DNA from: Rhizobium leguminosarum
GTDB taxonomy: Bacteria > Pseudomonadota > Alphaproteobacteria > Rhizobiales > Rhizobiaceae
Direction: 5' to 3'
Assembly: GCF_001652265.1 (NCBI RefSeq)
Contig: NZ_LWBS01000176.1
Location: 1 to 64,000, forward strand
Length of the DNA: 64,000 bases
The position numbers and the translations under genes are program-made. The notes beneath the pieces are model-generated. The model saw nothing but the letters and a program-made list of their open reading frames with translations, was not told the origin of the DNA and ran no database searches. Positions 1 through 64,000 of this stretch are shown in pieces. Every line of letters starts with the position of its first letter. Position 1 is the stretch's first letter.

Positions 1-326
1 CGCTTCGGCGTCAGCCGCTCCGACAGCAGCGCAAGCACCGGGTCGTGGCGCAGCGTGTCGTGATCATCGACATCCTCGTAGCCCAGCGCGATCGCCGCAA
101 TGCGCTGCCCGACCAGCGTGCGGGTGCTGTGGACCGTGCACTTGCGATCGCGGCCATCAACGAAGCAGGCGGCCACCCGGTCGAACAGCCCGATGGCCGC
201 ATCGACGTGACGAAGCAGCAGCGCACCGGCATCCGAGGTGATCGCGCCGCCGTCGAAACCAGCGACGACTTTGTGGCCGTCGAAGCCTTTAAATTCCAAC
301 TGCGCGGAGATACAGTCTGTTTGCAT
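1..326 (-). CDS. IS1380-family transposase, N-terminal part (runs off window)
   Basis: Reading on the minus strand from ATG at 326 gives an open frame of 108 codons to the window edge. It contains GGAITSDAGALLLRHVD, then LVGQRIAAIALGYEDVDDHD and LRHDPVLALL, which are characteristic N-terminal motifs of IS1380-family DDE transposases. A strong ribosome-binding site, AAGGAGG, lies just upstream (331-338). The protein would catalyse cut-and-paste movement of the element; the catalytic DDE core is not in the window, so activity cannot be judged. The opposite-strand and other-frame readings over this stretch are shadows of this gene. Confidence 0.85.
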   Translation of the reverse strand, partial: MQTDCISAQLEFKGFDGHKVVAGFDGGAITSDAGALLLRHVDAAIGLFDRVAACFVDGRDRKCTVHSTRTLVGQRIAAIALGYEDVDDHDTLRHDPVLALLSERLTPK

Positions 327-420
327 CGGGGCCTCCTTAGCGAATCTGGTAAGCCTTTGTAGCAAAAGCAGTTTCTCAGATTCGCAGCCCCGATGCACCC
401 CTTACTTTGAGAGATTCGGG
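1..420 (-). mobile_element. IS1380-family insertion sequence, 5' end only
   Basis: The element contains the first part of an IS1380-type transposase gene on the minus strand and continues past the left edge of the window. Its outer end is placed near 420, where the minus strand begins CCCGAATCTC; this is the point at which a secreted-protein reading frame from the right is broken. The same GAATCT core recurs inside the end: GCGAATCT at 340-347 is an inverted match to AGATTCGC at 378-385, and both resemble the terminal GAGATTCGGG at 411-420. These may be transposase-binding sites. The other inverted repeat and the target duplication lie outside the window, so the exact boundary is inferred. 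Confidence 0.75.
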
Positions 421-503
421 CTAGCGCCGCAGTTATTATCATCTGCAAGTGCGAACGTTGACGTCGTCAGGACCAAAGTGGCGGACAGTAACAAAGCTCT
501 CAT
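402..503 (-). pseudogene. Secreted-protein gene truncated by the IS1380 element
   Basis: From ATG at 503 on the minus strand a good Sec signal peptide is read: MRALLLSATLVLTTSTFALA, followed by ADDNNCGA-like residues. After about 28 codons the frame enters the insertion-sequence end and stops at 402. A GAGGT ribosome-binding site precedes the start. The signal peptide has a basic N-region, a long hydrophobic core and a likely cleavage after ALA. The missing mature part should lie beyond the left edge, on the far side of the element. The identity of the original exported protein cannot be told from the remaining residues. Confidence 0.6.
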
Positions 504-877
504 GATGGACCTCTTTCCGATGAAATGGATATCCAAACACCGCATGCCCCGTTGCTGGTATTACCCCCATTTCTGCTGCCTTCCATCAAGTCGACGTCAT
601 CTCACCCTTCATTTTCCATGAGTTGGTGACGGTTTCATTACCTTGGTACGTCTTGTTGAGCGAGCACGATACATTCCAGGTTTTGCAGTCCACTTTCAGT
701 AAGCAGTATCTCGGCCACACCTTGGCATAAGTGGAAGCAGCTCGCCGATCCGGCTCGCAATCGATTCTCATTCAGGAATTATGCAGGAGCCGCGGCCTGT
801 AATCGAAAAGATGTCGACTTGATACAGGAGGCCTCGCGGAGTTTCACGAGGGGTGTCAAACCGTATTGAATAGAGAA
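504..877. other. Gap between the truncated gene and the sia-like operon
   Basis: About 370 bases lie between the cut secreted-protein gene and the end of the signalling operon. They hold one doubtful small minus-strand reading frame (586-771). A weak hairpin (CCTCG 832-836 with CGAGG 847-851) sits downstream of the operon's last gene, but it lacks a T tract, so it is not called a terminator. Confidence 0.4.
586..771 (-). CDS. Small hypothetical protein, doubtful
   Basis: A 61-residue reading frame with four cysteines (for example VDCKTWNVSCSLN) lies upstream of the truncated secreted-protein gene on the same strand. No family is recognised, no clear signal peptide is present and the ribosome-binding site is weak. 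It could be a remnant of a secreted protein whose start has been lost, or a chance frame. Listed because nothing else explains the stretch; confidence is low. Confidence 0.2.
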   Translation of the reverse strand: MRIDCEPDRRAASTYAKVWPRYCLLKVDCKTWNVSCSLNKTYQGNETVTNSWKMKGEMTST

Positions 878-1216
878 TCACGCCAAGCGCAAATCGAGAA
901 GCGGGTGCAGCTTCTTGAGATTCGGGAGGGACTTTGCTTGCCAGGGATATTGGTTGGTGCCTTTGACGACGAGCAGGAGGTCGCCCATTTTTCGGGCTTC
1001 AATCGTCAGCTTAGCCAGCAGATTTATGCCTGAGGAGTTGAGGAATTCGAGGCCTGTGAGGTTGAACGTCACCTGTTTGTGCCCCTCATGGAGCAGGCCG
1101 AATACCAATGAGTAAATCGGCGCATAGGCATCCGGTCCCGCCAGCCGGAATACGCCATCGAAATACACCTCGTTTTTCTCAGCCCATACGCGGAAGTTTT
1201 CGTCGCTGATTTCCAT
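878..1216 (-). CDS. STAS-domain protein, slr1659 type (partner-switch antagonist)
   Basis: This 112-residue protein is one STAS-like domain of the slr1659 superfamily. The central beta-strand and loop LTGLEFLNSSGINLLAKL carry Ser61-Ser62 at the position where anti-sigma-factor antagonists of the SpoIIAA type are phosphorylated. By family logic it is the phosphorylatable switch protein: phosphorylated by a GHKL kinase and dephosphorylated by a PP2C phosphatase, binding its downstream target in one state only. It is the last gene of the six-gene operon, seven bases after the kinase-like gene at 1224-1784, so the two are probably made together and act as a pair. The direct target is unknown. No DNA-binding or membrane segment is present. 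Confidence 0.8.
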   Translation of the reverse strand: MEISDENFRVWAEKNEVYFDGVFRLAGPDAYAPIYSLVFGLLHEGHKQVTFNLTGLEFLNSSGINLLAKLTIEARKMGDLLLVVKGTNQYPWQAKSLPNLKKLHPLLDLRLA

Positions 1217-1223
1217 TCTTCGC

Positions 1224-1784
1224 TCACAGATTGGAGGAGGGCGGCATCGCCACAGCTGCAGTCGTCGTCAGTATGACACGATGGTCATTATTCTCTTCGA
1301 ATGCCCATGCCATTTTTGCGTCATAGTCGCTCAGAAGAGTAAGCAATCCCAAGCCCGAACCGCTCGCTGCCGATATGGCATTGGTTTCGATTTGCTCGAG
1401 AAGGAGTTCCCCGGGGTCCTTCGATTGGAGGCGATGCAGCAGTTGCTGAAAGCGAGATGACGTCACACCATCGATCGCGTTCTTCACCCTTATCAAAAAG
1501 GCTCCCTCGAATATGCCGGCCTCAATGAAGATCTCCCCAGGCTGTCGAAACTTAACGGCATTTTCGATCAGCTCATTGCTGAGATATCCGATGTCATGAT
1601 GCGCCTGCACGTAGTCTTTCCTTGACCGTGAATACGGCAGAGCCATGACTTCTGCTATAAAGTCCGCGGTCATTCCTGAGTGCTTCCATCCAAGCTGAAG
1701 TGGTCCATCGCTTAACGTGAGGCGAGTGCCCGAACCCAGACTTATGCCCGCCAGAGATTCGATGCCGTATACCGTTGGCGTCAT
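1224..1784 (-). CDS. Small GHKL ATPase/kinase, slr1658/SiaB-like
   Basis: The 186-residue protein is a single histidine-kinase-like ATPase domain of the slr1658 (DUF6272, SiaB-like) type. The N-box reads NELIENAVKF, with Glu71 and Mg-binding Asn75, and the ATP-lid glycines appear as SGSGLGLL (141-148). Both key elements are intact, so ATP binding and serine/threonine kinase activity are expected. It lies three bases downstream of the phosphatase gene and seven bases upstream of the STAS gene. The likely role is to phosphorylate the STAS protein at 878-1216, opposed by the SpoIIE phosphatase at 1788-4148. Compare the degenerate paralogue at 5314-5904 in the same operon. Confidence 0.8.
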   Translation of the reverse strand: MTPTVYGIESLAGISLGSGTRLTLSDGPLQLGWKHSGMTADFIAEVMALPYSRSRKDYVQAHHDIGYLSNELIENAVKFRQPGEIFIEAGIFEGAFLIRVKNAIDGVTSSRFQQLLHRLQSKDPGELLLEQIETNAISAASGSGLGLLTLLSDYDAKMAWAFEENNDHRVILTTTAAVAMPPSSNL

Positions 1785-1787
1785 GTC

Positions 1788-4148
1788 TCACCTATGTCGC
1801 ACTGCGAGAAGCGTGATGTCGTCGTAAATCTTCTGCGATCCGATGAAGAGCATCAATGTCGATACAATTCCGGAAACGACTTTCTCAGCGCTCTGATCCT
1901 TCAAGCGAAGTGCTTCGCGACACAGACGTTCGATGCCAAAGAGTTCTCCCGCGTCGTTTTCGGCTTCTGTTACGCCGTCCGTATGCAAAAGTATGAGGTC
2001 CCCTTTATCGAAGGCTATTTCACGGGTTTTAATGAAGGCAGAAATGTCGGCTTCCAACCCGATCGGTATACCCAGATCCATGGTATCTATGCGCTCGACC
2101 TCGCCGTTCGCCCGCACGACGACAACTTCCTCGTGTTGTCCCGACAGGATCATCTCTTTTCCGTCGTAGTCAAGGAACGCCAGGGTGAGATGCTTGTCGA
2201 TTTTAGTCCTCACGATATTTTTAAACAGGGCGCTGTTCAGGTCCGTGAGAAATTTGACTGCATCGGTGTTTCCGGCTTCCTGCAAGGCACGGGCGACGGA
2301 CTGAACCATCAACATCAACACGCCGCTTTCGAGCCCGTGTCCGGTGACGTCGCCGATGCCAATCTTCAATCGGCTTCCGTTCTTCAATACGTCGTAATAA
2401 TCGCCACCGACTTCTTCCGCCGGTCTCATATAGGCTGCGATCTCGAGGGCCTGAAATTCCTCAAGCTCCTGATGCAGCGGAAGAACCATGAGCTGGATTC
2501 TCTCGGCGACGGCGAGCTCTGTTCCGAGACGTCGATTTTCTCGCTGGAGCTGTGCGTTCAGTGTCGAAATCTCTTCCTTTGCATCTTCGATTTGAGCGGT
2601 TCGCTCTTCGACGAGCTGCTCGAGATTTTCGGTGTGATAGCTGATCTGTTCGGCCATCCGATTGAATGCTTCACCAGCCTCACCGACCTCGTCCTTGCTT
2701 GATATCGCCACCCTGACCGAATAATCCTTCGCCTGGATCCGTTTGGCGGCATCTGCAAGTGCACTGATTCCGCCCGTTATTCGTTTCGAAGCCGCAAATA
2801 CCGCGATGGTCACCACAAGCAGCGACAGCAAGATCGCCAGGATTTGGTAGAGCACGATCCGGTTCGTCGCCTCTGAAATTTTGGCCTGGGCTGCGTAGAG
2901 CGAGGCATCGATTTCTCGTTCGGGTACAACCACTCCAAGAGACATCGCCTCTTGCCGAACCGGGCCACTGAACCAGAGATTGGTCGAAGGGAGTTTCTTG
3001 ACGATAACGATATAGGGGACCTCGTTGCCGTCCTGCTGCAACAACAAATGTTGGATGCCCAGTTCGCGGTCGAGGGCCAGTTTTGCTATTGCAGGCTGCG
3101 AGCTTCCCTTCAGGGAGCGCTCCAGTCCGGTCACTCCGGTTCCGCTCGCATCGCTCGCAGAACGCAGACCGAGAGTTTTTTCGCCTGTGCTGTTGATCGC
3201 CACAACGTTTCCGTCGGACATTGCGAGAAATCCAAAGCCGGACTGGGCCACTTTCACATTTTCAACAGTCTGCGCGAGCTGGTCGAGTGTAATGTCCGCA
3301 CCAGCCGTTCCGGCGACATCCTTCCTGTCGGCTGTCCACAGTGGGTGAAAGAAGCTGACGATCAGCTTCCCGGTAATGGCATCCGTATAGGGCGCTGTCT
3401 GTGTTATATCGTCCGCGACCGGCCGCGTTTTCATATCCTTGGCCCAGCCCTGCCAGGACTCATAAAGTCCAGGAAAAAAGAAGTCCCAGAAATTGGCCTC
3501 GTTGTGGCCCGGATAAAGGCGATCGAAGGTCTGAGCCTGATCGGTGTAGGGCGCTGTTCTGAAGATTGGTCGCTCTTTCGATCCGATGTAATACATCTGC
3601 AGCTTTGAAGCGCCATGCTGCAGCAAGCTCGGCGCAACAAGGTCCAGAACCGCGCTCGTCTGGATATCGGTTTGGACGTCGGGTCTTGGCTCATGGTCTT
3701 GTCCGAGCAGGTAACTCCAGACGCTCACAACCGAGACGGAGCCTGGAGCGTTCTGAGACCACTTCCCCTTCTGGTCGTAGGAAAGGCTGACGCTGCCAGG
3801 AGAGGTGCGAGCGATCGCCGCGCCAACGTCGGAATTGCGCTCGGGATCGTCGATCTGCGCCTGGAGCACACCTGCCAAGGTGCCGACGTCGCTATGAACC
3901 TGCCGCAGGAGCAAACTCACCTGTGCCGCGGTCGAGTCAGCATATGTGCGTATATAATCCTGGCTTGCCGCTTGAAGACCTTGCCCGACTTCGAGGGTTG
4001 CGTCGCGCGACAGCCTCTGAACGTTCCAAAGCGCCAGCCCACCGCTTACCAGCAAGTCAAAGAGGACAGCGCCACCGACGACCAAGATGAACTTTGCCCG
4101 AAATGAGCCTAATCTTGCCGGTCTCTTCGATGATCTCCCGTCCATCAC
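1788..4148 (-). CDS. Membrane sensor with HAMP and SpoIIE/PP2C phosphatase (SiaA-like)
   Basis: At 786 residues the order is: short cytoplasmic N-terminus, TM1 (about 19-41), a large periplasmic region (about 45-415) with features of a double Cache sensor, TM2 (about 432-455), HAMP, a coiled coil with VEERTAQIEDAKEEI, and a C-terminal SpoIIE/PP2C domain (about 560-785). Metal-binding motifs are intact: EEVGGDYYDV, GIGDVTGHG, LLHTDGVTEAEN and YDDITLL. This is the architecture of Pseudomonas aeruginosa SiaA, which senses a periplasmic cue and dephosphorylates a switch protein. The start overlaps the preceding gene by four bases (ATGA), indicating translational coupling. The ligand is not predictable from the sequence. 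Confidence 0.88.
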   Translation of the reverse strand: MMDGRSSKRPARLGSFRAKFILVVGGAVLFDLLVSGGLALWNVQRLSRDATLEVGQGLQAASQDYIRTYADSTAAQVSLLLRQVHSDVGTLAGVLQAQIDDPERNSDVGAAIARTSPGSVSLSYDQKGKWSQNAPGSVSVVSVWSYLLGQDHEPRPDVQTDIQTSAVLDLVAPSLLQHGASKLQMYYIGSKERPIFRTAPYTDQAQTFDRLYPGHNEANFWDFFFPGLYESWQGWAKDMKTRPVADDITQTAPYTDAITGKLIVSFFHPLWTADRKDVAGTAGADITLDQLAQTVENVKVAQSGFGFLAMSDGNVVAINSTGEKTLGLRSASDASGTGVTGLERSLKGSSQPAIAKLALDRELGIQHLLLQQDGNEVPYIVIVKKLPSTNLWFSGPVRQEAMSLGVVVPEREIDASLYAAQAKISEATNRIVLYQILAILLSLLVVTIAVFAASKRITGGISALADAAKRIQAKDYSVRVAISSKDEVGEAGEAFNRMAEQISYHTENLEQLVEERTAQIEDAKEEISTLNAQLQRENRRLGTELAVAERIQLMVLPLHQELEEFQALEIAAYMRPAEEVGGDYYDVLKNGSRLKIGIGDVTGHGLESGVLMLMVQSVARALQEAGNTDAVKFLTDLNSALFKNIVRTKIDKHLTLAFLDYDGKEMILSGQHEEVVVVRANGEVERIDTMDLGIPIGLEADISAFIKTREIAFDKGDLILLHTDGVTEAENDAGELFGIERLCREALRLKDQSAEKVVSGIVSTLMLFIGSQKIYDDITLLAVRHR

Positions 4149-5317
4149 AGCGGCTTTCGGCCTGAAGCTGCCCAGATCGGCCAGCCTGCATAACCCTTGG
4201 GGTGAAGAGCAGCAAAGACATGATCTTTGAATCCCTGCCGGAACCTTCGAATGAAATCTGATGAGTCACCCCGCCGGACGGCCATCTCGCCCGCATAGAC
4301 ATTCTCCCAAGCTTCGATGATGTCTGCGAAGTCTTGGGGATCCCCGTCGAGGTTCGTTACCATAAAGCAATCGACCTTGATGCTATCGAACCCGGCGTCG
4401 GCAAGGAGATGGCGGCTTTTCGGCCCCATCTCGACATCCATGTCGAAGTGCTTGAACAGTTTGGCGACTTCCTCGTAAGTCCATTTTATGGATTCAGCAT
4501 GTGGCTCGCCCAGACAATGCGAATTTTTTTCGTTCGTGATGTAGACACGGCCGCCAGGTTTACAGATGCGGTAAAGCTCCCGCAGCAGCATCTCGGGACG
4601 GTCGAAAATCTGCAGCGAATGTCGGCAGGTCACAAAGTCGAATTGATTGTCTCGCAGCAGCATTTGGGAGGCGTCGCCATAGGTGTATTCGATTCCCTGC
4701 AGATCGAAGTCGGCAGCGACCCTGCGTGCATATTCGAGGCTGCGCACGGAATGATCCAACGCAACAAGGCGTGCCGGTTTAAATTCTCGTTGAACCAAGG
4801 CCGCGAAGTCACCAATTCCGCAACAGATATCCGCGATGACAAGACCGCTGCGCAAACCGTGGCGAGGCAACAGTTCGCGTTCGTGCCTCCATGTCATTTT
4901 CGTCTGGGTGCGGAGAATGGGAATGAAAGTCTCATCCTCGACAAAGCTCTGGCCGGGATAAAATGCCGAATCGTAGACTTCAACCGACAAGTTTGGTTGT
5001 GCTGCCGCCAGCGTTTGGAATAACGAGGTCGACCATGCCACCACGCTCGACGTGATAATGACAATCTTCCGATCCGCCCTGGTCCGGCAGCATGCCGTGA
5101 GGATATCGGACAGGGTGGCGAAGGCCGTCATGTTGATGTGCGTCAGACGTTTGACATTGAGGTAAACGACCCCGCTGTATTTTTCCAAACTTTGCTGCAC
5201 TAGCTTGAGGGCATCGGCAATGTCAGCGGCGCTTTCGGGTCGCATCTTGCCAGACAGCAACAGCTCCTGATTTGTCGGATCAAAATGAACAGTGAAGGGC
5301 AGGGGGAGCAGGCTCAT
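4145..5317 (-). CDS. STAS domain fused to a class I SAM methyltransferase
   Basis: The 390-residue protein has an N-terminal STAS-like domain (about 8-115) and a Rossmann methyltransferase (about 145-300). The STAS loop reads RLTHINMTAFATL, with Thr64 where switch proteins carry the phosphorylated Ser/Thr. The methyltransferase motif I is VIADICCGIGDFA (DICCGIG at 163-169), followed by VALDHSVRSLEYAR, YGDASQML and LYRICKPGGRVYITNE. A further about 90 residues with no recognised domain follow. Fusion to STAS inside a partner-switching operon suggests methyl transfer that is controlled by phosphorylation, or a STAS antagonist localised by the enzyme. The substrate is unknown. The gene overlaps both neighbours by four bases. 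Confidence 0.8.
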   Translation of the reverse strand: MSLLPLPFTVHFDPTNQELLLSGKMRPESAADIADALKLVQQSLEKYSGVVYLNVKRLTHINMTAFATLSDILTACCRTRADRKIVIITSSVVAWSTSLFQTLAAAQPNLSVEVYDSAFYPGQSFVEDETFIPILRTQTKMTWRHERELLPRHGLRSGLVIADICCGIGDFAALVQREFKPARLVALDHSVRSLEYARRVAADFDLQGIEYTYGDASQMLLRDNQFDFVTCRHSLQIFDRPEMLLRELYRICKPGGRVYITNEKNSHCLGEPHAESIKWTYEEVAKLFKHFDMDVEMGPKSRHLLADAGFDSIKVDCFMVTNLDGDPQDFADIIEAWENVYAGEMAVRRGDSSDFIRRFRQGFKDHVFAALHPKGYAGWPIWAASGRKPL

Positions 5318-5904
5318 CGGAAGTCCTCTGTCGAGGGGAAATCCGCAATGATTTGTACCCCTTGTCCGCCGTCTTTCTCAATCCGGATCGTGGCGCGGAA
5401 TATTGCCGCCAAATCGCTGAGCAAAATCGTCCCGTCGGACTTCATCACCAAGTATCCAGAACCGGCGCCGGGGACCGGTTGGCCTTCACTTGATCTTGCA
5501 TTGGTGTGCTTTCGGCCAAATGCTTCCTCGCCGGGAAAGACAATTCTCAGCCGATTGACTGTCGCGCTCCGATAGAGACTGAAACTTATCCTTCCTGGCT
5601 CGCTCGTTGAACGGAAAGCAAGTTCGATGAGCTCATTCGTCGCGACGGAGAGAAAATTGGAATATCGAGCGGGATCGCTGTGACCTTGGCCGAGAATGTC
5701 TGAGAGGTATTCTGTAATCCTGTCGCAAAACTGCCATCGGGATTTGAACGTCGCCACGTTCAGTTCCAGCGATACCATCGGCGCAAATGCATGGTCATCG
5801 AAGCTAGCTGCTTCCTGGTTCAATATACCCTCCCTTCTTTTGCCTGGGGCGTCAGGTTGATGCATGCGATCGCTATAAAGGCACGGCGAAAATCGGTTGT
5901 TCAC
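5314..5904 (-). CDS. Degenerate GHKL ATPase-like protein (possible pseudokinase)
   Basis: This 196-residue protein resembles the small kinase at 1224-1784. The segment SVATNELIELAFRST aligns with the N-box NELIENAVKF, but the Mg-binding Asn is Leu95, and the lid glycines are reduced to GAGSGYLVM. It therefore probably cannot hydrolyse ATP in the usual way. The start at 5904 overlaps the stop of the upstream GGDEF-EAL gene (ATGA), and its own stop overlaps the STAS-methyltransferase start, so the three proteins are coupled. A plausible role is as a binding partner for the STAS domain of the methyltransferase. The assignment rests on motif alignment by eye. Confidence 0.55.
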   Translation of the reverse strand: MNNRFSPCLYSDRMHQPDAPGKRREGILNQEAASFDDHAFAPMVSLELNVATFKSRWQFCDRITEYLSDILGQGHSDPARYSNFLSVATNELIELAFRSTSEPGRISFSLYRSATVNRLRIVFPGEEAFGRKHTNARSSEGQPVPGAGSGYLVMKSDGTILLSDLAAIFRATIRIEKDGGQGVQIIADFPSTEDFR

Positions 5905-7556
5905 TGGGGCAGCGTTGGGCTTACGGAAGTTTCCGCCCGGGTGATGAACTCGCCAATCGCCTGGACCGGAAGCGGCCTGCTAATCAAATAGCCTTGAAGT
6001 CTGTCGCAGCCCACACTGCGCAACCATTCCGCCTGACCCGGCGTCTCTACCCCTTCGGCTGTCACCTGCATGTCGAGGTCATGTGCGAGGTTAACGATGC
6101 AGCGGACGATTGCCTGGCCTTTCAGATCGCTTTCGAGGTCGGTGATAAAATATTTGTCGATTTTGATCGTGTCGAACGGGAATGTCTTCAGATAGCTCAG
6201 GGAAGAATATTCGGTGCCGAAATCATCAAGCGAGATTCGTATCCCTAGCACGTTGAGAGTATTCAGGGTGTCGATATTGTTGACGGTCCGCTCAAGGAGC
6301 ACGCTTTCGGTTATCTCAAGCTCCAGACGTTCTGGCGGCAACCCGATCAAGTCTAGCGTATGGGATACCCGATCAGTGAGGCCGCTTGTCAAGAATTCAG
6401 CCGCGGACAAATTGACCGCGACGATGTAGTTCTGCGGCCACTTCATTGCCTCGCGACATGCCTGCTCCAAAACCCATGCGCCTATTTCCGGCATCATTCC
6501 GTCGGCCTCGGCCATCGGAATAAATGCCGCTGGTGGGATTTTTCCAAGTAGAGGGTGGTTCCATCTGAGCAATGCTTCGAAGCCGACAATGCTGCCGCCC
6601 TCGGCGATGGGCTGGTACTCTACAGAGAATTGTTGTTGGACCAGAGCCATGCGAAGGCTGCGGCGCAGCAGTTCGCGTTGTTCCAGCAACTCGAGCATTG
6701 AGGGATCAAAGGGTCTCGCGCGACCGCGCCCGTCCTTCTTCGCGGCGTAGAGTGCGACGTCGGACGCTTTCATCAGTTGCTCCGGACTTGTACCGTCCGG
6801 TGGAGCAGCTGATATGCCGATGCTGGCACCGACAAATAGCGCGATGCCATCTATCGTGAAGGGCTTTTTGAATGCATCAACCAAAGCTTCTGCTAGCTGG
6901 TGTCCTTTGGCGGGATGTCCCGGGCCTCTTGATATGACGGTGAATTCGTCACCCGCCAGTCGATAGGCTCTGTCGTCGCTGGTAAGGCACTCTTGAATGC
7001 GGCCTGCAGCGAGCTGAAGAAGCTTGTCGCCGGCCGGATGCCCGAGCGTGTCGTTAACGGGTTTGAAATCGTCAAGATCGAGTTGCATCAGGGACAGAGT
7101 CTCGTTCGAGCCTGCGGTCTCCCGTAACAACACAGCGAGGTCCTCGCTGAACTGGCGTCGGTTCGGCAATCCAGTGAGCGGATCGTGGGTGGCCAGATGC
7201 AAAAGGGTTGCGCGCTCATCGTCGGCAGATTCCTCGGACCGAACCACTGCAAACAGATCTCCGATCCGATAGATCGTCAGTCCGTGCGACGCTGGCGTGC
7301 CAAGATCCCCCGATATTTGCAAGGGTTGGGGACTGTCACCCAAAGAACGGAGGGCGAGTGTAATCGCCGATTTGTCCAATTCTGGAAAATGCTCCCAAAA
7401 CGACGCTGCTGGTTTGACAGAAGCAGGCAGCTCATTGCCCAGCAAATTCTCGACGGGATTGAAATCGCGGTCAAAGAACAAAAGCCGATCGATCGAGCTA
7501 GAAGCTTTTGCCTCTGTTTGTCTGAGCGTCGAGGCGGCCGCATGAATTTTCTGCAT
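5901..7556 (-). CDS. GGDEF-EAL c-di-GMP turnover protein
   Basis: The first gene of the operon encodes about 551 residues: an N-terminal region without a clear domain (1-115), a GGDEF domain (about 118-285) and an EAL domain (about 295-545). The signature is RLAGDEF (AGDEF at 201-205), a variant compatible with diguanylate cyclase activity; the product-inhibition RxxD site is lost (TSDD at 192-195). The EAL half has GFEALLRWNHP, EITESVL, DDFGTEYSSLSYL, IKID and TAEGVET, so phosphodiesterase ligands look present, although the loop Gly is Glu. The ATG at 7556 is chosen because GGGAGG lies nine bases upstream; ATG at 7580 has no such site. No transmembrane segment is seen, so it is probably the cytoplasmic output of the switch. 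Confidence 0.88.
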   Translation of the reverse strand: MQKIHAAASTLRQTEAKASSSIDRLLFFDRDFNPVENLLGNELPASVKPAASFWEHFPELDKSAITLALRSLGDSPQPLQISGDLGTPASHGLTIYRIGDLFAVVRSEESADDERATLLHLATHDPLTGLPNRRQFSEDLAVLLRETAGSNETLSLMQLDLDDFKPVNDTLGHPAGDKLLQLAAGRIQECLTSDDRAYRLAGDEFTVISRGPGHPAKGHQLAEALVDAFKKPFTIDGIALFVGASIGISAAPPDGTSPEQLMKASDVALYAAKKDGRGRARPFDPSMLELLEQRELLRRSLRMALVQQQFSVEYQPIAEGGSIVGFEALLRWNHPLLGKIPPAAFIPMAEADGMMPEIGAWVLEQACREAMKWPQNYIVAVNLSAAEFLTSGLTDRVSHTLDLIGLPPERLELEITESVLLERTVNNIDTLNTLNVLGIRISLDDFGTEYSSLSYLKTFPFDTIKIDKYFITDLESDLKGQAIVRCIVNLAHDLDMQVTAEGVETPGQAEWLRSVGCDRLQGYLISRPLPVQAIGEFITRAETSVSPTLPQ

Positions 7557-7593
7557 GTCCGAGGCCCTCCCTAGTCGCATGTCATAACCAGAT

Positions 7594-7626
7594 ATTGTAG
7601 CAAATCAGCTCCCGCACAACTTGTGC
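7594..7626 (-). promoter_or_regulatory. Candidate promoter and operator of the sia-like operon
   Basis: On the minus strand TACAAT (7594-7599) makes a good -10 box about 40 bases before the operon's start codon. A perfect palindrome, GCACAACTTGTGC (7614-7626, 6-1-6), lies where a -35 box would be, and TTGTGC in it is only a poor -35 match. A repressor or activator site overlapping the promoter would fit. No regulator is encoded next to it, and no transcription data are available. Confidence 0.35.
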
Positions 7627-7780
7627 ACGCCAAGATTTACATTAGGCATTTCTGATTAACAATCCCCAACTTCTGCCCAACTCGCGCTCGGATGGGCTTA
7701 TGCAACGTCTTTATTGCCGCGACCCATTTGCATCCATCGTCTCGGCGGCGACCCTTTCGACAAACTGCGGGTAGGGGATC

Positions 7781-8659
7781 TCACGCGCCCGATCCGCACT
7801 CCGTCATGAACCAGTCGATGAAGCGGCGCACCGGCTTTCTCGCCCAGCTGTTCGATATGACGTAATAGCCCTGGTTCTCTGCCGTCGCGATGTCGGAAAG
7901 CACCAGCAGATCGCCGCGCTCAATCTCCCGGCGGAACACCTCGACGGGGCAGAGCGCCACACCGTGGCCGGCGATCACGGCCGTCGCCAGCATGTTGAAA
8001 TCCTGGAATATCGGGCCTCGAAGCGGCTCCGGCGCTTTCTGGCCGGCCTTGCGGAACCATTCCTTCCAGCCGTCGATGGATTCGTCGTGCAGCAGATCGG
8101 TGCCGCCGAGCGAGACGTCGCCGATCGTCCAGTTGCGTTTGGTAATGTAGTGGCGGCTGGCGGCTGGCTGATTGCGACGGGAGAAGAGCAGGCGGCTTTC
8201 CCTGCCGCCGCTCAGATCCTCGCCCATGGTGATCAGCACGTCGAGGCTCTCGTCGTCGAAGCGTTCTTCGGCGCGGGCATAGACGATCCTGACGTCGAGA
8301 TCGGGGTTGCTTTCCTTGAACGCGGGCAGGGCGGGGACGAGCCAGCGCGATGCGATCGAGGGAATGCAGCCGACGGTGATGACGCGCATGTCGTGATCAC
8401 GCCGCAGGTTGCCGGTCGCATACGCGATCGCCGCCAGCGATCCGGAGACGGCTCGGTAATATTCGCTGCCGGCTGCGGTCAACGCAACACCGCGGCCTGA
8501 TTTCTGTAACAGCTTGCGGCCGAGCCAGGTTTCCAGATGTTTGATCTGATGGCTGATCGCCGCATGGGTGACGTGCAGCTCGTCGCCCGCTTTCGAAAGG
8601 CTCATCAGGCGGGCCGTGGCTTCGAAAGCGCGCAAGGCATTCAGCGGCGGCAACTGCAT
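7781..8659 (-). CDS. LysR-family regulator (GcvA-like), divergent from ectC
   Basis: The 292-residue protein has an N-terminal winged helix-turn-helix (LNALRAFEATARLMSLSKAG through VTHAAISHQIKHLE) and a substrate-binding effector domain (about 90-290), the standard LysR layout and length. It is transcribed away from the ectoine synthase gene, with 130 bases between the two starts. That intergenic stretch carries paired GATGA/TCATC inverted repeats which could be its binding sites. The divergent arrangement suggests that it controls ectC and itself; the inducer is unknown. Confidence 0.85.
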   Translation of the reverse strand: MQLPPLNALRAFEATARLMSLSKAGDELHVTHAAISHQIKHLETWLGRKLLQKSGRGVALTAAGSEYYRAVSGSLAAIAYATGNLRRDHDMRVITVGCIPSIASRWLVPALPAFKESNPDLDVRIVYARAEERFDDESLDVLITMGEDLSGGRESRLLFSRRNQPAASRHYITKRNWTIGDVSLGGTDLLHDESIDGWKEWFRKAGQKAPEPLRGPIFQDFNMLATAVIAGHGVALCPVEVFRREIERGDLLVLSDIATAENQGYYVISNSWARKPVRRFIDWFMTECGSGA

Positions 8660-8668
8660 GTGTAAAAT

Positions 8669-8756
8669 TTCCTAACAGATGACGCAGGAATCATCATTTG
8701 AAAACGCCAGCCATTTCAATAGCTAATTGTGGCGGGCGATGAAAATGAATCATCGC
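8669..8756. promoter_or_regulatory. Inverted repeats between lysR and ectC
   Basis: Three dyads lie between the divergent genes: TTCCT-N12-AGGAA (8669-8690), GATGA-N8-TCATC (8678-8695) and GCGATGA-N7-TCATCGC (8736-8756). The last two share the GATGA/TCATC half-site about 58 bases apart, a spacing typical of paired LysR recognition and activation sites. Function is inferred only from position and symmetry. Confidence 0.4.
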
Positions 8757-8789
8757 TACATCTTCAATAATTTGTCAGGAGAATCGGCG

Positions 8790-9176
8790 ATGTTCGTCAG
8801 AAATCTGAAGGAGGTGGAACTCACCGAGCGTTTCGTCGACTGGGGCAACGGCACGAGCCACCGTCTGCTGACCAAAGACGACGGCATGGGCTTTACGGTG
8901 TGCCATACCATCGTTCGCGCCAATAGCGAGGCCCTGCTTCAGTACCGCAATCATCTGGAGGCCTGCTATTGCATCAAGGGTGAGGGCGAAGTGGAGGATA
9001 TGGACGGCAATGTCTTTCCAATCCGCGCCGGCGACATCTATGTGCTCGACAAGCACGACCGGCATTATCTGCGCGGCGGCAAGGATCATGATCTCGTTCT
9101 CGTCAGCATCTTCAACCCGCCGCTGACGGGCACCGAACGGCACGACCTGAACAACAAGAGCGGGTCGCAATACTGA
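8790..9176 (+). CDS. ectC: Ectoine synthase EctC, solitary
   Basis: The 128-residue cupin-fold protein matches EctC along its length: [20 protein letters not shown] at the start, then [47 protein letters not shown] and SIFNPPLTG. EctC cyclises N-gamma-acetyl-diaminobutyrate to ectoine. ATG at 8790 is chosen because AGGAGA precedes it and this is the normal EctC N-terminus; the frame is open further upstream. No ectA, ectB or ectD is nearby, so substrate must come from elsewhere in the genome, from outside the cell, or the enzyme has another substrate. Solitary ectC genes are known in bacteria that do not make ectoine by themselves. Confidence 0.92.
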
Positions 9177-9302
9177 GCGAGCCGAACTCTTCATCGACTT
9201 CCGAGGTGGAAAGCAGAGCTCGGCGAACAGCGAGCACTGCTTCCGGCGCAAACGGCAAGGCGTCCGCTGCCTATTTGTGGCGACTTACAGCGCCCGCGCA
9301 GC

Positions 9303-9776
9303 CTATTGCTGCGGCTGCTGCTGGCCCTGCTGCGGCTGCTCCTGGCCCGGCGGCGGCGTGCCGATCTTTTCCAGAACTTTCTTGGCCAGAGCCGGATCGC
9401 TCTGCGCGGCCGTCAGGATCGACGAGTATTCCTCGACGGAGATATCGGGAGAAGCCTGGACGGTATCGACCATCTGCTTCTTGGCTTCTTCCTGCAGCTG
9501 CTGCTTTGCAGCCTCGTCCTTCGTCGCGCCGATCTTGGCGGAATATTCCTGTCTCACCTTATCGACCTGCAGATAGGCAACGGCGAAGGCCTCGATTTTC
9601 TGATCGCTGACGGGGGCGGTCGCACCGCTGCCGCCGGGCTGTCCCTGCGGCTGCGCCTGGGCCGGCTGCTGTTGCGCCTGGGCCATGTCGACAGCGGATG
9701 CCGGGCTGAAAGCAAGCAGACTGAAGACTGCCGCGCTCAATGTTGCGACAGATGTGTAACGAGTGATCATATTCAT
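9303..9776 (-). CDS. DUF4168 exported protein, Gln/Pro-rich ends
   Basis: The 157-residue protein begins with a clear signal peptide (cleavage near SPASAVD), followed by a Gln/Pro-rich linker, a DUF4168 helical domain (SDQKIEAFAVAYLQVDKVRQ through YSSILTAAQSDPALAKKVLE) and a Gln-rich tail of PQQ/GQQ repeats. DUF4168 proteins are exported helical proteins of unknown function, some linked to stress. The gene stands alone; the low-complexity ends explain the long opposite-strand reading frames here. Confidence 0.8.
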   Translation of the reverse strand: MNMITRYTSVATLSAAVFSLLAFSPASAVDMAQAQQQPAQAQPQGQPGGSGATAPVSDQKIEAFAVAYLQVDKVRQEYSAKIGATKDEAAKQQLQEEAKKQMVDTVQASPDISVEEYSSILTAAQSDPALAKKVLEKIGTPPPGQEQPQQGQQQPQQ

Positions 9777-10006
9777 TCCTCTTCAAGTGCATGATTTGAT
9801 CGGCAGCAAGACCGCCTCGGTCGATCGCTCAGCCACTCAAAGCTGGGCGAGGTCGCTACGATGAAACCTTTAAGAGGGCACGGTGCGGCGGCAACGGGGC
9901 GATTTGCTGACGATTGAGCGGCAGCTTTGTGACCGTCGGCATGTCGAGTGGTGCGGGAAATTCCAGTCATTGCCGGCTTCTGTGATGCTCCGACCTGCCG
10001 CGGCCG

Positions 10007-10258
10007 TCAGCGCTTATCTGGATGCAGAAATGCCGCCACGAACCTGGCGACGGTGGCCTCGGCGTGCCGGTGAATCTCCTGCTTCGTCGGAATGGCTGCA
10101 TCGCCTAGAATCATCACCCGGTTGACGGGATCGGCCATCACCAGCCAGTTGAACTGTGACGCAGCCACCGTTGCATCGGAAAACTGCAGTAGTTTCTTGC
10201 CGGCCAATTGTTCGAAAGCGCTGCCCATGATCGCGAGCGCCCGTGCGGGACCGCGTGT
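10007..10258 (-). pseudogene. TetR-family regulator, C-terminal remnant
   Basis: The minus-strand frame reads like the C-terminal ligand-binding part of AcrR/TetR proteins: PARALAIMGSAFEQLAGKKL, then SQFNWLVMADPVNRVMILGD and EIHRHAEATVARFVAAFLHP, ending at 10007. There is no helix-turn-helix N-terminus: going upstream the frame runs at once into a rhizobial palindromic repeat (10266-10309). The first half of the gene was therefore lost, possibly by recombination at the repeat. About 80 codons remain. Confidence 0.6.
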
Positions 10259-10265
10259 GCAAAAG

Positions 10266-10309
10266 GCATGATGCCGAAAAGTGTGGTCGGTTTTCGGACG
10301 ACATCATGC
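10266..10309. repeat. Rhizobial intergenic palindrome
   Basis: The outer arms are GCATGATG (10266-10273) and CATCATGC (10302-10309); the inner arms are CCGAAAA (10274-10280) and TTTTCGG (10291-10297). This belongs to the small palindromic repeats scattered between rhizobial genes. It borders the truncated TetR gene. Confidence 0.7.
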
Positions 10310-10437
10310 TCCAACTGTTTAATTTAGAACAGGATGGTGGTTGAAGGCCGTTCAACTGGATCTGGAAGCCAAGCGCATCGTCCGGCGCGGGCCGGGAAAG
10401 CCGGTCAGGCTTTTCAAGTGCCCTTGAGACTGTCGGC

Positions 10438-10989
10438 TCAGCCCAGCGAACGGATGTCGTGCGCGACGTCGCTTAGATCATTGTTGAGCTGGTGATTTTT
10501 GCCTTCAAGCGTGCGGATCACGGCGTGAGGGATCGCTTTGGCATAGAGATGGACATGGGCGGTGGGTACCTCGGCGTCGGCGGCGCCGTGATAGAGATGG
10601 ACGGGAATGCCGGGCGGGAGGCGTTTTGTGAGATCCTTGCCGTCGTCGATGTCATCGCTCGGCCAGCCGCCTTCGCCGATGAAGGGCGCAGCGATGATGA
10701 ATAGCCCTGCGAGCCTCACTTTCGGCGGCTGCTCGGCAAGCACATGGGTCAAAATGGTGCCGCCGACCGAGTGGCCGACGAGAAGGGATCCGTCCTCCAG
10801 GGCTGCGAATTCGCTCACGAGCGTGGCCTTCCAGGCAGCATAGCGAGGATTGTCCTCACAGGGCATGTGGGGATAGCGGACGGCGTAGGTTTTGCCGAGC
10901 TCGCGTTCGAGGCTCGCCACGAGCTTGTTGTCCCAGCGATCGTGAACGCCTTCGCCGGCTCCTTGATTGAACAGGACCTGCTTCGCCAT
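10438..10989 (-). CDS. RBBP9/YdeN-family alpha/beta hydrolase
   Basis: The 183-residue protein has the short alpha/beta-hydrolase fold of the RBBP9/YdeN group. The nucleophile elbow is GHSVGGT, the acid is probably in YHGAADAEVP and the catalytic His in LEGKNHQLNND. Substrates of this family are mostly unknown serine-hydrolase targets. A decayed second copy of the C-terminal half lies head to head at 11030-11298, showing a past duplication of this gene. Confidence 0.82.
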   Translation of the reverse strand: MAKQVLFNQGAGEGVHDRWDNKLVASLERELGKTYAVRYPHMPCEDNPRYAAWKATLVSEFAALEDGSLLVGHSVGGTILTHVLAEQPPKVRLAGLFIIAAPFIGEGGWPSDDIDDGKDLTKRLPPGIPVHLYHGAADAEVPTAHVHLYAKAIPHAVIRTLEGKNHQLNNDLSDVAHDIRSLG

Positions 10990-11029
10990 CGCGCCATTTT
11001 ATTCGCCGCCATGGACGGAGGCAAGGTTG

Positions 11030-11298
11030 GGCGGGCCACTTCTCATCGCGGCGCGCTTCATCGGCGAATGCGGATGGCCGAGCGATGACATCGGCGAAGG
11101 ATTTTTCGGGGCGTCTTCCGCCCGGCGTTCCCGTCCATCTCTATCATCGGACTGATGACGGTGAGGCGCTCACGGCTCATGTCCATCTCTATGCAAAAAG
11201 CGATCCGACACGCCGTAGTCCGCACGCTCGACGGCAGGGATCACCATTTCAATGATGACATGAGCGAGGTCGCCCGGGACATCCGTTTGTTTGTTTGA
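11030..11298 (+). pseudogene. Decayed copy of the RBBP9-like hydrolase, C-terminal half
   Basis: Three frames in succession match the C-terminal half of the hydrolase at 10438-10989: LLIAARFIGECGWPSDDIGE (versus LFIIAAPFIGEGGWPSDDID), RLPPGVPVHLYH with TAHVHLYAK, then IRHAVVRTLDGRDHHFNDDM ending at TGA 11296-11298. At least two frameshifts separate them and the N-terminal half with the nucleophile is absent. The copy points away from the intact gene, only about 40 bases from its start, so this is an inverted partial duplicate. Confidence 0.75.
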
Positions 11299-11462
11299 GC
11301 TTCGGCTAAAGCAATTCTAGCAAACACAGCGCGGGAGAGCTTGTTTCGCAGCGCAGCCGCTCTATGTCATCTCCCGTTTCAGCATGAGATCTGCAGGCAG
11401 TATTCACCGTAAAACCGGGCGCCGACGGCGTTGTCCGCCGGCCGGCTTGAAGGAGCTGAGCA

Positions 11463-12155
11463 ATGAAAATTCTCATGGTTCTCACATCGCATGATCAGTT
11501 GGGAAACACCGGCAAGAAGACGGGATTCTGGCTCGAGGAGCTTGCTGCTCCTTATTTTGTTTTCCGCGACGCCGGAGTCGATATCACACTCGCTTCGCCG
11601 AAGGGTGGCCAGCCTCCGCTCGATCCGAAGAGCAATGAGCCGGCCTTCCAGACGGAAGACACGAGACGGTTCGAACGAGACGCGGCCGCAATGGGTGCGC
11701 TCGCCAACACGCTGAGGTTGTCCGACATCAACCAGGCGGACTATGACAGCGTGTTCTTCCCGGGCGGGCACGGTCCGCTTTGGGACTTGACGAACGACCG
11801 CAATGCGCTGTCGCTCATCGAGGACATGCTTTCGGCGGGAAAACCTGTGGCGCTCGTTTGCCATGCACCCGGTATCCTGACGAATGTGAAAGCGCCGGAT
11901 GGAAAGCCCATTGCCAAGGGCCGGGCCGTCACGGGATTCACCGATTCCGAAGAAGAGGCCATGCATCTGGTCGAGGTCGTTCCCTACCTGCTCGAAGACG
12001 TGCTGAAAGAGCAGGGCGCAAAGTTTTCGAAGACGGCGGATTGGGGCGTGCATGTCGTCCAGGACGGCCTGCTGATCACCGGACAAAATCCGGCCTCGTC
12101 AAAACAGGGCGCCCGGACGCTGCTTGATGCCTTGAGAAAGCAGGCCGCGGCTTAA
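11463..12155 (+). CDS. DJ-1/PfpI-family protein (HchA-like glutamine amidotransferase fold)
   Basis: The 230-residue protein has the class I glutamine-amidotransferase-like fold of the DJ-1/PfpI superfamily. The nucleophile elbow is ALVCHAPG with Cys133, and FFPGGHGPLWDL carries the conserved acidic-loop glycines. Length and the GFTDSEEEAM segment match the 225-235-residue type 1 glutamine amidotransferase-like proteins related to Hsp31/HchA, which act on glyoxals or damaged proteins. AAGGAG precedes the start. It probably protects against reactive carbonyls; the exact substrate is unknown. Confidence 0.87.
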   Translation: MKILMVLTSHDQLGNTGKKTGFWLEELAAPYFVFRDAGVDITLASPKGGQPPLDPKSNEPAFQTEDTRRFERDAAAMGALANTLRLSDINQADYDSVFFPGGHGPLWDLTNDRNALSLIEDMLSAGKPVALVCHAPGILTNVKAPDGKPIAKGRAVTGFTDSEEEAMHLVEVVPYLLEDVLKEQGAKFSKTADWGVHVVQDGLLITGQNPASSKQGARTLLDALRKQAAA

Positions 12156-12316
12156 GCGCTTCAGCCCTTGGGCACGATTGCTGCCCCGGGAGGTCGAAAC
12201 ACCCTATTTGGCTTGTGCCGACGCCGGCCGCAGGCGTCGCTTCGACGACGTCTGTGGCTTGACGGTGAGACAGAGCCAATCGCAAGACTTCGAACACGGG
12301 ATGGGAGGCAACTGAC

Positions 12317-12730
12317 ATGACCAGGAAATATACGGGGCAATGCGCCTGCGGCGCCGTGAGATTTGCCTTCGACACCGACCCGAACTTTGTCGCCAACTGC
12401 CATTGCCTGGACTGCAAGAGGGCAACGGGCGGCGAGGCCGCCACGTTCTTCGCCGTGCCGCAGGAGGATTTCACCGTGATCAGCGGCAGCCCGAAGGCGT
12501 TTCATTACATCGCCGATTCAGGCAAGGGGCTCGACCGCAACTTTTGCCCCGATTGCGGCGCCCGATTGTTCAGCAGCAACCTGGAGAGCTTCCCCGGCCT
12601 CGTCTTCGTGACGCTCGGCAGCCTCGACCGGTCCGAACTGATCAAGCCAGGGGTCGAAATGTTCACCCGGCGCCGGCTGGCCTGGGTGAGGTCGCTCGAT
12701 CTTCCGCAGTTCGATGGCATGCCTGGTTGA
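12317..12730 (+). CDS. GFA-family zinc protein
   Basis: The 137-residue protein belongs to the GFA (glutathione-dependent formaldehyde-activating, Mss4-like) family. The zinc ligands are visible as GQCACGAV, NCHCLDCKR and FCPDCGARLF. Many members have no proven glutathione or formaldehyde role, so the family name should not be read as a function. A good GGGAGG site precedes the ATG. Confidence 0.88.
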   Translation: MTRKYTGQCACGAVRFAFDTDPNFVANCHCLDCKRATGGEAATFFAVPQEDFTVISGSPKAFHYIADSGKGLDRNFCPDCGARLFSSNLESFPGLVFVTLGSLDRSELIKPGVEMFTRRRLAWVRSLDLPQFDGMPG

Positions 12731-12741
12731 GCCGCGGTAAC

Positions 12742-12850
12742 CCTAAAGCGCGTCGCAATCTTTCAGCGTTTTCTCCTTGCGCTTTAGGTCTTTGTTTCCA
12801 CGCATATCGTTATCGCAACCGCTGCACACTTTTGCGCGACATGATTTAAG
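12742..12850. repeat. Long rhizobial intergenic repeat
   Basis: The stretch begins CCTAAAGCGCGTCGCAATCT and includes CGCTTTAGGTCTTTGTTT, then a segment ending near TTTTGCGCGACATGATTTAA. CTAAAGCG and CGCTTTAG form a stem. This is recognised as a repeat often found between genes in Rhizobium genomes. No coding potential is seen. Confidence 0.75.
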
Positions 12851-12940
12851 CAATTTTCTTGAAGAAAAGTTCGATCCGGTGTCGGATCGGCCAAGCCTCA
12901 CCCGTCCTAGGTTCGTCCATTCCGTCCATTCAAAAGGATC

Positions 12941-13390
12941 ATGACCATGCCAAGTACCATACGCCTGCACCGCGTTCTGGCGACCAGCCCGGAGAAAGTC
13001 TATCGCGCATTCCTGGAGGCGGACGCGCTTGCCAAGTGGCTTCCGCCGAACGGCTTCCTCTGCACCGTGCATCATTCGGAGCCGGTTGTCGGCGGCACGT
13101 TCAGAATGTCCTTCCGCAACTTCACGACGGGCAATAGCCACGCCTTCGGCGGCGAATATCTCGAGCTCGTCCCGGGCGAACGCCTGCGCTACACCGACAG
13201 GTTCGACGACCCCAACCTGCCTGGCGAAATGGAAGTCACCGTGACGCTGAAGAAGGTTTCGGTCGGCACTGAGGTGGATATCGTGCAGGCCGGCGTGCCT
13301 GACGTCATTCCGCCCGAGGCTTGTTATCTCGGCTGGCAGGAGTCGCTTCGAAACCTCGCCAGAATCGTCGAACCCGACATCCAGGAATAG
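12941..13390 (+). CDS. SRPBCC/AHSA1-like protein
   Basis: The 149-residue protein has the START-like SRPBCC fold of the AHSA1 group: RVLATSPEKVYRAFLEADAL near the N-terminus, then FGGEYLELVPGERLRYTDRF and the C-terminal GWQESLRNLARIVE. Such proteins bind small hydrophobic ligands; no enzymatic role is evident. The ATG two codons later (12947) is an alternative start. Confidence 0.85.
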   Translation: MTMPSTIRLHRVLATSPEKVYRAFLEADALAKWLPPNGFLCTVHHSEPVVGGTFRMSFRNFTTGNSHAFGGEYLELVPGERLRYTDRFDDPNLPGEMEVTVTLKKVSVGTEVDIVQAGVPDVIPPEACYLGWQESLRNLARIVEPDIQE

Positions 13391-13427
13391 CAAAAGATCG
13401 CGCCGGACCGCGACGATCCGGCTGAGC

Positions 13428-14354
13428 TTATCTGATGCCGCGTTTGGCCAGCGCGTGCCGGGCGGCCGCAGCGCCCCAGTCGTCGGAAAGGTCCTGCCCT
13501 TCGATTTCGGCTTCGGCGATCGGGGTCGCGCGGATCAGCGGTACCGAGCCGAAAGGCAGGCCGTCGATCCGGCCTGCGTCGCGGCTCAGCACGATGCGGG
13601 ACATCGGGAGATAATCCTCAGTCAGTCGGCAGAACAGGATGGCGCCGTGCTTCTCGACATCGCGCGCGACGCAATGGCCGTCTGCCACGAGGTCTCCGAT
13701 GTTGATCAACAGGTTCGCCCAGTTTTCGATCCCCGCCGTATCCAGTCTCGCCGCGTCGAATTCCATGAAAAGCTCGCATTCGACGCCGTTCTCCGGCTCG
13801 GATATGCCGGCCCAGGGGGTCGACAGCCCGTCGGTGGCAAGCGTCAGCCTTCCCGGCGCATGGATGGCGAGGATGCGGCGATGCGGGCCGAACCATTTCG
13901 TCTGAGCGTGGATGTTGGCCATTCCACGCTCGACGGCAAAGTCCTCCTGCAGCGTGCCGCGGCTCTGCCAGAAAGCGCGCCGCGCAGCCGCAGCAGTCTC
14001 GTAGATCGGGTCGTCGGGGTCGCGCGGCATGATCGTCTGGTCATAACTGGTTTCGAGCGTGATCTTCGCCTGCATGAACGGAAATTTCGGCTTCTTCCAG
14101 CGGATCACCACCTTGTTGAAGCGCTGCAGCGCTGAGGCATCGAGCTTTTCGGCGACATCCGCGATGATGTCGAGCGGATGCCTGGAATCCTCCGGAACAT
14201 GGTTTCCCTCGGCATCGAGGTAGCCGCCCGTCCGGGAAGAATGCCCCGCCTGCATCGTGGTGGCGGTCCATTCGCCGCTGACCGCGCCCGCCGGCGCCTT
14301 GCCGAGAGCCGGCGCAAGTTCCCGGATCGCCTCGTCAATCGAATAGGCTGCCAC
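13428..14354 (-). CDS. Conserved hypothetical protein, 308 residues
   Basis: A start at GTG 14354 is chosen because GGAGGGG lies six bases upstream; the open frame extends further but its upstream part is low-complexity Arg/Pro sequence overlapping another gene. The protein has a region rich in aromatic and acidic residues (TKWFGPHRRILAIHAPGRL, ISEPENGVECELFMEF) and a tail RHALAKRGIR. The central pattern faintly resembles suppressor-of-fused-like proteins, but this is not firm. It is soluble, with no signal peptide. Function unknown. Confidence 0.65.
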   Translation of the reverse strand: MAAYSIDEAIRELAPALGKAPAGAVSGEWTATTMQAGHSSRTGGYLDAEGNHVPEDSRHPLDIIADVAEKLDASALQRFNKVVIRWKKPKFPFMQAKITLETSYDQTIMPRDPDDPIYETAAAARRAFWQSRGTLQEDFAVERGMANIHAQTKWFGPHRRILAIHAPGRLTLATDGLSTPWAGISEPENGVECELFMEFDAARLDTAGIENWANLLINIGDLVADGHCVARDVEKHGAILFCRLTEDYLPMSRIVLSRDAGRIDGLPFGSVPLIRATPIAEAEIEGQDLSDDWGAAAARHALAKRGIR

Positions 14355-14490
14355 GTCGCCCCTCCGCCTTCGCCCAGAGATCGTATCCTCGCGGCCGGTC
14401 GGCCTCGAGCAGAAGCTAGTGCGGAGGCGTCGCCGATCAATAGCGGCAGGAGCAAGGGGGTACTTGGAGACGGAAACGCGCTTGCGGTGG

Positions 14491-14664
14491 TTATTTGCTT
14501 CCGTCGTTCGGCCGCGCTTTGGCGCTGTCGTTGGTGGTCGACGAGGCGGTTTTTCCGTCCGGTTGCTGCCCGAAATAGGTGCCGCCGAGATGGCCGCCGG
14601 CGCTAGTGTTCTTGACCTGCCGTTCGGCGCGTTTCTGAAGTTCACGGACGTTGGTCTTGCTCAT
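14491..14664 (-). CDS. Small basic hypothetical protein
   Basis: A 57-residue protein starting MSKTNVRELQKRAERQ, with GGAG six bases before ATG 14664. It is hydrophilic and rich in Gly, Asn, Ser and Lys, and the ending is probably disordered. Nearby small hydrophilic genes (15274, 15475) are similar in style, suggesting a set of small stress-type proteins, but no family is recognised. Confidence 0.5.
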   Translation of the reverse strand: MSKTNVRELQKRAERQVKNTSAGGHLGGTYFGQQPDGKTASSTTNDSAKARPNDGSK

Positions 14665-14749
14665 TTTCGGCTCCATGTTTGAGGTGGACCTCTGGTCAAC
14701 CGATGGCGGACGACACTGTTCCATATTTTCTGCAGGAACCCTTCGTCTC

Positions 14750-15193
14750 GTGGCCGGTTTATTCGCCATGAGATTCCTGGCGGTCGTCATGACCGGGCTG
14801 TCGCTCGTGGCACCTGCAGCGCACGCCTTCGCGCTCCTGAACAAGATCGGGATGGCGAAGGCGGACTATTTCATCGCGCAGCAAGCCTATGCCGGATGGT
14901 GGATCGTCGGTCTCCTCTTGCCGCTGGCGCTTCTGGCGAATATCGGCAATGCCGTAGCCCTCAGAGCTGATGGAACCGCCATGGGTCTGTCGGTCGCGGC
15001 AGCAGCGCTGATCGCGCTCAATCTCGTCATCTTCATGGTCTTCACCCAGCCGGCGAACGCGGCGACGGAGAATTGGGCCGTGCAGCCGGAAAATTGGGAA
15101 AGCCTTCGCACCCGATGGGAATATTCGCACGCGGTCAATGCTGTGGTCACTTTCCTCGCCTTCTGCTGCGCCACGCTCGCCTCACTACGGTAA
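14750..15193 (+). CDS. DUF1772-like membrane protein
   Basis: About 148 residues with four hydrophobic segments; the C-terminal part has the DUF1772 pattern PANAATENWAVQPENWESLR followed by WEYSHAVNAVVTFLAF. DUF1772 covers anthrone-oxygenase-like membrane proteins, mostly of unknown role in bacteria. The start is uncertain: GTG 14750 (with AGGA upstream) gives a complete first helix; ATG 14768 is the alternative. It diverges from the small gene at 14491-14664. Confidence 0.65.
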   Translation: MAGLFAMRFLAVVMTGLSLVAPAAHAFALLNKIGMAKADYFIAQQAYAGWWIVGLLLPLALLANIGNAVALRADGTAMGLSVAAAALIALNLVIFMVFTQPANAATENWAVQPENWESLRTRWEYSHAVNAVVTFLAFCCATLASLR

Positions 15194-15273
15194 GCCGCTT
15201 TGCGGAAAATATTGCCGCGGGAACACTTGCTGATCTTTTCGGTTTTGCCTGTTCCAACCAAGGAGAAACGATA

Positions 15274-15473
15274 ATGGGCATGACGACACCGAAAGACGGC
15301 CCCCCGGCACGACCGACCAGTCACCCCGCTGGGAAGGGCCGAAGGGAAATAAGCCTCGCGGCTACATGAAGGCCAAGGACGATCCGGATCGCGACCGCGA
15401 TGCGCATGGCGAAAACAACCGCGACCCCGAGACTAGAGATCTCGGCGACGCGTTGAAGCAGAAGGGCGATTGA
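15274..15473 (+). pseudogene. Small hydrophilic protein gene with a frameshift in a C6 tract
   Basis: From ATG 15274 (AGGAG nine bases upstream) the frame reads MGMTTPKDGP and then leaves the good coding frame at CCCCCC (about 15299-15305). One extra C restores a continuous protein: GTTDQSPRWEGPKGNKPRGY, then MKAKDDPDRDRDAHGENN and LGDALKQKGD, ending at TGA 15471-15473. The total of 200 bases is one short of 67 codons. It is followed after one base by the next start (15475), so the two genes were coupled. Either a true decay event or a homopolymer error. Confidence 0.6.
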
Positions 15474-15474
15474 C

Positions 15475-15684
15475 ATGGCCAACCCCGAGAAAGACGCGGC
15501 CGGCCAGTTCGCCAAGTCGCGGGCTGACCGGAAGAGCAGCGGTGTGGCCAACGCCAAGCCGACCGTCATCACCGGTTCCGAGGACGCGACGGTGAACAAG
15601 AACCCGCCCGGCAAGAAGAAGCCCGAAAAGGATTGGGACATCAATTACGACCCGGCCGACATGAATGAGGGCCGCTCGCGTTAG
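15475..15684 (+). CDS. Small hydrophilic hypothetical protein
   Basis: A 69-residue, highly charged protein (MANPEKDAAGQFAKSRADRK, ending INYDPADMNEGRSR). It starts one base after the stop of the frameshifted gene upstream. No domain or signal peptide is seen; the sequence is probably disordered. Function unknown. Confidence 0.6.
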   Translation: MANPEKDAAGQFAKSRADRKSSGVANAKPTVITGSEDATVNKNPPGKKKPEKDWDINYDPADMNEGRSR

Positions 15685-15776
15685 GAAGCTGTTTTTGGCG
15701 AGGTACGCCCATGATTGCCGACGGGCGCGCCACCTCGTCCTTCCAGGCCTGGGCGCCTCAGCAAGGATGGGCTCTC

Positions 15777-16661
15777 TTAAAAATAGGCCGGGTGGTCGAT
15801 ATCGGCGAGCAGTCCGGGTTCCTGCGGCTGCCAACCAAGAAGCGTGCGCGTGTGCGCGCTCGAAGTGGGTATGTCGAAGCCAGCGAACATGGCGAACCAG
15901 CCGAAATGCTCGGCCGCTTCTTCCCGTGAGAGCGAGACGGCGGGCACATCGAGCCGCCGGCCGATGATCTCGGCGATCTGCCTGAAGGGAACTCCCTCTT
16001 CCGCGACTGCCAGGAACGGGCCGCCGACGGCGCCGCGCTCGATCGCCAGGCGATAGACGCGGGCGGCATCGAGCCGGTGCACGGCCGGCCAGCGGTTCTG
16101 TCCTTCGCCGATATAGGCCGAGACGCCCTTTCGCCGGGCCAGATCGATCAGGATCGGCACGAAGCCGTGGTCCCCATGGCCATGCACCGACGGCGGGAGC
16201 CGGACGGTGGAGGCACGCACACCACGGGCGACCAGCGATACCGCGGTGATTTCGGAGGCGCGAGGGTAGGTCTCCGACGTCGGCATGGGCGGATCCTTCT
16301 CGGTGCCAACTCGGCCGGGGGCAAAGCCGAGGCCGGCTGTGACCAGCAGCGGACGATCGGAGCCTTGGAGGGCTTCGCCGAGCGCCTCGATGGCGCGCCG
16401 GTCGGCGGCGCAGTTCTCGGCGAATTTCGAGAAATCGTGGTTGAAAGCCGTATGGATCACGGCGTCCGCCTCAGCCGCACCGCTCTTCAGGCTTTCGAGA
16501 TCATCGAGCGTGCCGTGACGGACTTCGGCGCCGGCAGCGGCCAGTTGATCCGCTCCCTTGTCCGAGCGGGTGAGGCCGAGCACCTGATGGCCAGCGGCGA
16601 TCAATTCATTGACGACAGCCGAGCCGACCCAGCCGGTGGCTCCAGTGACGAATACGCGCAT
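15777..16661 (-). CDS. Extended SDR-family NAD(P)-dependent oxidoreductase
   Basis: The 294-residue protein starts [20 protein letters not shown], an NAD(P)-binding GxxGxxG fold, with an atypical-SDR layout: [13 protein letters not shown] after the fourth strand and [17 protein letters not shown] in the substrate half. The classical YxxxK pair is not clearly present. The open frame extends upstream, but ATG 16661 is the natural N-terminus. It diverges from an XRE-type regulator at 16753, a common pairing in which the regulator controls the reductase. Substrate unknown. Confidence 0.85.
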
Positions 16662-16706
16662 GTGATATCTCCAGTTTTTGCCGGAGACAGATATCGGCTC
16701 TGCTGA

Positions 16707-16738
16707 TATCATGGTAAAGTAGTGACATTATCATGGTA
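16707..16738. promoter_or_regulatory. Direct repeats TATCATGGTA in the SDR/XRE divergent promoter
   Basis: Two exact copies of TATCATGGTA (16707-16716 and 16729-16738) lie 22 bases apart, two helical turns, between the divergent start codons at 16661 and 16753. This is the expected place for the operator of the adjacent helix-turn-helix regulator. The function is inferred. Confidence 0.5.
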
Positions 16739-16752
16739 TAACGGCTAACAGG

Positions 16753-17583
16753 ATGAGTGAGTTCGTCACCTCGGATAATCGGCTCGGCACCTATTTGAAG
16801 GACCGTCGCGTGCGGCTCGATCCCGCCGCCTTCGGCTTTGCGGGGGAGAGACGGCGCACGCCCGGCCTGCGCCGCGAGGAGGTGGCGAGCCGCGCCAATA
16901 TCAGCCCGACCTGGTACACTTGGCTGGAGCAGGGCCGTGGCGGCGCGGCGTCTGCCGATGTGCTCGACCGGATCTCTCGCGCGCTGATGCTGACGGATGT
17001 CGAGCGCGAGCATCTTTTTCTGCTCGGTCTTGGACGCCCGCCCGAGGTGCGCTACCGCAGGCAAGAGGGGGTGACACCGCGGCTGCAGGGCGTGCTCGAT
17101 GCGCTGGACCCGAGCCCGGCGCTGATCCGCACCGCGATTTGGGACGTCGTCGCCTGGAACCGGGCGGCAACGGTGCTTCTGACCGATTACGGCGCGCTGC
17201 CGCCTGAGGAGCGCAACGTACTGCGCTTCATCTTCCTCGATCCGCGCGTGCGCGCCGCCCAATACGACTGGGAAAGTGTGGCCCGTTTCGTGGTCGCGGC
17301 CTTCCGCGTGGACGCGGCCCGCGCGGGTGCCGCGGCCGAGGTCGAGCCCCTTGTCGATGAACTCTGCCGCAAGAGCCCCGAATTCCTGGCGATGTGGCGC
17401 GACAACGACGTGCGCACCCATGGCGAGGGCGCCAAGCACATCAAACACCCCATCCTCGGCCCACTCGCTTTCGAATATTCCGCCTTCCAGGTGGATGGCC
17501 GGCCGGATCTCAGCATGGTGGTCTACAACCCGGCGACGGCGGAGGATGCGGCGAAGATTAAGGAGCTGGTGGGCGTGAGCTGA
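16753..17583 (+). CDS. XRE-family regulator with MmyB-like ligand domain
   Basis: The 276-residue protein has an N-terminal helix-turn-helix (RRTPGLRREEVASRANIS, then TWYTWLEQGRG, about 30-80) and a C-terminal MmyB-like domain (about 105-270) with IWDVVAWNRAA and NVLRFIFLDP. Such regulators usually repress the divergent short-chain dehydrogenase, here the gene at 15777-16661. Two direct repeats in the shared promoter are the likely binding sites. The MmyB domain binds a small, possibly fatty, ligand in related proteins. Confidence 0.87.
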   Translation: MSEFVTSDNRLGTYLKDRRVRLDPAAFGFAGERRRTPGLRREEVASRANISPTWYTWLEQGRGGAASADVLDRISRALMLTDVEREHLFLLGLGRPPEVRYRRQEGVTPRLQGVLDALDPSPALIRTAIWDVVAWNRAATVLLTDYGALPPEERNVLRFIFLDPRVRAAQYDWESVARFVVAAFRVDAARAGAAAEVEPLVDELCRKSPEFLAMWRDNDVRTHGEGAKHIKHPILGPLAFEYSAFQVDGRPDLSMVVYNPATAEDAAKIKELVGVS

Positions 17584-17772
17584 GCTGGGTGGGTGAAGGG
17601 GAGTTTGGTTGCGTTATCGCTCTGTTGCAGTCGAGCTTCTTGGTTCTCACTCCCGCTGCGCCTTTGCCACCCAGTCGAACGGGATGTCCGCCCTGCAACG
17701 CTATTCAATGTGCCTCACGGGCGATTGCTACAGCCCGGGGAAAACTACCTGCCTTGGCCATCGTCACTTCGC

Positions 17773-18390
17773 TCAGTCGAGGCTGGCCGGCGAGGAGAAC
17801 GGCCGATTGGCGTCCACCACGAAGATGGCCAGCTCGTCGAGATCGGTTGTGCCGGCGCTGAACACCTCCATCGGCGTGTCGGCCCCGTGCCCGATCATGG
17901 TCATGCCGGCTTCAGTATAGGTCACGCCGTGGGGCGTTTTCTGACCGAGCTTGCCGGCCGTCACATAGAATGCCTCGGATCCCGGATGCGTATGGATTGC
18001 CGACTTGGTGCCGGGCGCTCCACCGGCGTGATTGACGCGCAGCAGATACTCGCTCGCCTTGACCGGCGGAAGGGGGCCGATCTCGGCGACCTTGGTTCCG
18101 CCAGGCGTCGACCCACCCTTGGGCCCGAGCGTGAACAACCAGATCTTGTCCGCAACTTCCGCCACAAGCGAGGTCGGCCCCGCCGCGTCTTGGCCATCTT
18201 TCAGCGTCGGGAAATTCTCCAGCCGCCAGTATAATGGCCCAGAAGGCAGCTCTGTGACCTTCTTCTCAACCACCGGCTTGATGAAGAACTTGTTTTCTTC
18301 GGATAATGTTGCTGAAGTCATCAGCCCTAAAGCAGATAGGGAAATCATAAGCGCGCCGACATGGCGTACGCTGAGGGAACGAAGCTTCAT
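17773..18390 (-). CDS. Exported cupin-domain protein
   Basis: The 205-residue protein has a signal peptide (hydrophobic VGALMISLSALGLMTSATLS) and a conserved cupin barrel with the metal motif IHTHPGSEAFYVTAGKLGQK. Export and a single cupin domain suggest a periplasmic metal-dependent binding protein or enzyme; no substrate can be named. No operon partner is adjacent. Confidence 0.78.
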   Translation of the reverse strand: MKLRSLSVRHVGALMISLSALGLMTSATLSEENKFFIKPVVEKKVTELPSGPLYWRLENFPTLKDGQDAAGPTSLVAEVADKIWLFTLGPKGGSTPGGTKVAEIGPLPPVKASEYLLRVNHAGGAPGTKSAIHTHPGSEAFYVTAGKLGQKTPHGVTYTEAGMTMIGHGADTPMEVFSAGTTDLDELAIFVVDANRPFSSPASLD

Positions 18391-19095
18391 GGTTGGTCCT
18401 CCTGGTGATGCTTCGTTGGCAGGCCTCTCGACGGTGAGTGCGATTCCTTACAAATAGGCGACCGCAGGCGATGTGCCGCCCGCCAGTCTCGCACTGTCAA
18501 AACGTGGCGATGGCCACAAGAAGCGCAAATGTCGTTGCTCGATTGTCGTGGAGCAGTACGGGCGGCAAAGGCGCGGTTGATGGCCAACACCAGCACGCCC
18601 GCATATGAATGCGGCTTCCCCCTTCGCTTGTATTTCTAGTTTCTTATTCTACCACAGCTTGAGGCCGGGGACTATGTCCGATTTCGGCAGATTTGAGTAG
18701 TGATCGGATGGCGGGAAGCGTCTGATCGAAACCATGCGCAATTCCGAAATGCGCCAACTCCGGAAGCTCGTGGTCTTCCCCTCGCCGTAGAGCGACCGAT
18801 GTACGGCTCATCTCCGAAACAAGGCGTACAGCCGATTTTTGCCGAACCCCGTTAAAACTCACTACACATTAGATAGTGGTTCCCTGTGCGAACGGGATAA
18901 GCCATTTTAAAAACTGTCCTGCTTCTTCCGCCATCCATCATGCTGAGGCGTGCATCCCACAGGGCGAAGCCTCCAAGCATGACAAAGCTGTGAAATGCTA
19001 AATTACTACTCCTGCTAGAAAAATTGTTGACCGGGCCGATCTCAGCTGCTTTCCTCCCGATAGACCAAGGCGAATGGATCTTGAAGGAGATATCC
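18391..19095. other. 700-base gap without a convincing gene
   Basis: The stretch between the cupin gene and the VCBS gene is long for this window. It contains one minus-strand frame of 72 codons (18644-18862) with no recognisable family and no good ribosome-binding site. The AT-rich part near 18880-19060 may hold the promoter of the VCBS gene. No RNA gene or repeat was recognised. Confidence 0.5.
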
Positions 19096-20637
19096 ATGAC
19101 AGTGCTTGCAAAACCTGTGGCGGTCGATGATGTCAGCAGCGCTTCCGAGAATGACGTGATCTCTGGCAATCTGCTGGAAAATGATCTGGCCGGGGGCTCC
19201 GGCAGCATGTTTCTCAACTTCTTCGACGGCGAGAGGGTGCTTGCCAAGACGGCCGGGCAGGTCACCGATATCGAGGGTGAATACGGCACGTTCCACGTCA
19301 AGGCCGACGGCTCTTACACCTATACGCTGAACGAGGCCGCCAAGGCGGGCTTCGTTGACGGAATGACGCTGACGGAGACGATCGGCTACAAGATCTCCGA
19401 CGGCGCCGGCAATACCGATGTCGGCCATTTCAAGCTCGACATTCACGGGGTCACGAGCCCGCCGGTCGCGGTCGACGACGCCTTCTCCTTCCACGAAGGA
19501 AGCGAGATGGCCCGCAACGTACTTGCCAATGATCACCTGGGAGAGGCGGGCACGCTCTTCCTGCGTTCGGTCGAGGGCACCAGCATTCCTGCCGGTCAGG
19601 GGCAAGGACAGACGACCGACGTGGCGGGCGAATTCGGCACCTTCCATTTCGCAGGCGATGGAAGCTTCACCTACGATCTCAATCCGGCCGTCAAGGCGGG
19701 CCTCGATGATGGCGAACATGTCACGGAGAAACTCCAATATTACAAGGTCTCCGACGGCGCCGGTCACGCGGATGCCGGCGTGATCACCCTGACCGTCGAC
19801 GGCGTGACGGATGGGAAGTCGTTGAACACCCATCATGTCGAGGTCCAGGCGGATGTCGTGCGCCCCTTCCTGGACCATTACGAACTCCAGGGGGTCGCGA
19901 TCGATCCGCTAACCGGCAAGTATTACGTCAGTTCCGGCCATGGTTTCCCAGATGGTCCCATGGTGAGCATTTACGACAACGCCTCGGCATTTGAAGCCGA
20001 CAGGGCCAGCGGCGCCATCTCTCTCGGCGACTATGACAAGGGCGAATATGACATCGGCGGAACCTATTTTTCTGTCCGCGGCGGCGAGATCATCGGAAGA
20101 ACCAACGAGGCGAGAGGCGAGGAGGACCCTTTCCCCGATCAGACCTATCTCGCAAAGTGGAATGCCGCCGACGGATCGTCCGATCAGCGGGGCGATCCGA
20201 TCCCGGGTCTTATCGGCGAGAATGGGGCAGGTACGTTCGACTGGGGTGGATTCACGGCCGTCAATACGATGCAGGATTCGACCGGCATTTACGTCGTCGG
20301 CCGCATCAATGATTCCACTTGGCAGGTCTCCAAAATCGATCCCGAAACGCTGAGCCCGATCGAATCCAAGACCTTCGCCGCCGGCGGGCTCGGCTACGGC
20401 TTTGCCGTCGACGGCACGTTCTTCTTCGGCGATTCCTCCAGCAGCGAGCATATCGGCACGGCCTTCGACTTCGAAACCGGGGTCAAGACAACGGTTGACG
20501 TCAACATCGCGATACCGGGAGACGACTTGATCACCAACGTGGTCTATGACTCAGCGGCGGATAATCTCTACATCACCAACACCGGGATCGACGAAATCTC
20601 CGTGGTGCACAATATCTCGGACGTCCTGTTCGTCTAG
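19096..20637 (+). CDS. VCBS-repeat secreted protein with a propeller-like C-terminus
   Basis: The 513-residue protein starts MTVLAKPVAVDDVSSASEND with GAAGGAG upstream; the frame is open earlier but ATG 19096 is the natural start. Two VCBS-type domains follow (about 8-115 and 117-215), each with the pattern ENDLAGGSG, GEYGTFHVKADGSYTYTLNE and YKISDGAGN. The rest (about 225-513) has repeated short beta motifs such as LQGVAIDPLTGKYYVSSGHG and ITNVVYDSAADNLYITNTGI, as in NHL/WD-like propellers. No Sec signal and no RTX nonapeptides are seen; rhizobial VCBS proteins of this type usually leave through PrsDE type I export. A surface binding or adhesion role is likely. It shares its VCBS type with the genes at 59577 and 61528. 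Confidence 0.75.
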   Translation: MTVLAKPVAVDDVSSASENDVISGNLLENDLAGGSGSMFLNFFDGERVLAKTAGQVTDIEGEYGTFHVKADGSYTYTLNEAAKAGFVDGMTLTETIGYKISDGAGNTDVGHFKLDIHGVTSPPVAVDDAFSFHEGSEMARNVLANDHLGEAGTLFLRSVEGTSIPAGQGQGQTTDVAGEFGTFHFAGDGSFTYDLNPAVKAGLDDGEHVTEKLQYYKVSDGAGHADAGVITLTVDGVTDGKSLNTHHVEVQADVVRPFLDHYELQGVAIDPLTGKYYVSSGHGFPDGPMVSIYDNASAFEADRASGAISLGDYDKGEYDIGGTYFSVRGGEIIGRTNEARGEEDPFPDQTYLAKWNAADGSSDQRGDPIPGLIGENGAGTFDWGGFTAVNTMQDSTGIYVVGRINDSTWQVSKIDPETLSPIESKTFAAGGLGYGFAVDGTFFFGDSSSSEHIGTAFDFETGVKTTVDVNIAIPGDDLITNVVYDSAADNLYITNTGIDEISVVHNISDVLFV

Positions 20638-20646
20638 CGCATCGGC

Positions 20647-20670
20647 CCGAAAATCGGAATCGATTTTCGG
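20647..20670. repeat. 10-4-10 palindrome after the VCBS gene
   Basis: CCGAAAATCG (20647-20656), loop GAAT, CGATTTTCGG (20661-20670) forms a perfect hairpin ten bases after the VCBS stop codon. The same CGAT-centred design appears at 31744 and 59055, so it is a dispersed rhizobial repeat. It could also end transcription, although only AAAA follows. Confidence 0.65.
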
Positions 20671-20876
20671 AAAAGAGCGGCGGGCCGTGAGGAACATGGA
20701 TGGCGGCCGACGCCTTCAGCCGGCCGCGTGGACCAGTTTCGGCCGATGATTTGGAACCATGATCCCGCGGTACTGTTTAACTGGAAGGTGCGGAAGCGCC
20801 GATAACGGGGATGCCGATTGCCGGCCAACCCGATAATGACGATCGGTCTTTCGGTTCGCCTATGGAGGAACACGAC

Positions 20877-21089
20877 ATGCAAACGACCCGATCGAAAGAA
20901 CTGGCGGACGAATACCTGCGGCTTGGCGGCAAACGGCTGGCGAAGATCGATGACAATATCGTTAAAATCCGCCACTGGGAGGATGACACGCCGGAGGCCG
21001 AGGCCTTCTGGCAGAAGCACATTGAGCCGCTGGATGACAAGCGCCGCGTTGAGGTCGAAACGCACCTTCCGACGATCAACGACTGGTGA
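20877..21089 (+). CDS. Small hypothetical protein, 70 residues
   Basis: ATG 20877 is preceded by GGAGG nine bases upstream. The charged helical protein (MQTTRSKELADEYLRLGGKR ... HLPTINDW) has no recognised domain and no signal peptide. The sequence style is that of a true small rhizobial protein. Function unknown. Confidence 0.6.
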   Translation: MQTTRSKELADEYLRLGGKRLAKIDDNIVKIRHWEDDTPEAEAFWQKHIEPLDDKRRVEVETHLPTINDW

Positions 21090-21191
21090 TCGCGGCGATT
21101 TCCCGGAGCGCATGACATTGACGCATGACAGCGCCGAGCGTCTGAAACGACGCGGCAGGCTGTCGTGCTCGGATATGTCGCGCTGCTGCGG

Positions 21192-22211
21192 TTACTGCAG
21201 CGTGCGCGTCTGGATCTGTTCGGCGGCGTGAGGCGCGGATGCGGGCAGCGGGCTGCCTTCCAGACCGGTCGCCACCACCGAGACTCGGAACTTGCCGTCG
21301 AGGCTGCGGTCGAAGATCGCGCCGACGACGATATCGGCGTCTTCCTGGACTTCGTCGCGAATGCGGCTTGCCGCCTCGTCCACTTCGAACAGCGTCATAT
21401 CCGAACCGCCGGAAATCGAGATCAGCACGCCCCTGGCGCCCCGCATTGAGATATCGTCGAGAAGCGGGTTGGCAATGGCCGCTTCCGCCGCCTTCATCGC
21501 GCGGCTTTCACCGGAGGCTTCGCCAGTGCCCATCATGGCTCGGCCCATGCCTGACATGACCGACTTCACGTCGGCAAAATCGAGGTTGATCAGGCCTTCC
21601 TTGACGATCAGATCGGTTATGCAGCCGACGCCGGCATAGAGCACACGGTCGGCCGTCATGAAGGCATCAGCGAATGTCGTTTTTGCATCAGCGATGCGGA
21701 AGAGGTTCTGATTGGGAATGACGATGACCGTATCGGCCGCCTGGCGAAGCGCCTCGATGCCGATTTCCGCCATCCGCATGCGGCGGTTGCCTTCGAAGGT
21801 AAAGGGCTTGGTGACGACGCCGACCGTCAGGATGCCGGCGGCACGCGCAGCGCGGGCGATGACAGGTGCAGCACCCGTGCCCGTTCCACCGCCCATGCCG
21901 GCGGTGACGAAGCACATGTGCGAGCCGGCCAGGTGATCCATGATCTCATCGAGCGACTCTTCGGCAGCCGCATGGCCGACCTCAGGCAGCGAACCGGCGC
22001 CGAGACCCTCCGTCACATTCGCGCCAAGCTGGATGCGGCGCGTCGCCTTGGAGGTGGCCAGCACCTGAGCATCCGTGTTTGCGGCGACGAATTCGACGCC
22101 TGCCAGCTTTTCCGCGATCATATTGTTGATCGCATTGCCACCACCGCCGCCGACGCCGATGACTGTAATATGCGGCCGTAGTCCAGAAATGCCGCTCTTG
22201 GCGTCCGACAT
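21192..22211 (-). CDS. ftsZ2: FtsZ paralogue without C-terminal tail (FtsZ2)
   Basis: The 339-residue protein is the tubulin-like GTPase FtsZ up to the end of the GTPase and C-terminal domains: [28 protein letters not shown] (GGGTGTG at 107-113) and the T7-loop [12 protein letters not shown]. After about residue 320 there is only a short tail, lacking the FtsA/ZipA/SepF-binding peptide of the main FtsZ. This corresponds to the second short FtsZ known from Sinorhizobium. ATG 22211 is chosen because AAGGAG lies seven bases upstream; two earlier in-frame ATGs lack this. It may co-assemble with, or modulate, the main Z-ring; it is not near any division cluster. Confidence 0.9.
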
Positions 22212-22752
22212 CGCGCTCTCCTTTGATGCTTCGTTCATGCCCACCCTCGTTTGCGGACGGCGAATCGCGCGTCAGGATACGCGAGCAACAAGGCAGAGGC
22301 GAGGCGAAAGACGTCTCAAGGGCGGCCACCTTTTCACATGACGGCCTTCTCGACAGGAATGCTTCGGTGACCGCCGCTCACCGAAGCGCGGTGTGGTCTT
22401 CGAGGGTGATCTTTCCGCGATGGGCTCGCGCGGCAATTCGGGATCGTCGAGCTTCGGTCATGCGCGTGTTGGAGCGGGCGGCGGCGTTTCCACCCGGACG
22501 GAAAAGAAGGCTGCGGCGACATCAGCGCGTTATCGTGCTCGCGGCCGTCACCGCCCAGGGACGCTTCGACGACGGCTTTGTGCATGCGAGCTACCTTGTT
22601 CGTCAGGATGGACGAACCGAAGTGCTGCGTCCGCCGAAAGGTCCCCGCACAGACGATTTGCAGATTTCGATCACAGGCCGTGACGGGCGTGAACCAAAGC
22701 CGCGCTGCGGTGTTTACAGACACGCCCTATAACTCCGAAAGGAACGCTTTTC
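22212..22752. other. 540-base gap, no supported gene
   Basis: Reading frames exist on both strands (for example minus 22334-22723), but their composition, with strings of Arg/Ser/Pro and no ribosome-binding site or family, marks them as chance frames. The promoter of ftsZ2 should lie near 22220-22300. No repeats or RNA structures were recognised. Confidence 0.5.
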
Positions 22753-23181
22753 ATGCAACGACTTCTGCTATCAGGCCTTGCCCTTGCCGCACTCGCCGGC
22801 ACCGCTTTTGCCCAACAGCCGCCTGCTCCGCCATCCGCCGGCACTCCGCCCGTGGCGGGCGATCCGGCGTCACCGCCGCCTCCGCCGTCTCCGTCTCCGT
22901 CTGCCTCTGATGACGATGAGCGGATGATGGGCGAGCCGGATGCAAGGCCGGGAGATCGCCCCGATTACCGCTGGCATAGTCGGAGAGGCGACATGGGCTT
23001 CCGCGGCGACGGGGGCTTCCGTGGTCATCGCCCGCTGCCTCCGCCGCCGTCCAAGGCAGCCCATTTCCGGATCGAGGATGGGAACACCCAGATCGATCTG
23101 AAGTGCGCCGAGGACGAACCGATGAAGGCCTGCGCCGATCTGCTGCTCCAGGTGATGGACCGCCTGCAGGGCCAGGACTGA
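22753..23181 (+). CDS. Small exported Pro-rich protein
   Basis: The 142-residue protein has a clear signal peptide (MQRLLLSGLALAALAGTAFA, cleavage before QQPP), a Pro-rich stretch with PPPPPSPSPS, an Arg/Gly-rich middle and a conserved-looking C-terminus (AHFRIEDGNTQIDLKCAEDE, CADLLLQVMDRLQ) with two cysteines. It is probably periplasmic. A strong intrinsic terminator follows. Function unknown. Confidence 0.75.
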   Translation: MQRLLLSGLALAALAGTAFAQQPPAPPSAGTPPVAGDPASPPPPPSPSPSASDDDERMMGEPDARPGDRPDYRWHSRRGDMGFRGDGGFRGHRPLPPPPSKAAHFRIEDGNTQIDLKCAEDEPMKACADLLLQVMDRLQGQD

Positions 23182-23217
23182 TCATCCGCGGTTGAGGCGG
23201 GTGCCACACGATGATGC

Positions 23218-23249
23218 AACCGCCCGCGTTTTCTCGCGGGCGGTTTTGC
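23218..23249 (+). terminator. Rho-independent terminator
   Basis: AACCGCCCGCG (23218-23228), loop TTTTCT and CGCGGGCGGTT (23235-23245) form an 11-pair perfect GC-rich stem, followed by a short T run. It lies 37 bases after the exported Pro-rich protein gene and is the clearest intrinsic terminator in the window. Confidence 0.85.
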
Positions 23250-23381
23250 GGGTTTCTCGGGGCCGTGACACCGCCGTCGAAGTTAAACGCCGCCCTGAAA
23301 ACCTCAGGGAATGATGCAGCCACCCGAATTGGTCGATTCCTCGTCATGAGGATTTACGGTCGGCGACTGAGGGGCGTTGGC

Positions 23382-24380
<999 letters not shown>

Positions 24381-24544
24381 TCAGGTTTGATCGCAACCTA
24401 AGGGCAAAGGCTGGTATTGATTAGCCGGTGATATCGGCATGGGCTTATGAATTGGATTCATGAATGTCGCCCGGCGAACTGGGAAGCAGCGAACTGCAAA
24501 GGGCGGGCGAGGGCGCGCTTGCGCTGGAGGCCGATGGCTTGGCG

Positions 24545-25081
24545 TCATGACGCCAGCCGGAAGGCTCTGCTTTGCACGGCTTCGATAACGGCGCCCAGCG
24601 TCTCTTTCCTGTCTTGCCCATCCGTCGACAGAACATGTCGCTCAAACGCACCCAGCGACGAAAACTGTCGATGGAGCTCTGCAATAGGGCCGGGGTCGGT
24701 CAGCGTTTTGCCGCCACGCTCCCGGCAGCGCCGGATAGCGACATCGAGCGGCGGACGCAGAACCACGTAGTGGAGGGGTGCCGCGATATTCCGGAACGGT
24801 TCCAGGAACCACGGCCCGACGATGCCATCCACGACGACGAAGTAGCCGCCGCCGGCATAGCCTGCCGCCGCCTTCGTCAACACGTCGACGACAACGATAT
24901 TCTGTTCATGAGCTTCCGGCAGATAGGGCGGGATCACGCCGTTCTTGATGAAATGCCAGAAGTCGTCGGAATGAAGATGGACCTTCGGCGAGCCGGGCTC
25001 GCTGGCGAGCGCCTCGGCCGTCGTGGTTTTTCCCGAGCCCGGCGGCCCGGTGAGAATGAGAACTTCGCCTGTGTGGTTCAT
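24545..25081 (-). CDS. P-loop kinase-like AAA protein
   Basis: The 178-residue protein starts MNHTGEVLILTGPPGSGKTT, with Walker A GPPGSGKT near residue 12. Further on are HLHSDDFWHFIKNG and VVVDGIVGPWFLEP (Walker B-like) and RCRERGGKTL (lid arginines). This is the layout of small-molecule or shikimate/gluconate-type kinases, but the substrate cannot be told. ATG 25081 is preferred as it begins the conserved fold; an upstream ATG (25141) would add a basic extension. Confidence 0.78.
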   Translation of the reverse strand: MNHTGEVLILTGPPGSGKTTTAEALASEPGSPKVHLHSDDFWHFIKNGVIPPYLPEAHEQNIVVVDVLTKAAAGYAGGGYFVVVDGIVGPWFLEPFRNIAAPLHYVVLRPPLDVAIRRCRERGGKTLTDPGPIAELHRQFSSLGAFERHVLSTDGQDRKETLGAVIEAVQSRAFRLAS

Positions 25082-25189
25082 AGCATGGCAATTTCGCACG
25101 AAGCAGCATCGTCTCGCAATTAGCCGATAGGGGGTCGGCAATAACCCGGCATGCCCCGCTTCGTTCCGAAGAAACCGCTGAAGCGGCGG

Positions 25190-27202
25190 CTACTCCGGCA
25201 GTCCCGCCATCCTGAGAGCCTCGACATATCGATGACGATCGTCCGGTCGCCGGAACGGTGGCAGCACGTCGGCGAGATTGGAAAGCCGGAGGGTTGGGTC
25301 CATCAGGCACAGGCGGGCGATCGTTTCCCGGGCTTGCGCAAGCCTCCCGGCCATGGCCAGGCTCGCTGCCATCACGCGCATGGCGCTCGGGTAGTTCGGC
25401 TGGTGCCGTAGCGATTTTCCTGCCCAAGCGGCAGCATCTTCATAGTGACTGGCGCAAAAATGCGCGAGCCCGGTGTTGAACTGCCAGGCAAACAAGCGCG
25501 GATCCAAAGGGCTGAGGCGCATGGCAAGGGCTGCGTGTTCGACGGCCTTATCGGGCTCGCCGAGGCAAGCCTTCACCCAGCTGCTGACGCCGAGTGCAGC
25601 CGCCAGGTTAGGGTTGAGGAAGAGGGCGCGATCGATGCAGGCCGCGCTGTTGTCGAGGTCACCGCCGACATAACCGATGACATATCCGCCGTAGGTGAGC
25701 GCAACCGCATCGTCCCAGCCGAGTTCGACGGCTCTCCTCGCCAGCCGGGTCGCTTCGGCCGTCTCGTCTGCGGGATTGAGCATCCAGCCGTTGCTCTTTC
25801 GGGTGGCGTAGCAGCGTGCGGCCCGCGCATGGGCTATGGCAAACTCCGGGTCACGCTCGATCGCCTTCATGAACAGCCGCAGGGCCTCGTCGATGACCGA
25901 TCTGTTGGTGACCGTCCGGTCGAAGGCGGCGAGGCCGCGGAGATAGTAGTCGTAAGCGTCGAGGCTCTCGGTCGGCTTGCGTTTGGCACGCTCGATCTCA
26001 GCCTCCTCCACTTTCGGCGTTATGGCGCCGACGATGCTCGAGGCGACCTGATCCTGAAGGTCGAAAACATTCGCCAGCGTTCCGTCAAAACGATCGGCCC
26101 AGAGGTGTGCACCCGTCGACGCGTCGATGAGCTGGCCGGCAATGCGCAGGCGGTCACCCGTGCGACGCACGCTTCCTTCGACCACATAGCGGACGTCCAG
26201 CTCGCGCCCGACCTGCTTCATGTCGACCGCCTGACCTTTGTAGGTGAAGCTCGAATTCCGTGCGATGACATAGAGGTGGCGGAATTGAGCAAGCGCGATG
26301 GTGATGTCCTCGACGATGCCATCGGCAAAATATTCTTGCTCCACGTCGCCGCTCAAATTCTGGAACGGCAACACCGCAACCGATGGCCGATCGTGATGCT
26401 TCGTCGGGGCCGGGAAGACCTGCAGCTGCGAGGCGACGTCGAGGCCGGGCGCCGTCCGCCGATGTTCCGATCCCTGCCGCGATTGCAGCGAAGCGGCCAG
26501 GGAGGAGGTCTCTGCCTCTGGTTCTGCCTGAAGATGCTTCCTCAAGAGTGCCCGGCAGGCTTCGTACTGACGCAGGGCCGCGTTCTCGTGACCCCTGAGA
26601 GCGTGGATCCGCATCAGCGCCCGATGGGCGGCCTCCATGGTCGGGTCCATCGCGAGCAGCCGTTCAGCCAACCCTTCGCAGCGCGATTCTTCCATGGAGC
26701 CCGGCTCGGAAAGCGCCTGGCTCAGCCGCTCCACCAGTTGCAGCGCCTTGCGTTGATATGTGCTCCGATAGGGGCTGAACCACTCGTCCAATTCGTCCGG
26801 AATGGCCTCGCCTGCCAGGACCTCGCCGCGGTAGAGATCGGCGGCAACCGCGAGATCGGCCGTCCGGCCCGCCTCCAGTTTACGGTCGAAGATCGAAATG
26901 TCGGTTTCTTCAGGACCTGCTATCAGCGCGACGGTCTCCTGATCCCCGTCGATGTAGACGGTGGCATCGCCGCCGGCCGGAAACGATCGCCGGATATCGA
27001 CCAGTGCCTGGCGTAGACTATTGCGGGCCTGCTCATTGCTTCGTCCCGGCCAAAAGGCTTCGGAAAGCAGTTCCCTGCGATGGCCGCGGCGGCCTCCAAG
27101 CACGAGAGCAGCAAAGAGCAGCGATGTCTTGCGCGTGGTGAAGCGAACCTGCCGGTGCTCCGGTGAAGTCACTTCGAGGCCACCCAGCAACCTGATGCGC
27201 AC
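25190..27202 (-). CDS. SARP/BTAD regulator with TolB-like and TPR parts
   Basis: The 670-residue protein combines a winged-helix OmpR/PhoB-type domain (MRIRLLGGLEVTSPEHRQVR, FTTRKTSLLFAALVL, about 1-95), a BTAD helical domain (about 100-240, PTMEAAHRALMRIHALRGHE), a TolB N-terminal-like domain (about 265-385, SVAVLPFQNLSGDVEQEYFA, then GIVEDITIALAQF) and C-terminal TPR-like repeats (400-670). The TolB-like plus TPR half is the one usually linked to class III adenylate cyclases in rhizobia; here it is joined to a SARP-type DNA-binding half instead. It is cytoplasmic and a likely activator with a protein-protein sensory module. Target genes are unknown. Confidence 0.87.
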   Translation of the reverse strand: MRIRLLGGLEVTSPEHRQVRFTTRKTSLLFAALVLGGRRGHRRELLSEAFWPGRSNEQARNSLRQALVDIRRSFPAGGDATVYIDGDQETVALIAGPEETDISIFDRKLEAGRTADLAVAADLYRGEVLAGEAIPDELDEWFSPYRSTYQRKALQLVERLSQALSEPGSMEESRCEGLAERLLAMDPTMEAAHRALMRIHALRGHENAALRQYEACRALLRKHLQAEPEAETSSLAASLQSRQGSEHRRTAPGLDVASQLQVFPAPTKHHDRPSVAVLPFQNLSGDVEQEYFADGIVEDITIALAQFRHLYVIARNSSFTYKGQAVDMKQVGRELDVRYVVEGSVRRTGDRLRIAGQLIDASTGAHLWADRFDGTLANVFDLQDQVASSIVGAITPKVEEAEIERAKRKPTESLDAYDYYLRGLAAFDRTVTNRSVIDEALRLFMKAIERDPEFAIAHARAARCYATRKSNGWMLNPADETAEATRLARRAVELGWDDAVALTYGGYVIGYVGGDLDNSAACIDRALFLNPNLAAALGVSSWVKACLGEPDKAVEHAALAMRLSPLDPRLFAWQFNTGLAHFCASHYEDAAAWAGKSLRHQPNYPSAMRVMAASLAMAGRLAQARETIARLCLMDPTLRLSNLADVLPPFRRPDDRHRYVEALRMAGLPE

Positions 27203-27378
27203 AGATCATCTCCCAGATTTCGACTGCCGCCGCAGAATAGCATTTCGGCAAAGAGTTTTAACATCGATTTAGCGGCGGCTTGTCGACGTTTTCCCGGCCG
27301 TTCACGCTCAGCCGAACAGCGCGAAAACGCCCGCGTGGCAGGCTCCCACTTGCAAATCTCACAGATGGGAGACTGAAA

Positions 27379-27642
27379 ATGGCTCACACGGAAACTCATC
27401 CCGGCATCAGCCCGCCGGAAAGACAGGTGTTCGGGTTCAGGCCGAACAGTTTGGCAACCATCGTCACCGCCCTGCGGGCGTGGCGGCGGGCCGTCGTTAG
27501 ACGGAAGGCACTGGCAGAGTTGACGCTCGATCAGTTGAGGGACATCGGTTATCCCCGGGATGACATCGGTCATTCCCAGGACAATCGACCCGTGCTCGAA
27601 ATCAAAGCAGGTCTGATGACGGAGTTGATGTCGATGCGGTGA
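27379..27642 (+). CDS. DUF1127 small protein
   Basis: The 87-residue protein has a C-terminal DUF1127 helix pair (LRAWRRAVVRRKALAELTLD, then QLRDIGYPRDDI). The Arg-rich helix in DUF1127 proteins has been linked to RNA binding and phosphate or stress regulation in related alphaproteobacteria. ATG 27379 has a purine-rich site just upstream. It diverges from the SARP regulator. Confidence 0.8.
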   Translation: MAHTETHPGISPPERQVFGFRPNSLATIVTALRAWRRAVVRRKALAELTLDQLRDIGYPRDDIGHSQDNRPVLEIKAGLMTELMSMR

Positions 27643-27907
27643 TCAAAAAAGTGGCGGTGCGGACGTGGCGCTGCTGGTCGACAAGGCGAGGATCCAAGGC
27701 GCAAGGTTCCAGCCAGATTCGATTGGCAGAAGGCAAGCATTGATTCCTCCCAGGACGTATTGCCGACCGATTTTCAGCAAGCACAGCCCCGTCAATCATT
27801 GGCGGTGCTTTATTGCTGTCCGGCGGCGCCGATCGGTCTGGCCGCTGGAAAAATACGGAAGGAACATCAATTATGACCGGACGCTGGAACGATAAGGACG
27901 GCACGGC

Positions 27908-28288
27908 ATGATCGATCATATCACCATTGCAGCGAGTGACCTTGAGAAGAGCAAATTGTTCTACGAACGCGCTTTCGAACCTCTGGGCTATCGCCTCTCT
28001 TTCGGGAAGGAGAATGTGTTCTGGGCCTTCGATGTTGGCGGCAGCCTGTTCGAGATCCAGCACACCGACGACAGGCCGCCTCTGACGCGTGTGCACGTGG
28101 CCTTCCGGGTCCAAAGCAGAGCGGAGGTCGAGGCATTTTATCGCGCCGCGCTCGAGGCCGGCGCCGGAGATAACGGCGCGCCCGGCCCGCGGCCAGAATA
28201 TGAAGAGAACTATTATGCCTGCTTTGTTCTCGATCCCGACGGATACAATATCGAAGCGATGCTCAATGAGCCGGCGCCGCAGGGGTGA
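27908..28288 (+). CDS. VOC-family (glyoxalase fold) protein
   Basis: The 126-residue protein is one vicinal-oxygen-chelate module pair: MIDHITIAASDLEKSKLFYE at the N-terminus, VHVAFRVQSRAEVEAFYRAA, and FVLDPDGYNIEAMLNEP at the end. Metal ligands probably include His4 and the C-terminal Glu. The substrate is unknown. A cupin gene follows after about 40 bases, suggesting co-transcription. Confidence 0.87.
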   Translation: MIDHITIAASDLEKSKLFYERAFEPLGYRLSFGKENVFWAFDVGGSLFEIQHTDDRPPLTRVHVAFRVQSRAEVEAFYRAALEAGAGDNGAPGPRPEYEENYYACFVLDPDGYNIEAMLNEPAPQG

Positions 28289-28330
28289 GGCGCAGGCTCC
28301 GCCCAATATCGCAATCCAGGGGAGGTGGAT

Positions 28331-28813
28331 ATGTCGAGTTTCAGGAACGCCGTTGTCTCTTTCCCTGGCCAGGAGCGCGTGGCGAGGACGCCCTTTGGCG
28401 CGATGATCGTCATCCATGCCACGGCCGCCGAGACCGGCGGCGCGTTCGGGATGTGGGAAACCTTCACGCCGCCGGGTCATGGTCCGGCCCCGCACACGCA
28501 TACGCGGGAGACGGAAGTCTTTAGGGTCATCCGAGGGCTCTACCGATTCCATTGCGGCGACGAGGAATTCGACGCGCCTACTGGAACCGTCGTCGTTCTC
28601 CCGCCGCATGTACAACACAGCTGGCGAAACATAGGCGACGAACCCGGCCAGATGTTCGGCACGGTCACGCCAGGCGGCTGCGAGCAATTGTTCATCGATA
28701 TCGAGGCTTTTGGTGCCGATACGCCCGAGAAAATCGCGATGATCGAAGCGCGACTGGGGATCATCAACGACATCACGCTGGCCCTCGGATTGACAGGAGC
28801 GGCCAGCGCATGA
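28331..28813 (+). CDS. Cupin-domain protein
   Basis: The 160-residue protein has a cupin barrel: ETFTPPGHGPAPHTHTRETE carries the first motif (HTH...E) and VVVLPPHVQHSWRNIGDEPG the second. ATG 28331 is chosen, directly after GGGGAGGT; a GTG two codons upstream overlaps that site. The stop overlaps the start of the DsrE-like gene (ATGA), so the two are one unit. Function unknown; quercetinase-like or sensor cupins are similar. Confidence 0.85.
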   Translation: MSSFRNAVVSFPGQERVARTPFGAMIVIHATAAETGGAFGMWETFTPPGHGPAPHTHTRETEVFRVIRGLYRFHCGDEEFDAPTGTVVVLPPHVQHSWRNIGDEPGQMFGTVTPGGCEQLFIDIEAFGADTPEKIAMIEARLGIINDITLALGLTGAASA

Positions 28814-29009
28814 CGCATGTGCCGCCGCTCGATCCGCTGTCGAGCCTGATCGAGAATTTTCAGCAGCGCGGTGGCACGATCTGGGCCTTCCCGCCCTGCG
28901 TGACCTCCCGCGGTTACAAGAAGGAAGACTTGCTCGACGGCGTCGCATCGTCGGTGCCAGCGCCATGCATGCCGAGACCAAGGAAGGTGCTGCGACGCTG
29001 TGGTTTTGA
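28810..29009 (+). pseudogene. DsrE-family protein gene with a frameshift
   Basis: From ATG 28810 (overlapping the cupin stop) the frame reads LIENFQQRGGTIWAFPPCVT, then SRGYKKEDLLDGV, which matches DsrE-family sulfur-relay proteins. Near 28941-28946 the frame is lost; one base later the C-terminus continues in another frame as VGASAMHAETKEGAATLWF, with stop at 29007-29009. One missing base explains this: 200 bases instead of 201. The conserved Cys (PPC) is present. DsrE proteins carry persulfide sulfur, and the next gene is a persulfide dioxygenase fusion. Confidence 0.65.
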
Positions 29010-29142
29010 CGATACACGGCTGAGCCGAGTGGGAGTTTGGGCGGCGTCTCCGGCCGGCGTCGTCAGGCTTTTCAGGCCGGCGACAGGCACGGAGAAATAC
29101 CAAGCGCCTATTCTTGCGTTCGGCAATATACTTGTGAGATTG

Positions 29143-29150
29143 TATCGATA
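29143..29150. promoter_or_regulatory. Palindrome upstream of blh
   Basis: TATCGATA (29143-29150) is a perfect 8-base palindrome in an AT-rich stretch beginning AATATACTTGTGAGATTG, about 40 bases before the blh start. Blh genes in other rhizobia and Xylella are controlled by the ArsR-family repressor BigR at AT-rich palindromes just upstream. No bigR gene is in the window, so this is only a candidate site. Confidence 0.3.
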
Positions 29151-29191
29151 TACGTGCGATAATGCCTGGTGCGGGCAGCGCGGGGGCTTCG

Positions 29192-30472
29192 ATGACATCC
29201 GTGAGGGTCAATGAGCTGATATCGGTGGCGGGGCAGCCCGACGCCGCAGGTTTTGCCGCCTTCGCGGCTGATGGCTTTGCCGCCGTCATCAATGCCCGGC
29301 CGGATGGCGAGGAGCCGGGGCAGCCGGGCAATACGGCGGAAAAAGCTTCCGCCGCTGCCGCTGGGCTCGCCTACAGCTTCGTGCCGGTGAAGGGGACCGA
29401 GATCACCGAGGCCGATATCCGGGCCTTCCAGGCGGCCGTGACGCAGGCGAAGGGACCGGTCGTCGCCCATTGCAAGAGCGGTACGCGGGCGCTGACGCTC
29501 TATGCGCTGGGCGAGGTGCTCGACGGGCGGATGAAGCGCGAGGATATCGAGGCCTTCGGTCAAAACCTCGGCTTCGATCTTGCCGGCGCGCGCCGCTGGC
29601 TGGAAAAGCGGTCAGGGCAGGCGCCTCATGTGACGGCCTTCTTCGAGCCCCGTACCTACAGTGTGCAATATGTCGTTTCCGACCCGGCGACGAAACGCTG
29701 TGCCATCATCGACCCAGTGCTCGATTTCGACGAGATGTCGGGGGCGACGGGGACGGTGAATGCCGACGCCATCCTTGCTTATATCGAAAGTGAAGGGCTG
29801 ACGGTCGAGTGGATCCTCGACACGCATCCGCATGCCGATCATTTCTCCGCCGCGCATTATCTGCATGAGAAGACCGGCGCGCCGACGGCGATCGGCGCGC
29901 ATGTCACCGACGTCCAGACGCTCTGGAAGGAGATCTACAACTGGCCGGCGCTTGAAACCGACGGCTCGCAATGGGACCGGCTGTTTGCCGACGGCGACAC
30001 GTTCGAGATCGGTGCGCTTAAAGCCCGCGTGATGTTTTCACCCGGGCACACACTCGCCTCGATCACTTATCTGATCGGTGACGCCGCCTTCGTGCACGAC
30101 ACGGTGTTCACGCCGGATTCCGGCACGGCGCGCACGGATTTTCCGGGCGGCAGTGCTAGCTCCCTCTGGCACTCGATCCAGGCGATCCTGTCGCTGCCCG
30201 AGGAGACCCGCCTCTTTTCCGGCCACGACTATCAGCCCGGCGGCCGGCACCCGCGCTGGGAAAGCACGGTGGCGGCGCAGAAGCGCGCCAATCTTCATAT
30301 TGCGGGTGTTGACGAGCCCGGCTTCGTGGCGCTGCGCCAGGCGCGCGACCGAACGCTGCCGAAGCCGAAGCTGATGCTGCACGCGCTGCAGGTGAATATC
30401 CAAGGCGGGAGATTGCCGGAGCCGGAGAAGAATGGCAGGCGGTATCTGAAGATACCGCTGGATGCGTTGTGA
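29192..30472 (+). CDS. blh: Blh: sulfurtransferase/persulfide dioxygenase fusion
   Basis: The 426-residue protein has an N-terminal DUF442 phosphatase-like domain (about 1-130; catalytic loop VAHCKSGTRALTLY with the active Cys) and a C-terminal metallo-beta-lactamase fold of the ETHE1 persulfide dioxygenase type: DTHPHADHFSAAHYL, FSPGHTLASITYLI and FSGHDYQPGGRHP carry the metal ligands. In related bacteria Blh oxidises persulfides from hydrogen sulfide. ATG 29192 gives the usual N-terminus (MTSVRVNELISVAGQPDAA); an upstream ATG at 29162 has no ribosome-binding site. The neighbouring DsrE-like gene supports a sulfide-detoxifying role. Confidence 0.9.
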   Translation: MTSVRVNELISVAGQPDAAGFAAFAADGFAAVINARPDGEEPGQPGNTAEKASAAAAGLAYSFVPVKGTEITEADIRAFQAAVTQAKGPVVAHCKSGTRALTLYALGEVLDGRMKREDIEAFGQNLGFDLAGARRWLEKRSGQAPHVTAFFEPRTYSVQYVVSDPATKRCAIIDPVLDFDEMSGATGTVNADAILAYIESEGLTVEWILDTHPHADHFSAAHYLHEKTGAPTAIGAHVTDVQTLWKEIYNWPALETDGSQWDRLFADGDTFEIGALKARVMFSPGHTLASITYLIGDAAFVHDTVFTPDSGTARTDFPGGSASSLWHSIQAILSLPEETRLFSGHDYQPGGRHPRWESTVAAQKRANLHIAGVDEPGFVALRQARDRTLPKPKLMLHALQVNIQGGRLPEPEKNGRRYLKIPLDAL

Positions 30473-30568
30473 GGGGCGTGGCGGCGAGGAAATGGCCGCC
30501 GTCATGACCCTCGCTAGCCTTTTTCCCCGACCGGCGTATTATTTTCTGCGGTCGAATGGAGTTCCAAG

Positions 30569-31132
30569 ATGCTCGAACGAAATCAGCTTCCCCTGCGCCC
30601 TGTCGCACCCGGCTTCGGCGTCGCCTGGGTCGTCGTCATTTCAGGTGCGAGCGTCGCTCTGAGCCTGTTTTTTGCCTGCATTGCGCCCTTCGTGGCCTTG
30701 GCGGCGGTATCGGCTGTCATTCTTCCCCGGCGGATGGCGGTGACAGCGGTTCTGCTGGCCTGGCTCGCCAACCAGGTGGTCGGATATCTCGTGCTCGGTT
30801 ATCCCCAGACCTGGGACAGCTATGCCTGGGGTCTGGCAATCGGTGTCGCGGCATTTGCATGCCTGGCCGCAGCGCTCCTAGTACTTCGTCTCTCGGCCGA
30901 TCTTACCGTCACGATGGCCGGCGCCTTCATGGCCGGGTTCGTTGCTTATGAAGGCGTGCTGTTTGCCGCAACGGCGGTGCTTCCGTCAGGTGAGGGCGCG
31001 TTTTCGGCAGCGGTCGTGGCTGATGTTCTGTTGATCAATTCTCTCGCGGCGATTGGGCTCATCTGCCTGCATGCCGGCGCGGCAGCCGGCCGTGCGCTCG
31101 TCGCAAGACAGCCGGGACCGGTGTTGTCTTAG
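30569..31132 (+). CDS. Integral membrane protein, hypothetical
   Basis: The 187-residue protein has about six hydrophobic segments (for example VAWVVVISGASVALSLFF, VTMAGAFMAGFVAYEGVLF) and short loops, with GGAG upstream of the ATG. The total pattern is that of a small polytopic inner-membrane protein. No family motif is recognised. Its stop overlaps the stop of the HIT gene on the other strand. Confidence 0.65.
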   Translation: MLERNQLPLRPVAPGFGVAWVVVISGASVALSLFFACIAPFVALAAVSAVILPRRMAVTAVLLAWLANQVVGYLVLGYPQTWDSYAWGLAIGVAAFACLAAALLVLRLSADLTVTMAGAFMAGFVAYEGVLFAATAVLPSGEGAFSAAVVADVLLINSLAAIGLICLHAGAAAGRALVARQPGPVLS

Positions 31133-31626
31133 GCTTGAGGCGCCGGAAACCGCATTGTCTCCCGCAGCAACTTAATAGCCTCTGAGATCGATGGTCCTCT
31201 GACTGGTGGCGGCTCTGCGCGTTCACAGAACTCCCGCCAGACAAACAGCGTCAGTTCTGCGCCATCCGTTGCGGTTTCCCCCGATCCCTCTGCGAAATTC
31301 TCGAGCAGACGATATCGAGCGTCCTTCCAGAACAATTCCTCCACCCAATCATATATCGGGATCACATGGAAATGGATCGGATAATCGGGCGCATGTCCAT
31401 ACCGGCCGATATATACGCGCTGCGCATTCAATTGCCGTTTCAGCGTACTCTGAGCCCTTGCGAGCAACGGACCGAATTCGGCCAACGCATCTTCGGACAA
31501 ATCCGACAGATCGTTGGTGTCGGTCTTGGAGCTGATCATGAGGTAACCGGGAAGGGCGGAGCTCATGCGGTGGTTCACAAGCCATCCTGCCGTCTCGACA
31601 AAGTGAAAGTGCTGAGGGATTTCCAC
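31129..31626 (-). CDS. HIT-family protein, divergent
   Basis: The 165-residue protein has the HIT fold: LPGYLMISSKTDTNDLSDLS near the N-terminus and YPIHFHVIPIYDW as the histidine triad. Only the second and third histidines are kept; Pro stands where the first normally is. As the middle His is the nucleophile, nucleotide hydrolase or transferase activity may remain. Substrate unknown. Confidence 0.78.
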   Translation of the reverse strand: MEIPQHFHFVETAGWLVNHRMSSALPGYLMISSKTDTNDLSDLSEDALAEFGPLLARAQSTLKRQLNAQRVYIGRYGHAPDYPIHFHVIPIYDWVEELFWKDARYRLLENFAEGSGETATDGAELTLFVWREFCERAEPPPVRGPSISEAIKLLRETMRFPAPQA

Positions 31627-31743
31627 GGACTGCCTCTTATCCTGAGCGCCCTTCAGGGGCTTCGATGAATTCAGCTAGAGACTGGTATTTTGGCGATGTG
31701 CGAAAGGACGCTGTAACACATTGGATTGGTGCATCATTTTATT

Positions 31744-31766
31744 CCTAAATCGACACCGATTTAAGG
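31744..31766. repeat. Palindrome CCTAAATCG-N4-CGATTTAAGG
   Basis: CCTAAATCG (31744-31752), loop ACAC, CGATTTAAGG (31757-31766) is the same kind of hairpin as at 20647 and 59055, with one base lost in the left arm. It lies between the HIT and MYG1 genes. Confidence 0.6.
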
Positions 31767-31851
31767 TATGGGTTGAGATGGCAGCCGGCAACGGTTATCT
31801 CAAGCCGACCTGCAAGCGGATCGTCCGCGAACGACAAGGCGCATAGCTTCC

Positions 31852-32775
31852 ATGATCCCCGATTTCCTCGTCACACATTCCGGTGGCTTTCATGCCGACG
31901 AATTGCTGTCGAGCGTCATCCTGACCCGGCTTTTCCCGCAGGCGCGTATAGTCCGCAGCCGGGCGCCGGAGTGGATCACGCCGGGCGAAGACCGTATCAT
32001 TTATGATGTCGGCGGAACCTATGATCCTGCTGCCGGGGTATTCGATCACCACCAGCGCGCCGCGCCGCTACGCGACGATGGCCAGCCCTACAGCTCGTTC
32101 GGCCTGATCTGGAAGCATTATGGCCGTGATTATCTGGCAGCCTCCAGCCTTCCCGAAGCACATGTGGAAGCGATGCATGGCTCTTTCGACGCCAGCTTCG
32201 TGCTGCCGATTGATCTGACCGACAACGGCGCGCTTAGCCCGTCGGGGCCGCTGGCCGGGCTGACACTGCCGGCGCTGCTGGAGACTTTGAAGCCGGTTTT
32301 CGACGAAGCGGACCCTGAGGCCGACGATCACGCCTTCCACGCTGCCCTTGCCATTGCCCGCAGTTTCGTCGAGGCCAGGATCGCCCAGAGTGCAGCAAAA
32401 TTGCGGGCCGAGGCGATCGTGCATCGGGCAATCGAGGCTGCGGGGCAGGGGCGTGTTCTGGAATTGCCGAGGGGGATGCCCTTCCGTCCCGCCATCGTCA
32501 AGGCGGGCGCCGATCACCTGCTGTTTGTCGTTCATCCGCGCGAAAAAGACTGGTGCGTGACCGGCATTCGCCGCGGCGACGAGGGCTTCGAACTCCGGGC
32601 CGACCTGCCGGCGACCTGGGCCGGGCTCACCAATGGCGCGCTGGAGGCGATTTGCGGCATAGAGGGCGCGAGCTTCTGCCACAACGGCCGCTTCATCGCC
32701 GCCGCCAGGACCCGCGGGGCGGCGCTTGCCATGGCCGAGCTGGCGGTAAAGGAGGCGCTTTCGATCGGGACGTAG
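31852..32775 (+). CDS. MYG1-family metal-dependent exonuclease-like protein
   Basis: The 307-residue protein has the MYG1 (UPF0160) signature: LVTHSGGFHADELLSSVILT with the metal-binding His and Asp, then IIYDVGGTYDPAAGVFDHHQ, with DHHQ as in DHH phosphoesterases. Further on are SSFGLIWKHYGRDYL and a substrate domain. Eukaryotic MYG1 is an exonuclease; bacterial members are less studied. It is a stand-alone gene. Confidence 0.87.
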   Translation: MIPDFLVTHSGGFHADELLSSVILTRLFPQARIVRSRAPEWITPGEDRIIYDVGGTYDPAAGVFDHHQRAAPLRDDGQPYSSFGLIWKHYGRDYLAASSLPEAHVEAMHGSFDASFVLPIDLTDNGALSPSGPLAGLTLPALLETLKPVFDEADPEADDHAFHAALAIARSFVEARIAQSAAKLRAEAIVHRAIEAAGQGRVLELPRGMPFRPAIVKAGADHLLFVVHPREKDWCVTGIRRGDEGFELRADLPATWAGLTNGALEAICGIEGASFCHNGRFIAAARTRGAALAMAELAVKEALSIGT

Positions 32776-32961
32776 TCGCGGCAGTTGAGGTGGCGCGGGG
32801 CCTGCATCATCGGCGCCGGATCCGCCGACATCAGATTACGCCCACGTGGCCCGCTGGAACGGATTGACTTGCACCCGCGAAGGACTAAGCTTTAAGGATA
32901 GAACCACTACCCGCACGCGAATGATTGTGAAGGGTGCGAGTGGCTGGCGACCTTTAGGAGG

Positions 32962-33363
32962 ATGAGGTTTGCCGTGGATTACCGTGTTGTTCTGCTGATC
33001 GCCGCATCCGTTATTACCCTTTTCCCTGGTAGCGCCGGGGCGCAGGAGGGCGACGTGACGGCGGGTGCTGCCGTTTTCAAGAAATGCGCGACCTGTCATA
33101 TCGCCGATTCCGATACGAACAAGGTTGGCCCGTCGCTGAACGGGCTGTTCGGCCGAAAGGCCGGAACGCACCCGAACTTCGCTTATTCGGCCGGAATGAA
33201 GGCGGCCGGAGACGGCGGTCTCGTCTGGGACGAGGCGACGCTACGCGACTATCTGCACAATCCTAAAGCGAAGGTGAAGGGCACCAAGATGGCCTTCGTC
33301 GGCCTGAAGGACGATCAGGAGATCACCGATCTCATTGCCTATCTGAAGCAATATTCAAAATGA
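32962..33363 (+). CDS. Exported class I cytochrome c
   Basis: The protein has an N-terminal signal peptide (VVLLIAASVITLFPGSAGA) and a mono-heme domain: KKCATCH binds heme (Cys42, Cys45, His46), and Met110 in KGTKMAFVG is the sixth ligand. GPSLNGLFGRKAGTHPNF matches cytochrome c2/c550. The start is uncertain: AGGAGG directly abuts ATG 32962, so GTG 32974 may be the real start; both give a signal peptide. It lies just before the coxMNOP-type genes and probably donates electrons to that oxidase. Confidence 0.87.
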   Translation: MRFAVDYRVVLLIAASVITLFPGSAGAQEGDVTAGAAVFKKCATCHIADSDTNKVGPSLNGLFGRKAGTHPNFAYSAGMKAAGDGGLVWDEATLRDYLHNPKAKVKGTKMAFVGLKDDQEITDLIAYLKQYSK

Positions 33364-33525
33364 TGGGCAATATTCCAACTGCGGGCATTACTCCAAATGA
33401 CGGGTCGCGGCCGGTGGCGAGTGCCTAAATTGCCGTAATTGCCGATATTTTCTATCTGTGCGATAATAAAGACGAACTTTTTACGGAATGCGGTTTCACG
33501 GGTCACTGCTCGAGGAGGAGCGGAC

Positions 33526-34344
33526 ATGGCTGTCGTGCTGATCCTCGTCCTGATTGTCGTCGGCTCCGTGCTCTTCCATGTGCTGAGCCCGTGGTGGTGG
33601 ACGCCGATCGCGTCCAACTGGACCTATATCGACAGCACCCTCGTCATCACCTTCTGGATCACCGGCATCGTCTTCGTGGCGGTGGTTTCGTTCATGGCCT
33701 ATTGCGTCTTCCGCTTCCGGCACAAGCCAGGCAACCGGGCGCATTACGAGCCCGAGAACCGCAGGCTGGAATTGCTGCTGGGAGGGGGAACGGCGGTCGG
33801 CGTTGCGGCGATGCTGGCGCCCGGCCTAATCGTATGGAACCAGTTCATCACGGTGCCTGCCGATGCCGCATCGGTCGAGGTCGTCAGCCAACAATGGCTG
33901 TGGAGCTTCCGGCTGCCCGGAGCCGACGGAAAGCTCGGCCGGGCCGAGACGCGCGACGTCACCCCCGAAAATCCGCTCGGTCTCGACAAGAATGATGCAA
34001 GCGGCCTTGACGACGTCATCATCGAGGGTGGCGAGCTGCATCTGCCGATCGGTAAGTCGGTGCACATCTTGCTGCGTTCGGTCGATGTGCTTCATGATTT
34101 CTACGTGCCGGAGTTCCGCGCCAAGATGGACATGATCCCCGGCATGATCACCTATTTCTGGTTCACGCCGACCCGGACAGGAACCTTCGAGATTCTCTGC
34201 GCCGAACTCTGCGGCGTCGGCCATCCGCAAATGCGCGGTACCGTCGTCGTCGACGAGGATGCGGACTACCAGACCTGGCTCGGGCAGCAGCAGACATTCA
34301 CCCAGTTGACGGCGTCATCGGGAGAGCCGCCGCCGGCAAACTGA
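33526..34344 (+). CDS. coxM: Cytochrome c oxidase subunit II (CoxM-type)
   Basis: The 272-residue protein has two N-terminal transmembrane helices and a periplasmic cupredoxin domain. All CuA ligands are present: His190 in VLHDFYVPEF, Cys225, Glu227, Cys229, His233 and Met236 in CAELCGVGHPQM. ATG 33526 is used because GAGGAG lies just upstream; an open frame before it is not coding. It is the first structural subunit of a five-gene oxidase operon. Order and types match the coxMNOP alternative oxidase of rhizobia. No extra heme c domain is fused. Confidence 0.92.
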   Translation: MAVVLILVLIVVGSVLFHVLSPWWWTPIASNWTYIDSTLVITFWITGIVFVAVVSFMAYCVFRFRHKPGNRAHYEPENRRLELLLGGGTAVGVAAMLAPGLIVWNQFITVPADAASVEVVSQQWLWSFRLPGADGKLGRAETRDVTPENPLGLDKNDASGLDDVIIEGGELHLPIGKSVHILLRSVDVLHDFYVPEFRAKMDMIPGMITYFWFTPTRTGTFEILCAELCGVGHPQMRGTVVVDEDADYQTWLGQQQTFTQLTASSGEPPPAN

Positions 34345-34401
34345 ACCGGCCAGGACGGCCGCGTGCCGGTTCAAGGAACCGGCGGGAAGGGAAGAGAGAT
34401 C

Positions 34402-36171
34402 ATGGTCGAGATTCCATCCGGCAGCATCCCATCCGCTGAAGTCGAGGATGTCGAGCTCTATCATCCACATAGCTGGTGGACGAAATATGTGTTCAGCCAG
34501 GATGCGAAAATCATCGCCGTGCAATATTCGATTACCGCCATCTCGATCGGCCTGGTGGCGCTGGTGCTCTCCTGGCTGATGCGGATTCAGCTCGCCTTTC
34601 CCGGCGCTCTCTCCTTCATCGATGCCGATCACTATTACCAGTTCATCACCATGCACGGCATGATCATGGTGATCTATCTCCTGACCGCGCTCTTCCTCGG
34701 CGGCTTCGGCAATTACCTCATTCCGCTGATGGTCGGCGCCCGCGACATGGTGTTTCCCTATGCGAACATGCTGAGCTACTGGATCTATCTGCTTGCGGTG
34801 CTGATCCTCGTTGCCGGCTTCTTCGCCCCCGGCGGCCCGACAGGGGCCGGCTGGACGCTTTATCCGCCGCAATCGGTTCTGTCAGGCACACCCGGCGGCA
34901 AGGACTGGGGCATCCTCTTGATGCTCTCCTCGCTGATCGTCTTCATAATCGGCTTCACCATGGGCGGGCTGAACTATGTGGTGACGGTGCTGCAGGGGCG
35001 GGCGCGCGGCATGACGCTGATGCGGATGCCGCTTACCGTCTGGGGCATTTTCACCGCCACCGTGATGGCGCTGCTTGCCTTTCCCGCCCTCTTCGTCGCC
35101 TGCGTCATGATGCTGTTCGACCGCGTGCTCGGCACCAGCTTCTTCATGCCCGCCATCGTCGAGATGGGCACGCAGCTGCAGCATGGCGGCGGCAGCCCGA
35201 TCCTCTTCCAGCACTTGTTCTGGTTCTTCGGCCATCCGGAGGTCTATATCGTTGCTCTACCGGCCTTCGGCATCGTTTCGGATCTGATCAGCACGCATGC
35301 GCGCAAGAACATCTTCGGCTACCGCATGATGGTCTGGGCGATCGTCATCATCGGTGCGCTGAGCTTCGTCGTCTGGGCGCACCACATGTATGTCAGCGGC
35401 ATGAACCCAGCCTTCGGCTTCTTCTTCGCCACCACGACGCTGATCATCGCCGTCCCGACGGCGATCAAGGTCTATAACTGGGTGCTGACGCTGTGGCGTG
35501 GCGACATCCACCTGACGCTGCCGATGCTCTTTGCGCTCGCCTTCATCGTCACCTTCGTCAATGGCGGCCTGACCGGCCTCTTCCTCGGCAATGTCGTCGT
35601 CGACGTGCCGCTGTCGGATACGATGTTCGTCGTCGCGCATTTCCACATGGTCATGGGGGTGGCGCCGATCCTCGTCATCTTCGGGGCGATCTATCACTGG
35701 TATCCGAAGGTGACGGGACGCATGCTGGACGAGGTGCTCGGCCATATCCACTTCTGGATCACCTTCCTCGGCACCTATGCGATCTTCTTTCCGATGCATT
35801 ATCTCGGCCTGCTCGGGGTGCCGCGCCGCTACTTCGAGATGGGAGAGACGGCTTTCGTTCCGCCTTCGGCCCACACGCTGAACATCTTCATCACCGTCAT
35901 GGCTCTTGTTGTCGGGGCCGGGCAGATGGTCTTCCTGTTCAATCTGATCTGGAGCCTTTTCCGGGGCAGGGAGTCCGGCGGCAATCCATGGCGGGCAACG
36001 ACGCTGGAATGGCAGACGCCGCAAACGCCGCCGGCCCACGGCAACTGGGGCAAGGACCTGCCCGTCGTTTACCGCTGGGCCTATGACTACAGCGTACCGG
36101 GGGCGGCCGAGGATTTCATTCCGCAGAATGTGCCGGCAAGCGATGGCGTCACCCGGGAGGTTCCGGCATGA
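34402..36171 (+). CDS. coxN: Cytochrome c oxidase subunit I (CoxN-type)
   Basis: The 589-residue heme-copper subunit has twelve or more transmembrane helices. Ligands are clear: His84 in MHGMIMV for the low-spin heme; His278 and the cross-linking Tyr282 in WFFGHPEVY; His327 and His328 in WAHHMYVSG for CuB; His413 and His415 in VAHFHMVMG for the two hemes. The redox centres are therefore complete. ATG 34402 is taken as start, with a purine-rich site upstream. The stop overlaps coxO by four bases. Confidence 0.93.
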   Translation: MVEIPSGSIPSAEVEDVELYHPHSWWTKYVFSQDAKIIAVQYSITAISIGLVALVLSWLMRIQLAFPGALSFIDADHYYQFITMHGMIMVIYLLTALFLGGFGNYLIPLMVGARDMVFPYANMLSYWIYLLAVLILVAGFFAPGGPTGAGWTLYPPQSVLSGTPGGKDWGILLMLSSLIVFIIGFTMGGLNYVVTVLQGRARGMTLMRMPLTVWGIFTATVMALLAFPALFVACVMMLFDRVLGTSFFMPAIVEMGTQLQHGGGSPILFQHLFWFFGHPEVYIVALPAFGIVSDLISTHARKNIFGYRMMVWAIVIIGALSFVVWAHHMYVSGMNPAFGFFFATTTLIIAVPTAIKVYNWVLTLWRGDIHLTLPMLFALAFIVTFVNGGLTGLFLGNVVVDVPLSDTMFVVAHFHMVMGVAPILVIFGAIYHWYPKVTGRMLDEVLGHIHFWITFLGTYAIFFPMHYLGLLGVPRRYFEMGETAFVPPSAHTLNIFITVMALVVGAGQMVFLFNLIWSLFRGRESGGNPWRATTLEWQTPQTPPAHGNWGKDLPVVYRWAYDYSVPGAAEDFIPQNVPASDGVTREVPA

Positions 36172-36881
36172 ACGTCATCCTGGTCTTCCTGGCAGCCATC
36201 GCCGCCATCATCATCTGGTGGCTTTCCGGGCAGCGGTTGACCTCGAAGCCCTGGCTCGAAACCGGCTCTGTACAGCTGCCGGAGCATGACGGCACTGAGC
36301 AGCGACAATTGCCGCCGGTGAAGATCGGCCTCTTCGTGTTTCTCGGTGTCGTCGGCGCCGTCTTCAGCCTCGCCGTCAGCGCTTATTTCATGCGCATGGC
36401 ATCGGCCGACTGGTGGGGCATGCCGGTTCCGCGCCTGCTCTGGGTTAATACCGCAGCACTGGCCTTGAGCAGTGCGGCGCTGCAATGGGCGAGACGAGAA
36501 GCGGGGCATGGCCGCATGGAAAGCCTGCGGCCGGCGCTTGTTGCAGGACTGGCCCTTGCCGTCTTCTTTCTCGTTGGACAGATCCAGGCATGGCGGGAGC
36601 TGACAGCGGCCGGCTACGTGCTGGCCGATAACCCCGCCAACAGCTTCTTCTATATGCTGACCGGCCTGCACGGCCTGCATATCCTCGGCGGGCTTGCCGT
36701 GCTCGCGCACACGACGGGCAGGGCATTTTCAACGGATGTCGCGCCGGACAGGCTGCGCCTCAGCGTCGATCTCTCCGCCATCTATTCGCATTTCATGCTC
36801 GCCGTCTGGCTGTTGCTGTTCGCGCTCTTTGCCGGCTGGGCGAATGATTTCGTCGATCTCTGCCGCACCCTTCTGAATTAG
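36168..36881 (+). CDS. coxO: Cytochrome c oxidase subunit III-like (CoxO-type)
   Basis: The 237-residue membrane protein has an N-terminal helix, a short hydrophilic loop and four to five further helices. FFYMLTGLHGLHILGGLAVL is the typical subunit III segment. It is translationally coupled to coxN (ATGA overlap). Together with coxP it supplies the split or duplicated subunit III of coxMNOP oxidases. Confidence 0.87.
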   Translation: MNVILVFLAAIAAIIIWWLSGQRLTSKPWLETGSVQLPEHDGTEQRQLPPVKIGLFVFLGVVGAVFSLAVSAYFMRMASADWWGMPVPRLLWVNTAALALSSAALQWARREAGHGRMESLRPALVAGLALAVFFLVGQIQAWRELTAAGYVLADNPANSFFYMLTGLHGLHILGGLAVLAHTTGRAFSTDVAPDRLRLSVDLSAIYSHFMLAVWLLLFALFAGWANDFVDLCRTLLN

Positions 36882-36892
36882 GAGATTTGCAG

Positions 36893-37612
36893 ATGGCACA
36901 GACTATCGAGACACACGGCGAGCCAGGCCTCCGGCCGGCCGGTCTGCGCGGTGTCGCCGCCGATTTCAGCTCGGATCAGCGCGCCTTCAAGACCGCCTCC
37001 TGGGGCAAGGCGATGATGTGGATCTTTCTGCTCAGCGACACTTTCGTGTTCGGCTGTTTCCTGATCGCCTATATGACCGCCCGTATGTCGACGCCGGTCG
37101 CATGGCCCAATCCGAGCGAGGTCTTCGCGCTGCATATCGGCGGCCAGGACGTGCCGCTGATCCTGATCGCGATCATGACCTTCGTGCTGATCTCGAGCAG
37201 CGGCACCATGGCGATGGCGGTCAATTTCGGTTATCGCCGCGACCGCCGCACGACCGCGATCCTCATGCTGCTGACGGCGCTTCTCGGCGCATGCTTTGTC
37301 GGCATGCAGGCCTTCGAATGGACGAAGCTGATCACCGAAGGCGTGCGCCCCTGGGAAAACCCGTGGGGGGCGGCACAGTTCGGTTCGACCTTTTTCATGA
37401 TCACCGGCTTTCACGGCACCCATGTCACGATCGGCGTCATCTTCCTCCTCATCGTCGCCCGCAAGGTCTGGCGGGGCGATTTCGACGTGGAACGGCGCGG
37501 CTTCTTCACCAGCCGGAAAGGCCGCTACGAGGCCGTCGAGATCATGGGCCTCTACTGGCACTTCGTCGACCTGGTCTGGGTCTTCATCTTCGCGTTTTTT
37601 TATCTGTGGTGA
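36893..37612 (+). CDS. coxP: Cytochrome c oxidase subunit III (CoxP-type)
   Basis: The 239-residue protein has five to six helices and subunit III motifs: MMWIFLLSDTFVFGCFLIAY, TFFMITGFHGTHVTIGVIFL and a C-terminal LYWHFVDLVWVFIFAFFYLW. AGGAG precedes ATG 36893 by seven bases. Fourth gene of the oxidase operon. Confidence 0.9.
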   Translation: MAQTIETHGEPGLRPAGLRGVAADFSSDQRAFKTASWGKAMMWIFLLSDTFVFGCFLIAYMTARMSTPVAWPNPSEVFALHIGGQDVPLILIAIMTFVLISSSGTMAMAVNFGYRRDRRTTAILMLLTALLGACFVGMQAFEWTKLITEGVRPWENPWGAAQFGSTFFMITGFHGTHVTIGVIFLLIVARKVWRGDFDVERRGFFTSRKGRYEAVEIMGLYWHFVDLVWVFIFAFFYLW

Positions 37613-37619
37613 GGTCGTC

Positions 37620-37985
37620 ATGAGCGAGACAACGGCGCATGCACAAGTCCAAACGGCGCATGTACAGGCACACACCGGACAGCAGCATCCGCTCCGGCTC
37701 TATTTCCTCGTCTGGGGCCTGCTCTTCGTGCTCAGCGCGGCGTCCTACATGGTCGATTATCTCGGCGTCCAGAGCTACTTGAGGTGGACGCTGATCCTGC
37801 TGTTCATGATGCTGAAGGCCGGGCTGATCGTCGCCGTCTTCATGCACATGGCCTGGGAACGGCTGGCGCTCGTCTACGCCATCCTGCTGCCGCCGCTGCT
37901 GGTGCTGGTTTTCGTGGCGCTGATGGTGTCGGAGGCGGACTATACGATTTTCACGCGGGTGGCGTTCTTTGGGACGGGGCCGTAG
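37620..37985 (+). CDS. Cytochrome c oxidase subunit IV-like membrane protein
   Basis: The 121-residue protein has three hydrophobic segments, with LFMMLKAGLIVAVFMHMAWE typical of bacterial CtaF/subunit IV. It begins seven bases after the coxP stop. The N-terminal 30 residues are hydrophilic and His/Gln-rich. It completes the oxidase and probably helps assembly. Confidence 0.85.
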   Translation: MSETTAHAQVQTAHVQAHTGQQHPLRLYFLVWGLLFVLSAASYMVDYLGVQSYLRWTLILLFMMLKAGLIVAVFMHMAWERLALVYAILLPPLLVLVFVALMVSEADYTIFTRVAFFGTGP

Positions 37986-38029
37986 GGGTCTGTTGGACAA
38001 GATTGATAGATCAGGGGCAGATTTCGGTC

Positions 38030-38722
38030 ATGACTCAGGAAATCCGGCTCTTTGGCGCTGTTGCGGTCCGACCTGCCGTTCTTGCTCTCATATCCCGGTT
38101 CGAAACCGCCACAGGATTCACGGTTGCGGTCAAGTGGGAGCTCAACCCTATCGTCAAGAAGCAGATTGAAGCTGGGGAAGCTTTTGACCTCGTCATCACC
38201 AATCCGAACCTGGTTGACGATCTGACCGCCTTGGGAAAAATCAAGGCGGGGAGCGAGGTCGCGTTCGGCCGGATCGCAATGGGGGTGGCGGCCAAGGCAG
38301 GCAGTCGGCCGCTCGACATTGGGTCGGTGATAGCATTTAAACATGCGTTGAAGAGCGCCAGATCAATCGCCTATGCCAGTGAAGGAAGCAGCGGCGGCTA
38401 CTTCTCCGGTTTGGTGGAACGCTTGGGAATAGCAGATGAGGTCAAGCCCAAGCTGGTGGCCATATCAGGAGGGCAGACAGCGGCGGCCGTCGGCCGTGGG
38501 GAAGCCGAGCTGGGCGTTGTTCCGGTGACGTCGATTCTCGCCGCTGCTCCCGAGGTCATGCTTGTCGGTCGATTTCCGGCAGAACTCCAAAGTTACATCG
38601 ACTTCGCCATCGGCATCAGCGCCGATTCAACGGACGCAGACGCTGCCAAGCAACTGTCGGAATTTCTGACGTCAACCGCCGTTGATGACATCCTGGCGGC
38701 AAAGGGCGTCGAGCGCCGCTGA
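38030..38722 (+). CDS. ModA-like substrate-binding protein without signal peptide
   Basis: The 230-residue protein has the type II periplasmic-binding fold of molybdate-binding-like proteins: MTQEIRLFGAVAVRPAVLAL, FDLVITNPNLVDDLTALGKI, YASEGSSGGYFSGLVERLGI and GEAELGVVPVTSILAA. Unlike ModA it starts directly with the first beta-strand and shows no signal peptide. No permease or ATPase gene is adjacent. It may bind its ligand in the cytoplasm, or the exported form has been lost. It follows the oxidase operon by about 45 bases but is probably unrelated. Confidence 0.75.
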   Translation: MTQEIRLFGAVAVRPAVLALISRFETATGFTVAVKWELNPIVKKQIEAGEAFDLVITNPNLVDDLTALGKIKAGSEVAFGRIAMGVAAKAGSRPLDIGSVIAFKHALKSARSIAYASEGSSGGYFSGLVERLGIADEVKPKLVAISGGQTAAAVGRGEAELGVVPVTSILAAAPEVMLVGRFPAELQSYIDFAIGISADSTDADAAKQLSEFLTSTAVDDILAAKGVERR

Positions 38723-38768
38723 AAGCGTGCTTGATAAGCAGCGATCGCTCACGGTTATCGTCTGATTT

Positions 38769-39806
38769 TCAACGCCTCGAAGATGGGTCGTTCCCCTTCT
38801 TTTCCCAGGATCGCAGTGCACGCCATAGTACCGTGTTGTCTGCATAACCCAGGACACTGGCAATCTCGGACATCGGTGCGGCATGTCGGTCACCGAGATA
38901 GTGGGCGGCGAGTGTCTGGCGGTGCTGGCGAACGAGATCGCGAAGCGATACGCCTTCCTCCGACAGCCGGCGCTGCAGGCTTCGCGGCGACATCTTCAGT
39001 TCGGCGGCAACGGTTGCGACCGTGATCGGCTTGCGGCCGAGATAGATGCTGATCAGAGCCTGGACCCTTTCAGTGACGATATCGCCGGCCCCTGGCTCGT
39101 TGATCAGATCGCCGATATGCCGCTCCAGGATTTCGACCAGGCTTTTGTCCTCCGCACGGTGCACACGATCGGCCTCCGCCCTGTTCATGACGATCCGGTT
39201 GCCGGATTGGCCGAACAGGATGGGCGCGCCACAGATGCGTTCCAGCACAGTGGCATCGCGCGGGGCGTGATGCTCGAGCTGGATTTCGACCGGCCGCCAG
39301 CCACTGCGGAAGCACGAACGGACGAGCTGACAGGAGGCGGCGATCGTGAATTCGCTGTCCTGCCGGCGCGGCCACATCGCTGGATCGACGATCCGGTAGC
39401 TCCAGACAAAATCGCCATTCTCCTCGAACACGCCGGAACTGGTCGCGCCCTGGACCGCGTTCACATATTTCGACAGCCGTTCGAAAGCGCTGCGAATGGT
39501 CGGCGAGAGCGCAAAGAGCATGCCGATGGGGCCGATGTCGGCGGGTTTGAACCCGGTGCCCATGCGAGCTCCCAGTGCCGGTTCGCCGGTTATCGTCGCG
39601 GCCTCCTCGAACAGCGCGACATAACGCGCCATGGGCAGGACAGCGTAGGGATCTTCCAATTGCGAGCGCAGAATGCCGTGCGACGCGAGAAGAAGGTCGG
39701 TTTTCCCGGATCTTTTATCGATTTGTTGCACCAGCGGGATCAAGACGGAGGCTCGAATTGAAGCAACTGCGGGCATGCGGCTGATCAAATGCGATGCAAC
39801 TGCCAT
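38769..39806 (-). CDS. AraC-family regulator of amine utilisation (inferred)
   Basis: The 345-residue protein has an N-terminal Arabinose_bd-type ligand domain (about 20-200, GARMGTGFKPADIGPIGMLF) and a C-terminal AraC helix-turn-helix pair (about 245-335, TVATVAAELKMSPRSLQRRL and MSEIASVLGYADNTVLWRAL). It diverges from the permease and copper amine oxidase genes, so it most likely activates them in response to an amine or amino acid. The inducer is not known. Confidence 0.87.
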   Translation of the reverse strand: MAVASHLISRMPAVASIRASVLIPLVQQIDKRSGKTDLLLASHGILRSQLEDPYAVLPMARYVALFEEAATITGEPALGARMGTGFKPADIGPIGMLFALSPTIRSAFERLSKYVNAVQGATSSGVFEENGDFVWSYRIVDPAMWPRRQDSEFTIAASCQLVRSCFRSGWRPVEIQLEHHAPRDATVLERICGAPILFGQSGNRIVMNRAEADRVHRAEDKSLVEILERHIGDLINEPGAGDIVTERVQALISIYLGRKPITVATVAAELKMSPRSLQRRLSEEGVSLRDLVRQHRQTLAAHYLGDRHAAPMSEIASVLGYADNTVLWRALRSWEKKGNDPSSRR

Positions 39807-39927
39807 TTTCAGCGTCTCCGGTGACCGTCGTGGCGCGAATTATCGATTCATTGGCATAAACTGCAATTTCGGGGCCAGATCGCCGCGCTTACCTTCTTGG
39901 CAACAAACAAGCAAAGAGGGGTTCTCC

Positions 39928-41379
39928 ATGACACTGGAAGCAAGCATGCCCGCACCATTATCGCCGGAGCGTCGTCTGGCCAGGAACTCGGTCGGCCTCG
40001 CCCACATCGTGTTCTTCGTCGTTGCCGCGGCCGCGCCGCTCACGGCCGTCGTCGGCGCTTCGCCGGCCGCCTTTGCCTTCGGCAATGGCGCAGGCGTCCC
40101 CGGCGCTTTCGTGCTCGCCGGCCTGCTTTACCTGCTCTTCTCGGTCGGCTTCACCGCCATGAGCCGGCATGTGGGCGGGGCAGGCGCTTTCTACACCTAT
40201 ATCACCCATGGCATCGGCAAGCCGGCTGGCGTAGGTGGCGCCTTCATGGCGCTGGTCACCTATAGCGCGGTTCAGATCGCCATCTACGGCCTGTTCGGTT
40301 TCTTCATGGCCAATGCCATAGCGCCCCTCGGGTTGGTCCTGCCCTGGTGGGCTTGGGCCTTCACAGCACTCGTCGTCGTGCTGATATGCGGTCAGCGCAA
40401 CATCGCCTTCTCAGGCGCGATCCTCGGCGTCTGCATGATTGCTGAAATCGCCATATTGCTGGTTCTGGATCTTGCCATCGTCTTTTCGGGCGGCGGACCG
40501 GAAGGCATCAGCATCTCCTCCTTCATGCCATCGTCGGTCTTCGCGCCCGGCCTTGGTGCGGCGCTGGTCTTCGTCATCGGTTCGTTCATCGGCTTCGAAG
40601 CTACGGCCATTTTCGGCGAGGAAGCCGAAAATCCGGAAAAGACCATTCCCCGTGCCACCTATGTCGCTGTGCTGCTCATCACACTTTTCTATGCCTTCTC
40701 CACCTGGGCAATCGTGCAGTTCTACGGTCCAAGCAAGGTGCAGGCCACTGCAGCTGCCGCCCTCGACAGCTTCTACTTCGCCGCCGCCAATTCCGTGCTC
40801 GGCGCGTGGTCGAGCCAGGTGATGAACGTGTTGCTGATCACCAGCCTGTTTGCCTGCATCCTGTCCTTCCACAATACGCTCAACCGCTATTTCTTCGCCC
40901 TGGGCCGTGAAGGCCTGGCCGCACAGATGCTCGGCAAGGTTCACGCCAAGCATGGCTCACCCCATGCTGCAGGTCTGCTGCAAAGTCTGATCGCGGCCGT
41001 CATCCTTGGCCTGTTCGTGATTTTTGGTGCCGATCCTTACACCGTCGTGTTCTCGTGGATGGCAGCGCTTGCAGGTATCGGTATCCTGCTGGTGCAGGTG
41101 CTGGTCTCCGTCGCGATCGTCATGTTTTTCCGCAAGACGCCGAACAGATACAGCGCCTGGACCACGATGATCGCGCCGGCGCTGGCGCTCCTCGGCCTCG
41201 TTGGTTCGCTGGTGCTGGTCAGTTCCAATCTCTCACTCCTTTCCGGCAGCGAAAGCCCGATCGTCAAGGCTTTCCCCTATGCCATGGTGCTGGTGGGCAT
41301 TCTTGGCGCGCTGTTTGCGGTCCGGGTCAAGAGATCCAAGCCCGCTCTCTACGCCTCCCTTGGAAAGGTCTTCGAATGA
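39928..41379 (+). CDS. APC-family amino acid/amine permease
   Basis: The 483-residue protein has about twelve transmembrane helices and the APC signature region (ARNSVGLAHIVFFVVAAAAP, LTAVVGASPAAFAFGNGAG, then GFEATAIFGEEAENPEKTIP). ATG 39928 has AGAGGG upstream and starts MTLEASMPAPLSPERR. It lies between the AraC regulator and the amine oxidase, so the substrate is probably an amine taken up for oxidation. Confidence 0.88.
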   Translation: MTLEASMPAPLSPERRLARNSVGLAHIVFFVVAAAAPLTAVVGASPAAFAFGNGAGVPGAFVLAGLLYLLFSVGFTAMSRHVGGAGAFYTYITHGIGKPAGVGGAFMALVTYSAVQIAIYGLFGFFMANAIAPLGLVLPWWAWAFTALVVVLICGQRNIAFSGAILGVCMIAEIAILLVLDLAIVFSGGGPEGISISSFMPSSVFAPGLGAALVFVIGSFIGFEATAIFGEEAENPEKTIPRATYVAVLLITLFYAFSTWAIVQFYGPSKVQATAAAALDSFYFAAANSVLGAWSSQVMNVLLITSLFACILSFHNTLNRYFFALGREGLAAQMLGKVHAKHGSPHAAGLLQSLIAAVILGLFVIFGADPYTVVFSWMAALAGIGILLVQVLVSVAIVMFFRKTPNRYSAWTTMIAPALALLGLVGSLVLVSSNLSLLSGSESPIVKAFPYAMVLVGILGALFAVRVKRSKPALYASLGKVFE

Positions 41380-41549
41380 GTGCCGTTTTCGAACTTGCAC
41401 CCGTCGATCGCCTTCTGGTTCTCGCGGTCGCGATCCTTGCCGGCGCAACATTGCTGGTTGCCGTTGAGGCGCACGCCTTCTGCTCAGTGTTCTGCATTCA
41501 TCGAGGCACGATGATGATCGAGACGCAGATCTGCTCCGGTCGATCCTGA
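41376..41549 (+). CDS. Possible small one-helix protein
   Basis: A 57-residue frame starts in the permease stop (ATGA) with GGAAAGG upstream: MSAVFELAPVDRLLVLAVAI, LAGATLLVAVEAHAFCSVFC and a short tail. The single hydrophobic helix and coupling to the permease suggest a real small membrane peptide, perhaps an accessory to the transporter. Its C-terminus has no family. Confidence 0.4.
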   Translation: MSAVFELAPVDRLLVLAVAILAGATLLVAVEAHAFCSVFCIHRGTMMIETQICSGRS

Positions 41550-41625
41550 TCACCGCAGCTAGCGACGCGCCATGGTGCGTCGTCTCTTCCGAAACCAAGA
41601 GGCCCAAAACCAAAGAGGTATATCC

Positions 41626-43614
41626 ATGGACGCCGTTGTCGCAGTTACCCATCCGCTCGATCCTCTGAGCCTCGACGAGATCGCTTCTGCCGTTGCCATA
41701 CTCAAGGATACGCAGACACTCGCAGCCACCTTCCGCTTTCCGATCACCCGGCTGGAGGAGCCGACCAAGGCGGATCTTGCCGCCTATCGCCTGGGCGACA
41801 GGCTGCCGCGGCTTGCCTTCATCCTGGCAATCGACATCAGCAATGGCGAAACCTTCGAGGGTATCGTAGACCTGACTGCCGGCGCGGTGTCCTCCTATAT
41901 CCGGCTGCCTCTTGATGAATTGCCTTATGGCCAGCCGCCGGTCATGCTGTGCGAGTTCGAAACCGTTGAAGGCACCGTCAAATCCGATCCGCGCTGGATC
42001 GCTGCCGTCAAGAAGCGCGGCATTACCGACGAGGATATTCCGCTCATCCAGATCGATCCTTTTTCCTCGGGCTATTTTGGCCGCGAATTCGAGAAGGGAA
42101 AGCGCATCGTCCGCGCCGTGTCCTATTGGCGCGAGGATATCCGTGACAACGGCTACGCGCATCCGATCGAGGGCGTGGTGGCGGTGGTCGATCTGATCAC
42201 CAACCGAGTGGTCGATCTCGTCGACGACGAGAAGATCATTCCGGTTCCGAGGAAGAAGCGTAATTATGGCCGCGAAACCTTCCCGGAGCCGCGGCCCGAT
42301 CTCACGCCGCTGCATATCGTTCAGCCGCAAGGGCCGAGCTTTACTGTCGACGGCTGGAAAGTCGAATGGCAGAACTGGAGTTTCCGTGTCGGTTTTACCC
42401 CGCGCGAAGGCCTCGTTCTGCATGAACTCGGCATCAAGGATCAGGGCAGGCTGCGGCCCGTCGTCTTTCGCGCCAGCGTCACGGAAATGGTCGTGCCCTA
42501 TGCCGATCCGACCGCGAACCACTATTGGAAGAGCGCCTTCGATGCTGGCGAATACGGTCTCGGACGCCTGGCCAATTGTCTCGAACTCGGCTGCGACTGC
42601 CTCGGCCATATTCACTATTTCGACGTGCCGGCGGCGGACGATTTCGGCCAGCCTTTCATCATGAAAAATGCCATCTGCATGCATGAGGAGGATTACGGCA
42701 TCCTCTGGAAGCATTACGAATTCCGCAACGGCATTTTCGAAGTGCGCCGTTCGCGCCGCCTCGTCATCTCCTTCTTCGCAACCGTCGGCAATTATGATTA
42801 CGGCTTCTACTGGTATCTCTACCAGGACGGCACGATCCAGCTCGAAGCCAAGCTCACCGGCATCATCCAGACGGCGGCGGTCGCGACCGGCGAAACCTAT
42901 CCATGGGGCGGCATGGTCGATGACAATCTCGGCGGTCCGACCCACCAGCATTTCTTCAATGCGCGCCTGCACATGGATGTCGACGGCGGCAACAATACCG
43001 TAACCGAGCATGAGTTCGTGCCGCGTCCCTGGGGTGAAGATAATCCCTATGGGAATGTCTTCGATACCAGGAGCCGTGTGCTGAAGCGCGAACTCGATTC
43101 GCCGGCACTCGCCAATGGCGAGACCGGCCGTTACTGGAAAATCTCCAACCCCAACATAAGGAACAGCGTCGGCAAGGCGCCGGGCTACAAGATTGTCGTC
43201 ATGCCGTCGCCGGTCATGCTTGCCCAGCCGGATTCGACCGTTGCCCAGCGCGGCGGCTTTGCCAAGAAACACATCTGGGTCACGGCCTTCGATGCCAGGG
43301 AAAAATATGCGAGCGGCGATTATCCGAACGTGCATGCCGGCGGCGACGGCCTGCCGGGTTATGTCAAGCAGAACCGCGAAATCGAGAATGCCGATGTCGT
43401 CCTCTGGCATTCCTTCGGCCATACCCATGTCTGCAAGCCCGAGGATTTTCCGATCATGCCGGTGGAATATGCCGGCTTCACGCTGAAACCGAACGGCTTC
43501 TTCGCATCCAACATCGCCATGGACCTGCCGCCGGAAGGAAACAGCCAGAGCGTCGACAATCGCCTGCAGCCGTCGCCTGACAAAACCGGAAACGATTCCT
43601 GCTGCCACACGTAG
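41626..43614 (+). CDS. Copper amine oxidase (primary-amine oxidase)
   Basis: The 662-residue enzyme has the N2/N3 domains and a large C-terminal catalytic barrel. The TPQ cofactor precursor is Tyr390 in VGNYDYGFYW; the catalytic base is Asp306 in FDAGEYGLG; the gate Tyr292 is in VPYADP; copper ligands are His440 and His442 in THQHFFNARL and His601 in FGHTHVCKPEDFP. All are intact. It converts primary amines to aldehydes, ammonia and peroxide. There is no signal peptide, so it should be cytoplasmic, like the Arthrobacter-type enzymes. ATG 41626 has AAAGAGG upstream. Confidence 0.93.
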   Translation: MDAVVAVTHPLDPLSLDEIASAVAILKDTQTLAATFRFPITRLEEPTKADLAAYRLGDRLPRLAFILAIDISNGETFEGIVDLTAGAVSSYIRLPLDELPYGQPPVMLCEFETVEGTVKSDPRWIAAVKKRGITDEDIPLIQIDPFSSGYFGREFEKGKRIVRAVSYWREDIRDNGYAHPIEGVVAVVDLITNRVVDLVDDEKIIPVPRKKRNYGRETFPEPRPDLTPLHIVQPQGPSFTVDGWKVEWQNWSFRVGFTPREGLVLHELGIKDQGRLRPVVFRASVTEMVVPYADPTANHYWKSAFDAGEYGLGRLANCLELGCDCLGHIHYFDVPAADDFGQPFIMKNAICMHEEDYGILWKHYEFRNGIFEVRRSRRLVISFFATVGNYDYGFYWYLYQDGTIQLEAKLTGIIQTAAVATGETYPWGGMVDDNLGGPTHQHFFNARLHMDVDGGNNTVTEHEFVPRPWGEDNPYGNVFDTRSRVLKRELDSPALANGETGRYWKISNPNIRNSVGKAPGYKIVVMPSPVMLAQPDSTVAQRGGFAKKHIWVTAFDAREKYASGDYPNVHAGGDGLPGYVKQNREIENADVVLWHSFGHTHVCKPEDFPIMPVEYAGFTLKPNGFFASNIAMDLPPEGNSQSVDNRLQPSPDKTGNDSCCHT

Positions 43615-43689
43615 CTGCAATGTTACGGCTGTTCCTCTTTAAATAGCTTTTTGGTAGTCCGACGGATTGTAAGAAGGGCAGGGAACAGA

Positions 43690-44475
43690 ATGCAGTGGCT
43701 TCTCCAGCAGTTCGAAGATACCAACAAGCTGGCCGAGGCGCTCGACCAGCTCGGAATCTCCTACACATGGCACAAGGTCGTACCGTTCGTCGGCGAGCTC
43801 ATCCCTGAGCCGGCCGTCGCTGATCCGGGTTCGGTGGTCATGTTTGGCTCCTACACGCTGTGGAAGAACGCCGAGGCGAAAGGTTACTGGCCGGGTGTCT
43901 TCAAGCTGCGTCCTTTCGTTCACGAACAGGTGTGGCATCCTTACCTTCTCAACGGCGCTGATGCGCTGTTCCTGACACTCCGGGATGTCCCTCGGTGTCT
44001 GGCGGATGACGGAAGGGACTGGTTCCTGCGCCCGGTCGACGACAGCAAGGAGGAGCCCGGAAATGTCAAATCGACTGGCGAGATCATCCGTATGGCGGAA
44101 ACGGTACTGGCGCTCGACGAAGATGAAATCCCGAACGGATCGCTTCGTCACGACACGCTGCTGATGCTGACCGAGCCTGTCTGCATCAGCAGCGAATGGC
44201 GTCTCTGGGTGGTCGACGGCCAGATCGTCACCTATTCGCTCTACAAAGACGGATCGCGTGTCGTCCACCGCCACGAGATCGATGCTGATGCGCTGGATTT
44301 CGGGCAGCGCATGGTTGATATCAACCCCGGCTACTCCCAAGCCTATGTCATTGATATCTGTCGGACCGAGGAGGGGCTGAAGCTGCTCGAGACGAATTGT
44401 CTCAATGCCGCCGGGTTCTACGCCGCAGATCTCGTGAAATTGGTGAGGGCGATCGACGGCCTGGCCCGCGATTGA
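43690..44475 (+). CDS. R2K-clade ATP-grasp protein (DUF4343)
   Basis: The 261-residue protein starts MQWLLQQFEDTNKLAEALDQ and has an ATP-grasp core: FLRPVDDSKE (nucleotide Lys/Arg region), SEWRLWVVDGQIVTYSLYKD and the metal-binding EEGLKLLETNCLNAAGFY. R2K ATP-grasp proteins are often encoded singly and are thought to modify proteins or peptides. An upstream extension of the frame lacks a ribosome-binding site. Substrate unknown. Confidence 0.8.
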   Translation: MQWLLQQFEDTNKLAEALDQLGISYTWHKVVPFVGELIPEPAVADPGSVVMFGSYTLWKNAEAKGYWPGVFKLRPFVHEQVWHPYLLNGADALFLTLRDVPRCLADDGRDWFLRPVDDSKEEPGNVKSTGEIIRMAETVLALDEDEIPNGSLRHDTLLMLTEPVCISSEWRLWVVDGQIVTYSLYKDGSRVVHRHEIDADALDFGQRMVDINPGYSQAYVIDICRTEEGLKLLETNCLNAAGFYAADLVKLVRAIDGLARD

Positions 44476-44512
44476 CGTCTTCCCGGTGAGGCGAGGGCGC
44501 CGGAGGCTCCGT

Positions 44513-44590
44513 ATGGCTGGGGTCTTGTTGTTTCATCACACAGAGGGGCTGACCCAAGGGCGCGCGCGCGTTCGCCGTGAAGCCTCACAC
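44513..44590 (+). pseudogene. Dienelactone hydrolase remnant, N-terminal part
   Basis: CGGAGGCTCCGTATGGCTGG and the following codons (MAGVLLFHHTEGLTQG...) match the ribosome-binding site and first 25 codons of the intact dienelactone hydrolase at 47963 (MAEILLFHHAQGLTPG). After about 44590 the match ends where the cysteine-hydrolase-like gene region begins. A second piece of the same gene is at 45337-45397. Confidence 0.7.
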
Positions 44591-44607
44591 GGCAAGTCCG
44601 GAGAGCG

Positions 44608-45243
44608 TCAGCTCTGCCGGGCTGCCGCGATGAAATCGGCCGACTGGCAGATCAACGCATCTCCCATGAAGGCCATGTTGGCGAATGAGCGCTCGGCGGC
44701 CTCGGCATGCCCGGCGCCGCAGGCGTCGCTGATGACGAGCGGCACGAGCCCGAGGTCGGCACCGTGGCGAACCGTCGGCTCGATGCCGATTTCGGTGGCA
44801 ACGCCGCAAATGGCGAAGCTGGTCAGACCCAGATCACGCAGAATGATCGACAAAGGCGTGCCTTCGAAAGCCGAAAAGGTGATCTTGTCGATCACCGCCT
44901 CGTCGTAGCGCGGCTGAAGTTCGGGCACGATCTCGAAACCTTCGCTTCCTCTGAGAAACCAGGGCTTGATGGCGGCCGGATCGTCGATCCTTTGCCAGGC
45001 CATGGCCTGACGGCGCTGGAAGGCGCCCATCAGAGCGAGCGGCATCGACATGTGCCGCATGAAGATGACGGGAAAGTTCGATGCCCGCGCGGCGGTCAGA
45101 ACCGACAGGACGCGGGTGGTGATGCCGGCGCCGTCAGGCATTTGCCGCATGATGCCGATCTGCATGTCATAGACGACGAGAGCCATTTGATCCGGCCGGC
45201 AGAAATCGCCGATTGTCTTGCCGGGGTGTTTGATGGAATGCAT
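44608..45243 (-). CDS. Isochorismatase-fold protein lacking the catalytic cysteine
   Basis: The 211-residue protein has the isochorismatase/cysteine-hydrolase fold with the Asp (Asp26, VVYDMQIG) and Lys (Lys120, IDKITFSAF) in place. The nucleophile loop reads ICGVATEIGIEPTVRHGADL, with Gly153 where the family has Cys. It therefore cannot act as a thiol amidohydrolase, but could still act like isochorismatases, which do not need the Cys, or as a binding protein. It lies on the opposite strand between two pieces of a broken dienelactone hydrolase gene. Confidence 0.82.
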   Translation of the reverse strand: MHSIKHPGKTIGDFCRPDQMALVVYDMQIGIMRQMPDGAGITTRVLSVLTAARASNFPVIFMRHMSMPLALMGAFQRRQAMAWQRIDDPAAIKPWFLRGSEGFEIVPELQPRYDEAVIDKITFSAFEGTPLSIILRDLGLTSFAICGVATEIGIEPTVRHGADLGLVPLVISDACGAGHAEAAERSFANMAFMGDALICQSADFIAAARQS

Positions 45244-45336
45244 GCTCGGCCTCCTCTTTTCCTGCTTATGTAGAGGAGATGAAATGAGTCCGGCAAGCAG
45301 AAGGTGACAGTTTCCGGGGCGAGGTGGATGTTGTCG

Positions 45337-45397
45337 GCGACGAACTGCCTGCCGGGCATAGTCTATGCCGGGTTCTCGTTCGCTCTGAGCGGCTGCG
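45337..45397 (+). pseudogene. Dienelactone hydrolase remnant, middle part
   Basis: CGACGAACTGCCTGCCGGGC followed by TCTATGCCGGGTTCTCGTTC matches the region around the nucleophile of the intact gene at 47963 (DELPAGLVYAGFSFG), with a few changes and a two-base insertion that breaks the frame. Together with 44513-44590 it shows a former paralogue whose inner part is replaced by about 750 bases holding the cysteine-hydrolase-like gene. Confidence 0.65.
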
Positions 45398-45539
45398 AAT
45401 ACGCGACCGTCCAGGCTGAAGGGGAAGCCGATGTCACATCTTGACTCGCCCCGGCGCTGTGTCAGGCTTCAGATATATGAGCATGCTTCGAGTTCGCATG
45501 CTCTCGATACCCCTCTACGTCACCTCGGGGATTTCAGCC

Positions 45540-45965
45540 ATGGATAACGCTCAGGGCAAGAAAGTGATCTTGGAATTCTTGCGCCGGCACACCCTGGCGG
45601 TGATCGCGACATTGCATGCGGACGGCAAGCCTGAAGCTGCGGTGATTGACTTTTCGGTGCGTGACAACCTCGAAATCGTGTTCGATACCTTCGAACAGAC
45701 GCGCAAGTTCGAAAACCTGTCGGATAGAGGAAGCGTCGCACTTGTCGTCGGCTGGGACAAGAACATCACGGTGCAATATGAGGGCGATGCCATGAAGGTT
45801 TCCGCCTCCGACTTGCAGGAATACCAGAAAGCGCATCTTGAAATCGTTCCAGTCGAGAGAGAGTTTGTCGAGAAGGGTGCCGTGTTGTTTAAGGTCGTCC
45901 CTCGGTGGATACGATATTCCGATTTCACCAAAGACCCTGTCGAAGGTTTAGAGCTCCGCTATTAG
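45540..45965 (+). CDS. Pyridoxamine 5'-phosphate oxidase-fold (FMN-binding) protein
   Basis: The 141-residue protein has the split-barrel FMN-binding fold: RRHTLAVIATLHADGKPEAA, VIDFSVRDNLEIVFDTFEQT, RKFENLSDRGSVALVVGW and a C-terminal WIRYSDF. Members bind FMN or F420 and reduce small molecules. ATG 45540 is chosen because it begins the conserved fold; an upstream extension is unlikely. Confidence 0.82.
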   Translation: MDNAQGKKVILEFLRRHTLAVIATLHADGKPEAAVIDFSVRDNLEIVFDTFEQTRKFENLSDRGSVALVVGWDKNITVQYEGDAMKVSASDLQEYQKAHLEIVPVEREFVEKGAVLFKVVPRWIRYSDFTKDPVEGLELRY

Positions 45966-46154
45966 GTGCCACGCGAGCGTGCACTGACGCTCTACCCCAA
46001 CCTTCCTCCGAAAGGCATATCTTCTGTTGCCGATCGATCGCCCGGCGGCTATGTTGCCGATGTCGGAAAAGGCATGACTTGGTGTGGTTGGCCCAAGTCC
46101 TTTCGGAAACGAAAGCTCTGTTCCTTGCCTCGTGCATGAGTTCTCCACGACGAA

Positions 46155-46191
46155 CACGGACGCTGCTCAAGCGTCCCACTGTTCGTCCGTG
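46155..46191. promoter_or_regulatory. Inverted repeat upstream of the monooxygenase
   Basis: CACGGACG (46155-46162) and CGTCCGTG (46184-46191) form an 8-base dyad with a 21-base spacer, about 55 bases before the FAD monooxygenase start. It could be an operator or part of an mRNA leader hairpin. No adjacent regulator is encoded. Confidence 0.35.
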
Positions 46192-46244
46192 TGGTTCTCG
46201 AAACGACGAACTGCTCCGGTCGAACGACCATAAAGGAGTAGTTC

Positions 46245-47762
46245 ATGAACGATTTTCTCATGATTCATGATGTTGTGATTGCTGGTGCAGGCCCGGTCGG
46301 TCTGTTTCTGGCCTGCGAGCTGCGGTTGGCCGGCCTCTCGGTGTTGGTGCTGGAGCAGGCCGAGGACCCGTATTCGCCGTTGAAGCGGCTGCCGTTCGGC
46401 ATGCGCGGCCTTTCCGCGCCGACCATCGAAGCCTTCCACCGTCGCGGGTTGCTGGATGACATCTTGGCGCCGCAGCGCGAAAAAGATCAATCGACTTCAG
46501 CGCATTGGATGCAACAGTCACGCCGCGCGGGCGGCCATTTCGCCGGCATTCAGTTCTTCCACGACACCATCGACACCTCGAAGTGGCCCTATCGTCTGCC
46601 AGGTCCGGCCGGCAGCATGGCGGTCGAGATGGAGCATCTCGAATTCGTCCTGGCCGCGCGCGCAGGCGCGATGGGTGTAGAGATCCGGCGTGGGCTCGGC
46701 GTCGATGGCTTCGAGCAGTCGGGCCAAGGCGTGACCGTTCGTGCGGGTGGCGAGATCTTTCGCGGGCGATGGCTCATCGGTTGTGACGGCGGGCGCAGCA
46801 CCGTGCGCAGGGCAGGCGGCTTTGAATTCGTTGGCACCGATCCTGAGTTCACCGGCTATTCCGCTCAGGTCGAGATGGCCGATTCGGAGAAGCTCGTCCC
46901 GGGCCGCCATTACACGCCGACAGGCATGTATACCTACCAAAAACCCGACACCATCGCGATGGTCGATTTCGACGGCGGCGCGTTTCACCGAACGCAGCCG
47001 ATCACGCCGGAGCATGTGCAATCGGTGTTGCGGCATATTTCCGGCGCCGATGTCACGGTGACGGGCCTTGAGCTTGCCACCACCTGGACGGATCGCGCCT
47101 ATCAGGCGACGGCTTACCGCAAGGGCAGGGTGCTGCTTGCGGGCGACGCCGCGCACATCCATTCCCCCTTGGGCGGCCAGGGCCTGAACCTCGGGCTTGG
47201 CGACGCGATGAATCTTGGATGGAAGCTTGCGGCGACGATCCGCGGCGATGCGCCGGACGGTCTGCTCGATAGCTATATCTGCGAACGGCATCCGGTGGGA
47301 GCTGAGATTCTCGACTGGTCGCGCGCCCAGGTCGCGCTGATGCGGCCAAGCCGGAGTTCGCGCGCGCTCGAAACCATCATCCGCGATCTGATTGACACGC
47401 GCGACGGCGCGACATACTTCGCCGAGCGCGTCTGGGGTGTGTCTCTCCGCTACGATCTCGGCGGCAGTCACCCGCTGGTCGGCCGCAGCGCTCCCGACTT
47501 CGAGCTGGCCAACGGAACGAAGCTCGGCGATCATCTCAGGGAGGGCAAGGGCCTGCTTTTGGACTTTGACGCCGGCGCACCGCTGCAAGCACTGGCAGGC
47601 CGCTGGAAGGGGATCACCTATGTCGCAGGCGACGCGAGGGATCGGCTAGGGCTGAGCGCGCTGCTCGTGCGCCCCGACGGCTTCGTGGCGTGGGCTGGTG
47701 AGGCTGTGCCTGACAATGAGGAAGCCGCGCAGGCTGCATCGCGGTGGTTCGGCAAAGCCTGA
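46245..47762 (+). CDS. FAD-dependent aromatic monooxygenase
   Basis: The 505-residue protein belongs to the PheA/TfdB flavin hydroxylase family. GAGPVGLFLACELRLAG binds ADP of FAD, RWLIGCDGGRSTVRR is the DG motif, and GDAAHIHSPLGGQGLNLGLG is the second FAD motif. The C-terminal thioredoxin-like domain (about 410-505) is present. Related enzymes hydroxylate phenols or inactivate rifampicin. ATG is preceded by AAAGGAG. Confidence 0.9.
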   Translation: MNDFLMIHDVVIAGAGPVGLFLACELRLAGLSVLVLEQAEDPYSPLKRLPFGMRGLSAPTIEAFHRRGLLDDILAPQREKDQSTSAHWMQQSRRAGGHFAGIQFFHDTIDTSKWPYRLPGPAGSMAVEMEHLEFVLAARAGAMGVEIRRGLGVDGFEQSGQGVTVRAGGEIFRGRWLIGCDGGRSTVRRAGGFEFVGTDPEFTGYSAQVEMADSEKLVPGRHYTPTGMYTYQKPDTIAMVDFDGGAFHRTQPITPEHVQSVLRHISGADVTVTGLELATTWTDRAYQATAYRKGRVLLAGDAAHIHSPLGGQGLNLGLGDAMNLGWKLAATIRGDAPDGLLDSYICERHPVGAEILDWSRAQVALMRPSRSSRALETIIRDLIDTRDGATYFAERVWGVSLRYDLGGSHPLVGRSAPDFELANGTKLGDHLREGKGLLLDFDAGAPLQALAGRWKGITYVAGDARDRLGLSALLVRPDGFVAWAGEAVPDNEEAAQAASRWFGKA

Positions 47763-47962
47763 AACAATGAATGGAGCAATCGATGTACAGGCCCCGGAAA
47801 GCTTCTTCAGCCTTATCAGTCCGGTAGAGCGTCACAGGTTTCCCGCTATCGGTTTTCGGCGGGTTTGCAGACGTTGCTTCGCAACGTATCCGCACTCTTC
47901 CCGACAAGGCGGCGACGCTGTAGAGTGGCGATGCGCCCGACCGTCCCGCCCGGAGGCTCCTT

Positions 47963-48544
47963 ATGGCTGAGATCCTGTTGTTCCATCACGCACAGGGGCT
48001 GACTCCGGGTGTGCGCTCGTTTGCCGACGATATCAGGGCAGCCGGTCACATCGTGCACACGCCTGATCTGTTTGACGGGCGCACCTTCCCAAGCATCGAA
48101 GCGGGGATCTCTTATATCGGCGAGATCGGATTCGACGCCATGCGGGAGCGCGGCGTGCGCCTCGCCGACGAATTGCCTGCCGGGCTCGTCTATGCCGGGT
48201 TCTCCTTCGGTGTGCTGCCGGCGCAGAAGCTGGCGCAGACACGGCCCGGCGCCCGCGGGGCTCTTCTCTTCTACTCCTGCCTGCCGATCAGCGGCGAGTG
48301 GGCCTTCGGACCCTGGCCGGACAGCGTCGCGGTGCAGATTCACGGCATGGACAACGACCCGATTTTCGTCGGCGAGGGCGATATCGATGCCGCCCGCGAG
48401 ATCGTGGAGACGGTCGAAGACGCGGAGCTTTTCCTGTACCCAGGCGATCAGCATTACTTCGCCGACAGCTCGCTGCCGTCCTATGACGCGGATGCGACCG
48501 CGCTGCTCACCCTCCGCGTGATCGAATTCCTGAATCGCGTCTGA
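47963..48544 (+). CDS. Dienelactone hydrolase-family protein
   Basis: The 193-residue alpha/beta hydrolase has the short dienelactone hydrolase layout; the nucleophile elbow is AGFSFGVLP, with Ser in place of the usual Cys, and the His is in LYPGDQHYFADSS. GGAGG precedes the ATG. Two broken pieces of a close paralogue lie at 44513 and 45337. The substrate is unknown; it may follow the monooxygenase at 46245 in degradation of an aromatic compound, but this is speculation. Confidence 0.85.
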   Translation: MAEILLFHHAQGLTPGVRSFADDIRAAGHIVHTPDLFDGRTFPSIEAGISYIGEIGFDAMRERGVRLADELPAGLVYAGFSFGVLPAQKLAQTRPGARGALLFYSCLPISGEWAFGPWPDSVAVQIHGMDNDPIFVGEGDIDAAREIVETVEDAELFLYPGDQHYFADSSLPSYDADATALLTLRVIEFLNRV

Positions 48545-48639
48545 TCCAGACATTCGGCGGGAGATCCGGTTTGGCTCCGGTATAGCCGTCCTGAGATAGA
48601 TGCCGTTCACCCTGCAGCGCGGCTTCGGCGCGGAACGGA

Positions 48640-49014
48640 CTATTCCGACGCCACGCAGAAATTGTTGCCTTCGGGATCATTCAAGACCGTGTAGCCATCC
48701 GCTTCCCGGACGAAGCTCGCTCCGAGGGATAAAAGCCGTTCTACCTCCCTGGCCCGATCGGGGGTGGCAATATCGAGATGCAGTCGGTTGCGGGCGGGAC
48801 GTTCCCCCTGGCGAAGTTGGAAGCAAAGGCGGGTTCCGGGACCTTCGACCATCACTGTCGGGTCAGTCTCGGGTGTCAATCCGAGAACGGCAAGGCGGGC
48901 CAGTTCTTCGTCGTCATATGGCATCACGTCGTAGCCATCGAGCGCCTCCGCCCAGAACCGGGCGACGCGCGAGGGAATGTCGCAATCAATGACGATTTCT
49001 TTCAGCCTTGCCAT
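48640..49014 (-). CDS. VOC-family protein
   Basis: The 124-residue protein (MARLKEIVIDCDIPSRVARF ... YTVLNDPEGNNFCVASE) is a glyoxalase-fold domain of the bacterial type with the substrate or metal-binding HLDIATPD and DPEGN motifs. ATG 49014 has GAAGGG upstream. It follows the small TTG-start membrane gene by eight bases and is probably cotranscribed with it. Confidence 0.85.
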   Translation of the reverse strand: MARLKEIVIDCDIPSRVARFWAEALDGYDVMPYDDEELARLAVLGLTPETDPTVMVEGPGTRLCFQLRQGERPARNRLHLDIATPDRAREVERLLSLGASFVREADGYTVLNDPEGNNFCVASE

Positions 49015-49022
49015 GGAACCCT

Positions 49023-49199
49023 TCAAGAATTGTTGGGCCGGCGACGGCAAACGCGTTCGACGAGAGCGCCACCGATGGCCGGCAGCAATGCGAAAAGCAT
49101 GAGCTGCGGTGTCTCCGTCAGCGCCAACAGGCCAGACATGAGGAAGGCGACCAATAATCCTGCCAGCACCCCGGCTGCATAGGGCAGATAATCCTTCAA
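49023..49199 (-). CDS. Small two-helix membrane protein (TTG start)
   Basis: From TTG 49199, preceded by GGAGG, a 58-residue protein is read: (M)KDYLPYAAGVLAGLLVAFLM and TPQLMLFALLPAIGGALVER, ending CRRRPNNS. Two hydrophobic helices and a basic tail indicate an inner-membrane protein. The stop is eight bases before the start of the VOC gene, so the pair forms an operon. No family is recognised; the TTG start explains why an ATG-only search misses it. Confidence 0.6.
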   Translation of the reverse strand: MKDYLPYAAGVLAGLLVAFLMSGLLALTETPQLMLFALLPAIGGALVERVCRRRPNNS

Positions 49200-49466
49200 G
49201 AAAGCCTCCGTCTTGTGCTGATCTCAAACAGAAGGGGCATTATTGGCTTGAGATAGAGATCTTTGCGGTATCGGCAATGGCTGGTTGCGGCCGAACCTCA
49301 GGTCGTCCGATCGGTTTATCCGGAATGCCACCACGTTGGTTTTACGGGGCAGGTCGACCTAAACGACGTGAGCCGGTGCATGTGTTTTGCAGGAGACGAC
49401 CGATTTCTTTCGCGCTATGAAGACTGACCACATATCCCCGCTACATCCGACACCGAGGTCCTTCAC

Positions 49467-50447
49467 ATGGCTTTGAAAATACTTTTCGTTGGTGGTACCG
49501 GGCAGATTTCATATCCATGCGTCGAGCGCGCCGTGGTTCAAGGCCACGATGTCAGCGTCTATAACCGCAGTCTGAGAGGCGACCCATTGCCTGCGGGGGT
49601 TACTTCGATCGTCGGCGATTTCGCGGCGCCCGCCTATGCGGACTTGGCCGAGACCAATTATGACGTCGTGTGTCAGTTCATTGCCTTTACACCCGATCAG
49701 ATCGCGCGTGACATCGATGTGTTTTCCGGGCACTGCGGCCAATACATCTTTATCTCTTCGGCCTCGGTTTATGAAAAGCCGCCGCGCCACTACGTGATTA
49801 CCGAGCAGACACCGGCGATCAACCCCTACTGGCGCTATAGCCAGGACAAGATTGCCTGCGAGACGCTGCTCAAGAACTCCCAGAATCTCGCCTGGACCAT
49901 CGTCCGACCCAGTCACACTGTTCGCACCGGCCTGCCCATCATGATGGGCGACAGCGATGTCATGGCGAGACGCATGCTGGATGGCGAGCCCACCATCGTG
50001 GCGGGCGATGGCCACACGCCCTGGACACTGACCCGCTCGGTTGATTTCGCGGTGCCGTTTGTCGGGCTTTTCGGCAAGCCGGCGGCGTTGAACGAGATTT
50101 TCCACATCACCTCCGACCGCGCTCATATCTGGAATGATATTCAAAAGACGATCGCCAGATTGTTAGGCGTCGAGGCCAAGATCGTCCACGTACCGACGGA
50201 CACCTTGATCAAGTACAATCCGGAATGGGTTGGTCCGTTGCTCGGCGACAAGGCATGGTCGGCGATCTTTGACAATTCAAAGGTCAAAAGCGTGGCAGGC
50301 GACTTCACCTGCGCCGAAAGCCTTGATGAAATTCTGGCGGAGCCGATCATGCATCTCAAGCAGCGCCTGGCCAAGAACCGCCCGCCAAGGGGCGATCTTG
50401 ATGCTTTGGTCGATCGGATTTGCGCTGCGCAAAGCGCTCTCGGCTAG
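49467..50447 (+). CDS. NAD-dependent epimerase/dehydratase (extended SDR)
   Basis: The 326-residue protein starts ALKILFVGGTGQISYPCVER (GGxGxI NAD site), with FISSASVYEKPPRHYVITEQ and YWRYSQDKIACETLL supplying the Ser and YxxxK-type residues. The C-terminal half binds the sugar nucleotide or other substrate. GAGG precedes the ATG. The product is not predictable. Confidence 0.87.
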   Translation: MALKILFVGGTGQISYPCVERAVVQGHDVSVYNRSLRGDPLPAGVTSIVGDFAAPAYADLAETNYDVVCQFIAFTPDQIARDIDVFSGHCGQYIFISSASVYEKPPRHYVITEQTPAINPYWRYSQDKIACETLLKNSQNLAWTIVRPSHTVRTGLPIMMGDSDVMARRMLDGEPTIVAGDGHTPWTLTRSVDFAVPFVGLFGKPAALNEIFHITSDRAHIWNDIQKTIARLLGVEAKIVHVPTDTLIKYNPEWVGPLLGDKAWSAIFDNSKVKSVAGDFTCAESLDEILAEPIMHLKQRLAKNRPPRGDLDALVDRICAAQSALG

Positions 50448-50688
50448 GCAGGTCCTCGTACAGGCGTGCAGGTATTACAATCTTCGCCACTTGCCCTCGA
50501 CGCAAAATCCGCCTTATAACGACGCCGTCGAAAGAGTGCTGGTCGGATGGTAGCCCGGCCGTCGCCCACTGGGCGGCAACTCCTCCTTTCAGGGTAACCG
50601 CGACACCGCAGCCGGCTTGCCGGTCTCGCAGGTGTGTCCGCCGGGAACTAGACATCTTCGTCGGCGCACCTTCATGTCAAATAGAGGG

Positions 50689-51434
50689 ATGTTCGACTTG
50701 AAACTGACAGACAACACCATTCTCATCACCGGCGGCGCAAGCGGCATCGGGCTGGCGCTCGCAAAGCAATTTTCCGAACGGGGAAATCGCGTCATCATCT
50801 GCGGCAGGAGCCGGGAGGCGCTGGACAGGGCGCAGTCGGCCGTGCCCGCACTTATCACGCAGGTCTGCGACGTTACCGTTCTCGACAATCGCGACAGCCT
50901 ATCAGGATGGCTGGAAAACAATCATCCGGACCTCAACATGCTGATCAACAATGCCGGGGTGCAGCACATCAGGCATTTCGATGACGGCGATGCCGTGGCC
51001 GATCTCGACCAGGAGATCCCCATCAACCTCGCGGCGCCGATCCATCTGATCGGCGAACTGCTGCCGATGCTGAAACGCCAGCCCAGCGCCGTCATCGTCA
51101 ACGTCACCTCCGGACTGGCGTTTACGCCGAAGGCGGACGTCCTGGCCTATTGCGCAACCAAGGCTGCCTCCACTCTTTCACGCTGTCGCTGCGCCACCAA
51201 CTGAAGGCAACGGGCGTGCGGGTCGTCGAGATGGTTCCGCCGATGGTCGACACGAAGCTCGGCGGCGGCGTGCGTGCAGGGGGTGCGGAGCAGCAATACA
51301 TGATGTCGCCGGAGCAGTTCGCCACGGAGGCGCTTACCCAACTGGAGAACGACCAGGACGAGCTGCTGGTCGGCATGGCCGTGCACACGCGCAAGCATGG
51401 CGAGGCGATGTTCGAGCGGTTGAACGGCGTCTGA
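50689..51434 (+). pseudogene. DltE-like short-chain dehydrogenase with a frameshift
   Basis: From ATG 50689 the frame reads DNTILITGGASGIGLALAKQ (NADP site), LNMLINNAGVQHIRHF and YCATKAA (catalytic Tyr and Lys), then leaves the frame near 51168. The rest is in another frame: HSFTLSLRHQLKATGVRVVE, MVPPMVDTKLGGGV to the stop at 51434. One missing T in GCCTCCAC (expected GCCTTCCAC) restores the whole 248-residue protein. All active-site residues lie before the break, so a truncated product would be inactive. Confidence 0.72.
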
Positions 51435-51672
51435 CGGGCTGAATGTCGAGGCCGATTTCCGAGTCGGCCTTGGCCGCTTCCGCGGTAGATCTTGGCAGAT
51501 CTGCCGGGGTGCAGGAGGGCGCGTCAGTCCGTATCCCAGAATTGATTTCCCTCCTGCCGGCGGCCTGAAGGCTCGGATGTAAGGGGTGGCACGGCATTCC
51601 GTTCAAAAAAAATCCCTGCCTAAAAAGCGTCCTAAAACATGATGGAGGTCGCGCCGGGTGAGGATCTCGGCA

Positions 51673-52725
51673 ATGATGGCCAACTGTTTTCCACTCCGAT
51701 CCTATCAGGCCATGCTGTTCATTCCGCTTCCCTTAGTCGTTGCTCTTCTGCTGCTCATCCTCTTCGTCACCGTTCTCAGGCGCGACGAGGAGGCGCAGCC
51801 CAACCGGCCGTTTCTGGCACTGATCCTGCTTGCCGTGCTGCAATCCGTCCTCTCCGGCCTGCGCTGGGGCTACGGGGTGCAGACGGTGAGCGTGATCGCG
51901 CCGGTCACCGCGGCGATGGTGCCGCCGCTTGCCTATGCCGGGGTTTCCAGTCTGGTGAGGACGAGCCGGCGGTCGCTGCCGGCGCGGATTACGTTGCATG
52001 CCGTGCCCGCTGCCGTCATCCTCTTGTTGATGGTGGTCTGGCGGGATGTGATCGATCTCGCGCTGGTGCTTGTTTTCGTCGGTTATGCCCTGGCGATCCT
52101 GCTTCTGATGCGGCCGGGCGCGGATGCGCTTCGGCTTGCGCCCTTCGAGGGAGCGGTGCCGGCCTATCGGGCCATCATCTTCGCGGCGGCGGCGCTATGC
52201 CTGTCGGCCTCGGTCGATATCTTCGTCTTTTTCGATTTCACATGGGCCCATGGCGAGCATGCGCTGACGCTGATCAGCCTCAGCAATCTCGCCGTCCTCG
52301 TCATCCTTGGCATCGCGGCAGCCGCCGCCAGTCGAAGCCGGGCGCCCGCCGAGACGGCGGAGGCGGCGCTGAAGCCCGAAACGGCCAAGGATAAGGAGAC
52401 GATCGCCACGGTCGATGCGCTGATGGACGCGAGGAAACTCTATCGCGACGCCAATCTCAATCTCGACCGGCTGGCCCGCAAGGCCGGAATTCCCGCCCGC
52501 CAGATCTCGGCGGTGATCAACCGGGCGATGGACAAGAACGTCTCGCAATATGTCAATGACTACAGGATCGGCGAGGCCTGCCGGCTGCTTGCCGTGACCC
52601 AGAAATCGGTGACCGAGGTGATGTTCGAGGTCGGCTTCCAGACCAAGTCCAACTTCAACCGCGAATTCCGCCGCGTCACGGATATGACGCCGGTTGCCTG
52701 GCGGGAGAAGAAGGCAGAGCGGTGA
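51673..52725 (+). CDS. Membrane-bound AraC-family regulator
   Basis: About 350 residues: seven hydrophobic segments (about 15-225, for example PLPLVVALLLLILFVTVLRR and IILLLMVVW-like stretches), a linker rich in Ala/Glu and a C-terminal AraC-type helix-turn-helix domain (about 255-350, LDRLARKAGIPARQISAVIN and VTEVMFEVGFQTKSNFNREF). Such integral-membrane AraC proteins sense signals at the membrane and bind DNA on the cytoplasmic side. The ATG at 51673 has GAGGA nearby; ATG 51676 is the alternative. Confidence 0.85.
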   Translation: MMANCFPLRSYQAMLFIPLPLVVALLLLILFVTVLRRDEEAQPNRPFLALILLAVLQSVLSGLRWGYGVQTVSVIAPVTAAMVPPLAYAGVSSLVRTSRRSLPARITLHAVPAAVILLLMVVWRDVIDLALVLVFVGYALAILLLMRPGADALRLAPFEGAVPAYRAIIFAAAALCLSASVDIFVFFDFTWAHGEHALTLISLSNLAVLVILGIAAAAASRSRAPAETAEAALKPETAKDKETIATVDALMDARKLYRDANLNLDRLARKAGIPARQISAVINRAMDKNVSQYVNDYRIGEACRLLAVTQKSVTEVMFEVGFQTKSNFNREFRRVTDMTPVAWREKKAER

Positions 52726-52755
52726 GGAGCAGGCCCAAAGGGGCTTTGGTCCTCG

Positions 52756-53166
52756 TCAGGTTCGCTTGCCTATAACGCCCAGATGGGTGTGGCTGAAGGC
52801 GGATGCGTATTTCAATCCATAACCCAGGCTTCGGTCAAAGCCGGCGTGAGCCGCTAGAATGAGGGCGACCTGCCAGAGCAGGTCGATGCCCAGCAGCCAG
52901 CTCGCGCCGGCGAGCAGTATGGCCGAGATGTAGCTGTGAACCATATTGTAGACGATCGCTCCCAGCCGGGCATTGAGAGCATAGGCCGCGAAGCTGAGAT
53001 CCGGCGTGAAGAACAGAATGGCATAGAGCCAGGGGTTGCCGCCGGAGACGAAATAGGCCGTTGTCGCGGCCGCCATGATCGCGAAAGCCTCGAGTCGCAG
53101 CACCTCACGCACGCCGCCGGTCACCGATCCTGCCGAAGGAGAAATGATGTTCGCTGCCTGGTTCAT
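52756..53166 (-). CDS. DUF4260 membrane protein
   Basis: The 136-residue protein has four hydrophobic helices and the DUF4260 pattern: EAFAIMAAATTAYFVSGGNP, FFTPDLSFAAYALNARLGAI, YNMVHSYISA and HAGFDRSLGYGLKY. ATG 53166 is used as start, with AGGAAC upstream. The gene is convergent with the membrane AraC regulator. Function unknown. Confidence 0.82.
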   Translation of the reverse strand: MNQAANIISPSAGSVTGGVREVLRLEAFAIMAAATTAYFVSGGNPWLYAILFFTPDLSFAAYALNARLGAIVYNMVHSYISAILLAGASWLLGIDLLWQVALILAAHAGFDRSLGYGLKYASAFSHTHLGVIGKRT

Positions 53167-53660
53167 CGGTCCTGTTCCTTCATGACGATTGTCGCTGCGC
53201 TGCCGGCGAGCTGATGCGGGATTTCCTAGCATGAACATTGCGGATGCCAAATTCGCGATCGATGAATAAGCGCCATACATATTTGTATCTTTGGCTCGTA
53301 GGCACTGAGGTTTTCGAATGCCGAAATCTCATTCGTTTGGATGGTCATTGCCGTACAATTCCGCAATTATGAACGACGTGCCGTGCCGGCCCTGCGCCGG
53401 GGATGGATGAAGGGGTGAGCAGTGGAACTGCGAATGCTCGGAGCGTAAGCGAAGGGCAATAAGGGGCATGCCGTGTGGCTCGCTCATCCGACCCTCGGGC
53501 AACCGGCGGGGAGCCTCGACCCATCCCGCGGACTCCCGGAGAAGAAGCGAGCAAGCCTCAGCCTCCGACAATTACCGCCACCACGTACACGATCGCGATC
53601 GAGGACTGTCAGAAACGCGTTCGAGGTCGCGGTTTTGCTGCCGCTGGTCATTCTGGCGGC
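53167..53660. other. Gap before the ABC export operon
   Basis: About 490 bases. The reading frame of the adaptor gene stays open through 53475-53660, but this part has Arg/Pro-rich, atypical sequence and no ribosome-binding site at its first codon, so it is treated as non-coding leader. The rest holds no recognisable gene. The operon promoter is expected here. Confidence 0.45.
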
Positions 53661-54881
53661 ATGAACACGACATCAGAACATGATCGAGTCCTTGCCGCCA
53701 AGCTGAGATCACTTTCGATCGAGCCTGCGCCCTTCAAGACAGAGCCCCCGGAGCCCCGTGTCCGGCGGTGTGTGATCTCCGGAGCAATGCTGGCCCTTGC
53801 CGCGACGGCATCGCTGACGGTGGTTCTTTTCTATCGGCGCGATACGCTGGAGCGCATCGAGACTGTGCTTGCGGGTTTCATAGGCAAGGACGCGGCCGCA
53901 ATATCCGTCGATGGAACCGACGTGCCCGCCGCCGATCCGATCCGGGCTCTGCCTTCCAATAACCCAGTGGACAGGGCATTGCCGCCCCGGGAAGTCACCG
54001 GCTCCGGCTACGTCGTGGCACCCGATATCGCGACCGTCTTCTCCAAATATGAGGGCCGGATCGTTGCCGTCGAAGTCGATGCGGGCGACAGGGTCGTAAC
54101 GGGCCAGGTGCTGGTGCGGCTCGATGACGCCGGTGCCCGCTTTGCGCTTCAAGGCGCCGAGATCGCCCGGCAATCGGCGGAGTTGGCGCTGGCGGCGAAG
54201 ACTATTGAATTGGCGCAGGCGCGGTCTTCCCTCACGCGCACCGAGCGGCTGGCCAGGCACGATGCGATGTCGGCGCAGACGCTGGAGGAGGCGAAGACGG
54301 CGTTCGACACTGCCGAAAACGCCGCCCTGCAGGCACGGCAGGACGTGGCCAAGGCGGAGCTCGATATCGACAGGGCGCGCGAGCAGGTGGAAGCGCTGAC
54401 CGTCCGGGCGCCGATTTCAGGCACCGTCACGCGGCTTACCGCACATGTCGGCGACAGCGTGCTGTCGCGCGAGGACAGCGTGCGGGAAAATGAAAGCCTG
54501 CTTGCGATTGCCGACATGGCAAAGATGGTCATCGATGCCGATGTGGCTGAGGCGAATATCGCGTTGATGCGGCCAGGCTTGCGTGGCGAGGCGGTGCTCG
54601 ACGGCTTTCCCGACCGGCCCTTTGCGGTCGAAGTATCGAAGATCGCACCGATGATTTCGCGGGAGAAGGGGACGGTGACGCTTCGCCTGTCACTTTCCTC
54701 ACCGCCGTCAGACATGCGCCCCGCCATGGCCGCGCGCATCCGCCTTGTGGCGGGTGAGGCCGCAACCTCTGTTCCCACTGCTTCTAATCCCCCGGGCACC
54801 GGCGCACAGACGGGCGGCCCCACGACCTTTCGGCCGCAGGCCGCGGATACCACAGACAATCAGCAAGGAGTAGAGCGATGA
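53661..54881 (+). CDS. HlyD/MacA-type periplasmic adaptor subunit
   Basis: About 406 residues: a cytoplasmic N-terminus, one transmembrane helix (ISGAMLALAATASLTVVLFY), then a membrane-fusion protein with biotinyl/lipoyl-like halves (KYEGRIVAVEVDAGDRVVTG and VRAPISGTVTRLTAHVGD) around a long coiled-coil hairpin (about 170-260) and a beta-barrel domain. With the following ATPase and two FtsX-type permeases it makes a MacAB-like export or lipid-transport system. ATG 53661 is preferred. The end overlaps the ATPase gene by four bases. Confidence 0.87.
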   Translation: MNTTSEHDRVLAAKLRSLSIEPAPFKTEPPEPRVRRCVISGAMLALAATASLTVVLFYRRDTLERIETVLAGFIGKDAAAISVDGTDVPAADPIRALPSNNPVDRALPPREVTGSGYVVAPDIATVFSKYEGRIVAVEVDAGDRVVTGQVLVRLDDAGARFALQGAEIARQSAELALAAKTIELAQARSSLTRTERLARHDAMSAQTLEEAKTAFDTAENAALQARQDVAKAELDIDRAREQVEALTVRAPISGTVTRLTAHVGDSVLSREDSVRENESLLAIADMAKMVIDADVAEANIALMRPGLRGEAVLDGFPDRPFAVEVSKIAPMISREKGTVTLRLSLSSPPSDMRPAMAARIRLVAGEAATSVPTASNPPGTGAQTGGPTTFRPQAADTTDNQQGVER

Positions 54882-55582
54882 CCGACACTCAAGAACCCTA
54901 TATCGCGCTTCGCGGCGTCAGGAAGGCATTCAAGATCGGCGTGGAGACGATCCCGATCTTTTCCGGGCTCGACCTTTCCATAGGATGCGGCGATTTCGTC
55001 GCCGTCATGGGGCCGTCGGGTTCGGGGAAATCGACGCTGCTCAACATGCTCGGCGGCATCGATAGCCCCGACGGAGGGGAGATCAGGATCGGCCGCAGCC
55101 ATCTCGAGCAGATGGGCGAAGGCGCCAGAGCCGCCTGGCGGGCACACAGCATGGGCATTATCTTCCAGTTCTACAATCTGCTGCCGATGCTGAATGCGGG
55201 CGAGAATATCGAGCTGCCGCTGCTGTTGAAGCCGCTCAAGCGGAAGGAGCGGCGGGCGCGCGTCGAGACCGTCATGGATCTGGTCGGGCTCTCCGGGCGG
55301 CAGCGGCAGTTTCCATCCAGCATGTCCGGCGGGCAGCAGCAGCGCGTCGGCATCGCCCGCGCCATCGTCAGCGATCCGGATCTCTTGCTCTGCGACGAAC
55401 CGACCGGCGATCTCGACCGGAAGTCTGCAAACGATATCCTGGAGATGCTCGGCTTTCTTAATCAAGAACTGCGGAAGACCATCATCATGGTCACACATGA
55501 TCCCGAGGCCGCCGCCTTCGCCCGGCGCACGCTGCATCTCAACAAGGGCGAATTCGTCGAGCAGGAAAGGTTGGCCCAATGA
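54878..55582 (+). CDS. ABC transporter ATPase (MacB/LolD type)
   Basis: The 234-residue protein has Walker A (MGPSGSGKSTLLNML), the Q-loop, the signature SGGQQQRVGIARAI, Walker B (LLCDEPTGDLD) and the switch His (VTHDPEA). The layout and the LPLLLKPLK segment match LolD/MacB-type ATPases that act on FtsX-fold permeases. It overlaps both neighbours by four bases. Confidence 0.92.
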   Translation: MTDTQEPYIALRGVRKAFKIGVETIPIFSGLDLSIGCGDFVAVMGPSGSGKSTLLNMLGGIDSPDGGEIRIGRSHLEQMGEGARAAWRAHSMGIIFQFYNLLPMLNAGENIELPLLLKPLKRKERRARVETVMDLVGLSGRQRQFPSSMSGGQQQRVGIARAIVSDPDLLLCDEPTGDLDRKSANDILEMLGFLNQELRKTIIMVTHDPEAAAFARRTLHLNKGEFVEQERLAQ

Positions 55583-56718
55583 CCTTCTTCCAACTGATGC
55601 GGCGCAATGCCTGGCGCAAGCCGCTCAGGGCCACCCTTCTGATGTTCTCGGTCGGCGTCGCCTTCCTGATCTATGGGCTGACAGCGAGCTTCCTCAGCGG
55701 CTCGCAAGGGGCGGCCGGGGCGAGCGATACGCTGCTCGGCGTCTTCAACAGATCGGGGCGGGCGCAGCCGCTGCCGCTTGCCTATCTCAACAAGATCGCC
55801 GCCGATAGCGATGTCGCCGCCGTCGCCTACATGACGCGCATGCGGAGCTTCGTCGATGTCGAGAAGAATGTCGTGATGACGAGCGCGGTCGATCCACGAT
55901 TGATCGCCGCGGCCAATGGCGACGAGCTCGGGCTGACGCCGCAGCTGATATCAGCGCTGGAAGAGGGCCGTGACCGGGTGCTGGTCGGCCGGGCGCTGGC
56001 GGAGGCGCAGGGCTGGTCGGTCGGCCAGCGCATCGGGGTCACCAGCCACCTGACAAGGGAAGACGGCAGCCGCAACTGGAATTTTGAGATCGCCGGCATC
56101 TTCGAAGGGGTCGACGCCAGCACCGACACCTATTTCATGATCGCCCGCTATGATGCCGTCAATGCGGCGCGCGCCCGCGGCAAGGATACAGTCGATGGCT
56201 TCGTGGTGCGACCGCGACCGGGCGTTTCATCCGGCGTGCTGGCGACAAGGATCGACGCGCTGTTTGCCAATTCGGCGGCACCGACGCGCACTCAATCGGA
56301 AAAGCAGTTCCTCGAGGCTTTCTTGCGGCAATTCGCCGATATCGGCCTGATCGTCAGCCTCGTCGTTGGCGCCGCCTTCGTGACGATCCTGATGATCGTG
56401 GTCAACACCATGCTCTTTGCCGTGAGGGAGCGTAGCTTCGAGATCGGCGTCATGAAGGTGCTCGGCTTTTCCAGGGGGCGGATCATTGCGTTGATCCTCG
56501 GCGAGACACTGTTCGTCTTCGCCGTCGGCGGGGCGGGCGGGCTCGTTCTCGCCAAGCTCGCGATGCTGTTTGCCGGGCCGGAATTCGGCCTCGCCTTCAC
56601 ATCGTCCGTGCTGCTGAAATCCGTCGCCATCATCGCCGGTCTCGGCCTCCTGACTGGATTGCTGCCTGCCGCCAATGCCATGCGCCTGCCCATCGTCAAC
56701 GCCTTCAGATCGAGATAG
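55579..56718 (+). CDS. FtsX-type ABC permease (first)
   Basis: The 379-residue protein has an N-terminal transmembrane helix, a large extracytoplasmic MacB-type domain (about 45-255) and three C-terminal helices with VVNTMLFAVRERSFEIGVMK, the usual FtsX coupling segment. It starts in the ATPase stop (ATGA). With the second permease at 56723 it probably forms a heterodimer. Confidence 0.9.
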   Translation: MTFFQLMRRNAWRKPLRATLLMFSVGVAFLIYGLTASFLSGSQGAAGASDTLLGVFNRSGRAQPLPLAYLNKIAADSDVAAVAYMTRMRSFVDVEKNVVMTSAVDPRLIAAANGDELGLTPQLISALEEGRDRVLVGRALAEAQGWSVGQRIGVTSHLTREDGSRNWNFEIAGIFEGVDASTDTYFMIARYDAVNAARARGKDTVDGFVVRPRPGVSSGVLATRIDALFANSAAPTRTQSEKQFLEAFLRQFADIGLIVSLVVGAAFVTILMIVVNTMLFAVRERSFEIGVMKVLGFSRGRIIALILGETLFVFAVGGAGGLVLAKLAMLFAGPEFGLAFTSSVLLKSVAIIAGLGLLTGLLPAANAMRLPIVNAFRSR

Positions 56719-56722
56719 TCCA

Positions 56723-57943
56723 ATGTCATCAGCGCTCAAGCAAATCTTTCTCATGATCAGAGTGAATCTCGGCAGCCTGCCGCGGCGGGTATGGATCTCG
56801 CTGTCGATGGTACTCTCGGTGGCGCTCGTAGTGGCGGTGCTTGCGGGTTTTCTCGCCATGGCCAGGGGCTTTGAGGCAGCCCTTCAAGGCGTGGGTTCGA
56901 CCGGCATCGCCGTCATTCTCGGCGGCGGCACCAACCAGGAGACCGGCTCGGATGTGCCGGCCGAAGCGATCCGCAGCCTGACCGCCGCAACCGGCGGGAT
57001 CGGCGTGGCGCGGAATTCCGCGGGCGGCCTGGCGCCCGCCGGCGGATTGGCGCTGTCGCGCGAGATCGTCGTTCCCGTCGATGTCGTGAGGGCCAGCGAC
57101 GGCGCAGAGCAGACGCTGTCGCTGCGGGGCATGGATCTGGCTGGCTTTGCTTTACGCGACCGCGCGGTGCTCTCCCAAGGGCGGCTGTTTTCGCCGGGCG
57201 CGCGCGAAATCGTCGCCGGCGGCGGCATCGCCGATGAATTCTCCGGCTTCGCCGTCGGCGACAAGGTGCGGCTCGGTGCGGTGGACTGGACGGTCGTCGG
57301 GCATTTCACCTCTGGCGGCAATGCCTTCGAATCCGAGATCTGGGCGGATCTGGAGGCGGTGCAATCGGCCTTCGACCGGCAGGGACAGGTGCAGAGCCTG
57401 CGCGTGCGGCTTTCGGGGGCAGGCGGATTGCCGGTGCTCCAGGAGCATCTTTCCGCATTTCCCGGTGCGCCGCTCACCGCCGTCTCCGAGGCCGATCTTT
57501 ATGCCGCGCAATCTGAGCGCACCGCGAGCCTCATCCGCCTGTTCGGCTGGCCGCTGGCGCTTTTGATGGCGGTCGGCGCCACCGCTGGCGCTCTGAATAC
57601 GATGATGAGCTCGGTCTCCGACCGCACCGTCGAAATCTCAACGCTGCGCCTCCTCGGCTTCGGCCGCCTGTCGGCCTTTACCGCCACCTGGGTCGAGGCC
57701 GTGCTTCTCTCGGTCGTGGGGGCCGCCCTCGGCATCCTCGCCTCGTGGCTCGCCTTCAACGGCTGGCAGGCCAGCACGATGGGCGCCAACAACACCAAGA
57801 TGGCCTTCCAGCTCGACGTCACCACCGACGTGGCGCTCACCGCCGGCCTGCTGGGGCTTGCCATCGGCATAATCGGCGGAGCGTTGCCGGCACTTGCCGC
57901 GACAAGGTTGCCGCTGACCTCGGCATTGCGGGCGAGGGGATAG
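56723..57943 (+). CDS. FtsX-type ABC permease (second)
   Basis: The 406-residue protein has the same four-helix MacB-like layout: RVWISLSMVLSVALVVAVLA, a periplasmic domain, and MMSSVSDRTVEISTLRLLGF at the coupling helix. ATG 56723 starts four bases after the first permease; the frame is open upstream. The end (RLPLTSALRARG) is repeated as a fragment at 59171-59211, beyond the next gene. Confidence 0.9.
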   Translation: MSSALKQIFLMIRVNLGSLPRRVWISLSMVLSVALVVAVLAGFLAMARGFEAALQGVGSTGIAVILGGGTNQETGSDVPAEAIRSLTAATGGIGVARNSAGGLAPAGGLALSREIVVPVDVVRASDGAEQTLSLRGMDLAGFALRDRAVLSQGRLFSPGAREIVAGGGIADEFSGFAVGDKVRLGAVDWTVVGHFTSGGNAFESEIWADLEAVQSAFDRQGQVQSLRVRLSGAGGLPVLQEHLSAFPGAPLTAVSEADLYAAQSERTASLIRLFGWPLALLMAVGATAGALNTMMSSVSDRTVEISTLRLLGFGRLSAFTATWVEAVLLSVVGAALGILASWLAFNGWQASTMGANNTKMAFQLDVTTDVALTAGLLGLAIGIIGGALPALAATRLPLTSALRARG

Positions 57944-58080
57944 AGGCTGGTTGTCTAAACCTTCCGGGCGGGTCACATCATCGCGGCGACGTCCTGATCG
58001 GCCCGAAGGAGACATCCGCTACAGGCGGAGCGCCGCCGCCTCATCTGTGCAGCCCACGGAAACTGTGGCATAACTGAGCC

Positions 58081-59052
58081 ATGGCAATGAATGTCTTGGC
58101 GGTCCATCGCGACACGGTCGGGACGGAACAGGCGGCAGGCAATTCGCTTGCCGCCGCCTATTCCGTGGGTGTTCTCTGCTGGCTGCTGTCGGCAGGCGTC
58201 TATATCGCCGCGAAATGGGTTTCTTCGGAGATGCCGCCCTGGGCGCTCTGCTTCTGGCGCGTGCTGATCGCCTTCGCCATCCTGATGCCGATCGTGCACC
58301 GGCATTTCGGCGACATGGTCGCGCTGGTGCGGGCTCGCGCCCTCGAACTGCTTGTGATTGGCGGCATGGGACTGGCGATCTGCCAGGGCATGATTTTTGT
58401 CGGCCTCGAACATGCCGATGCCACTACTGCCGGCATCATCATCGCCCTGATCCCGATCATCACCATGATCCTTGCCCGATTGATGCTAGCCGAGCCGATG
58501 GGACGCTGGCAGGTGATCGGATCGATCCTGGCCTTTCTCGGGATCGTGGTCATCATCATCAAGGGCAGTCCGGCCGCGCTGATGCGGCTCGACTTCAACC
58601 TGGGTGAACTCTGGATCGTCGCCGGCGCGTTCTGTTTCAGCCTCTATACCGTCCTGCTCCGCCGCGCGAAATTTGATATGAATCGCCTTGCGCTCCTGGT
58701 GCTGCTGCTTGGCGCGGCTGTGCTGACGGCGCTGCCCTTCTACCTCTCCGAGCTATTCTCAGACGAGCGCTCGACGCTCAACGGCAGCGGGCTTATCGCG
58801 CTCGCCTATGTCGCGATCCCTGGCGGGGCGGTCATGTACTACCTCTTCAATCGTAGCATCGAGGCGCTGGGGGCGGCTCGGGCTGGCGTCCTCCTCTACA
58901 TTCAGACCATCTTCATCGCCGTGCTCGCCTATGTGATCCTTGGCGAGCAGTTGCAACGCTATCACCTCGAAGGCGCGGCACTCATCATCGCCGGCTTGCT
59001 TCTCATCATCCTGCTGAAGCCGAAGATCAAGGCCGAAGCGGCTACTGCATAA
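58081..59052 (+). CDS. EamA/DMT-family transporter
   Basis: The 323-residue protein has ten transmembrane helices in two EamA halves: YIAAKWVSSEMPPWALCFWR in the first and VAIPGGAVMYYLFNRSIEAL in the second. The substrate (metabolite or amino acid efflux) is unknown. The gene is flanked on both sides by copies of the permease 3' end, which suggests it was inserted there. Alternative ATG two codons later. Confidence 0.88.
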   Translation: MAMNVLAVHRDTVGTEQAAGNSLAAAYSVGVLCWLLSAGVYIAAKWVSSEMPPWALCFWRVLIAFAILMPIVHRHFGDMVALVRARALELLVIGGMGLAICQGMIFVGLEHADATTAGIIIALIPIITMILARLMLAEPMGRWQVIGSILAFLGIVVIIIKGSPAALMRLDFNLGELWIVAGAFCFSLYTVLLRRAKFDMNRLALLVLLLGAAVLTALPFYLSELFSDERSTLNGSGLIALAYVAIPGGAVMYYLFNRSIEALGAARAGVLLYIQTIFIAVLAYVILGEQLQRYHLEGAALIIAGLLLIILLKPKIKAEAATA

Positions 59053-59148
59053 TTCCTTAAATCGGGATCGATTTAAGGATAAAATTATGCAGCAATTCAA
59101 AGTGCTACAGCGTCCTTTGCGCGTCTGAAAAGACGCGCGGCGCTGTAG
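59046..59148. repeat. Nested rhizobial palindromic repeats
   Basis: Two neighbouring hairpins: CCTTAAATCG (59055-59064), loop GGAT, CGATTTAAGG (59069-59078), inside outer arms TGCATAATT/AATTATGCA; and CTACAGCG (59105-59112) with CGCTGTAG (59141-59148), enclosing GCGCGTCT-GAAA-AGACGCGC (59119-59138). The second is a very common rhizobial intergenic element; the first matches the design at 20647 and 31744. They lie just after the DMT transporter stop and could end its transcript. Confidence 0.75.
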
Positions 59149-59576
59149 GGCCTGAGGTCTCCCCATCGCTGCGACATGGTTGCCGCTGACCTCGGCTTTG
59201 AGGGCGAGGGGGCAGGGTTTCACCTTGGAGTGCGCCTTTCGCTTGCGCTCAAGGCGTTCGTCGCTGGCGTTCCTCCCCCTGTGCGCAAGCGAAGGCAAGA
59301 ATCACATGACGCACAGACCGAAGGCGACGAATGCCTCGCGCAAACACGCCGGCGATTTATTCATCTCGAAGTCGCTGATTTCTCGGCCAAAGTTGTAACT
59401 TTCGTCACACCAGGCCATTGCCTGTGGAATAAGGTCTGCGAGGCGCGCATTGCCCCATTGACAACATCTTATCGCCTTTTTGCCGTGGCCGGTTGCCCCC
59501 GCCGCATCCGATCGGCCGATCCTGGGCGATTCCAGCGGCGACATTAGCGATCCGACGAACAGGGCAACATGGCGAT
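59149..59576. other. Gap with a permease-end fragment, before the first beta-helix gene
   Basis: Holds the 41-base copy of the permease 3' end at 59171-59211. After it, up to the beta-helix start at 59577, no coding signal is seen; a reading frame open to 59493 lacks a ribosome-binding site. The promoter of the beta-helix gene probably lies in 59400-59560. Confidence 0.5.
59171..59211 (+). repeat. Repeated 3' end of the FtsX permease gene
   Basis: The 41 bases from GCGACATGGTTGCCGCTGAC onward match 57899-57939 at all but three positions in the aligned core. In the intact gene this stretch codes for TRLPLTSALRARG. The copy sits beyond the DMT transporter gene, so the two copies bracket it. 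It may mark the edge of an insertion or a lost paralogue. Confidence 0.65.
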
Positions 59577-61064
59577 ATGACAGTCTACTATGTGAACTCA
59601 GCGACTGGCTCCGACCGCAACGGTGGAACGGGCCAGAACTCGGCTTTTGCGACTTTGTCCAAAGTGGAATCCTTGAAACTGAAACCCGGCGACAGCGTGC
59701 TTCTTGCCAAGGGGAGCGTGTTCAACGAGCAGTTCGATATCAAATATTCCGGCAGCGAGAGTGCGCCGATCAAGATCGGCAGTTACGGGACGGGTGCTGC
59801 ACCCGTCATCCACAGCAGCGGCGACGGCATCCACAGTCTCTATGCCTCCAACATCGTCATCGAGAACCTGAAGATATCGAATACAGCAGGTGCGGGCATT
59901 TATGGAGGCAGTGTCACGAACTGGACGGTCCGCGACGTCGAGATCGCCAAGGCGGGATTGTCGGAAAACGCAGGCGCCGTCACCTTCCGGAGCAGCAAGA
60001 ACATCACGATCGAAGACAGTAAGATATCGGACGTCAGAGGCGACGGGTTCTGGATCGAAAAGGTCACCGGCATCAAGCTTCTCAACAATACCGTCACCAA
60101 CGCCCATGGCGCGACGGCCGATGCCGTGCAGATGAACGACAGCAGCAACATTCTGATCAAGGGCAATCATCTCGACCAGACGCATGCCGATAGCCCGAAG
60201 GGCGTCATCGCTCTCGTCAGGCCGGTGAATGCCGTGGTCGAGGATAATGTGCTCACCGGCGGCGGCTTCGGCATCAGCGCGCAGGCCGGCAAGAGTGTTG
60301 CCATTCACGACAACAACATATCGGGATTTCACGGCTACAACTGGTCCTTTGCCGTCGGTCTCGGCGACACGGGCGATACGAGAGACTACGATATTACGGG
60401 CAACCACATCCATGACGGCGCCTGGGGCGTGGTCATCTCCGCTGCCGGCAGCCCGAGCTATGACCGCACGAATATCAAGGTCCACGACAATGTCTTCGAC
60501 GACCTCTCACAGGCGGCGTTGAAAATCGACAGGCCCGCATCCGGCTCCTTTTCCAACAATACCATCGAGAGCGGTGTCAAAGCCACCAGCATATCGCCTG
60601 ATATCGTCGACGCCCACACCTTCTCCGTCAGCAACAACCATACGGTCACCAATGTCGAGACGGCGCTGGCGAGCCCGGTTGCCAAGACTGCCGCGGCGAC
60701 GGAGGCGGCCGTAGATCCGGCAGTTGACGCTGTTCATGACAATTTGAAGATCCTGACCGATACGGGCGCTGCCCATCATGGCAACCTCCTCGAAAACGAC
60801 AGCTCGGACAATGACACCCTGGCGCTTCGCCGCTTCGGGGACGAAACCGTCGGCAAGCACGGCCTGACGCTGACCGGGGAATACGGCGACATCCACGTGG
60901 ACCGGGAAGGCAACTATGCCTACACGCTCGATGAAACGAAACTTCCTGACCATAGCGGACATGTGAGCGAGTCCTTCAGCTACGGGATCAACGATGGAAG
61001 CTCGCATCATAGCGACGGGGATACGCTGACCGTCTTCATCCACCTGGATGGCTTGCTGAGCTGA
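59577..61064 (+). CDS. Beta-helix protein with C-terminal VCBS domain (first of tandem pair)
   Basis: The 495-residue protein has a right-handed parallel beta-helix region (about 45-360; repeats such as ASNIVIENLKISNTAGAGIY, SSKNITIEDSKIS and DAVQMNDSSNILIKGNHLDQ) and a C-terminal VCBS-like domain (about 385-490; NLLENDSSDNDTLALRRF, GDIHVDREGNYAYTLDE, FSYGINDGSSHHSDGD). No Sec signal peptide and no RTX repeats are seen. Beta-helix proteins of this type are often polysaccharide lyases or epimerases; rhizobial PrsDE exports glycanases and VCBS adhesins, so export by type I is possible. The paralogue at 61528 is close over the whole length. ATG 59577 is chosen because both copies share the start context GGCGATATGACA. 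Confidence 0.78.
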   Translation: MTVYYVNSATGSDRNGGTGQNSAFATLSKVESLKLKPGDSVLLAKGSVFNEQFDIKYSGSESAPIKIGSYGTGAAPVIHSSGDGIHSLYASNIVIENLKISNTAGAGIYGGSVTNWTVRDVEIAKAGLSENAGAVTFRSSKNITIEDSKISDVRGDGFWIEKVTGIKLLNNTVTNAHGATADAVQMNDSSNILIKGNHLDQTHADSPKGVIALVRPVNAVVEDNVLTGGGFGISAQAGKSVAIHDNNISGFHGYNWSFAVGLGDTGDTRDYDITGNHIHDGAWGVVISAAGSPSYDRTNIKVHDNVFDDLSQAALKIDRPASGSFSNNTIESGVKATSISPDIVDAHTFSVSNNHTVTNVETALASPVAKTAAATEAAVDPAVDAVHDNLKILTDTGAAHHGNLLENDSSDNDTLALRRFGDETVGKHGLTLTGEYGDIHVDREGNYAYTLDETKLPDHSGHVSESFSYGINDGSSHHSDGDTLTVFIHLDGLLS

Positions 61065-61527
61065 GGTGAGTGTGGCAGGAGCGGCGCTACGTCGGGGGAG
61101 GCGTGGCGCTACACCGGGGGAGGCGTGGACTCTCCGAGGAAGCGTTGCTCTCGCTACCAAATGGCTCCGCAGCGTCCCTCATCCGGCTGCCGCCGGGTGA
61201 GGGTGAGGGGCTGCAATACGGCCTCAGCCTTTCCGACATGCGACTGACCTGAAACAGGACGTCTCACCTCCTGCGACCATAGGTCGCCGAGGGGACGATT
61301 ACCATTCATTCACCTTTTGGTCGTTATTTAGTAGATTGTTTTCGTATAAGTTGTCATCTCCAGGATACCGCCTCCGCCAGGCGTTCTCGGGACCAAGGCA
61401 GGCCCACAGGGTCTGCCGACCGTCATGAGGGCAATATCGAAGGCCATGGCCTTCAGCCCCGACCGCATCCGATCCACGCGTCGCAGCCGATCCAGACGGC
61501 TGCGCGGCAATTCGAGAACAAGGCGAT
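61065..61527. other. Gap between the tandem beta-helix genes
   Basis: 460 bases. Near the beginning is a 22-base direct repeat (61083-61104 and 61105-61126; GGCGCTACGTCGGGGGAGGC type, two mismatches). The rest has no coding signal. The part just before 61528 resembles the stretch before 59577, as expected from the duplication. Confidence 0.55.
61083..61126 (+). repeat. 22-base tandem repeat, two copies
   Basis: GGCGCTAC(GT/AC)CGGGGGAGGCGT occurs twice in direct tandem (61083-61104, 61105-61126), differing at two positions. It lies just after the stop of the first beta-helix gene. No function is known. Confidence 0.7.
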
Positions 61528-63021
61528 ATGACAATCTATTATGTGAATCCGGCGATAGGCTCCAACGGCAACAGCGGAACGAGCGAGGACACGCCGTTTT
61601 CGTCGTTCTGGGCGGTGGAAAACTTGAAGCTGCAGCCGGGCGACAGCGTGCTGCTCGCCGCCGGAAGCGTGTTCAACGACCAGCTCGATCTGAAATATTC
61701 CGGCACAGTGAGTGCCCCGATCACCATCGGCAGCTACGGGGTCGGCGATGCGCCAGTCATCCATAGCCCCGGCGATGGTATTCACAGCCTTTATGCATCG
61801 AACATCGTCATCGACAATATCAAGATATCGGACACAGGCGGGGCAGCCATCTATGGCGGATATGTTTCGAACTGGACCGTGCGCAACGTCGAGGTTGATC
61901 ATACCGGATTGGCGGGCAAATCAGGTTCGATCACCTTCCGGACCGGCTCGAATATCACCATCGAAAACAGCACGATCAACGACGTGAACGGCGACGGCGT
62001 CTGGATCGAGAAGATCAACGGCGTCAATTTTCTCAACAACACCGTCACCAACGCCCACGGCACCGCGGCAGATGCCGTGCAGATGAACGACAGCAGCAAC
62101 ATCGTGATAAGCGGCAATTACCTCGACCAGACGGGCGCCGCTACGCCGAAGGGCGTCATCGCGCTCGTTCGGCCTGTCAATGTCCTGGTCGAGGACAACG
62201 CGATAATCGGTGGCGGCTTCGGGATCGGCGCACAAGCCGGAACCAACGTCGCTATTCACGACAACGATATTTCAGGTTATGGCGGCTACAGCTGGTCCTA
62301 TGCCATCGGTCTCGGCGATCAGGGCGATACGCGGGACTACGATATCTCGGGTAATTACATCCATGACGGCGTATGGGGCGTGGCGATCAGTGCCGCCGGC
62401 ACGACCAGTTACGTTCGCGAAGATATCAATATCTACGGCAACGTTTTCGATGACCTGTCCTCAGCGGCGCTGAAGGTCGACAGGCCGGCATCCGGCTCCT
62501 TCCACGACAATGTCATCGCCAGCGATGTCACGCCCTACAGCATCTCCCCCGCCATCATCGCCGCGAACACCTTTCCCGTCAGCAACAACACGACGCTCGA
62601 CGAGGCCCAGGCGACGATGCTTGCGAGCAGCGATAGTCTCGCGGTCGGCGATGTGACGCACACGGACACGGCGCCTGCGCTTGTCGCAACCCATGACAGC
62701 CTGAAAATCGCCTCCGATCTGGACGCCGCCCATTACGGCAATCTCCTCGAAAACGACAGCTCGGCCAACGGAACCCTGCTGCTTCGCCGCTTCGAGGGCG
62801 AATTCGTCGACAAGGACGGCGTGACGCTGACCGGCAAATACGGCACCATCCATGTCGACAGTGACGGCGATTACACCTATACGGCCGATGCGGCGAAGCT
62901 TGCCGGGCTCAGCGGAGACGTGAGCGACACCTTCCACTATAAGATCTCCGATGGGACTTCGCTGCATTTCGACACGGATACGTTGAGCGTCTCCATCCAT
63001 GTGAATGACTTGCTGAGCTGA
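61528..63021 (+). CDS. Beta-helix protein with C-terminal VCBS domain (second of tandem pair)
   Basis: The 497-residue protein is a close copy of the gene at 59577: same start (MTIYYVNPAIGSNGNSGTSE), the same beta-helix core (VTNAHGTAADAVQMNDSSNI, GVIALVRPVNVLVEDNAIIG, GDTRDYDISGNYIHDGVWGV) and the same C-terminal VCBS domain (NLLENDSSANGTLLLRRFEG, TIHVDSDGDYTYTADAAKLA). The region linking helix and VCBS domains is the most different. Role is as for its partner: a probable exported polysaccharide-active or surface-binding protein. Duplicate genes may act on different glycans or be expressed at different times. Confidence 0.78.
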   Translation: MTIYYVNPAIGSNGNSGTSEDTPFSSFWAVENLKLQPGDSVLLAAGSVFNDQLDLKYSGTVSAPITIGSYGVGDAPVIHSPGDGIHSLYASNIVIDNIKISDTGGAAIYGGYVSNWTVRNVEVDHTGLAGKSGSITFRTGSNITIENSTINDVNGDGVWIEKINGVNFLNNTVTNAHGTAADAVQMNDSSNIVISGNYLDQTGAATPKGVIALVRPVNVLVEDNAIIGGGFGIGAQAGTNVAIHDNDISGYGGYSWSYAIGLGDQGDTRDYDISGNYIHDGVWGVAISAAGTTSYVREDINIYGNVFDDLSSAALKVDRPASGSFHDNVIASDVTPYSISPAIIAANTFPVSNNTTLDEAQATMLASSDSLAVGDVTHTDTAPALVATHDSLKIASDLDAAHYGNLLENDSSANGTLLLRRFEGEFVDKDGVTLTGKYGTIHVDSDGDYTYTADAAKLAGLSGDVSDTFHYKISDGTSLHFDTDTLSVSIHVNDLLS

Positions 63022-63087
63022 TAGGGATGCCGGCAGCAAATGGCGTTGCATCATCGCGGCGGCAGTCCGCGCAGCACTTGCGAAGTC

Positions 63088-63303
63088 TCATTGATCGCCG
63101 AGCAGGATCCTGATGACGTCGACTTCGATTTCCGCGCAGATGGTCTCGTATTCGGTGATAATTGCGGGATCGGCCGATCTATCCCGGCGCATGCGATCGA
63201 GGACGGCGCAGGCTTCGCCGTAGGCGCCGCATAATTCGTAAAAATGGGGCTGGCTCGCCGCGGCTGTTCTGATCGTTGCCCGCGTCGCAGGCAGCCTCAT
63301 CAT
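63088..63303 (-). CDS. Small hypothetical helical protein
   Basis: The 71-residue protein (MMRLPATRATIRTAAASQPH, CGAYGEACAVLDRMRR, EYETICAEIEVDVIRILLGD) has good codon usage and a likely helical-hairpin structure. No family is recognised. Two convergent neighbours and a gap on each side leave it as a single small gene. Confidence 0.55.
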   Translation of the reverse strand: MMRLPATRATIRTAAASQPHFYELCGAYGEACAVLDRMRRDRSADPAIITEYETICAEIEVDVIRILLGDQ

Positions 63304-63544
63304 CAGCCTGGCCAGCCCCTGTTCTGCGGCGTGATATGGGCTACGCCTTCTTTCCTGACCATGCCGTCATTCCTCGCTGCCTGTCTTTTCCCATTCAGGG
63401 GTACGCAAGACCCATCCCCTGAGTAGTACGCAGGAATGTTGCATCTGGTTTCATGCCGGATGAAGGATTAGCGTCTCAGTGCTGCGCATCTTCGACCGAG
63501 CTCGGCATTACGGGACAATCGGCACAGCAATCCTACGGCCGGTG

Positions 63545-64000
63545 CTACCAGCGCAGGAGGCGAGGCCCGAAGAGGGCGCCGATTGCACCGGTCAAGAGGA
63601 TGCCGAGCGAATACCAGAGGGTGACGAAGGGCAGGCCGTTTTCCGTGCAAAACCAGGAATAGACCCAGGCGCCGGATGCGCCGGCGGCAATGCCGGCGAT
63701 GAAGCCTGTGATGCCAAGGTTGCTCGGCGCCCCGCCACGGAGAACCCAGGTATTTGCGATCAGGATCGGCATGGCAAAGGCAAGGATGAGCAGCGGGCAA
63801 TGCAGGGCGGAGGAGCCGAGCACCAGCATGGGGTAACTTGCGGCCGGCGACAAAGCGAGTTGGATGATCGCCATGACCGCGAGAGCGAGTATGATGGCCG
63901 CGGCAATTCCAAAAAAGCGGCCTTCCGAGCCATCCGGCCGGGACAGGCGGTAAACGGCTGCGAAGGCGGCGATTGCGAGCAGGGCATTGTAAGCGGACTT
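63545..64000 (-). CDS. NrsF/DUF1109 membrane anti-sigma factor, partial
   Basis: The minus-strand frame is open from the right edge (beginning KSAYNALLAIAAFAAVYRLS) to the stop at 63545, so the N-terminus is outside the window. It has about five hydrophobic segments, with SPAASYPMLVLGSSALHC, ANTWVLRGGAPSNLGITGFI and ENGLPFVTLWYSLGILLTG. This pattern matches DUF1109/NrsF proteins, polytopic inhibitors of ECF sigma factors such as SigF in Caulobacter. A sigma-factor gene should lie just to the right of the window. An ATG at 63874 is inside the protein and is not the start. Confidence 0.75.
   Translation of the reverse strand, partial: KSAYNALLAIAAFAAVYRLSRPDGSEGRFFGIAAAIILALAVMAIIQLALSPAASYPMLVLGSSALHCPLLILAFAMPILIANTWVLRGGAPSNLGITGFIAGIAAGASGAWVYSWFCTENGLPFVTLWYSLGILLTGAIGALFGPRLLRW

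What the first reader, a model, noticed from the sequence alone, without database searches (positions are those of the whole stretch)
878..7556. Six-gene sia-like partner-switching operon coupling c-di-GMP, a phosphatase, two GHKL proteins and a methyltransferase
Seen: one strand, four-base overlaps or gaps under eight bases throughout, with GGDEF-EAL, degenerate GHKL, STAS-methyltransferase, periplasmic sensor-SpoIIE phosphatase, intact GHKL and STAS genes. Known: in Pseudomonas aeruginosa SiaA (sensor-phosphatase), SiaB (kinase), SiaC (switch protein) and SiaD (diguanylate cyclase) form a partner switch controlling biofilm. Inferred: this is a rhizobial relative with two extra layers, a pseudokinase and a methyl-transfer output, and the c-di-GMP protein as first gene instead of last. 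To my knowledge this exact set is not characterised.
Basis: partly seen in the sequence, partly recalled or inferred. Interest (0 to 1): 0.8.

Follow-up and report, generated by a model that had tools for sequence, protein, structure and literature searches.

The report
Rhizobial bgr partner-switch signalling operon
These six genes are the Rhizobium version of the bgr switch, a protein relay already described in Sinorhizobium that links an outside signal to a second messenger; comparison with relatives suggests that the relay is older than its messenger enzyme and may be used for other jobs elsewhere.

Summary
In detail: six same-strand genes (878-7556), nearly back to back, with the named domains. 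The interpretation needs correcting: this is the orthologue of Sinorhizobium meliloti bgrRSTUWV (Baena et al. 2019; only citing passages read), not a sia relative. S. meliloti 4H41 shows one SpoIIE phosphatase, inside this operon. Of 92 loci, 88 keep all six genes in order.

Switch residues are strict: BgrV LNSSGIN 92/92; BgrW ATP boxes kept; BgrS lost its N-box Asn in 93/93 but is predicted to fold like SpoIIAB/RsbW/SiaB.

New here: (1) a core, STUWV, exists without BgrR; in all ten copies found so, a divergent coiled-coil PP2C gene sits upstream; five lie beside type VI secretion genes, against 0 of 98 BgrR loci. (2) BgrR loci form one clade (34/34). (3) BgrT residue 64 is Thr in 88/90 BgrR rows, Ile/Leu/Val in 10/10 others. 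(4) The window's draft genome and 13 others of 22 BgrT-positive genomes lack a close BgsA, the known target enzyme. Function is inferred, not shown.

The parts
5901..7556 (-). bgrR orthologue: N-terminal part without Pfam match, then GGDEF (AGDEF) and EAL domains
   Evidence: GGDEF 148 bits, EAL 246 bits; AGDEF 89/89 readable rows, EAL catalytic residues (positions recalled) unchanged 90/90, but the loop-6 Gly (recalled) is Glu or another residue at 457. Start 7556 chosen for its upstream GGAGGG; longest ORF 5901-7580.
5314..5904 (-). bgrS orthologue: degenerate GHKL (pseudokinase); true start probably 5865 or further in
4145..5317 (-). bgrT orthologue: STAS domain (about residues 8-114) fused to class I SAM methyltransferase (about 117-320)
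1788..4148 (-). bgrU orthologue: dCache-like periplasmic sensor, HAMP, SpoIIE/PP2C phosphatase
   Evidence: SpoIIE 126 bits, HAMP 47 bits over cut-off, dCache_1 30 bits below its cut-off of 45; metal-binding Asp positions (recalled) kept in 92 of 92 readable rows; only SpoIIE match in the window's draft genome.
1224..1784 (-). bgrW orthologue: slr1658-superfamily GHKL kinase
   Evidence: NF047703 166 bits against cut-off 100; N-box N70, E71, E74, N75, K78, F79 and SGLG kept 92/92.
878..1216 (-). bgrV orthologue: slr1659-superfamily STAS switch protein, LNSSGIN phosphosite motif at residues 59-65
   Evidence: NF047705 120 bits against cut-off 100; LNSSGIN 92/92 and in the 9 BgrR-less stretches that reach the gene.

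Best explanation
The six genes are the orthologue of bgrRSTUWV in the R. leguminosarum complex, a membrane-sensing partner switch. Inferred course: a periplasmic signal on BgrU's dCache-like domain activates its PP2C domain, which dephosphorylates BgrV at Ser61/62; BgrW (ATP kinase) re-phosphorylates it; the phosphorylation state of BgrV sets the activity of the c-di-GMP enzyme BgrR. That U/W/V-to-R link is reported for S. meliloti (known to me second-hand) and fits the sequence here. BgrS and BgrT are a duplicated, diverged kinase/STAS pair: BgrS has lost residues for Mg-ATP binding and probably holds BgrT through its STAS domain; BgrT carries a methyltransferase of unknown substrate as a second, older output. 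BgrR was added once to a pre-existing STUWV core that elsewhere goes with a coiled-coil PP2C.
For: Species complex: BgrT 93-96% identical to R. leguminosarum, johnstonii, laguerreae and relatives. Identity: the one SpoIIE match in the S. meliloti 4H41 draft genome lies in this operon, as does its one slr1658 kinase over cut-off; six genes in the order implied by the name R-STUWV. Synteny 88/92. Conserved switch residues. Pseudokinase by sequence and predicted fold. STAS of BgrT homologous to BgrV. Core without BgrR in 10 copies; BgrR clade 34/34, support 1.0. Mirror-tree partial correlations, 64 of 89 sequences after thinning: S with T-STAS 0.28, S with W 0.01, S with V -0.35, W with V 0.23, R with V 0.22.
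Against: The founding paper could not be read, its locus tags are unknown to me, and the held library prints none of the six tags I recalled. No complex was predicted and no interface seen. Mirror-tree values are small and permutations do not remove shared ancestry; T-STAS also correlates with W (0.20), V (0.21) and R (0.18), so pairing is not exclusive. The BgrT model is poor outside the STAS part (mean pLDDT 62). The direction 'BgrR gained' rests on rooting with one unnamed family. BgrR absence was judged in the fetched stretches only.
Confidence: 0.8

Rival explanations
1. A true member of the P. aeruginosa SiaABCD family with two genes added.
Against: SiaA 114 of 700, SiaB 21 of 85, SiaD 97 of 290 bits; no SiaC/DUF1987 match for gene 6. 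BgrR has no SiaD-like stalk by eye.
Confidence: 0.03
2. In this strain, as in S. meliloti, the operon serves to switch on mixed-linkage beta-glucan through BgsA.
For: All 8 genomes with a BgsA match of 67% identity or more among 199 have BgrT; bgsA lies within the fetched stretch of 6 of 92 loci.
Against: The window's genome has only a 33% match and 14 of 22 BgrT genomes lack a close BgsA; so does R. johnstonii 3841, whose operon contig is titled a complete sequence. The window's genome is a 93% complete draft.
Confidence: 0.07
3. The methyltransferase BgrT, not c-di-GMP, is the main output and BgrR is an accessory in some rhizobia.
For: BgrT residues 109-390 are the most conserved stretches measured among BgrR loci (82-84% mean pairwise identity, against 55% for its STAS, 75% BgrU, 71% BgrV, 66% BgrR, 57% BgrW, 40% BgrS), and BgrT is kept where BgrR is absent (those copies were found through BgrT or slr1658, so a BgrT-free core would have been missed by the first route).
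Against: Published work ties the S. meliloti switch to BgrR. No substrate known; conservation alone does not say output.
Confidence: 0.3
4. BgrR here is mainly a phosphodiesterase, so the switch lowers c-di-GMP.
For: EAL catalytic residues unchanged in 90/90; GGDEF changed to AGDEF, and the RxxD inhibitory site (recalled) not kept in the window.
Against: S. meliloti BgrR has the same AGDEF and is called a diguanylate cyclase in citing papers. Loop 6 of the EAL domain is altered at residue 457.
Confidence: 0.3

Closest known systems
S. meliloti BgrRSTUWV (Baena et al. 2019, doi 10.1111/1462-2920.14624; not read, cited in PMC7647112 and PMC8457831)
   Same: Six genes in the same order in S. meliloti Ak57; BgrT about 69% identical to the window's.
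   Different: A close match of the known target enzyme BgsA is missing from the window's draft genome; the S. meliloti copy is on a megaplasmid (the Rm41 record names it pSYMB).
P. aeruginosa SiaABCD
   Same: Works alike: PP2C + GHKL + STAS-fold switch protein controlling a c-di-GMP enzyme (read: abstract and Discussion of PMC7647112; passages of PMC8457831).
   Different: Other protein families by curated cut-offs; no methyltransferase and no second GHKL in the four-gene set; SiaC is phosphorylated on Thr68 and binds the SiaD stalk.
Cyanobacterial slr1658/slr1659 pair (NCBIfam NF047703/NF047705)
   Same: BgrW and BgrV belong to these superfamilies; the pair is adjacent in Kovacikia minuta.
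   Different: No match of BgrR, BgrT or BgrU and only a chance-level one of BgrS in that 14.5-kb locus; of the four papers listed I saw only the listing.
P. aeruginosa HptB-HsbR-HsbA/HsbD
   Same: STAS protein whose phosphorylation steers a diguanylate cyclase (as described in PMC7647112 and PMC8457831).
   Different: Not compared by sequence here.

Membership tests
bgrRSTUWV operon | Six genes R-S-T-U-W-V in this order on one strand | tested here: met
   Which published letter belongs to which gene is inferred from the roles of U, W, V and R and from the order in the name.
bgrRSTUWV operon | Phosphatase BgrU is the SpoIIE gene of S. meliloti orthologous to gene 4 | tested here: met
   One SpoIIE match in the S. 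meliloti 4H41 draft genome, inside the orthologous operon. Indirect: locus tags of the paper not seen.
bgrRSTUWV operon | Known target bgsA in the same genome (a property reported for S. meliloti, not part of the gene set) | tested here: inconclusive
   No close BgsA in the window's 93%-complete draft genome, best match 33%; other orthologous operons also lack it, 10 of 20 named-locus genomes.
bgrRSTUWV operon | BgrV phosphorylation by BgrW and dephosphorylation by BgrU controls BgrR | not testable with these tools
   Residues for it are conserved.
SiaABCD | SiaB kinase model NF038262 | tested here: not met
   21.4 bits, cut-off 85.
SiaABCD | SiaC domain (PF09345) | tested here: not met
   Gene 6 has no match; gene 3 STAS 15.5 bits, cut-off 24.5.
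SiaABCD | SiaA and SiaD equivalog models | tested here: not met
   114.5 of 700 and 97.4 of 290 bits.
slr1658 / slr1659 superfamilies | Score over NCBIfam cut-off 100 | tested here: met
   BgrW 166.3, BgrV 120.5 bits.
slr1658 superfamily (BgrS) | Score over cut-off 100 | tested here: not met
   20.2 bits; 36 bits in a distant relative; distant homology only.
GHKL anti-sigma-type kinase fold (BgrS) | Fold like SpoIIAB/RsbW | tested here: met

The most novel reading that the evidence does not exclude
BgrSTUWV is a portable, c-di-GMP-independent signalling core whose conserved business is a pseudokinase-held STAS-methyltransferase. Its partner slot is exchangeable: a coiled-coil PP2C, beside type VI secretion genes in some genomes, or, in one rhizobial clade, the c-di-GMP enzyme BgrR, whose arrival went with a Thr at the phosphoacceptor position of BgrT, wiring the methyltransferase into the phosphorylation cycle.
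Probability: 0.35. Interest if true: 0.68.

Novelty: new member of a known kind. Interest (0 to 1): 0.42.

Why it matters
It moves a described Sinorhizobium polysaccharide switch into R. leguminosarum relatives in which its known target enzyme was not found, so its real output there is open. It also points to a pseudokinase plus STAS-methyltransferase as a second, older output of a partner switch, and to the same core near type VI secretion genes: both are directly testable by gene deletion in laboratory rhizobia.

Tried and rejected
SiaABCD membership: rejected on curated cut-offs. Thr64 of the STAS-methyltransferase as a general phosphosite: rejected, hydrophobic in 10 of 10 BgrR-less copies and Met in 2 of 90 BgrR rows. 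Beta-glucan control in this strain: not supported. Amino-acid-sensing dCache: the sensor's PDB matches include PctA, but the amino-acid motif (recalled) is not evident by eye; not pursued. Promoter and terminator scan: counts at or below those of shuffles. SiaD-like stalk: a coiled-coil stretch is shared by the diguanylate cyclase beside slr1658/slr1659 in genome G431 and the coiled-coil PP2C of L193 (E 9e-7 for that one comparison), and may be a STAS docking site; coiled coils match easily and BgrR lacks it by eye, so left as an idea. The BgrT fold search listed no STAS fold among its 50 rows, which the methyltransferase filled: not evidence against STAS.

Literature: searches. Several lists were capped (20 of 35, 25 of 37, 25 of 342). 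By title and abstract start, none of the listed papers joined partner switching with this methyltransferase or with type VI secretion; subscription papers are not held. Papers: PMC7647112 outline, abstract, Discussion and passages; PMC8457831, PMC9495663, PMC8546604, PMC7997180, PMC8256260 passages only; Baena et al. nothing.

The type VI queries were taken from the BgrR-less loci themselves, which favours hits there. In the tree I used 42 chosen loci; L195 and the two pieces of G867 (contig ends) were left out beforehand.
Full report
What is there. Six genes lie on the minus strand between 7556 and 878 with junctions of -4, -4, -4, +3 and +7 bases. Pfam and NCBIfam give GGDEF-EAL; an ORF without Pfam match; a protein with a methyltransferase; dCache-like/HAMP/SpoIIE; a GHKL protein over the cut-off of the slr1658 superfamily (166 bits, cut-off 100); and a STAS protein over that of slr1659 (120 bits, cut-off 100). 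The start of the second gene at GTG 5904 is doubtful: in relatives the gap before it is mostly tens of bases.

It is a known operon. The Discussion of PMC7647112 and passages of PMC8457831 report, citing Baena et al. 2019, that in S. meliloti BgrU/BgrW set the phosphorylation of BgrV and so control the diguanylate cyclase BgrR, in a set named BgrSTUWV plus BgrR, for mixed-linkage beta-glucan. I could not open Baena et al.. That our operon is its orthologue rests on this: S. meliloti Ak57 has the same six genes in order; the S. meliloti 4H41 draft genome shows exactly one SpoIIE match, inside the operon, and one slr1658 protein over the cut-off, next to it. The label SMb20447 for bgrR is recalled; no paper of the held library prints it or the five next tags.

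Conservation. Of 92 loci (9 plasmid stretches, the 80 best of 269 confirmed genome-contig places, 3 from an unnamed alphaproteobacterial family), 88 have all six genes in the same order and strand, one is cut by a contig end, and three lack the first gene. Flanks differ: sugar transport, bcsA, curli, uxuA and others. BgrT is patchy: 22 of 199 genomes of the window's family, 6 of 398 of the phylum. Of the 7 of 396 phylum genomes with slr1659 over the cut-off, 6 have BgrT; of 385 genomes of the class, the 4 with slr1658 over the cut-off all have it. The exception, G431, has a diguanylate cyclase, slr1658, slr1659, a binding-protein-like ORF (by eye) and a SpoIIE gene in a row, a sia-like layout from bgr-type parts.

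Switch residues (motif names and roles recalled; rows include the window). BgrV LNSSGIN: 92/92. BgrW N-box (N70, E71, E74, N75, K78, F79) and SGLG: 92/92. BgrU PP2C aspartates: unchanged in all 92 readable rows. BgrS keeps NE..E but has lost the following Asn in 93/93, and its GLG region is not conserved. BgrR: AGDEF in 89/89 readable rows; EAL catalytic residues unchanged in 90/90, though the loop-6 residue 457 varies.

A core without BgrR. Seven of the 22 family genomes and the three distant ones show no BgrR in the fetched stretch. In all ten a divergently transcribed PP2C gene with a coiled-coil start lies upstream of bgrS instead, 54-58% identical between the seven and L119, with PP2C motifs kept. 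No such gene was found at over 35% identity in the 89 BgrR loci. Five of the ten lie beside TssF/TssG or Hcp/VgrG/ClpV genes; none of 98 BgrR loci does by the same search, whose queries came from the BgrR-less loci. The two G867 pieces, the three distant loci and the 5.5-kb contig L195 gave no type VI hit. On a BgrT+BgrU tree of 42 chosen loci the 34 BgrR loci are one clade, support 1.0, inside the others when rooted on the distant family. BgrT residue 64 is Thr in 88 of 90 BgrR rows (Met in two) and Ile, Leu or Val in ten of ten others. Because BgrR loci are one clade, that is one event, not many.

Target. The beta-glucan synthase BgsA of S. meliloti (identified by its position and HlyD-family neighbour; its orthologues fit) has matches of 67% or more in 8 of 199 family genomes; all 8 have BgrT, and bgsA lies inside the fetched stretch of 6 of 92 loci. 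But 14 of 22 BgrT genomes lack one, as do 10 of 20 named-locus genomes including R. johnstonii 3841, and the window's draft genome has only a 33% match. So the window's operon probably acts on something else, perhaps cellulose (inference).

Verdict. Shown by sequence: gene set, synteny, families, residue loss, the BgrR-less variant with its neighbours. Predicted: BgrS fold. Reported by others and known to me second-hand: the U/W/V switch on BgrR. Inferred: signal sensing, BgrS-BgrT pairing, methyltransferase output, order of gain. The window's operon is a new member of a known kind; the interest lies in the older core.

Noticed in passing
window 3-326 (minus): Start of a DDE transposase (PF13701, 94 bits) cut by the window's left end, just downstream of the operon.
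   Followed up: partly
window 8784-9176 (plus): Small cupin protein matching ectoine synthase (PF06339, 138 bits) beside a LysR gene (7781-8659).
   Followed up: no
Two stretches of the cyclase's coiled coil align with the coiled coil of the PP2C of BgrR-less loci.
   Followed up: partly
L192, L193, L194, L196, L197: Bgr core without BgrR next to type VI secretion genes; L193 and L196 also have a protein kinase-like gene, L193 and L194 another methyltransferase, and L192 a further SpoIIE protein with a cyclic-nucleotide-binding domain.
   Followed up: partly
L012 / L014: The S. meliloti Ak57 record carrying the operon is titled pSymA, while the Rm41 copy is on pSYMB; the Ak57 label may be wrong.
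   Followed up: no
L003, L012, L016: bgrS is annotated 'ubiquinone biosynthesis methyltransferase UbiE' in public records, though it is a GHKL-like protein; the name may have leaked from its neighbour.
   Followed up: partly
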